IMG/VR virus record: IMGVR_UViG_3300033146_004758
Span: 1-24,534 of that record
Direction: 5' to 3' (one strand)
From: a virus
Length of the DNA: 24,534 bases
This document shows, one piece after another, positions 1 through 24,534 of the stretch (the first letter of the stretch is position 1; each line of letters starts with the position of its first letter). The notes beneath the pieces are model-generated. The model was given only the letters and a program-made list of their open reading frames with translations. It had not been told where the DNA came from and searched no databases. Both the position numbers and the translations under genes were made by a program.

Positions 1-416
1 ATATGTGAAACTTTCATTTTTTGGTCTGTAGCAATGGTTTTATCACCTTGCTTTACATCAACACCACGATTTGTAAATCGGCAGTTTTGAATTACATCTT
101 TGTAAATCTTACCTTTATACTCATAAGAAGAGATTACGGGAAAGGCAGGAATATCTTGTATTCTTCCGCCTGCAGGTAATGAGTTTTGCAAAGCCAACAT
201 TTCTTCAATGGTAAGCTCTAAAGAAAATTCCGCTTTATAGTTTCCTTCACTTTCACCAATTGGCATTCTGCCTGCGCCCATTTCGTTATCTATCTCAAGC
301 GTATCGCTGTAAGCTATTTTACGAATTCCTACTAATTCTCTACCTAATAATCGAGCTGTAACTTTTGTCCAGCCAACCATTGTTCCTAAACTATTTATAA
401 TTTTTGGTTGTGTCAT
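1..416 (-). CDS. Phage tail tube protein, 3' part outside window
   Basis: The minus-strand frame is open from an ATG at 414-416 to the window edge, giving 138 residues that begin MTQPKIINSLGTMVGWTKVT. It lies three bases after the sheath gene stop, which is the Mu position of the tube gene (sheath, then tube). The product mixes beta-strand-rich stretches (GESEGNYKAEFSLELTIEEM, then YEYKGKIYKDVIQNCRFTN) with an internal Gly/Arg patch, as in myovirus tube proteins that pack as stacked hexameric rings inside the sheath. I do not recognise a specific family signature, so the name rests mainly on gene order and general character. The C terminus is missing because of the window boundary, not a mutation. 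Confidence 0.6.
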   Translation of the reverse strand, partial: MTQPKIINSLGTMVGWTKVTARLLGRELVGIRKIAYSDTLEIDNEMGAGRMPIGESEGNYKAEFSLELTIEEMLALQNSLPAGGRIQDIPAFPVISSYEYKGKIYKDVIQNCRFTNRGVDVKQGDKTIATDQKMKVSH

Positions 417-419
417 TAT

Positions 420-1625
420 CTAAATTTTATTAGTTAAACCTAAATCCACCTCAAACTCGTGGATAATATCATTAAATACAACTCTTGCCTTTACTTTTAA
501 AGGTGTATCGTTGCTTATACTTTGCTCTGGATCTATATAAACCTCAGAACCTGAAATTTCATCGCCCATAGTGTCAATAGCTTTTTTACCAATAACTTCT
601 AATTCAACGGCTTCACTTTCTTTGATAAATCCTGTGTCCTGGTCCTTTAGCATATTACTTTTTACTCTTGGTAAAAGTGACTGGCGTAAAAGTCCTGCAG
701 CTTTGTCCCAAACTCGGTTATTTTCAATTCTTGAATAGTCCGATGCTTTTTCAACAGCTGTATGGCTATCACTAAAATAATAACCTTCATAGCCATTATA
801 AAAGCCAACATATACATAGCCTTTATCATTTAATGCTTTGATTTCGTTTGCACTTAATGTGTTAAAATCAACACCATTTTGCAAGTCAGCTTGTAGCCAT
901 CTTGAGCGACCAATATCTGTTAAAGAATAGTTTGGATTAGCTTTGGCAAAATTTGGTTTGTTTTCAATATCAACAGATCCTAAATTTTCATTAACGCCAC
1001 GTACTGAAATTGCTCCAAGAGCAGTACCAATGGCAGCGTATTTTTCATAAGCAGGTTTGATGTTTCTAATAATTGGATCTTGTGCAATTACTACAGATAC
1101 ATTTGGAGCGTTTATCGTTCTTAAATCTGCATAATCTGCTACAGCTGTTGCGGCATCAAAAACAATTCCTTCAACTAATACAGCCGATATTTTACGACTT
1201 TCTTCAGTTAGTGAAGTAATTACATTTTGTTTTGCGCCAACATAAGCAGGAAAGTCTGCAGGAGCATCACCATTGCGAACAAAACCAACAGCTTTAATCT
1301 TTTGGTTAGCCTTTAAAATAGCTTTAAGTTCTGCATCAGTCATTGTTCCATCATCTAAAACAACATACAAATTTCCATTTGGTGAAACTCTAAAGAATTC
1401 ATCAATATGGTGATGTGCTAAGATACTATTGGTATCATCATAACTTGCATTGATATCATCGTTTTCTGCATTTGGAAGACCTAAGTATTCCTTTGCAACT
1501 TTTAAACCTAACTTGGCTGTTGCAACTGCTCCACCAATTACTAATAGGCAAGTGCCATCATTAGTGGGATTAGTTCTACCTAAGTTACCGTTACTTTTAT
1601 TTACAATTACGCCTTTAAATCCCAT
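420..1625 (-). CDS. Contractile tail sheath protein (DUF2586-like)
   Basis: The 401-residue protein should form the contractile sheath around the tail tube, implying a myovirus-type tail as in Mu. The N terminus (MGFKGVIVNKSNGNLG) is typical of sheath proteins. The C-terminal third carries the best marker: a segment around residues 268-320 with GYVYVGFYNGYEGYYFSDSH, then DYSRIENNRVWDKAAGLLRQ and SLLPRV, resembling the conserved C-terminal sheath domain, where residues near a 'DS' and 'R..R..D' contact the tube and neighbouring subunits. The last 50 residues are beta-rich. The ATG overlaps the last base of the upstream gene's stop region (position 1625), suggesting translational coupling. I recall that Bacteroidota sheath proteins are often labelled DUF2586; that assignment is from memory. 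Confidence 0.75.
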   Translation of the reverse strand: MGFKGVIVNKSNGNLGRTNPTNDGTCLLVIGGAVATAKLGLKVAKEYLGLPNAENDDINASYDDTNSILAHHHIDEFFRVSPNGNLYVVLDDGTMTDAELKAILKANQKIKAVGFVRNGDAPADFPAYVGAKQNVITSLTEESRKISAVLVEGIVFDAATAVADYADLRTINAPNVSVVIAQDPIIRNIKPAYEKYAAIGTALGAISVRGVNENLGSVDIENKPNFAKANPNYSLTDIGRSRWLQADLQNGVDFNTLSANEIKALNDKGYVYVGFYNGYEGYYFSDSHTAVEKASDYSRIENNRVWDKAAGLLRQSLLPRVKSNMLKDQDTGFIKESEAVELEVIGKKAIDTMGDEISGSEVYIDPEQSISNDTPLKVKARVVFNDIIHEFEVDLGLTNKI

Positions 1626-2227
1626 TATTGTTTTGTTTTATATGGTACAATTACTTTATTTGGGTCTGCTAAGTATGCTATTACTTGAGCTCTAATAGCC
1701 TCAAGTTCTGTAGCCTCTTTTAAATCAATTTCATTATCAGTTGCAAACTGCACTAATTCCTCCTGAGTTGCTATTTGTGTATAGTCAACAGGATCTACAT
1801 CTGTGTTATTATTTTTTGGTGCAATTTCATTGCCTCTTGTTTCTGGTGAATTAGTTCCAGACTTTGCCAATAACATTAATTCTTCTTTACGAGCTTTACC
1901 TGCTTTAATAACAGAGTTTGCCGTTTCAGTTTCCAAAGCTTTATCAATTGCCTCAACAGTTTCCAATTTAACAATTGCCTCTTTTCTTAACTTTGCCTTT
2001 TGTGGCGCAGAGAGTTTTTTATCACCAGTTGTTTCTGGTGTAGATTGTTTTGTCTCAGCACGATTAAATACTGATACAATTAGTGTTTTTTTACTTGCAT
2101 TTGAAGTCGCATGTAAATTGGCAGCGTTTTCCGTTAAAAATGGAATTCCATCAGATGTTACAAACACCTTTTTTGCTGTTGGATTATCTTTTAGTGTTTT
2201 AACACCAATATCTTTAATTTTTGCCAT
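1625..2227 (-). CDS. Unknown phage structural-region protein with helical SAP/HeH-like C terminus
   Basis: This 200-residue protein is not recognised with certainty. It opens with a compact basic segment (MAKIKDIGVKTLKDNPTAKK, then VFVTSDGIPFLTENAANLHA) of a kind seen in small proteins beside tail genes of Bacteroidota phages. The middle (about 60-150) is low-complexity, rich in Lys, Glu, Thr and Asn, and probably disordered or coiled. The end (about 150-190, ATQEELVQFATDNEIDLKEA followed by a helix) resembles the short helix-extension-helix (HeH/LEM/Rho-N) fold used for DNA or protein contacts. It sits between the lysis group and the sheath and ends at the sheath start. A head-tail connector or assembly factor would fit, but nothing visible decides this. 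Confidence 0.55.
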   Translation of the reverse strand: MAKIKDIGVKTLKDNPTAKKVFVTSDGIPFLTENAANLHATSNASKKTLIVSVFNRAETKQSTPETTGDKKLSAPQKAKLRKEAIVKLETVEAIDKALETETANSVIKAGKARKEELMLLAKSGTNSPETRGNEIAPKNNNTDVDPVDYTQIATQEELVQFATDNEIDLKEATELEAIRAQVIAYLADPNKVIVPYKTKQ

Positions 2228-2235
2228 GTTATAGG

Positions 2236-2793
2236 TTATTTAAAAAATTGTACTATTTTGAAGCCTTCCACTACTGGAAAGAATTTTTTTATCAGCCAAT
2301 AAATCTGTTTTCGAAAAATTAAAATAATCCCAATGATTATTGTCCACATTGGGATTCCTTTTTTCTTTATAAAAGTGCTTACGGATTTAAAGTCCGTGCT
2401 GTCTTTTTCAACTTCTTTATTAGTAGAATTTGTTTTGTCTTGAGTTTCTCCGATAGTTACATCGGTTTCAATCGCTCGTTTTTTAGGATTGTATTTAACT
2501 CGGTAAGAATTTTTACCAGATCGTTTGTTATAATTAATCGATTTTAATATCTCATTTAATCGATTTTCTAAAACGCTGTCCTGGTGTTTATCTTTGGATT
2601 GAAATTTTGGTACTCTAAAACTAAACTGATCGTTTATTGCTCGGTTTTTAAATACCGATACAATACTATCTGTAACAGACTTAGTGGTCTGTGTAGTTTT
2701 ACTAATATCTTCCTTTTTCTTGATGATTTTATTCCAAACCGTGCAAGAGCTTAAAGAAAATAAGAGTAATAATATGTAGATTAGTTTTTTCAT
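2236..2793 (-). CDS. Lipoprotein with C-terminal membrane segment, candidate unimolecular spanin
   Basis: The 185-residue product has a lipoprotein signal (MKKLIYILLLLFSLSSC) with lipobox S-L-S-S-C and acylated Cys17. A long charged periplasmic stretch (about 18-145) follows, then one hydrophobic segment at 147-160 (IPMWTIIIGIILIF) bracketed by KKK and RK, and a basic tail. An N-terminal outer-membrane anchor plus a C-terminal inner-membrane span is the architecture of unimolecular spanins such as T1 gp11, which fuse outer and inner membranes in the last step of Gram-negative lysis. Position supports this: the amidase endolysin and a tiny membrane peptide lie immediately upstream. The peptide's TGA stop overlaps this ATG (ATGA), so they are probably coupled. 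No separate Rz/Rz1 pair is visible. Function is inferred from topology and neighbours, not homology. Confidence 0.6.
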   Translation of the reverse strand: MKKLIYILLLLFSLSSCTVWNKIIKKKEDISKTTQTTKSVTDSIVSVFKNRAINDQFSFRVPKFQSKDKHQDSVLENRLNEILKSINYNKRSGKNSYRVKYNPKKRAIETDVTIGETQDKTNSTNKEVEKDSTDFKSVSTFIKKKGIPMWTIIIGIILIFRKQIYWLIKKFFPVVEGFKIVQFFK

Positions 2794-2900
2794 AAGTTAG
2801 ATAGAAATAGCAATAATGCTAATACTATTAAGTAGATTACAATTGCTGCTTTTTCGATTTTAGTACAGTCCAATGTTCTTTTGTTGTATTCCAATATCAT
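2790..2900 (-). CDS. 36-residue single-span membrane peptide, holin-like candidate
   Basis: A short minus-strand frame starts inside the end of the amidase gene (ATG at 2898-2900, +1 frame relative to it) and ends in TGA overlapping the ATG of the spanin-like gene. It reads MILEYNKRTLDCTKIEKAAI followed by VIYLIVLALLLFLSNL. The first 17 residues are polar and the remainder is one clean transmembrane helix (about 18-35). Being embedded between endolysin and spanin, with translational-coupling overlaps on both sides, is what a small holin or pinholin-type gene would look like. The hydrophobic frame could instead be chance in AT-rich DNA, but it covers the whole amidase-spanin gap precisely. No family match is claimed. 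Confidence 0.45.
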   Translation of the reverse strand: MILEYNKRTLDCTKIEKAAIVIYLIVLALLLFLSNL

Positions 2901-3345
2901 TAAGCCATTCACCAACATTAAAACTAGGACACGCTTTATTAGATATTTGGTTATGTCCTATAACTTTAATATTTGGGTGCCTTAAAATCATGTATTTTAC
3001 ATAGGTTTCTAAGGTTCTCATTTGCGAAAGCGTTCGGGTATCTTTTGGAGGATATACTTTAGCCCATTTTGGTTTAAAGTTAGATGCTCCACCTGCATAG
3101 ACAACGTGCCTGCTTATACCATTATAACCTTTTGCACCGTTGGTAATTTCCCAATTATCAACTGTATTATCTTGGTTGAATTTGTGTAGTTGTACTAATG
3201 TTCCATCTAGCTGAATTAAATCAGAATAACCCATTTTGTGCCATCCACGTTCAACTATATGCCATTGCTTAATATCTGCTTTTGTAACCTCTCTACCTTC
3301 TGGCGTGTCTGTACAATGAATGACTAAGAATTTAAGTTTTGGCAT
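2860..3345 (-). CDS. N-acetylmuramoyl-L-alanine amidase (Amidase_2, T7-lysozyme-like endolysin)
   Basis: The 161-residue product is a single-domain zinc amidase that should cut the bond between N-acetylmuramic acid and L-alanine in peptidoglycan during lysis. The T7-lysozyme residues are visible: zinc ligands His10 (LVIHCTDTPEG), His131 (KVIGHNQIS) and Cys139 (KACPSFNV), with Lys137 two before the cysteine and Tyr40 (GWHKMGYSDLIQLDG) as catalytic candidates. Length fits the family (about 150-170). There is no signal peptide, so release into the periplasm would need a holin or similar. Upstream lie the capsid gene and two hairpins; downstream lie the membrane peptide and the spanin-like lipoprotein, completing a lysis group placed inside the head-tail operon. 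Confidence 0.9.
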   Translation of the reverse strand: MPKLKFLVIHCTDTPEGREVTKADIKQWHIVERGWHKMGYSDLIQLDGTLVQLHKFNQDNTVDNWEITNGAKGYNGISRHVVYAGGASNFKPKWAKVYPPKDTRTLSQMRTLETYVKYMILRHPNIKVIGHNQISNKACPSFNVGEWLNDIGIQQKNIGLY

Positions 3346-3369
3346 TTTTAAATGATATTATATAATTAA

Positions 3370-3412
3370 ACTCCCGAAGGAGTGAGGCTCAATCGCAATG
3401 ATTGACGCCTCC
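3370..3412 (-). terminator. Two tandem hairpins between capsid and amidase genes (attenuator candidate)
   Basis: In the 91-base gap after the capsid stop there are two adjacent hairpins on the transcript. The first (3384-3411) pairs GAGGC/GCCTC and TCAAT/ATTGA around a 7-base loop with one bulged base. The second (3370-3383), read on the minus strand, is ACTCC-TTCG-GGAGT, a five-pair stem capped by the very stable C(UUCG)G tetraloop, followed by TTTAATTATA. The weak U-run suggests a partial terminator or 3'-end stabiliser that would make capsid mRNA more abundant than downstream lysis mRNA. On the plus strand the larger hairpin is followed by CTTTTT and could also stop antisense transcription. 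Confidence 0.5.
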
Positions 3413-3436
3413 CTTTTTACAACTAATAACTAACTT

Positions 3437-4468
3437 TTATACTCTTGTAGAAACTATTGCTCCTTGACCAACTAATGATGTTGGAATTGCAATAAAGTAC
3501 ATTCTAAATCCAACTACAGTTTCTCTGTTTTTTGGATCATCTTTTGCATCTGACTTATATCTTGTTACTGTTCCACGTGCTTTTGCTGTTCTGTTTACTA
3601 AAAATAATACAGAGGCATCTCTTCCATCAACTTCAGCACCGTAAGGAATTTTATCTAAACTTGCAGTTTGATATTGTGGCGCATAGATATCTTCGTAAAG
3701 CTCAAAGCCATAGTATGATTTTGTAATTGCTCCAGATGTATGGTTATGATATTGGATATTTAAAGCCTTATCTTCTAACAATAAATCGGCAATATGTTCT
3801 GGACATAATACTAATACACGTCCTTTCATTGGAACTTTTAATTTATCTAACTTAGTTTTTAAGGTTACTAAATCTTTTGATGTCAATCGTTTTCTACCTG
3901 TTCCGTCATCTTCACCTGTGGTTTCTATAATTGGGGTTTTAGTAGTATCGGCTACAGGAGCTAAAGAGTGTAACGCATGAGATTGTGTATGCTCCTCTAA
4001 AGTTAATCTGTGTTGTTCTTGAACAGTTCCTGGTTTATCATAAGGTAATGCATAAAGTTCATCATCAGTTATTATTGTATTGGTTGTATCATACTTAAAT
4101 AAAGATATTGCTGTACTTGTATCTGTTCTTTGTGCAACCGCTATTGGATAAGTATTGTTATTAATTAAAACATCTGGATCTGCTCCAATTTCGTTTAACT
4201 TTATAACATCATTTCCAACCCATTGATTTTTGCTTGGTACACGTTCTAACCAAGTTCCAGAGTGTCTAAAATGCTTGATCAATTCACGCTCTGCTAATTC
4301 TTTTTTAGCGACAGCGGCTAGTGCCATTTTTGGAGCTGTATCTGCAAAGCTTACATGAGTGTTTACGGTGTTGGATACTAATTCCATTGTTGTGGTATCT
4401 GCGCCAAAGGCAGAACTTACAAAAAATATAGCTGCAATGGCTACTAAAAATTTTAATGCTTTTTTCAT
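3437..4468 (-). CDS. Major capsid protein with N-terminal Sec-type signal sequence
   Basis: The 343-residue protein lies directly after the ClpP-like protease/scaffold gene, the standard place for the HK97-fold shell protein, and is followed by the hairpins expected after a highly expressed gene. After residue 45 it resembles Bacteroidota phage major capsid proteins: a basic helical segment (KELAERELIKHFRHSGTWLE), an E-loop-like region, a long helix near TSKDLVTLKTKLDKL, and a late segment RETVVGFRMYFIAIPTS. Residues 1-22 are a textbook signal peptide: MKK, a hydrophobic core, then SSAFG before Ala23 (small residues at -3 and -1). Secretion makes no sense for a shell protein assembled in the cytoplasm, so the segment may be a membrane anchor or be removed by the phage protease. 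An alternative start at Met28 would omit it. Confidence 0.75.
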   Translation of the reverse strand: MKKALKFLVAIAAIFFVSSAFGADTTTMELVSNTVNTHVSFADTAPKMALAAVAKKELAERELIKHFRHSGTWLERVPSKNQWVGNDVIKLNEIGADPDVLINNNTYPIAVAQRTDTSTAISLFKYDTTNTIITDDELYALPYDKPGTVQEQHRLTLEEHTQSHALHSLAPVADTTKTPIIETTGEDDGTGRKRLTSKDLVTLKTKLDKLKVPMKGRVLVLCPEHIADLLLEDKALNIQYHNHTSGAITKSYYGFELYEDIYAPQYQTASLDKIPYGAEVDGRDASVLFLVNRTAKARGTVTRYKSDAKDDPKNRETVVGFRMYFIAIPTSLVGQGAIVSTRV

Positions 4469-4532
4469 TTTATTGGGTTTTAATTACTATTTAAATTTGG
4501 TTTAAATTCCTTTTTTGGTTCTTTGGTTTTTA

Positions 4533-5660
4533 CTATTCTTTATAAAAAGCGTTGATTAACGTTTTTTGTTTATCTTCTGGTAACTTCTCAAAGTCAGCCA
4601 TAGCCTCATTTTTTTGATAGTCTTCATAAGTCCATTTATTTTGATCTGCAGATGCAGTTGCTCCGTTACCGTCTATTTGCTCAGAAATTGCAGTAATTGG
4701 TGTTATTGCATCAATAATAGATTTTGTATTATCAAAATCAGACTTTGCCAAAATTTCATAATTAGTTCTTTGAGCTGCATTAATCTTTTTGTCTTTTTCG
4801 GCATCATCTAATAAGGCTTTAATTTTTGCTGTTTGAGCATTTTCTAAATTTGCTTTAGCTTGTGCTTCTAAATTTGCAGTCTTTTCGGCTGCCGTTTTAT
4901 TTGCCTTAATTTTAGCCTCAATTTGAGCATCAGTTGCGTCAGGGTCTAAACCTAACATTGCAATTAATCTTGCTTTTTCCATAATGTTATTATCTTTTGG
5001 GTTTTGTTTCTTTTCTGGTATGTTTGGAGCTCCACAAGCTACAAGCTGTAATCTTGTTTCTGCATCAATTGGAGCTTCAATATCTTCAATGCTATTAATA
5101 AGTCCTTTTTTTAGTGCCTCTTTGGCAGTTAGCCAGTAGTCACCTTTTGCCCATAACTCTTCAACACCTTTTAAAGACATTTTCATTTTATCGGCATACA
5201 TTTTTTTATAATCAGCTGTGAATTCTTGTAACAGTTTTAATGTAGAACCTATTTTGTCCTCATTACCACTTGCATAAGCGTATGGCTTATGTATCATTAT
5301 TTTAGAATTCTTTTTTGCTGTAGTTGGATACTTAGCAATAAAGATTGTTGCGGCAGATGCACAAAGTGCACCAACACGAACAGTTATATTAGTAAAATTG
5401 TCTTCAATTAAGTTTAAAATTTCGTTTGCCTCAAAAACATCACCACCTCCAGAATTAATATAAATTTCGGCAGAAGTAACTCCTTTTTTTACAACACTAC
5501 TTATTTGTGCCTCAATATCGCTGCTTGAGTTTCTCCAGCTGCTAATATTACCTTTAATAGTAATTAGTGCTGTTTTACCTTTTGCAACAATCTTCATAAA
5601 TAAAGCAGGCGTTTTTCCTGTAGCTCCACTTCCTAATATGACATCTTTATTCGTATTCAT
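4533..5660 (-). CDS. ClpP-like head maturation protease with C-terminal scaffold region
   Basis: I chose the ATG at 5658-5660 (MNTNKDVILGSGATGKTP), giving 375 residues, because the GSGATGK segment close to the start is how I recall relatives beginning. The in-frame ATG at 5709-5711 would add 17 hydrophobic residues and lies at the edge of a palindrome. Residues about 25-200 form an S14/ClpP-type peptidase: the NSGGGDVFEA loop, nucleophile Ser102 in GALCASAATIF, and His124 in KIMIHKPY. The C-terminal part (from about 227) is Ala/Lys/Glu-rich and helical, ending DKQKTLINAFYKE, like a capsid scaffold. An internal ATG at 4980-4982 could yield a separate 149-residue scaffold, as Mu makes from the gpI gene. 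It should process head proteins in the prohead. Confidence 0.85.
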   Translation of the reverse strand: MNTNKDVILGSGATGKTPALFMKIVAKGKTALITIKGNISSWRNSSSDIEAQISSVVKKGVTSAEIYINSGGGDVFEANEILNLIEDNFTNITVRVGALCASAATIFIAKYPTTAKKNSKIMIHKPYAYASGNEDKIGSTLKLLQEFTADYKKMYADKMKMSLKGVEELWAKGDYWLTAKEALKKGLINSIEDIEAPIDAETRLQLVACGAPNIPEKKQNPKDNNIMEKARLIAMLGLDPDATDAQIEAKIKANKTAAEKTANLEAQAKANLENAQTAKIKALLDDAEKDKKINAAQRTNYEILAKSDFDNTKSIIDAITPITAISEQIDGNGATASADQNKWTYEDYQKNEAMADFEKLPEDKQKTLINAFYKE

Positions 5661-5710
5661 GCTGCAAATAACAAGCGATTTATTGATGAATAAAAAAAGT
5701 AGTTCCGTCA

Positions 5711-5729
5711 TAGGATTATTTTAATCCTA
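5711..5729. promoter_or_regulatory. Perfect 19-base palindrome upstream of protease gene
   Basis: The sequence TAGGATTATTTTAATCCTA has eight-base arms around TTT. It lies in the divergent control region, on the leader of the leftward late transcript, and reaches the first base of the upstream candidate ATG at 5709-5711. It could be a DNA operator for a dimeric late regulator or an RNA hairpin. A weak TAnnTTTG-like element for the minus strand (TAATTTAG, plus-strand 5727-5734) overlaps its right arm. Confidence 0.4.
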
Positions 5730-5804
5730 AATTAGGTAATTATGCATCTTATCATAATGTAAATAGCTGCCCATCATAATACTATAATTATTTTTTTATG
5801 TACT

Positions 5805-5828
5805 AATAAAGCAACTTTGCGCTTTATT
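5805..5828 (+). promoter_or_regulatory. Late rightward promoter region with inverted repeat
   Basis: AATAAAGC and GCTTTATT form a perfect eight-base inverted repeat with an eight-base spacer. Inside it lies CAACTTTG (5812-5819), seven of eight matches to the Bacteroidota -7 element TAnnTTTG, placed to start RNA about 37 bases before the small terminase ATG. No good -33 TTG is present at the normal distance, as expected for a promoter that needs an activator. I infer that a Mor/C-like phage activator or a repressor binds here. Confidence 0.4.
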
Positions 5829-5862
5829 TATTAATAGTTAAATATTTATATGATGTAACGAA

Positions 5863-6354
5863 ATGGCAAAAGATAATGAACGAAAACTAGCAAAGCAGCT
5901 GTTTTTACAAGGCAAAACCCAAAAGGAAATAGCTGCTCTTGTTTCAGTCCAAGAAAAAACTATTGGCGACTGGGTTAAAAAATATGGATGGAAGTCTGAG
6001 CGTGAGGCTCGGTTTGGGTCTACTAAAAAGCAGATTGAAAACATTAAAGCCATTATCTCGGCAATATCTGAGGAGCGTTTGAAAATTCATAAGGACCTAC
6101 AAAAGGCAAAAGGCAATAGTGATAAAGATGAAATTGAACGACTTCAAAAAGAGGCTGCCGTTTTAGATGATGGTGTAAGCAAGTGGAATAAAACACTTGA
6201 GAACATGGACAAAGAGAATAGAATTTCTTTAGCTACTCATATTGAAGTAATGGAGTTAATTTTTCAAGATTTACAAAATCATAATCCAAAACTATTTTTA
6301 AAAACATTGGATTTTCAAGAAACTTATTTAAGCAAAATAGCAAGCAGGTATTAG
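5863..6354 (+). CDS. Terminase small subunit (DUF1804/Mu gp27-like)
   Basis: The 163-residue protein begins with a helix-turn-helix (about residues 8-40: RKLAKQLFLQGKTQKEIAAL, then VSVQEKTIGDWVKKYGW), of the type used by small terminases to recognise phage DNA before packaging. A charged helical region follows (about 55-125), a plausible oligomerisation coiled coil. It is the first gene of the rightward late operon, one base before the next gene and close to the large terminase, which is the Mu order. It should form a ring that recruits the large subunit to DNA. A general transposase-like helix-turn-helix protein is the alternative, but gene order argues against that. Confidence 0.75.
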   Translation: MAKDNERKLAKQLFLQGKTQKEIAALVSVQEKTIGDWVKKYGWKSEREARFGSTKKQIENIKAIISAISEERLKIHKDLQKAKGNSDKDEIERLQKEAAVLDDGVSKWNKTLENMDKENRISLATHIEVMELIFQDLQNHNPKLFLKTLDFQETYLSKIASRY

Positions 6355-6355
6355 T

Positions 6356-6724
6356 ATGAAAAATAGCATTAAAAACTGGCTAAGGGAAAGAAAAAGAGGT
6401 TTTAAAATATTTGCTCACAGCTTGATAATTACAAAGGCACGTATTACCATGTGGCTTTACTATCGCAAAAAAATGTTTACGCTGTTTTGGGCAGATGCTC
6501 CAAAAGAGCAACGTTGGCTCGAAAAAGGAAACTATTATCTCCGTAAAGGAGCGCAGGTTCAAGTTGGTCAACCAATAAATGTGCCTATTCCAAAACGTGA
6601 TAAAAGTAAAAAAGTATTTAAAAAAATGTATATCAAAAATTTACTTTTCAATTTTAGTACCAATAAAATTGTAGCCACTTATAGTGATAAGCCAATTAAA
6701 GGTAAATCAGAGCCATTTAACTAA
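6356..6724 (+). CDS. Unknown basic protein between terminase genes
   Basis: The 122-residue protein is not recognised. It is strongly basic (WLRERKRGFK, YYRKKMF, KRDKSKKVFKKMYIK), with a moderately hydrophobic amphipathic stretch at about 18-48 (FAHSLIITKARITMWLYYRK) that could lie on a membrane or pack in a helical bundle. The end (NLLFNFSTNKIVATYSDKPI) looks beta-like. It starts two bases after the small terminase stop and ends 10 bases before the large terminase start, so it is almost certainly translated with them. A role in DNA packaging is suggested only by position and charge. Confidence 0.6.
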   Translation: MKNSIKNWLRERKRGFKIFAHSLIITKARITMWLYYRKKMFTLFWADAPKEQRWLEKGNYYLRKGAQVQVGQPINVPIPKRDKSKKVFKKMYIKNLLFNFSTNKIVATYSDKPIKGKSEPFN

Positions 6725-6734
6725 AAAAGGTTAA

Positions 6735-8249
6735 ATGAAAAGAAGTGATAAAATAGCGATTGAACGGTATAAAAAGAAACTGCAGCTTGCAAGGAGTAGT
6801 GGTTCTGTTAATGCCTTTGAAACTCAAGCCGAAAAAGATAAACGCATTGAACGTGCTAAAAAAGATTGGCGGTTTATGGTGGAATATTACTTCCCACATT
6901 ATGCAACTTCACCAAGTGCTGATTTTCAAATTCAATTTGCTAAATTGGTTGAAAAAGATTTAACTTTTAAAGGTTTTGCAGAATGGGGGCGAGCACAGGC
7001 TAAATCAGTTTGGAATGATGTAATTATTCCTTTTGGATTATGGATTAGAGATGAACCTGTATATTTAGTATTGATTGGTAACTCTAATAAAAGAGCTAAA
7101 CAATTATTAGAAGATGTAATGGCAGAGTTTGAGGCAAACCCAAGAATTATTGCAGATTTTGGTGAACAACAAAATTTAGGCTCTTGGGAAGATGGATTTT
7201 TTGTTACTAAAGGCGGTTTTATTGGTCAGGCTCTTGGAACTGGTCAATCGGTTAGGGGTTTGCGTGTTGGTTCAAGGAGACCTACGCATATTGTAGCGGA
7301 TGATATTGAAATAAAAGACACCGTTAAAAATCCTAAACGCCAAAATGAAATTGTAAAATGGGTTGAGCAGGACTTATTAGCAACAATGGATGGAAGTATT
7401 AGACGCTTTATTCAAGCGAATAATAGAGCCTATCCACAAATGATACAAACTATATTGCAAGAACGCCATCCAAGTTGGAAGGTACATCATGTTAAAGCTT
7501 ATGATCCTGTAACCTATAAGCCAGCTTGGTATCAAAAATACGATGATACCTATTTTAAAGAAATGGAACATGAAATGGGAAGATTGGCAGCACTTGCCGA
7601 GTTTAACAATGAGCCACATACCGAAGGATCAATCTTTACGGAAGATATGATTCAATGGCGTGATATTCCAAAATTAAACAACTTTAAAATAATTATAGGC
7701 TTTTGGGATGTCGCCTATGCGGGAACTAAAACAGCCGATTATAATGCTGTTAAAGTTTGGGGCTTATATGGAACTGATTTTATAAATATTGACAGTTTTG
7801 TAAAACAAAGCAAAATGAGAGCAGCCATAACTTGGATGTGTCAATTTCAAATTGAGTTACCAGAAACTGTTATTGTGCATTGGCGTTTTGAGGCGCAGTT
7901 TTGGAACGATGAAGTCGAGCGAACAATTTACGAAGTAGAGCAGCAATTTATGATTAAATTAAATATCGTAAAAGTTGATACGCCAAAGGTTAAAAAATAC
8001 GATAGAATTTTAAGGCTACATCCTTATTATCAAAATGGACGTATTTATTATAACGCTAAAAAGAAGGCACACAATGATACTTTAGTGGGCATTAATCAAC
8101 TTTTCGGAATTGAACCAGGATACAGAACTCACGATGATGCACCAGATGCCGATGAGCAGGCAATAACCGAATTATCAAAATACATATACAGCTCTCGTGG
8201 AGCAACCAAACCAATTACAGGGAGATATAAACGTAAACAAAGATTTTAA
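6735..8249 (+). CDS. Terminase large subunit (Mu gp28-like packaging ATPase/nuclease)
   Basis: The 504-residue protein is the motor that pumps DNA into proheads and cuts it. The N-terminal ATPase has a degenerate Walker A-like stretch GRAQAKSV at 85-92 and a Walker B segment HIVADDIE at 185-192. The C-terminal RNase H-like nuclease domain starts with GFWDVAYAGTKTADYNAVKV (Asp325 candidate metal ligand), continues through FEAQFWN (Glu386) and ends with HDDAPDADEQAI (Asp468/471), the usual acidic 'DD.PDA' ending of phage terminases. Length fits Mu-type large terminases. It lies between the small subunit and gp36/portal genes, with gaps of only 3-10 bases. For a transposable phage, host-flanking DNA is expected to be cut in headful packaging. 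Confidence 0.9.
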   Translation: MKRSDKIAIERYKKKLQLARSSGSVNAFETQAEKDKRIERAKKDWRFMVEYYFPHYATSPSADFQIQFAKLVEKDLTFKGFAEWGRAQAKSVWNDVIIPFGLWIRDEPVYLVLIGNSNKRAKQLLEDVMAEFEANPRIIADFGEQQNLGSWEDGFFVTKGGFIGQALGTGQSVRGLRVGSRRPTHIVADDIEIKDTVKNPKRQNEIVKWVEQDLLATMDGSIRRFIQANNRAYPQMIQTILQERHPSWKVHHVKAYDPVTYKPAWYQKYDDTYFKEMEHEMGRLAALAEFNNEPHTEGSIFTEDMIQWRDIPKLNNFKIIIGFWDVAYAGTKTADYNAVKVWGLYGTDFINIDSFVKQSKMRAAITWMCQFQIELPETVIVHWRFEAQFWNDEVERTIYEVEQQFMIKLNIVKVDTPKVKKYDRILRLHPYYQNGRIYYNAKKKAHNDTLVGINQLFGIEPGYRTHDDAPDADEQAITELSKYIYSSRGATKPITGRYKRKQRF

Positions 8250-8252
8250 ACT

Positions 8253-8684
8253 ATGGCATATCAATTTTTAACAAGTACCGATTTAAATACACGAGTTTTT
8301 GATACTTACATTAATAAATCTAATGATGTAAATACTGCTGTGGTTTTGGAAGGTATCGAAAAGCAAAACATTGCATTAATAAAATCTAAACTTTCTGGCA
8401 GATATGATACAACTGCTATTTTCACAGCTACAGAAGAGAATAGGCACTATTTGATTGTTAAAATATTAGTGGTCCTGGTAGTGTATGACTTTATTCGCAG
8501 AAATGCGGCAAGAAAAGTACCAACCGATTATGTCAAAGATTGGGAAACTGCTATGAAAACTTTAGAGAGTATTAAGGCAGGTAAAGAAACACCTGAAGGC
8601 TTACCAAAACCAACAGATTTAAGTGGTAATGTAGTAAGCCCAATTATTAGTGGTAACAATAAAAATAAAGATTTTTATATATAA
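8253..8684 (+). CDS. Mu gp36-like protein (DUF1320)
   Basis: The 143-residue protein resembles the DUF1320/gp36 family found next to portal and terminase genes in Mu-like phages: a short start (MAYQFLTSTDLNTRVFDTYI), helical pairs in the middle (SKLSGRYDTTAIF, then a hydrophobic VKILVVLVVYDFIRRNAARK helix) and a segment VPTDYVKDWETAMKTLESIKAG. The 'L..RYD....F' and 'D.I.R.AARK.P.DYV.DWE.A...L..I..G' pattern is what I used. It likely acts as a head-completion or connector protein below the portal. It starts three bases after the terminase stop and ends three bases before the portal start. The last 30 residues are low-complexity. Confidence 0.7.
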   Translation: MAYQFLTSTDLNTRVFDTYINKSNDVNTAVVLEGIEKQNIALIKSKLSGRYDTTAIFTATEENRHYLIVKILVVLVVYDFIRRNAARKVPTDYVKDWETAMKTLESIKAGKETPEGLPKPTDLSGNVVSPIISGNNKNKDFYI

Positions 8685-8687
8685 ATT

Positions 8688-9953
8688 ATGACAAAGAGCT
8701 TAAAAGAAAAAATTGAAGATAAGATTTTATCATATATTCCAGATGGACGTATTAGAGTTGAGGCTGCAATTAGAACTGAAAAGAAAAACAAGTCGCTTAG
8801 TGGTGGAGTAAAACACCAAAGCACTTTATTTCAACCTAAGACTTTAAAAGATTGGAAAGATGCTGTGGCTCTTGCTACGGATAATGAAAATCCCGACTTT
8901 CTATTTTTAGCAGAATTGTACGAAAACTTATTATTAGATGCACATACAGTATCTGTAATTGAAAGTAGAATTTTTAGAGTACTTAGATCTAAATTTGTTT
9001 TATTAAAAGAAAATGGTGATGAAGACCCAGAGCTTAAAAAATTATTCGAAACGCCATGGTTTGAAGAATTTTTAAAACAAGCTTTATTATCTAAATTTAC
9101 TGGTGTAAAAGTTTTAGAATTGTTTGATTTAGACGAAAACTTAGAGCTTGAAAAGTCAACATTAATTCCAATGGCTCACACCAAACCCGCAAAAGGTATC
9201 ATTCTAAAAAATGCAGGTGATGATAAAGGTTGGGATTATAAAGAAGGGCTTTTTGCTAAATACTACATACAAGTTGGTAATGATAATGAGTTAGGAATGT
9301 TAAGCGATTTAGCTCCTTTAATTTTAGCTAAAAAGCTAAGTATGGGTTCTTGGTTAGATTGGATTGAAAAGTATGGTATTGCAATGCGTTACGCCATAAC
9401 TGATAATATGACTGATGAGAGACAAAAGGAACTGTTTGATATGTTGATGGATTCAATAAGCAATCAAGTTGCCGTTTTAAAAGGTCAAGAGCAGATTGTT
9501 ATTGCAGATACGCCAAGTACTGACACTTACAAAGTATTTTTAGAGTTTTTAAAGTATTTGGATAGTAGTATTTCAAAAAGGGTTTTAGGACAAACAATGA
9601 CTACTGAAAATGGAAGCTCTCGTTCTCAAGCTGAAGTTCACGAAAAAGTAGCAAACGATAGACACGAAAGTGATAAGTTATTTGCGCAATACATTATTAA
9701 TAAACAATTAATACCTAAATTAATTGAACTAAGTAGCTTTTATAGTGGCTTAAATGGAATTACTTTTGATTGGGACAAAAGCGAACAAATGGACGCAGAA
9801 ACCTTTATTGATAAAGCAGTTTCTTTAGCTCAAGCTGGATTTGTTTTAGACCATGAGGCAATTGCAGAAAAAACAGGAATGCCAGTTATTGGTTATAACG
9901 AAAAAAGCCAAGAGCCAACAAAAAAAGAGGAAGATCCTAAAAAAAAAAGCTAA
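8688..9953 (+). CDS. Portal protein (DUF935, Mu gp29-like)
   Basis: The 421-residue protein should form the dodecameric ring at the head vertex through which DNA passes. It shows DUF935 features: a segment AELYENLLLDAHTVSVIESR, then RIFRVLRSKF; a central GSWLDWIEKYGIAMRYAITD stretch; and the helix KYLDSSISKRVLGQTMTTEN with GSSRSQAEVHEKV near residues 285-325. The last 25 residues are Lys/Glu/Pro-rich and end in Lys codons on an uninterrupted run of ten A followed at once by TAA. That run is a plausible slippage site: a -1 shift would skip the stop and enter the MuF frame. Order terminase, gp36, portal, MuF matches other Bacteroidota Mu-like phages. Confidence 0.9.
   Translation: MTKSLKEKIEDKILSYIPDGRIRVEAAIRTEKKNKSLSGGVKHQSTLFQPKTLKDWKDAVALATDNENPDFLFLAELYENLLLDAHTVSVIESRIFRVLRSKFVLLKENGDEDPELKKLFETPWFEEFLKQALLSKFTGVKVLELFDLDENLELEKSTLIPMAHTKPAKGIILKNAGDDKGWDYKEGLFAKYYIQVGNDNELGMLSDLAPLILAKKLSMGSWLDWIEKYGIAMRYAITDNMTDERQKELFDMLMDSISNQVAVLKGQEQIVIADTPSTDTYKVFLEFLKYLDSSISKRVLGQTMTTENGSSRSQAEVHEKVANDRHESDKLFAQYIINKQLIPKLIELSSFYSGLNGITFDWDKSEQMDAETFIDKAVSLAQAGFVLDHEAIAEKTGMPVIGYNEKSQEPTKKEEDPKKKS
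9939..9948 (+). other. A10 slippery run at the end of the portal gene
   Basis: Ten consecutive A bases encode the last Lys codons of the portal gene, three bases before its TAA. The MuF frame is -1 relative to the portal. It is closed by a TAA at 9938-9940 just before the run, and open from 9941 onward with no ATG until a GTG at 9995. One extra A in the mRNA, or a -1 ribosomal shift on A AAA AAA, would fuse portal and MuF. Confidence 0.5.
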
Positions 9954-9994
9954 AATCTAATGTAGCAGTTGCCGCTTATTATGAAAATAATAAT

Positions 9995-11293
9995 GTGCAT
10001 AGCTGTGGACACGCACACCATCAAACCGAAGTTGTTGTGGCGATTGATTTAAGTAAATGGACTGCGGCAATTAATAAAATTGCTAAGGATCTATTTAAAG
10101 GTAAGCTAAAACCAAAGCAATTAAACAACTTTTTAGTTAATCAAACTTTTAGTAAATTAGAAAAAGGAGCAGCTGCAGGATATGGTAAAGATTGGATAAA
10201 GTTTGATCCAATCAATTCCAAAACAGTACAGCAATTAAGATCTAACTTGTATCTCTTTAGTGGTGTTAAAACCTACCAACAGCTTACAGAAATGAATAGT
10301 TTGTTAGTTGATAAAAGTGGTAAAATTAGAAATTGGAACGCTTTTAAAAAAGAGGTGTTTAAGGTTCATAAAAAATACAATCGTAATTATTTACAAGCCG
10401 AGTACCAAACAGCCAAAGCATCGGCACAAATGGCTCGCAAATGGCAAGATTTTGAAAAGCAAAAGCACTTATATCCTAATTTAGTCTATAAAACAGTTGG
10501 TGATGATAGAGTGCGCCAAGAACACGCAGATCTAAATGGAATTATTAAACCAATTGATGATGCATTTTGGGATGTCCATTATCCTCCAAATGGATGGCGT
10601 TGCCGTTGTACAGTTACAAGCACTAAAAAAGAAGTTACTCAAGAAAATATAAAAGTGCCTATTGATAAACGTTTTACGCAAAATGTAGGCAAAACAAAAA
10701 AAGTATTTAACCAGGAACAACATCCTTATTTTAGTATACCTGTTGGTGATAAAATTCACATTGAAAAAGTGCTTGAAAAATCAAAGTTGGCTTATCCTCA
10801 ATATAAAGTAAAATACAAGGCTAAGAGTGGCGCAAAAGTATCGGTTAGTGCTTTTGCCGATGCAAGTGATTTGTTTGGAAATTACAGAGCCGCAATTAAA
10901 ATGGCTGATACTGGTATTGATGTTAAAATTAGACCGCACATTGAAATTGAGAATGCTAAAAATGCAGAATATCTAATCGATGGCGTTTTTGCTGATAGAG
11001 CAGCACTTGAAAATTTTAATAATTTAAGTAGAGTTATTTCTGATAAAAAAGCGCAATGCCTTAATAAAATATCAAATCCAAAAGGAAAACAATTTTCAGT
11101 TGTTTTTGATTTAGTAAATTTAAAGTCAACAGAAACGCTTCAGAACTTTACAGCTGAGCTTAATAGATCTATCAATAAAAATAGGGGTCGAAGTGTAAAA
11201 AGTATTATTGTTATTAATAAAGGTAAAGTAGTTAAGCTCTCAAGAGCTGATATAGTAAAGCGTAATTATACAGAACTCTATAAAATACAATAG
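9995..11293 (+). CDS. MuF-like minor head protein with extra C-terminal toxin-like domain
   Basis: The 432-residue form starts at GTG 9995 (MHSCGHAHHQTEVV), the first usual start codon in the frame; upstream codons to 9941 are open and read NVAVAAYYENNN. The MuF/SPP1 gp7 core is at about 127-212: YLQAEYQTAKASAQMARKWQ, KTVGDDRVRQEHADLNG, then FWDVHYPPNGWRCRCTVTST, the usual Mu gp30 ending. This core enters the head through the portal. Residues about 275-432 lie beyond the core and resemble the BECR-type nuclease ends of polymorphic toxins: NAEYLIDGVFADR (323-335), a strand KQFSVVFDLVN, and a final strand SVKSIIVINKGKVVKLSR. MuF proteins with toxin C termini are a described family. No immunity gene follows. 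An N-terminal HSCGHAHH cluster might bind metal. Confidence 0.85.
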   Translation: MHSCGHAHHQTEVVVAIDLSKWTAAINKIAKDLFKGKLKPKQLNNFLVNQTFSKLEKGAAAGYGKDWIKFDPINSKTVQQLRSNLYLFSGVKTYQQLTEMNSLLVDKSGKIRNWNAFKKEVFKVHKKYNRNYLQAEYQTAKASAQMARKWQDFEKQKHLYPNLVYKTVGDDRVRQEHADLNGIIKPIDDAFWDVHYPPNGWRCRCTVTSTKKEVTQENIKVPIDKRFTQNVGKTKKVFNQEQHPYFSIPVGDKIHIEKVLEKSKLAYPQYKVKYKAKSGAKVSVSAFADASDLFGNYRAAIKMADTGIDVKIRPHIEIENAKNAEYLIDGVFADRAALENFNNLSRVISDKKAQCLNKISNPKGKQFSVVFDLVNLKSTETLQNFTAELNRSINKNRGRSVKSIIVINKGKVVKLSRADIVKRNYTELYKIQ

Positions 11294-11352
11294 ACGCTAT
11301 AAATAGCGTCTAAGGAGGCGGATTGCATACAAGTACACGCTCCACAATGCAA
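11291..11352 (+). ncRNA. Structured intergenic RNA: long hairpin plus predicted H-type pseudoknot
   Basis: Directly at the MuF stop, TAGACGCTA (11291-11299) and TAGCGTCTA (11304-11312) form a perfect nine-pair hairpin with loop TAAA; the stop codon is inside the stem. Next, GGAG.CG (11314-11320, one bulged G) can pair with CGCTCC (11338-11343), and TTGCAT (11323-11328) with ATGCAA (11347-11352). The pairing order A-B-A'-B' is that of an H-type pseudoknot. The whole 79-base gap to the next gene contains no frame. It may be an attenuator, a processing site or a separate RNA. There is no clean U-run after it, so a simple terminator is less likely. Confidence 0.45.
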
Positions 11353-11372
11353 ATATACAAATAATTAATTAA

Positions 11373-11897
11373 ATGGCTAAAATTAATAAAATACCAAACT
11401 TTGAGGCAATGGGCAAACAGCTCATTAATGATATTCGGATTATTGCCGAAAAGGAAGGTGTGGACTTTTTTCAAAGCTCATTTGATAATGAAGGTTTTAC
11501 TAATGTTAGTTTTGAAAAATGGCAAAAAAGAAGTGAAACTATTGATTATAAAATATTGCAGCGCACAGGCTATTTAAAAAACTCCATACAAGTATTTAAT
11601 AGTAATAATGAGCGCATTGTTTTTGGTTCTGATGCTGAATATGCTCAAATTCACAATGAAGGTGGAAAGGTTGTAATACCAGTTACTGAAAAATCAAGAA
11701 AGTATTTTTGGTTTATGTTTAAAGCTACTGGAGTGGAACGTTGGAAGTGGATGGCATTATCTAAAAAAGAAAGTATGAGCTTTATTATGCCTAAAAGACA
11801 ATTTATTGGCGAAAGTCAAACCTTTATGAATTTATTAGACCAGGAACTAAAAGATTTAATTAACACACGATTTAAACAACTTAAAAATAGAAGTTAA
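11373..11897 (+). CDS. Phage virion morphogenesis protein (Mu gpG-like)
   Basis: The 174-residue protein matches the gpG/'virion morphogenesis' pattern: WQKRSE.....KILQRTGYLKNSIQVF in the middle (W.kR.....l..tG.Lr.Si), then IVFGSDAEYAQIHNEGGKVV (v..g....YA..hneGg), and the ending MPKRQFIGESQTFMNLLDQE (P.R.FiG.s) with a terminal helix. This family acts in head completion or head-tail joining in Mu and P2-like phages. It follows MuF after the structured gap and precedes the tail-completion-like gene by 22 bases. Length is close to relatives (about 150-180). The region AEYAQIHNEGGKVVIPV is the most diagnostic. Confidence 0.8.
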   Translation: MAKINKIPNFEAMGKQLINDIRIIAEKEGVDFFQSSFDNEGFTNVSFEKWQKRSETIDYKILQRTGYLKNSIQVFNSNNERIVFGSDAEYAQIHNEGGKVVIPVTEKSRKYFWFMFKATGVERWKWMALSKKESMSFIMPKRQFIGESQTFMNLLDQELKDLINTRFKQLKNRS

Positions 11898-11919
11898 ATA
11901 ACATTTAAACAGTATTATA

Positions 11920-12468
11920 ATGGCACAATTTACGGGTTGGGAAAACCTATATACCGAATTAGCAGAAAAAGTAAACAATAATATTAACCAAATAGAATGG
12001 TTAGACCTTTGGCACAACCAAGTAGGTTTTTTAGTGGAGGAACATCCGTTTCCTACACCTGCAGTATTTTTTAGTTTTAGAATGACAAGCGCTGAAAATT
12101 TAGGAAACAAAGCTCAAGATGCTAATGTGCAAATTGATATGTATTATTTTTATGAAACCTTTTTAGATACTAATGATGGTGCATTTAACCAAGAGAGTGC
12201 GTTGGACTTTTTAAAAGTAACTACAGATTTACATAAGTTATTCCATGGTACTACTGGTGTTAATTATAGCGAAATGACACGTGTTGGATTTGCTCCTGTT
12301 GATACAGGTAGCGCAGGAAACTTATATAAAATTAGCTTTAGTTGTAAGGTAATTGATGAAACCGCAGTAAAACAATATGATCATGTTGTTCCTGGTGACT
12401 TAACTATTACTGAAGGCGAAAATCCTACACCTAATGAGCCAAGTAATGATTTTATTATTGTTCCTTAA
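11920..12468 (+). CDS. Tail terminator/completion-like protein, last gene of rightward late operon
   Basis: The 182-residue protein has the look of small tail-terminator proteins: an N-terminal amphipathic helix (GWENLYTELAEKVNNNINQI), a strand with conserved Pro/Phe (HPFPTPAVFFSFRM), a strand NVQIDMYYFYETF, a helix (ESALDFLKVTTDLHKLFHG) and strands near NLYKISFSCKVID. The order after gpG agrees with a gp37/tail-completion role joining heads and tails in Mu-like phages. The last 35 residues are Pro/Glu-rich and probably disordered. The gene ends in a TTAA that supplies the stop of both this gene and the convergent gene on the other strand. No catalytic motif is seen, and the assignment is from shape and order. 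Confidence 0.6.
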   Translation: MAQFTGWENLYTELAEKVNNNINQIEWLDLWHNQVGFLVEEHPFPTPAVFFSFRMTSAENLGNKAQDANVQIDMYYFYETFLDTNDGAFNQESALDFLKVTTDLHKLFHGTTGVNYSEMTRVGFAPVDTGSAGNLYKISFSCKVIDETAVKQYDHVVPGDLTITEGENPTPNEPSNDFIIVP

Positions 12469-12683
12469 AACATGGTTAATTGTGCCTTATCTACTAAAGA
12501 AACACGATGATACACAATGTTTTCAATAGTACGTGGTGCAAGATAAAACTTTTCTGAAAGTTGCAAATAAATGTAATCATCTGTATAGATTTGTACACCT
12601 TTGAACTTTTTTTCAAGCCACTTATCGTAATCAAGGCGTATGTCTTGATACTTTTTAGATGTTAGTGTTTTATCGGCAGCCAT
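12465..12683 (-). CDS. Small helix-turn-helix protein, candidate middle/late regulator
   Basis: I start at ATG 12681-12683 (MAADKTLTSKKYQDIRLDYD), giving 72 residues. A longer reading from TTG at 12702 is rejected because that TTG is the end of the promoter's TACATTTG element. The protein is one helical domain; DDYIYLQLSEKFYLAPRTIE followed by NIVYHR has the shape of a helix-turn-helix of the type in Mor/C and sigma-like proteins ('..LS.kfyLs.rTIe.Iv'). It has its own strong promoter, lies between early and late modules and converges with the late operon, overlapping its stop. Mu places Mor and C in just this position, so a middle/late activator is a reasonable guess, though sequence similarity to Mor is not claimed. 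Confidence 0.5.
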   Translation of the reverse strand: MAADKTLTSKKYQDIRLDYDKWLEKKFKGVQIYTDDYIYLQLSEKFYLAPRTIENIVYHRVSLVDKAQLTMF

Positions 12684-12701
12684 AAAAAAAGAAGTTATAC
12701 G

Positions 12702-12732
12702 CAAATGTAAAACTCCTTTTTAAATTGTGCAA
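12702..12732 (-). promoter_or_regulatory. Bacteroidota promoter for the small HTH gene
   Basis: On the minus strand TTG (12732-12730), exactly 20 bases, then TACATTTG (12709-12702) fits the TTTG-N19-21-TAnnTTTG consensus. RNA would start near 12696, about a dozen bases before the chosen ATG. Its -33 element abuts that of the divergent plus-strand promoter within the palindrome TTGTGCAA. Confidence 0.65.
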
Positions 12733-12755
12733 GATGAAATTTTATGGTATATTTG
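12725..12755 (+). promoter_or_regulatory. Bacteroidota promoter for a short rightward transcript
   Basis: TTG (12725-12727), 20 bases, then TATATTTG (12748-12755) is a perfect match. The predicted RNA starts near 12762 and meets a strong hairpin with a U-run ending near 12877, so the transcript would be about 115 bases with only a 13-codon frame. The core elements overlap the divergent promoter back to back. Confidence 0.6.
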
Positions 12756-12777
12756 GGTTCACTTAAACCAAATTATT

Positions 12778-12819
12778 ATGAAAAAAGTTGTTAAAATTAT
12801 TTTAAATGGTTTTTCTTAA
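12778..12819 (+). CDS. 13-residue peptide or remnant gene start (MKKVVKIILNGFS)
   Basis: An ATG about 15 bases after the predicted RNA start opens a frame of 13 residues, MKKVVKIILNGFS, ending in TAA. Spacing from promoter to ATG is like a normal Bacteroidota gene. It may be a leader peptide, a small membrane-active peptide, or the surviving 5' end of a gene cut when the neighbouring cassette arrived. Nothing distinguishes these, and chance is possible. Confidence 0.25.
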   Translation: MKKVVKIILNGFS

Positions 12820-12835
12820 AAAAAATCGAACTAAT

Positions 12836-12885
12836 CACAACAGTCAATAAGCGGCATTAAAACGACCGCTTATTTTTATGTTGTG
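12836..12885 (-). repeat. attC-like structured element E2 (also rightward intrinsic terminator)
   Basis: Core 12837-12884 is 48 bases. Read on the minus strand it runs ACAAC, spacer, AATAAGCGG, loop TCGTTTTAATG, CCGCTTATT, spacer, GTTGT; the outer ACAAC/GTTGT arms pair (extended to CACAACA/TGTTGTG). It aligns without gaps to E1 (13195-13242): ends and the CGTTTTAATG loop are conserved, while the stem changes on both sides. On the plus strand the nine-pair stem followed by TTTTT is a good intrinsic terminator for the short rightward transcript. Confidence 0.6.
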
Positions 12886-12892
12886 CATAATA

Positions 12893-13150
12893 CTACTCAC
12901 CACCCCAATGAGAAGTTTTTATATCACACACATTTCTTGGTGCATACCCAACCCATTCAGCACCATCATATACCACTGGGAAGTAAACATACTTTTCACC
13001 CCAAGAAGTGAAATGTGTTCCCTCGCTACCACCATATCCATCATCAAACTCTTTTACAAGTTCTTCATCTGTTAAGGTTGTTTTCATTTCTTCAAAGTCA
13101 TCACCTGTTTCCTTAAAAACTTCGATTAACATTTCTTTCCAATTTGCCAT
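12893..13150 (-). CDS. 85-residue cassette protein, conserved small protein of unknown function
   Basis: The product begins MANWKEMLIEVFKETGDDFE and carries an acidic stretch DEELVKEFDDGYGGSEGTHF, then an aromatic-rich core TSWGEKYVYFPVVYDGAEWV, and ends SHWGGE. The 'F..GYGG.EG..FT.W.E.YVYFPVVYDG.EWV...PRN' pattern is one I recall from a widespread small-protein family (possibly the one called DUF7675; from memory), with no known function. It is the only gene between the two 48-base attC-like elements, with the element E2 starting just after its stop, exactly as a gene cassette is arranged. No promoter of its own is evident; read-through from the early operon would be needed. Confidence 0.7.
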   Translation of the reverse strand: MANWKEMLIEVFKETGDDFEEMKTTLTDEELVKEFDDGYGGSEGTHFTSWGEKYVYFPVVYDGAEWVGYAPRNVCDIKTSHWGGE

Positions 13151-13194
13151 AATTCTATTTATTTAAGTTATTATTATTTAATTCCGTACTATGC

Positions 13195-13242
13195 ACAACA
13201 CCACCTATACACCATTAAAACGGTGCATAGCCAAACCGTTGT
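13195..13242 (-). repeat. attC-like structured element E1
   Basis: Read on the minus strand: ACAAC, GGTTTGG, stem CTATGCACC, loop GTTTTAAT, stem GGTGTATAG (one G-U pair), GTG, GTTGT. The outer ACAAC/GTTGT arms pair. Like E2 it is 48 bases, in the same orientation, and begins just after a gene's stop (13245). A second possible pairing exists: CTATGCAC at 13189-13196 (plus) with GTGCATAG at 13223-13230. Downstream flanks of both elements also share TAGT.CG. Confidence 0.6.
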
Positions 13243-13244
13243 AA

Positions 13245-13478
13245 TTAATTCATTTTATAAAAGTAAAAAGATTGTTTTTCTTCATCAAACAGCTTAGAGC
13301 GTTTCACAACTCCATCATAATCCATGTAGTCAGCTGTTCCTCTAGTTAAATATACCTTTCGGTAATTCAAATCAAATTTTATTTTAGCCATTCTAAAAAC
13401 GCTAATCATTTGATCTGGTGTGTAACCTTCAGCTTGAAGCTCTTTTATAAATTTATCTACTAATTGTTCTGTGGTCAT
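13245..13478 (-). CDS. Small helical protein, unknown
   Basis: The 77-residue product begins MTTEQLVDKFIKELQAEGYT and then PDQMISVFRMAKIKFDLNYR, two amphipathic helices, followed by a more polar end with a YMDYDGVVKRSKLF strand. The family is not recognised. It shares its opening (MTTE.L.DK) with the next upstream gene at 13484-13654, suggesting either a common start context or an old duplication of the 5' end. Its stop is two bases before element E1, so it could be the gene of a second cassette, or simply the last ordinary gene before the cassette. It is transcribed with the early operon. Confidence 0.6.
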   Translation of the reverse strand: MTTEQLVDKFIKELQAEGYTPDQMISVFRMAKIKFDLNYRKVYLTRGTADYMDYDGVVKRSKLFDEEKQSFYFYKMN

Positions 13479-13483
13479 AATTA

Positions 13484-13654
13484 TTATTCTTTTAAGTATT
13501 TATTAATTGCCTCTAATTTTGTATCAGAAATTGTAGAGGAATGTCCATGAATGCAGTATCTAGTTTTACCTCTATTTTCTTTTTCATAAAAAGCAACATT
13601 CCATTTCTCTGCTAATTGTTCTGCTTTTTTATCTGCTAATTCTTCTGTGGTCAT
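13484..13654 (-). CDS. 56-residue small protein, unknown
   Basis: A complete short frame from ATG 13652-13654 to TAA 13484-13486. It reads MTTEELADKKAEQLAEKWNV, then AFYEKENRGKTRYCIHGHSS, ending in NKYLKE. The start is one base after the end of the ASCH-like gene, and the next gene begins five bases after its stop, so tight packing supports it. The CIHGHS segment has Cys and two His, which could bind metal, but one cluster is not enough to infer this. No family is recognised. Confidence 0.6.
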   Translation of the reverse strand: MTTEELADKKAEQLAEKWNVAFYEKENRGKTRYCIHGHSSTISDTKLEAINKYLKE

Positions 13655-13655
13655 A

Positions 13656-14153
13656 TTAATATCTTTTATCAGTCCAATGAATTAATTTACCTGTAAACTC
13701 TTTTTTTGGGTTGCTCATAATTACAGGGTAGAAGTAGTCAAAGAAATCCTGCCAAGTATCAAAACCATCATTCATAGCAAATTGCTCACGTTCTTTAAAA
13801 CCAAATAATTCTGTGCCATCAATAGAAATTTGTATTAAATCATTATAGCCATAAGTCATAAATACATCTTGAATACTTACCACTTTTAATACAGGAGCAA
13901 ACTGAAACATATTTTTTTGTCGGCAATTAATGTAAAAGTGTATTTTGTTGCCTTCGTGCCATCTATTTGTGGTGTCTGGTCTAATGGTGTGTAGTTTTGG
14001 TTCTACATTACCAAAAATAGACCAATCAAAATAATTACTAAAAGTGGGATTAACCAACTCTTGAGTAATCTCGTGGTCTTTTATAGATTTCCATATTTTC
14101 TCTACAAAGTAAGTAGGCTTGTTATTGATTGTTAGTGTAAAAGGTAGTATCAT
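13656..14153 (-). CDS. ASCH/PUA-like fold protein
   Basis: The 165-residue protein has the signature pattern of small ASCH-like proteins in Bacteroidota phages: an opening strand MILPFTLTINNKPTYFVEKI, then PKLHTIRPDTTNRWHEGNKI with the K.HTIR motif near 53-58, a strand HFYINCRQKNMFQFAPVLKV, a later helix FGFKEREQFAMNDGFDTWQD (F.D.FDS.. type) and the end GKLIHWTDKRY. ASCH domains belong to the PUA-like superfamily and are thought to bind RNA or modified nucleotides; some are nucleases or readers. In this early-operon place it could act on host RNA or modified DNA, but no function is shown. The match is from memory of the pattern. Confidence 0.6.
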   Translation of the reverse strand: MILPFTLTINNKPTYFVEKIWKSIKDHEITQELVNPTFSNYFDWSIFGNVEPKLHTIRPDTTNRWHEGNKIHFYINCRQKNMFQFAPVLKVVSIQDVFMTYGYNDLIQISIDGTELFGFKEREQFAMNDGFDTWQDFFDYFYPVIMSNPKKEFTGKLIHWTDKRY

Positions 14154-14162
14154 ATTGGTTTG

Positions 14163-14867
14163 TTATTTTATTATTCTACGTTTAATTCGTAATAGTTTGG
14201 TGTATTTTATAAGTGTTTTATCTTTTTCAAAGGTTGTAATAGTGTCCTCAAGCATTTGCCTATCCATATACTCACACATATCATCAACTTCTTTTTGGAT
14301 GCGCTCTTTTTCTGCTTTTATAGCCTGCTTTTTTATGTAGCTTTCTACAAACTTTGAACCTTCCATAGTGTTTTTATCTAATCCGTCCTTTTTGGTTTGG
14401 TATTGCTTTTCACGTTCTAGCGCTTTTAGATCTAAATATTTTGGAAACCACTCACCAAAAATAGTATTGCTGTCTGGCGCTTTTTTGGTTACGCCAAATT
14501 TACCAGAGCGAGCCATTTTAAAAAAAAGGATAATGTCTTCTAAACTTTCATAAGAAAAATGCTCTAAGGTGTCTACTGTTAATATTTCAATTTGTGATGG
14601 ATCTAATTTTGTTGTAAATGCAAATGAGTTAATAAATCTATTTACTAATACATTAGTAACGCCAAAGGCAATAGTGTCATTATCTTTAAAAGAACTTCTA
14701 ATAGCCATATTAGATAATGTACTTTGTAGTGATAAATTCATTTCAATTTTTGCTAATTGCGCTTTACCTGCAATAATGGCTTTACTGAAATTTAAAGTTT
14801 TTTCCAACGTCACTTTGCGTGGCGTTGCTAAAGACTTGCTCGTTTGTTTGGTTTGTTCCTTTAACAT
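14163..14867 (-). CDS. Unknown early protein, helical, co-encoded with replisome-organizer-like gene
   Basis: The 234-residue protein is not firmly recognised. It starts MLKEQTKQTSKSLATPRKVT and has a hydrophobic/helical centre (IAFGVTNVLVNRFINSFAFT, then LDPSQIEILTVDTLEHFSYE, with SLEDIILFFKMARSGKFG) and a long charged coiled-coil C terminus (about 165-234: YIKKQAIKAEKERIQKEVDD). The central part is reminiscent of a family found after DnaD/replication-initiation-like genes in Bacteroidota elements, possibly a helicase loader or adapter. The first 86 bases lie within the end of the upstream gene in another frame, so translation is likely coupled. No nucleotide-binding motif is seen. Confidence 0.55.
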   Translation of the reverse strand: MLKEQTKQTSKSLATPRKVTLEKTLNFSKAIIAGKAQLAKIEMNLSLQSTLSNMAIRSSFKDNDTIAFGVTNVLVNRFINSFAFTTKLDPSQIEILTVDTLEHFSYESLEDIILFFKMARSGKFGVTKKAPDSNTIFGEWFPKYLDLKALEREKQYQTKKDGLDKNTMEGSKFVESYIKKQAIKAEKERIQKEVDDMCEYMDRQMLEDTITTFEKDKTLIKYTKLLRIKRRIIK

Positions 14868-15348
14868 TTTGCAATATTTTATTTAGTTGCGAATTGATAT
14901 ATTTTAGATCTGTATTGTCTTGGTGGAATTTGTTTAGTGTGTTCCATTTTTGCAATATGAGTTGCCATAGAACCAACGCCTCTTGATCTGTGCCACCGAG
15001 CTGTTTTAAATACGTTATTATTTGTTTTAAGGCGTTTCCATCAGCTCCAGAAAATTTAGGCGGCAATCCTACAAATTTTATATAAAAGTCGTTCCATTCG
15101 CTTAAAAATTGGCTGTAAATGGTTTTTGGTTTGGTTTGTTCTGGCGTATAAATTACTTTGGCTTTCCAATTAGCTATAAAATTGTCAAAGTTATCTTCTT
15201 TAACAGGAATTATCTTTCCTAATGCGTTCATCATAGTTTGATCTAAAGTGCCTCGTAAATGTTCTATTTTTCTAAACTTCTTATCACGATAGGTAACTTT
15301 TAAATCAGTTTTTGATGATATGATGTGTATGTTGTAATGGTTTGTCAT
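14782..15348 (-). CDS. Replisome-organizer-like phage protein
   Basis: The 188-residue protein has an N-terminal segment of unknown type (MTNHYNIHIISSKTDLKVTY) and a C-terminal helical domain at about 78-165: IYSQFLSEWNDFYIKFVGLP, then PKFSGADGNALKQIITYLKQ, and VLWQLILQKWNTLNKFHQDN with INSQLNKILQNVKG. The pattern 'W..FY....G.PPK....G.ALK.II.YL......ALVLW..IL..W..L..F......L..INS.L..IL' is one I recall from replication-associated proteins of Bacteroidota phages (DnaD- or DnaT-like). It may help load a helicase at transposition intermediates. The last 86 bases overlap the next gene in a different frame, both frames being good. Confidence 0.55.
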   Translation of the reverse strand: MTNHYNIHIISSKTDLKVTYRDKKFRKIEHLRGTLDQTMMNALGKIIPVKEDNFDNFIANWKAKVIYTPEQTKPKTIYSQFLSEWNDFYIKFVGLPPKFSGADGNALKQIITYLKQLGGTDQEALVLWQLILQKWNTLNKFHQDNTDLKYINSQLNKILQNVKGTNQTNEQVFSNATQSDVGKNFKFQ

Positions 15349-15354
15349 TTTGTT

Positions 15355-15684
15355 TTAATTTTTATGGATTAGCCCACAATTAGCACAATATTCAACTCCG
15401 TTTTTATCCGTTTTAGTTGACATTTCAATTTCACATTCAAAGCAAAATCTTTTTTTAATGTTTAGACTATCTTTAGGCTCTTTGTTATTAAAGTACCTAC
15501 GAATAACATAACTTCTTAGAATACTCAAAATGGTAAAATATAATGTGATAATTAGATTTTTAGAAATCGAGCTATTTATACCCAATAAAGGAAATAGTAT
15601 AAATATAGATGCTAAACTGATAACATAGCCAATTGCTACATTGGTTAAGCTTTCAATGAAAGATTGTTTTTTGGTTTGTTTCAT
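15355..15684 (-). CDS. Two-span membrane protein with C-terminal zinc ribbon
   Basis: The 109-residue product begins MKQTKKQSFIESLTNVAIGY, with hydrophobic segments at about 15-36 and 43-62 and an R-R motif after the second (YVIRRYF). The N-terminal part matches a small phage membrane family I recall (FIESLTN...GY......L..P..G.......N..I....TI.S..RSY..RR.FN; DUF7220 from memory). The end has CFEC (Cys81, Cys84) and CANCG (Cys100, Cys103), a zinc ribbon that would face the cytoplasm. Seven bases separate it from the replisome-organizer-like gene. No function is known; an early protein that modifies the host envelope is conceivable. Confidence 0.6.
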   Translation of the reverse strand: MKQTKKQSFIESLTNVAIGYVISLASIFILFPLLGINSSISKNLIITLYFTILSILRSYVIRRYFNNKEPKDSLNIKKRFCFECEIEMSTKTDKNGVEYCANCGLIHKN

Positions 15685-15685
15685 C

Positions 15686-15829
15686 TTAACAGTCGGTTTT
15701 AGGTTTAGTTAATTCTTTTTTACATTTATCACAAATAATAACAGTGGTTTCACAGCCACAAATTGAATTAACAACTTTGAGGGATTGGCTGTGATGGGGA
15801 CACTGCTTTTTATTTGGTTTATTAGTCAT
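15686..15829 (-). CDS. 47-residue Cys-rich zinc-binding protein
   Basis: This short frame runs from ATG 15827-15829 to TAA 15686-15688 and reads MTNKPNKKQCPHHSQSLKVV, NSICGCETTVIICDKCKKEL, TKPKTDC. The CPHH, CGC and CDKC clusters fit one small zinc-ribbon fold. Its stop is one base from the next gene's ATG region, so it sits in a tight operon row with other tiny Cys-rich or membrane proteins. Such proteins are common in early regions of phages and often act on host transcription, but nothing here is diagnostic. Confidence 0.6.
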   Translation of the reverse strand: MTNKPNKKQCPHHSQSLKVVNSICGCETTVIICDKCKKELTKPKTDC

Positions 15830-15844
15830 TTAAACGTTGTTTAA

Positions 15845-15961
15845 CTAGTTTTTAAATTTGTTTAAATCATCATATTCTTTGCCAATCCAAAGGGCAAAAA
15901 AGAATAAGATTATAAATACTAGTATTTCTATTGATGCTATAAATTTTAGATAAAATTCCAT
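15845..15961 (-). CDS. 38-residue membrane peptide
   Basis: A frame from ATG 15959-15961 to TAG 15845-15847 encodes MEFYLKFIASIEILVFIILF, then FFALWIGKEYDDLNKFKN. One transmembrane helix (about 6-27) is followed by a charged cytoplasmic tail. The ATG overlaps the TAA of the upstream gene (TAATG), typical of translational coupling, which is the main support for it being real. The family is not known. Confidence 0.55.
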   Translation of the reverse strand: MEFYLKFIASIEILVFIILFFFALWIGKEYDDLNKFKN

Positions 15962-16143
15962 TATTTTTTTTTATTTTTTTTTGGTGGAATTACTACTTGG
16001 TTTTTACAAATAGAACATTTTCCGTTATTATTAATTTGTTGCATTTTAGCACAATTTTTACAATATTTGAATTTCATTTTATTAGGCTTTCTTAATGTTT
16101 TTATTAAAACCAAAAACATCATAATTAATAATACTATTTTCAT
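15961..16143 (-). CDS. 60-residue membrane-anchored zinc-ribbon protein
   Basis: The product starts with a hydrophobic helix MKIVLLIMMFLVLIKTLRKP, followed by a zinc ribbon FKYCKNCAKMQQINNNGKCS with CKNC and CSIC pairs, and a Lys-rich tail (PPKKNKKK). The start ATG overlaps the stop of the upstream GemA-like gene (ATGA-type, position 16143) and its stop overlaps the next ATG. Together with 15355-15684 this makes two membrane-plus-zinc-ribbon proteins within 800 bases. No family is recognised. Confidence 0.55.
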   Translation of the reverse strand: MKIVLLIMMFLVLIKTLRKPNKMKFKYCKNCAKMQQINNNGKCSICKNQVVIPPKKNKKK

Positions 16144-16580
16144 TAATAAGTTGAGTTAACAATTCCTTCTAAGGCAGGAATTAATTTATTAGAGATTTGC
16201 TCGGGTGTCATTTGCTTTAATGGCATGGTTACAGGTGATTTTTTAGATTTTAAAAATTCACTTAGCCTATAAATATCTGCTACATTGCGTTTAAGCTTTT
16301 CATTGTAGATTGTCCACCCTATTTCTTGAAGCAAGCTTAACACTTTTTTGTGCTGTTCGTTTTTTGCATTGAATAAACCCCAATGGTCATAGCGTACTGC
16401 TTTTCCGCCAAAACGAGTTATCATGTTATTAGCGTTTTCAAAAGTTAAATCTTTTGTACTTGTTTTTTTGTGGTCACCTGTAAACTGGTATATAAGCTCT
16501 TGTTTTTGATCTTTATCTTTTTTATAGACATCTGGTAAAAGTGTGTGAATAATCTTTATTTGTAATGGTAGTATTTGCAT
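16143..16580 (-). CDS. GemA/Gp16-like early phage protein (tentative)
   Basis: The 145-residue protein begins MQILPLQIKIIHTLLPDVYK and then has SSKDL-like TSTKDLTFENANNMITRFGG, resembling the 'Q...IH.L......D......L..F....SskdLt...A..li..L' start of GemA/Gp16 (DUF1018) proteins of Mu-like phages. The second half (WGLFNAKNEQHKKVLSLLQE, then IGWTIYNEK...VADIYRLSEFLK and a final MTPEQISNKLIPALEGI) is found after this start in Bacteroidota versions as I recall. Mu GemA is reported to affect host gene expression and DNA topology. Position in the early operon fits. The call is from pattern memory and could be a separate family. Confidence 0.45.
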   Translation of the reverse strand: MQILPLQIKIIHTLLPDVYKKDKDQKQELIYQFTGDHKKTSTKDLTFENANNMITRFGGKAVRYDHWGLFNAKNEQHKKVLSLLQEIGWTIYNEKLKRNVADIYRLSEFLKSKKSPVTMPLKQMTPEQISNKLIPALEGIVNSTY

Positions 16581-16597
16581 GATTTAGAGGTTTTATA

Positions 16598-16657
16598 TTG
16601 TTAGTAGAAAGTGGGCTAGAACTATGAAAACTGCCCACTTTCAAAATCAACTAACAA
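16598..16657 (-). other. Nested inverted repeat in early operon (attenuator candidate)
   Basis: GAAAGTGGGC (16607-16616) and GCCCACTTTC (16633-16642) pair perfectly over ten bases around a 16-base loop, inside a second pair of arms TTGTTAG (16598-16604) and CTAACAA (16651-16657). It fills the largest gap of the early operon's middle part, between the small gene at 16658-16828 and the GemA-like gene. There is no U-run after it in either direction, so it more likely controls mRNA stability, pausing or protein binding than termination. Confidence 0.45.
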
Positions 16658-16828
16658 CTAATTAATTAAAGGCATTTTTAAAGCTTTTAACTGCTCCTTA
16701 AATGCTTGGTATTCACAAGTGGTTAACTCTTCACGAGCTATCCAGTTGCCGTTGGTATCTTTATAAACTTCTTTTCCGTTTACAAGTATGATACCTTTAT
16801 CTATATTCGTTTTTATCGTTATTGCCAT
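16658..16828 (-). CDS. 56-residue small protein, unknown
   Basis: I start at ATG 16826-16828 (MAITIKTNIDKGIILVNGKE), two bases after the DUF3164 stop. A longer reading from 16867 would overlap that gene by 37 bases and adds a poor N terminus. The rest reads VYKDTNGNWIAREELTTCEY and ends QAFKEQLKALKMPLIN: a short beta hairpin, then a helix. It looks like a small, folded early protein, of the kind following DUF3164 genes, but no family is recognised. Confidence 0.6.
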   Translation of the reverse strand: MAITIKTNIDKGIILVNGKEVYKDTNGNWIAREELTTCEYQAFKEQLKALKMPLIN

Positions 16829-16830
16829 GG

Positions 16831-17490
16831 CTATAAGCTTGAAAATTGAACCACAATATCTTTCCATTTACCGCTATCATCTTTTACATACGCTCTACAA
16901 TAAAGAGCTGTTCCTGTTACTCTTTGGCAGTCTTGTAATTTTTGAAGCTCTTCAATTAAGTCTTGATAGCCTAACTTTTTGGCTTTTTGTTTGGCTCTTG
17001 AAAGTAAATTAGGGTCATAGTCACCTTTGCCGTTTTTCATTAAAATGCTATCCATAAACTCATACATTCCTTTATTGCGATCTTGGAATTTCTTTTTTAA
17101 AATTTCTTTTATAGCGTCAATATGAACATCAGCTTCATCTGTAAATTCAAATCTATCTTTACGCTCTGCGGTAACTTTATAACGCCCGCACTCACTTTTT
17201 TGCGTGATATTTTTTTGCTCTTTTGGCTCTTGGTTGTTTATTTCATACATCCTTTTATAAAGCTTATTCACCTCTGTAATAGTTACTTCTTTTAACTCAC
17301 GGAGTTCATTTTGTACAGATTTAAATTTGCTAATAGTTGCAAATAAGAAATCATCTTTATCCTTTAAATAGGCGTTTCTTTTTGCGTTAAGTTCATCTTT
17401 TTCTAGTTGTTCCCTTTTTGCAAGTTCTTCTTTTAATTCCCTAGCCGATAGTTTACTTATATCAACTCCTTGTTCTGGTCTTTGTTCCAT
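16831..17490 (-). CDS. DUF3164 family early phage protein
   Basis: The 219-residue protein has a charged helical N terminus (SKLSARELKEELAKREQLEK; about 10-70, coiled-coil-like), and the DUF3164 core: VTITEVNKLYKRMYEI, then GRYKVTAERKDRFEFTDEAD, VHIDAIKEILKKKFQDRNKG, DSILMKNGKGDYDPNLLSRA and a C-terminal CQRVTGTALYCRAYVKDDSG. This family is very common in early operons of Mu-like phages, often beside GemA-like genes, and is of unknown function; the C-terminal part is thought to be folded around a conserved 'R..G...Y.R.Y.R....G.W' pattern. It follows other small early genes and precedes a 56-residue gene by two bases. The identification is strong by pattern. Confidence 0.8.
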   Translation of the reverse strand: MEQRPEQGVDISKLSARELKEELAKREQLEKDELNAKRNAYLKDKDDFLFATISKFKSVQNELRELKEVTITEVNKLYKRMYEINNQEPKEQKNITQKSECGRYKVTAERKDRFEFTDEADVHIDAIKEILKKKFQDRNKGMYEFMDSILMKNGKGDYDPNLLSRAKQKAKKLGYQDLIEELQKLQDCQRVTGTALYCRAYVKDDSGKWKDIVVQFSSL

Positions 17491-17495
17491 AATTA

Positions 17496-17624
17496 TTAAT
17501 TTAGTTTATTATTTGCTTTTACTTTTGCATTGTGCTTTTTTGGTGGGTGAACCACTTCAAATTCAACTTTTATATTTTTAGTTGCATTATTTGGGTAGGT
17601 TCGCTTTACTTTACAATTTGCCAT
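17496..17624 (-). CDS. 42-residue basic protein, unknown
   Basis: The frame from ATG 17622-17624 to TAA 17496-17498 encodes MANCKVKRTYPNNATKNIKV, then EFEVVHPPKKHNAKVKANNK, LN. It starts inside the last 19 bases of the upstream gene in another frame and fills the gap before DUF3164. Lys/Asn-rich composition means chance cannot be excluded in this AT-rich DNA, but position and a proper ATG favour a real small gene. No function can be offered. Confidence 0.45.
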   Translation of the reverse strand: MANCKVKRTYPNNATKNIKVEFEVVHPPKKHNAKVKANNKLN

Positions 17625-17884
17625 GATCCTGTGTCTTGATTTAGTTGTTCTATTTGTATCTCTGAGTTAAACCGTGTAATTGGACGTTTCCAATTTTCTA
17701 ATTCAATAATGGTTTTAACCCGATTTATTTTTTGTTTTACTTTATTGGATAATTCTAAGCCTCTTTGCATATATTGGTGGAGGAGTATTATCTCAGCTGT
17801 AGTTAGATGCCCTTTATTTCTTCTGGAATAGCTTATCACATCCAACAGCTTGTTTTTTTCTATTAATTTTTGTTCCCTGGTCAT
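17606..17884 (-). CDS. 92-residue helical protein, unknown
   Basis: The product begins MTREQKLIEKNKLLDVISYS and continues RRNKGHLTTAEIILLHQYMQ, RGLELSNKVKQKINRVKTII, mostly amphipathic helices with many basic residues, then a more extended end (NWKRPITRFNSEIQIEQLNQ). It looks like a small nucleic-acid-binding or adapter protein, but there is no recognisable motif. Its ATG overlaps the stop of the upstream gene at 17884, so the pair is probably coupled. Confidence 0.55.
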   Translation of the reverse strand: MTREQKLIEKNKLLDVISYSRRNKGHLTTAEIILLHQYMQRGLELSNKVKQKINRVKTIIELENWKRPITRFNSEIQIEQLNQDTGSWQIVK

Positions 17885-18270
17885 TAGTTTAGATTTAGTT
17901 GTTTGCCTTTATAATATTCTAGTCTGAAAGAATTAGCAAAGCGTTCTTGACGTGCTGCTTTTCTTATTTGTAATAAAATTTGTTTTGGATAAACTTCTAA
18001 AATTCGTAACATTGAATCTTTCCAACTATTAAATAACTCTATTTTTGTAGCTGTAAGTGTTTTTGAATTGGAGCACTTTTCAATAAACTCCTCTTCAAGT
18101 AAGCTTACCTGTTGGTTATGCCAATTATATAATTTTTGACTAGTTATTAATTGTTGTAAATCCGAGTTGCTAACAGAGTTTATTTCGCACCATGTAAAAA
18201 AATTATTAAATTTTATTTGATGATATTCCTCTTCGGTTTTTTCTAATACATGTAGTATAAATTGTTTCAT
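17884..18270 (-). CDS. 128-residue helical protein, unknown
   Basis: The protein starts MKQFILHVLEKTEEEYHQIK and is helical and charged throughout (FFTWCEINSVSNSDLQQLIT, LLEEEFIEKCSNSKTLTATK, RILEVYPKQILLQIRKAARQ). The end is basic (RQERFANSFRLEYYKGKQLN). No family is recognised. It lies 17 bases downstream of the second ATPase gene, in the same operon, and overlaps the next ATG by one base. An accessory replication or regulation role is suggested only by operon membership. Confidence 0.55.
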   Translation of the reverse strand: MKQFILHVLEKTEEEYHQIKFNNFFTWCEINSVSNSDLQQLITSQKLYNWHNQQVSLLEEEFIEKCSNSKTLTATKIELFNSWKDSMLRILEVYPKQILLQIRKAARQERFANSFRLEYYKGKQLNLN

Positions 18271-18287
18271 GGTTTGTTTGTTTTTTG

Positions 18288-18911
18288 TTAATTGAAATTA
18301 CCCCAATACTCGTTTGCGCCTTTTTCCCAAATTGTATAAGGTGCTCCTCCACCAAATCGGCTCATGGCGTTTAATTTATATCCTTCAATAAATCCTTTAA
18401 TATCTGCATCATATCTAATGAATTTTGCTAATCTGCCTTCGGGTAGTTTTCCTTCAGCGTGCGAAATAAAAATGAAGAGCTTTTTTGGGAATTCAGATTT
18501 TAATTGTTTGTAGCTTTTTTTGTTTAAATCGGTATATTGAAGTGAATCAATAATTATGATGTCTGGACTTTTACGTCGGTTAAGTCTTTCTTTTAAATCT
18601 TCTATATCCTCACGGTCTAGAATTATAAATTTTTTCCCAACCTCTAACATATTTGTTTCTTTTATTGCTTTTTGCATGCTTAATCTTGCGCCCTCTTCTA
18701 ATGTATTATAGGCTACCTTTGTTTTGGTAAATCTTGTTAAGTATTTTGCTAGCTGTAAAAGAAACCGTGTCTTTCCATTTCCAGAGTGCCCCCAAAAAAT
18801 CCAAACGCCAGTCATTTCTGGTTTTCCAAAAGTGGCTAACCAAATACCTGTAAATAACATTATTTTGAATTTTCTTTTTAACATTTCTGTTACTGATACG
18901 GCTCTACCCAT
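18288..18911 (-). CDS. RecA-like P-loop ATPase, second ATPase after MuB
   Basis: The 207-residue protein has Walker A GHSGNGKT at 41-48, preceded by strand TGVWIFW, and Walker B DIIIIDS at 117-123. A later ISHAEGKLPEGR segment (149-160) fits the sensor strand and a loop of the RecA/RadA/KaiC group, with conserved-looking RFGGGAPYTIWEKG near the end. It may be a DNA-remodelling ATPase or a short DnaB/RadA-like helper used when phage DNA replicates by transposition. Mu itself has no such gene beside B, though similar small ATPases occur in Bacteroidota Mu-like phages as I recall. Its ATG overlaps the stop of MuB (position 18911), suggesting fixed ratios between the two. Confidence 0.75.
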   Translation of the reverse strand: MGRAVSVTEMLKRKFKIMLFTGIWLATFGKPEMTGVWIFWGHSGNGKTRFLLQLAKYLTRFTKTKVAYNTLEEGARLSMQKAIKETNMLEVGKKFIILDREDIEDLKERLNRRKSPDIIIIDSLQYTDLNKKSYKQLKSEFPKKLFIFISHAEGKLPEGRLAKFIRYDADIKGFIEGYKLNAMSRFGGGAPYTIWEKGANEYWGNFN

Positions 18912-19783
18912 TATCCTAATAATTGTTGTTTTTCAATTTCGGTTCTTACTTTACGTAATGAGCCTAATGTTTTGGCATACATTTTTAAAGCGGTTATTTT
19001 AGATTTATTTGCTTGAGATACTAAGGCTACCTGTTGTAGTCTAAACTCTTTTAAGGCGTCATTACCGTCTGGAGTAATCTTATTGTATTTATTACCATAG
19101 CGGTCAAATATTTCTGTATAACCTACTTTTTTAAGGTCTTTTTGGCGGGTTATTTTTTGCTTTAAGCCATCAGCGCCCATCATATACCAACCACACACAT
19201 ATTCTGTGGCGTTCCAAAGCGCTTTGAGTTCTAGAAAGGCAGCATAATCTAAATCACCTGCCTCGTCTAAAACTACAAGGGGATTTTTAATCGTTTTTAT
19301 GTAGAAAACCAAATCTTCATAAATATCAGCGTAACGTCCAGTATAATCAACTCCAAATTCACGAGCAATTTTTCTAATCAATTTTTGTTTTGATTTTACT
19401 TGAGAACAGTCTATATAAACCGCATTAGCATTTTGTTGAACATAGTACTTTGCAGCTGTTGTTTTACCAATTCCTGCTATATCACAAAATATTGCAGAAA
19501 GTGATCTATTTTGACACGCATCAAGTTGTGCTGTTATATAGTTAAATGTTTCTGTTTTTACTATTTCCCATTTTCTACCATCGCTCAGTTTTACATCTAA
19601 AATTCTTGCAAGTGATATCCATTTTGCATCAGATATAACTCGATCAAGTTCTCCTTTATTAATTCTAGAATACTGTGCAGTATTAATTCCCAGTTTACGA
19701 GCGTGTTTGGCATCACTAGTAAAATTTAATCTATCTACTTTGATAGCTTCAATAATGCGTAATTTGTGGTCTGTTGTTATCAT
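18911..19783 (-). CDS. MuB-like transposition target-DNA activator ATPase
   Basis: The 290-residue protein is an AAA+ ATPase with an N-terminal helix-turn-helix, as in MuB. The HTH is at about 24-62 (ARKLGINTAQYSRINKGELD). Walker A is CDIAGIGKTTAA (100-111, AxxGxGKT), Walker B is LVVLDEAGDL (169-178), and a sensor-like WYMMGADGL lies near 199-207. MuB binds target DNA as ATP-dependent filaments, delivers it to the transposase and protects the phage from self-insertion. The gene follows the transposase by 22 bases and overlaps the next ATPase by one base. MuB is 312 residues, so length fits. Similar DNA transposition proteins (AAA_22) are the alternative name. Confidence 0.85.
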   Translation of the reverse strand: MITTDHKLRIIEAIKVDRLNFTSDAKHARKLGINTAQYSRINKGELDRVISDAKWISLARILDVKLSDGRKWEIVKTETFNYITAQLDACQNRSLSAIFCDIAGIGKTTAAKYYVQQNANAVYIDCSQVKSKQKLIRKIAREFGVDYTGRYADIYEDLVFYIKTIKNPLVVLDEAGDLDYAAFLELKALWNATEYVCGWYMMGADGLKQKITRQKDLKKVGYTEIFDRYGNKYNKITPDGNDALKEFRLQQVALVSQANKSKITALKMYAKTLGSLRKVRTEIEKQQLLG

Positions 19784-19805
19784 AATTTAGTTGTTTTAAG
19801 TTGAA

Positions 19806-21818
19806 TTATAAATCGCTAATTGCTAAATTTCGTTGTGCTTCTGTATCCACTTCGTCCATTTCAAAGGCTTGCTCTGGAGTAATAGGTGTAACAATCTCTG
19901 GGGTTATATCAATCGTTTTTGTAGGCTTTTTTAGAATGGTAACTTTTGAAAGTTTATTATCATCTTTGACCATTTTATCAAATTCGCTTATATACTTCAT
20001 AGCCTCAGTATATCCTTGTTTGTCTTGGTCTGTCCATTCAGCTTTTGCTCTATTGAATGTTGGTACAGGTTTACATTCACTAATTAATTGCCCGTTTTGG
20101 TATATAAATACCTCTTCTATTTTATTATTGCTATTTGGAATATAGTAGGCATCTACATTATAGTTGTTTGCAGATAGCTTAGTTAATATTTCTGGCGATG
20201 ATAATTGATATTTTTCATATTGAACTACTACATATTGTGAACGTCTAATTGATGTTTTTACATGTACACCAATATATTTTGCTAATAAGGCTTTATTATA
20301 TTGTGGTAAGTCTGGATTTACATTATTAATCAATACATCTAATCTAGTCATATCCTTATATCGTTTTTGGTTTGGATGTAATTGATTATTGTATTCTATT
20401 TGTTCCTGTAACTCATTAGCAACAATTATTTCATAGTCTGCGGTTGCCGTTTTATAATTATCATTTTCAGCATCAAATATTTTTTGATTAATAACTCTAT
20501 TACTATCAAGTCTCGAGTAGTGACGACCTACATTTTGATTATTACTTTTTTCAACGCCGTATTTCTTTGCCCCAATTAATCGCTCTGCATATTTCTCTTG
20601 AGAGTTTTGAGGATTACACCATCTAACAAAAGGAAATACATTTCCCATTTTCATTAAGCCATCTTTAAAATCTGAAACTAAGTGGTTTTCTACCTCCATT
20701 TCCATTGGTACTCCAATTCCTAAACTAGAAGTAAACTGGAACATGTTACGAATACAGTCTAAATACAGTTTATCATCTTTTGATTTAGAGTGTGAAATTC
20801 CTATCATTGCACCAGAGGCATCATCAAAAGCATAATACGCCATCACTTTTTGTCCATTTGGTAATTTTGTGTGCATAATATCCCTATCATCCAAAGTTAT
20901 TTTACTCATGGAGAATATAGGAGCAGTTCTATTAACATGAGGCCTTACTTTTAGGCTAAAGTCATGGTTTCCATTTCTAGCTTTTTTAATTATTAATTCA
21001 TTACGTGGGTCACGTAAATAGTTCCAAACGGTTGCATCTGAAATTACTACAGGCATTCCATCATTATAAAAATCCTCTCGGTTAAATAGTTCACCTGTTT
21101 TGATATCAACTACTTCAATTGCGCCTCCTAAAAATTGCAAATACATATCATGTACCGATGACGAATAAGGTTTATTTGGTAGGCAGTATAGGCTAATAAT
21201 TAAATTTTCTATCTTAGCAGTAACCTTTCTTGAATTATCGTTTAAATAGCCTTTATGTATTAAATCAACATATCCATTTTTAATATATGAGTTATATTTT
21301 CTTTTTAGTCTACGTTCATTAGTAGGTAATGAGTGTGGATGTCTATCAGTATCAATACTATTAACCGAAGTACTTATTTTTGTCCACAGTCCTTTTGTTG
21401 AGCCTCCTAAAGACCTTCTTTTTGATTTTATTGAAGATAATATAGTATGAATTGCGTTTAAAACTTCCGCATTGGCTCTATATTCACGTTGTTTCTTTGT
21501 TGGCAAGTTTCTGCCATCGGCTAAAGAATAGTTTGAATAAAAAGTTGATGCAGTTCCATCTAAAACTATTTTATCTGAAAATAAATTTTGTTTAACTACT
21601 TTATAAGGATCTCCAAAATTCTGAACAATTTGTTCTTTTATCCACATTTTTAAAGTATCAAACTCAACCAATGCAGGTGTTCCCTTACAGCCTCTTCGGA
21701 TAACATTAATAAAGCCACGCTTTTTTAATGCATCATAATTAAATTTACTTAGAATTCCAGATTGTTGGTATAACCAACCTCCTTGAACACATACTATATT
21801 ATTATACTCTTCAAACAT
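19806..21818 (-). CDS. MuA-like DDE transposase
   Basis: The 670-residue protein catalyses strand transfer and replicative transposition of the phage. The N terminus (about 1-75) holds a winged-helix-like DNA-binding segment; residues about 100-230 are basic and helical, suiting end-binding domains. The RNase H-like core begins at KITLDDRDIMHTKLPNGQKV (Asp310 or 311 first acid; AYYAFDDASGAMIGIS on the next strand). The second acid position reads MEVENHLV with Glu377 where MuA has Asp336 (IDN). The third is Glu408 in CNPQNSQEKYAER. A beta-barrel/C-terminal region follows, with a disordered end likely to contact MuB. MuA is 663 residues, so length agrees. It follows the Ner-like gene by two bases. 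Confidence 0.9.
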   Translation of the reverse strand: MFEEYNNIVCVQGGWLYQQSGILSKFNYDALKKRGFINVIRRGCKGTPALVEFDTLKMWIKEQIVQNFGDPYKVVKQNLFSDKIVLDGTASTFYSNYSLADGRNLPTKKQREYRANAEVLNAIHTILSSIKSKRRSLGGSTKGLWTKISTSVNSIDTDRHPHSLPTNERRLKRKYNSYIKNGYVDLIHKGYLNDNSRKVTAKIENLIISLYCLPNKPYSSSVHDMYLQFLGGAIEVVDIKTGELFNREDFYNDGMPVVISDATVWNYLRDPRNELIIKKARNGNHDFSLKVRPHVNRTAPIFSMSKITLDDRDIMHTKLPNGQKVMAYYAFDDASGAMIGISHSKSKDDKLYLDCIRNMFQFTSSLGIGVPMEMEVENHLVSDFKDGLMKMGNVFPFVRWCNPQNSQEKYAERLIGAKKYGVEKSNNQNVGRHYSRLDSNRVINQKIFDAENDNYKTATADYEIIVANELQEQIEYNNQLHPNQKRYKDMTRLDVLINNVNPDLPQYNKALLAKYIGVHVKTSIRRSQYVVVQYEKYQLSSPEILTKLSANNYNVDAYYIPNSNNKIEEVFIYQNGQLISECKPVPTFNRAKAEWTDQDKQGYTEAMKYISEFDKMVKDDNKLSKVTILKKPTKTIDITPEIVTPITPEQAFEMDEVDTEAQRNLAISDL

Positions 21819-21820
21819 AA

Positions 21821-22060
21821 TTATTTTATTAATTTGGTTTGTTTATATACTTCTATTAAAAATTCAGCTTGCTCAATAAGTTGCTCTCTACGTTCAATAA
21901 TAAAATATAATGCTATTACAGCTTCGGGTTTGGCTCTTTCAAATTGTTTACGTGCCGCACCGCCATCTATGCCTAGCATTTTAGAAATTAAAATGTAATC
22001 TCCTTTTAATCTTTTTGAGCTTAGTTGCGATTTTAATTCTTGAATTGTTAATTTTTTCAT
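21821..22060 (-). CDS. Small DNA-binding early protein in Ner position
   Basis: The 79-residue protein is the first gene of the leftward early operon. It begins MKKLTIQELKSQLSSKRLKG and then has DYILISKMLGIDGGAARKQF, which reads like a helix-turn-helix (helix, LGIDG turn, AARKQFERAK recognition helix), followed by a long C-terminal helix (ALYFIIERREQLIEQAEFLI). In Mu the same place is held by Ner, which turns down early and repressor transcription. By position this could do that; it may also help transposase. No sequence similarity to Ner is claimed. Start ATG at 22058-22060 lies just inside the divergent switch region. Confidence 0.6.
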   Translation of the reverse strand: MKKLTIQELKSQLSSKRLKGDYILISKMLGIDGGAARKQFERAKPEAVIALYFIIERREQLIEQAEFLIEVYKQTKLIK

Positions 22061-22068
22061 TATATTTG
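22040..22068 (+). promoter_or_regulatory. Repressor promoter (rightward)
   Basis: TTG (22040-22042), 18 bases, then TATATTTG (22061-22068), a perfect -7 element with slightly short spacing. RNA would start near 22075, leaving a leader of about 60 bases to the repressor ATG. The -33 element lies inside the start of the Ner-position gene. The -7 element runs into the left arm of the inverted repeat TTTGTCC...GGACAAA. Confidence 0.5.
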
Positions 22069-22120
22069 TCCTATTATGCGGACAAAATTACAATAAAAGT
22101 TCTGTAAATACAAAACTTTT
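22065..22120. promoter_or_regulatory. Two operator-like inverted repeats in the early/repressor switch
   Basis: Repeat 1: TTTGTCC (22065-22071) and GGACAAA (22080-22086), perfect seven-base arms, eight-base spacer, lying on the -7 elements of both promoters. Repeat 2: AAAAGTT (22095-22101) and AACTTTT (22114-22120), perfect seven-base arms, twelve-base spacer, with its right arm on the -33 element of the early promoter. The arms differ in sequence, so two different proteins may bind (repressor and Ner-position protein). Confidence 0.5.
22083..22115 (-). promoter_or_regulatory. Leftward early promoter
   Basis: On the minus strand TTTTG (22115-22111), exactly 20 bases, then TAATTTTG (22090-22083) matches the Bacteroidota consensus. 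RNA would start near 22077, about 17 bases before the ATG at 22058-22060. Each element overlaps one of the two inverted repeats in this region, so a bound repressor would block it. It should drive the long early operon from the Ner-position gene to at least the small proteins near 13.2 kb. Confidence 0.65.
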
Positions 22121-22136
22121 ACTAAAAAAATCAAGT

Positions 22137-22499
22137 ATGAGCTTAATTGAGGCTATAGAAATATTAAAGGAAAAAGGCGTAACCGCTTATGAAATAGCGT
22201 CTAAGACAGATTTAACAGAGGCTGGTGTTTTAAAAATACTTAGTGGAAAAACAAAGAAACCACATAAATCTACTATTCAAACATTAATTAATTACGCAAA
22301 AAGTATAGTAAATAATGGAAATGAATTAATTAGTGATAATGATTTTTCTGTTGAAAGAGTTGCACTATATGTAGCTATGAATGAAGATGAATTTATGAAA
22401 GAAAAAGTTTTTTCAAATATTATTGAAAAAAGAGTAGCCATAAGACTGATGGAATTAACAAGTGATCCCGTTAAATTTAAACGCTTTTTAGAGCAATAA
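22137..22499 (+). CDS. Phage repressor, HTH protein
   Basis: The 120-residue protein has an N-terminal helix-turn-helix at about 5-48: LIEAIEILKEKGVTAYEIAS, then KTDLTEAGVLKILSGKTKKP, an XRE/lambda-Cro-like arrangement with recognition helix near TEAGVLKIL. The rest (about 60-120) is helical, likely for dimerisation. It is transcribed opposite to the early operon and separated from it by the operators, as Mu c is from ner. There is no visible self-cleavage (S24) domain, so induction would not work by LexA-like cleavage. It ends overlapping the 3' end of the convergent accessory gene by 23 bases. Confidence 0.75.
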   Translation: MSLIEAIEILKEKGVTAYEIASKTDLTEAGVLKILSGKTKKPHKSTIQTLINYAKSIVNNGNELISDNDFSVERVALYVAMNEDEFMKEKVFSNIIEKRVAIRLMELTSDPVKFKRFLEQ

Positions 22500-22686
22500 T
22501 AAAATCTATATTCTTACTTTTATTACCGTTAATATTTTTTATTATTCCTTTTTTTAAATTTTTAATTTCTTTATTTTGTTTATTAATGAATGCTTTAGTT
22601 AAATCGTCATCCATTTGTTCAATAATATCTTCATCAAATATTTTTGAAAACTTAGTTTTTACCGTGTTAGCTCTTTTTTTATTCAT
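22477..22686 (-). CDS. 69-residue Lys-rich protein, last gene of accessory operon
   Basis: The product reads MNKKRANTVKTKFSKIFDED, then IIEQMDDDLTKAFINKQNKE and IKNLKKGIIKNINGNKSKNI, ending FIIALKSV. It is helical and highly charged, with no recognised motif. Its ATG overlaps the stop of the membrane-protein gene (TAATG), and its end overlaps the repressor's 3' end on the other strand, so transcripts of the repressor and this operon would be antisense to one another over 23 bases. Confidence 0.55.
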   Translation of the reverse strand: MNKKRANTVKTKFSKIFDEDIIEQMDDDLTKAFINKQNKEIKNLKKGIIKNINGNKSKNIDFIIALKSV

Positions 22687-23462
22687 TATTCCATTCCTTT
22701 TTCTAGTGCACGAAAATATCCTTTAATATACTCTTTTTCTTTTTTAGGATCAATATATTGTTTGGCATCTTTAATAATAAATCTTGACATTGATTTTACT
22801 ATTACTAAAAGTTTATTTTTAAACACCTCTTTATGTATAATAAAGTAGACTGTAGAAATGGCAGCAACAATACTAAACCCAATTAGGGCGTATCTATATG
22901 TGGCTAGTGGGTAATCTTGTGAGTACCAAAAAACCCAAAGTAATTGATAAAATGCAGATGAAAAGCTTAATACCTGCAGTAAGATAAACGATTTTTTTAA
23001 GTTCTTATCTTCTGTTTTTATCTTGTAAATTAAAAAGCTTATTAATAAGGAATATAATAAGTATGGCAACCTAATTCCTAGTCCAATTAAAAATACTCTA
23101 GTAGTTTTCCACCCAAATATTCTATGATCATTGACTGATTTTGTTATTAGTTTGGAATTCGTGTTTTCAGCTTTATTAATTAATGTACTAAGTTGATAAA
23201 ATTCCTTATAAAAAACATTAGGTTTTGTTTCACCAACTTTAAATGATTTCTCTAATAACTCTAGTTTATTAATATTTTCAGAGGCACTTTGGTTGAGCTG
23301 TTTTTTATATTTTTCAACTTCTATATTTGTTTTTGAAAAATAAATATGTATTAATGGCGCAATAAAGATTAATATTGCGCCAATCAATATAATAAGTGAT
23401 TTAGCCTCTTTCAGGCTCTTCATCTTTTCCGTAATCAATACTTTGTTCGATGTTGTTTTCAT
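22686..23462 (-). CDS. Four-span membrane protein of accessory operon, unknown
   Basis: The 258-residue reading has transmembrane segments at about 22-42, 122-146, 158-180 and 188-209, a 75-residue loop after the first (EVEKYKKQLNQSASENINKL; coiled-coil-like) and a basic C-terminal tail (IIKDAKQYIDPKKEKEYIKG). An internal ATG at 23421-23423 (MKSLKEAK) would reduce overlap with the upstream lipoprotein gene from 62 to 23 bases and may be the real start. The family is not recognised. Position beside the repressor, own-promoter operon and membrane location suggest a lysogeny-expressed protein such as a superinfection-exclusion factor; this is inference from context. Confidence 0.6.
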   Translation of the reverse strand: MKTTSNKVLITEKMKSLKEAKSLIILIGAILIFIAPLIHIYFSKTNIEVEKYKKQLNQSASENINKLELLEKSFKVGETKPNVFYKEFYQLSTLINKAENTNSKLITKSVNDHRIFGWKTTRVFLIGLGIRLPYLLYSLLISFLIYKIKTEDKNLKKSFILLQVLSFSSAFYQLLWVFWYSQDYPLATYRYALIGFSIVAAISTVYFIIHKEVFKNKLLVIVKSMSRFIIKDAKQYIDPKKEKEYIKGYFRALEKGME

Positions 23463-23553
23463 TGTCGTCTATTTCGTCTGGGTCAGTACAGGATGTTAGA
23501 ACTGGTGCAACAAACATTCCTAATAATACAATAGCTAATACTAATTTTTTCAT
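23401..23553 (-). CDS. 50-residue acidic lipoprotein
   Basis: A frame from ATG 23551-23553 to TAA 23401-23403 encodes MKKLVLAIVLLGMFVAPVLT, SCTDPDEIDDNENNIEQSID, YGKDEEPERG. Residues 1-21 form a lipoprotein signal with lipobox L-T-S-C (Cys22). The mature part is only 29 residues, very acidic, and would hang from the outer or inner membrane. Acidic residues soon after the Cys (CTDPDE) resemble Bacteroidota surface-export signals that place lipoproteins outside the cell. It is the first gene of the accessory operon, about 75 bases after a good promoter start. A surface role such as blocking phage receptors is possible. Confidence 0.65.
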   Translation of the reverse strand: MKKLVLAIVLLGMFVAPVLTSCTDPDEIDDNENNIEQSIDYGKDEEPERG

Positions 23554-23633
23554 TTTAATTAAAATTTAAGGTTTATAAAGCCTTAAAAGTAATATAAATA
23601 AATCTATAATGAGATTAGCTCCTTTTTTTTTAA

Positions 23634-23666
23634 CAAATTTATGCTTTAATAAAAATGCACCCCAAA
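23634..23666 (-). promoter_or_regulatory. Promoter of the accessory operon
   Basis: On the minus strand TTTG (23666-23663), 21 bases, then TAAATTTG (23641-23634), matching the consensus. RNA would start near 23627, leaving a leader of about 75 bases. Part of that leader can fold (TTAAGG...CCTTAA). No operator-like repeat matching the early switch is seen, so expression in the lysogen is likely. Confidence 0.55.
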
Positions 23667-24056
23667 TATATAATAATATTTTAGAAATTCCTATACCTAA
23701 TCCTAGTGAGTTTTTGGTATTTCTTTTTACTTGATTTCAACTTAACATATTGATTTATATATAATTTTAGTAAACGCTTAAAAAATCAACTAAAATCATA
23801 AACGCAGATTTATGCAATAATTGGTTTAAATATCACATTGTACATAATAATACACACTTTATTTTACTGTTTATTGCTTACTAATTTAATAATCAATTAT
23901 TTATGCAATTTTTACAAGGTGTTAAAAGGTACTAAGTATATGTTTATATATTGGTTTTAGTGGTTTTAAGTATATACCTATCTAATATTTAAGCTTGTTT
24001 TATACTGTTTTATAGGTCTAAGATATATTGAATACTTATTTTTTTTCATGTTTTTG

Positions 24057-24088
24057 TACGCCCATTTGTACGCCCAATAATACGCCCA
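24057..24088. repeat. Three direct repeats of TACGCCCA at 12-base spacing
   Basis: Copies at 24057-24064, 24069-24076 and 24081-24088 are identical in a region otherwise very low in G and C. The 12-base period is about one helical turn, so bound proteins would line up on one face of the DNA. On the minus strand they read GGGCGTA and encode only a 17-residue frame. Confidence 0.6.
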
Positions 24089-24276
24089 TTTCACAAAATA
24101 GGGTGTTTTTTATTCATTTTAAACATAGTGTTGTACCTACAATTTTTAGTTTAAATGTAGTTTAAATAGTATTTAAAAAAGATTGTTTCTTAGCTTAAAT
24201 AGGGGTTTTGTGGTATATTTGTACTATTAATAACTGTTAACTCCTTAAAATGGTATTTAACTAGTTTTAAAATGGC

Positions 24277-24303
24277 GGTAAAATAGCGGTAAATAGTAGG
24301 TAA
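24277..24303. repeat. Three short direct repeats of GGTAA at 11-base spacing
   Basis: GGTAA begins at 24277, 24288 and 24299, with longer matches GGTAAAATAGC, GGTAAATAGTA and GGTAATGTACT. Spacing is again one helical turn. They follow a TATATTTG promoter-like element by about 55 bases. They are short, so chance is possible. Confidence 0.35.
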
Positions 24304-24347
24304 TGTACTTTTTGTTTTTTTATGGAGATATTAACCTTTTTATTGTT

Positions 24348-24370
24348 AGCCCTTTATTTTTGGGCTTTTT
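24348..24370 (+). terminator. Rightward intrinsic terminator
   Basis: AGCCC (24348-24352) and GGGCT (24362-24366) form a five-pair stem with a nine-base T-rich loop, followed by a T-run. It would end transcription coming from the left, although no gene with an obvious need for it lies upstream on this strand. Confidence 0.45.
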
Positions 24371-24534
24371 AAGGCTTTTTTATTATTTGTTTTTTTGTAC
24401 GTTTTGTTTTTGGGGGGGTATATTCAGTTAATATTTTTTATCTTGTTTATTACTTTTTCCGCTTGTTTTTTCAAAACTCACAAACATATTGATGTAAATA
24501 ATTCTTGATAATTTTAACATAAGAGGTGTTAGTA

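Follow-up and report, generated by a model that had tools for sequence, protein, structure and literature searches.

Is the 85-residue gene that sits between two structured 48-bp elements in this phage a mobile cassette of the integron type, and if so, how did it come to be inserted there? The window (the whole stretch of viral DNA analyzed here, 24,534 nucleotides) belongs to a phage that the first-pass annotation had called Mu-like, and it does contain a transposase, a transposition protein, a terminase, and a portal gene. Our main reading, to which we give a probability of roughly 0.87, is that the two elements are attC-type sites and that an integron-type cassette, delimited by their G|TT points, was inserted site-specifically into element 1. 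The features on which the analysis draws are as follows:

12827-12841, minus strand: arm 3' of the insertion, GTTGTGATTAGTTCG, pairing with the arm at 13238-13252
12837-12884, minus strand: element 2, attC-like, of the 85-aa cassette (fold z -5.2)
12841-13198, minus strand: inferred cassette unit, 358 bp, from the G|TT of one element to the G|TT of the other
12880-12893, minus strand: cassette tail, GTATTATGCACAAC, overlapping the stop codon of the 85-aa gene
12880-13200, minus strand: block shared with viral contig L286 (95% DNA identity), ending at the GTTGT and ACAAC cores
12893-13150, minus strand: cassette gene, 85 aa, function unknown (phrog_21631, E 2.5e-14)
13186-13199, minus strand: cassette head, GTTGTGCATAGTAC, pairing with the cassette tail
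13195-13242, minus strand: element 1, attC-like by sequence and fold, 3' of the 77-aa gene
13238-13252, minus strand: arm 5' of the insertion, TGAATTAATTACAAC, pairing with the arm at 12827-12841
13245-13478, minus strand: 77-aa gene preceding element 1, no family
18911-19783: DNA transposition protein, neighbor of the transposase (phrog_296)
19806-21818, minus strand: Mu-like transposase of the phage (phrog_310, E 1e-41)

Both elements are 48 bp long, have the same orientation, and lie directly behind the stop of a minus-strand gene, as had been proposed from the sequence. Element 1 reads, in order, ACAAC, spacer, stem, loop, stem, spacer, and GTTGT. The AAC...GTT core, mutually complementary ends, and a variable paired middle are all present in the window elements; their cores, GTTGTGC and GTTGTGA, do not satisfy the RYYYAAC/GTTRRRY consensus. 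Folded as single-stranded DNA and compared with shuffled sequence, 12837-12884 gives z scores of -5.2 and -4.6, and 13195-13242 gives -2.4 on the gene strand and only -1.5 on the other. Against R1, a covariance model of the wider site family, element 1 scores 71.2 bits (E 7.5e-15) as a seed member, while element 2 scores 56.1 bits (E 8e-11) from outside the seed. An Rfam scan of the elements returned no family, only chance matches, and a search for exact copies of the stem of element 2 found none.

The strongest sign of cassette insertion is one that the first-pass annotation did not include: outer arms that are complementary once they are swapped. Integrons are cut at G|TT, and we infer the same cut point for the window elements. 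Within each integrated element, the outer arms form only one pair beyond ACAAC/GTTGT. Across the unit, the cassette start GTTGTGCATAGTAC and the cassette end GTATTATGCACAAC form 9 contiguous pairs beyond the core, while the upstream ..TTAATTACAAC and downstream GTTGTGATTAG.. form 10 (G-U counted; 1 in the linear arrangement in each case). By chance, a run of at least nine pairs is expected at about 4e-4. This is the pattern predicted by a circular cassette inserting at G|TT, in which a perfect-arm junction, ..GCACAAC..GTTGTGCATAG.., would be expected. When the gene strands are rejoined, the circle folds at -19.6 and the empty site at -14.3 kcal/mol, compared with -13.0 and -8.7 before. The bracketed one-gene cassette thus stands with adjusted boundaries, running from G|TT to G|TT, an extent based on start and end arms that are complementary across 9 bp beyond the core. 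This supports element 2 traveling with the 85-aa gene and element 1 belonging to the 77-aa gene. In its inferred empty form, element 1 (window 12819-12841, minus strand) would fold into a long hairpin with a T run behind it; the site may thus originally have served as the operon's terminator as well.

The same rule holds beyond the window. Other phage cassettes contain the head as GTTGTNNNNAGTACGG. In 78 neighboring site pairs (Watson-Crick pairs only, cores reading GTT and AAC), the mean is 4.55 of 6 positions paired, compared with 2.65 (sd 0.12) in permutations, none of 20,000 reaching as high a value; 41 pairs are perfect at 6 of 6, and the viral and bacterial subsets each hold. Perfect pairing over 5 nt occurs in 33 of 93 neighboring pairs less than 3.5 kb apart versus 8/151 across one site (p 1.5e-9). 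Covariation between neighbors sets in with position 4 of GTTNNNNNN and tails off by position 10; this span, positions 4-10 of GTTNNNNNNN, agrees with an integron R box and with cutting at G|TT.

The cassette has a second copy in a different context. Viral contig L286 carries a homolog of the 85-aa gene (94% aa identity), and its flanks and stems differ from those of the window right up to the core. Junctions at GTTGT had been anticipated for related phages, and in L286, the one pair available, identity stops exactly at both cores. The sites, their covariation, the swapped-arm complementarity, and this second copy with the same ends are direct observations. They leave the earlier proposal of a captured mobile cassette well founded, while its suggested role in swapping cargo remains an inference only, in a window without its own integrase. 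The downstream site of the same cassette in L286 (4256-4290) has lost its hairpin (ACAACGTTGTTGT), which possibly freezes the cassette there. Other homologs of the 85-aa gene (47-76% identity) lack such sites, so this gene family also exists outside cassettes. The inner stem of element 1 recurs behind unrelated genes in five viral contigs (L309, L092, L310, L311, and L312, the last being the same contig as L042); in L309, the preceding gene is methyltransferase-like. No empty site was found; in L219, the nearest relative, other genes occupy the position. Between the late and early modules, window positions 12744-13654 are replaced by other genes (48 aa and 174 aa) in L219, which makes this a variable locus beyond the cassette itself. 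A search for relatives of the 77-aa gene found none.

These observations also bear on whether similar repeats let the block move by homologous recombination or phage mosaicism, with no site-specific enzyme and the sites as mere relics. The phage lacks the site-specific enzyme, and the same stem in other viral contigs would offer homology, both of which are compatible with such exchange. However, if whole sites were exchanged by homology, there would be no reason for precisely those bases that lie outside GTT to end up swapped into complementary sets, and the differences between L286 and the window extend through flanks and stems up to the core. We therefore regard this explanation as very unlikely.

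The elements belong to a wide family. The pattern ACAAC-N-CGTTTTAATG-N-GTTGT matched at least 120 stretches in viral sequences, and among the matches listed, true viral members are 44-51 nt long with a paired stem, the longer matches being mostly chance. In genome contigs, it matched 96 stretches, almost all from Bacteroidota. In an alignment of 20 members, 68 cells change on both sides, whereas shuffling gives 22 and sliding the partners gives no more than 14 (covariation 0.60 vs 0.15), so the compensatory stem change first noticed in the window is borne out among its relatives. Stem pairing played a part in the choice of seeds, which inflates the share of paired cells; unselected matches from the genome scan nearly all pair as well. 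Likewise, the pattern fixes the CGTTTTAATG loop and the ACAAC/GTTGT ends, which makes these invariant in the seed by construction, and both vary in R1 matches. R1 core variants include GTTAGGC, GTTATGC, and GTTGG, the loop is long in some R1 sites, whose matches reach 148 nt, and part of the sites have bulges (extrahelical bases) on no consistent side.

The R1 scan revealed arrays of same-direction sites, mostly 200-1500 bp apart, made of co-directional single-gene cassettes. Thus, the expectation of further copies flanking other genes was met many times over, by both pattern and covariance model searches. AttC-like sites were present in 27 of 120 genomes drawn evenly from one family (that of G017 and Tenacibaculum sp. 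SG-28). Terminase, portal, or tail genes occur on the array-bearing contigs L077, L078, and L119, and DNA methyltransferases are among the cassette products of L062 and L119. One Tenacibaculum array is interrupted by two copies of an ORF pair (L321:3942-5694 and 7912-9664), a short tyrosine-recombinase-like ORF plus a 382-aa ORF that is maybe a transposase.

R1 found no match in the cassettes of the class 1 integron plasmid R388 but recognized sites in Polaribacter phage P12002L (E 9e-7 to 5e-6), so the suggestion of a divergent class was right. The P12002L sites (L308, NC_028924) are as follows:

29997-30067: R1 site
30898-30966: R1 site
38024-38101: R1 site
38870-38947: weaker site (E 0.013)

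At least three, and probably four, sites surround the methyltransferase and Mom-like modification genes of P12002L. A blastn search against phage records returned nothing related. AttC sites and methyltransferase cassettes have been reported in this phage, where P12002L_attC2 was recombined with IntI1 and P12002L_attC1 had no verified junctions (Qi 2023, PMC9892861); we did not match P12002L_attC2 to particular R1 coordinates. The window cassette resembles the integron cassettes and CALINs described in phages (Qi et al. 2023, PMC9892861) in having one gene per unit with a hairpin behind each, an AAC...GTT core, complementary unit start and end, and co-directional arrays, and its relatives include P12002L, the source of one attC recombined by IntI1. 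In contrast to integron cassettes, the core is mostly GTTGTNNNN rather than GTTRRRY, and the CGTTTTAATG loop strand is conserved. It also differs from known cassettes in residing in a Mu-like phage and in the polarity of gene versus site, which is reversed in phages relative to bacteria: of the viral sites, 38 have both neighboring genes running along the CGTTTTAATG top strand and 6 have both running against it, compared with 2 and 69 of the bacterial sites (Fisher p 1e-21). These counts indicate that the site itself is shared and that the gene is turned around in phage cassettes. The viral exceptions L020, L059, and L118 have the look of bacterial-type arrays.

Could the elements instead be RNA hairpins, terminators or mRNA stabilizers behind genes, with the cassette appearance accidental? 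They follow stop codons and fold stably, a T run (GATTTTTTTT) lies 3' of element 2, and T-rich DNA often follows the bacterial elements in the loop-strand orientation. A terminator scan called neither window element, however, and an RNA function leaves unexplained why the start of a unit pairs with its end across 200-1500 bp, why the identity of two copies stops at the cores, and why recombinase genes are linked to the sites. We find this very improbable as the whole explanation; a second role of the elements as terminators is not excluded.

Which enzyme inserted the cassette is less certain. Among the window ORFs, we saw no integron integrase or recombinase of the array-linked family, although the contig may be a fragment. 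None of 49 site-bearing genomes and records has an IntI above the curated cut-off of TIGR02249, a profile that gave 507 bits with the IntI1 control. As TIGR02249 also matches Xer genes in all 14 controls, only stronger matches were used. Of these stronger IntI-like genes, 8 of 29 have a site within 10 kb, versus 0 of 28 Xer-like controls; among the 9 loci with a distance of up to 16 kb, 8 have the site 3' of the gene and on the opposite strand. In an independent test of eleven genomes, selected from the 27 of 120 for carrying sites, the top matches lie within 16 kb of a site in 7/10 cases versus 0/21 for weaker ones. Side and strand were predicted beforehand: clusters G072, G079, and G151 fit, G081 fits at 15 kb, and G129:C14 and G080:C25 also fit, while G055:C7 shows the opposite arrangement. 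The predicted recombinase is absent from contig G080:C46, and none was found at G084:C292, where the cluster starts at the contig end. With a tyrosine recombinase repeatedly beside the arrays, with cross-unit arm complementarity and an attI-like site that fit integrons and not IS200/IS605 ends, and with no such gene noted beside examined arrays (no profile search), we see hardly any room for a unit moved by a hairpin-recognizing single-strand transposase (IS200/IS605 TnpA or REP-associated RAYT), even though these enzymes also recognize imperfect ssDNA hairpins.

The array-linked enzymes keep the IntI1 catalytic residues R, K, H, R, H, and Y in alignment and are 31-33% identical to IntI1 (28-29% for the phage ones). 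They fall below the TIGR02249 cut-off (142-206 bits, cut-off 265), and about 40 residues are missing from their IntI-specific region, a domain that has been considered a defining, necessary feature of IntI (PMC9668308, citing Messier and Roy 2001). Their best NCBIfam match is NF040815, of XerA/XerC/XerD type (178-231 bits, cut-off 220); unlike the ordinary Xer-like genes of the same genomes, they adjoin cassette arrays. Recombination in Bacteroidota and the role of these enzymes are inferred, not demonstrated.

At most bacterial loci, the recombinase stop is directly followed by a short inverted repeat, behind which comes a GTT head. In 9 of 12 loci, the first cassette ends with the reverse complement of the head (9-10 nt) at an attC-like structure, compared with 2.7% matches for shuffled heads. 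The order differs in phage contigs L119, L302, and L303, where the cassettes come first and end directly at the recombinase gene:

L302, 5380-7807: phage cassettes
L119, 3338-8021: phage cassettes
L303, 1977-3044: phage cassettes

Just before the recombinase start codon (ATG), these three contigs have a YAAC-TAYTATATATA-like motif that, as sequence, looks like a phage attI. Comparing the phage recombinase loci for an attI-like site gives a clear result for L302 (9/9) and L303 (9), whose last cassettes have heads and tails that match at 9 nt; for L119 (8) and L304 (7) the result is weak, for L306 it is ambiguous (the match lies inside an ORF), and for L301 there is none. The phage attI-like evidence is weaker than the bacterial.

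Altogether, the window segment is an attC-bounded, integrase-less cassette; it behaves as integron cassettes do and is in all likelihood one of them, its inserting enzyme unproved. In the proposed sequence of events, element 1 would already have stood behind the phage's 77-aa gene before the insertion; a tyrosine recombinase would then act on the circular cassette, folding a single strand of its site and joining this strand to element 1 at G|TT. Because the window phage encodes none, this enzyme would come from the host or a co-infecting phage, and would most likely be an XerA/IntI-like recombinase of the kind found beside Bacteroidota arrays. The benefit may be the exchange of small accessory genes at the operon end.

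Like complete integrons (IntI, TIGR02249), the bacterial arrays have a recombinase, an attI-like site directly after it, and complementary cassette heads and tails; in archaeal integrons, attI is also immediately downstream of intI (PMC9668308). We lean slightly toward a broader view, in which a separate integron class operates in Flavobacteriaceae and their phages, with an XerA-like integrase that lacks the IntI-specific domain. The bacterial form would be ordered integrase-attI-array and the phage form (L119, L302, and probably L303) array-attI-integrase, with genes reversed relative to the sites, and the window cassette would belong to the phage pool. IntegronFinder 2.0 reported complete Bacteroidetes integrons only in Salinibacter ruber, beyond integrase-only elements (PMC9024848), and our literature search, which excluded preprints and most subscription papers, found no published description of this Bacteroidota class. 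An integron-like system is common to marine Bacteroidota and their phages and has been little noticed. If it is functional, the IntI-specific domain would be dispensable for cassette recombination, the search profile would be the reason why a major marine phylum has been taken to be almost without integrons, and phages, with an integrase of their own, would constitute a second pool of cassettes.
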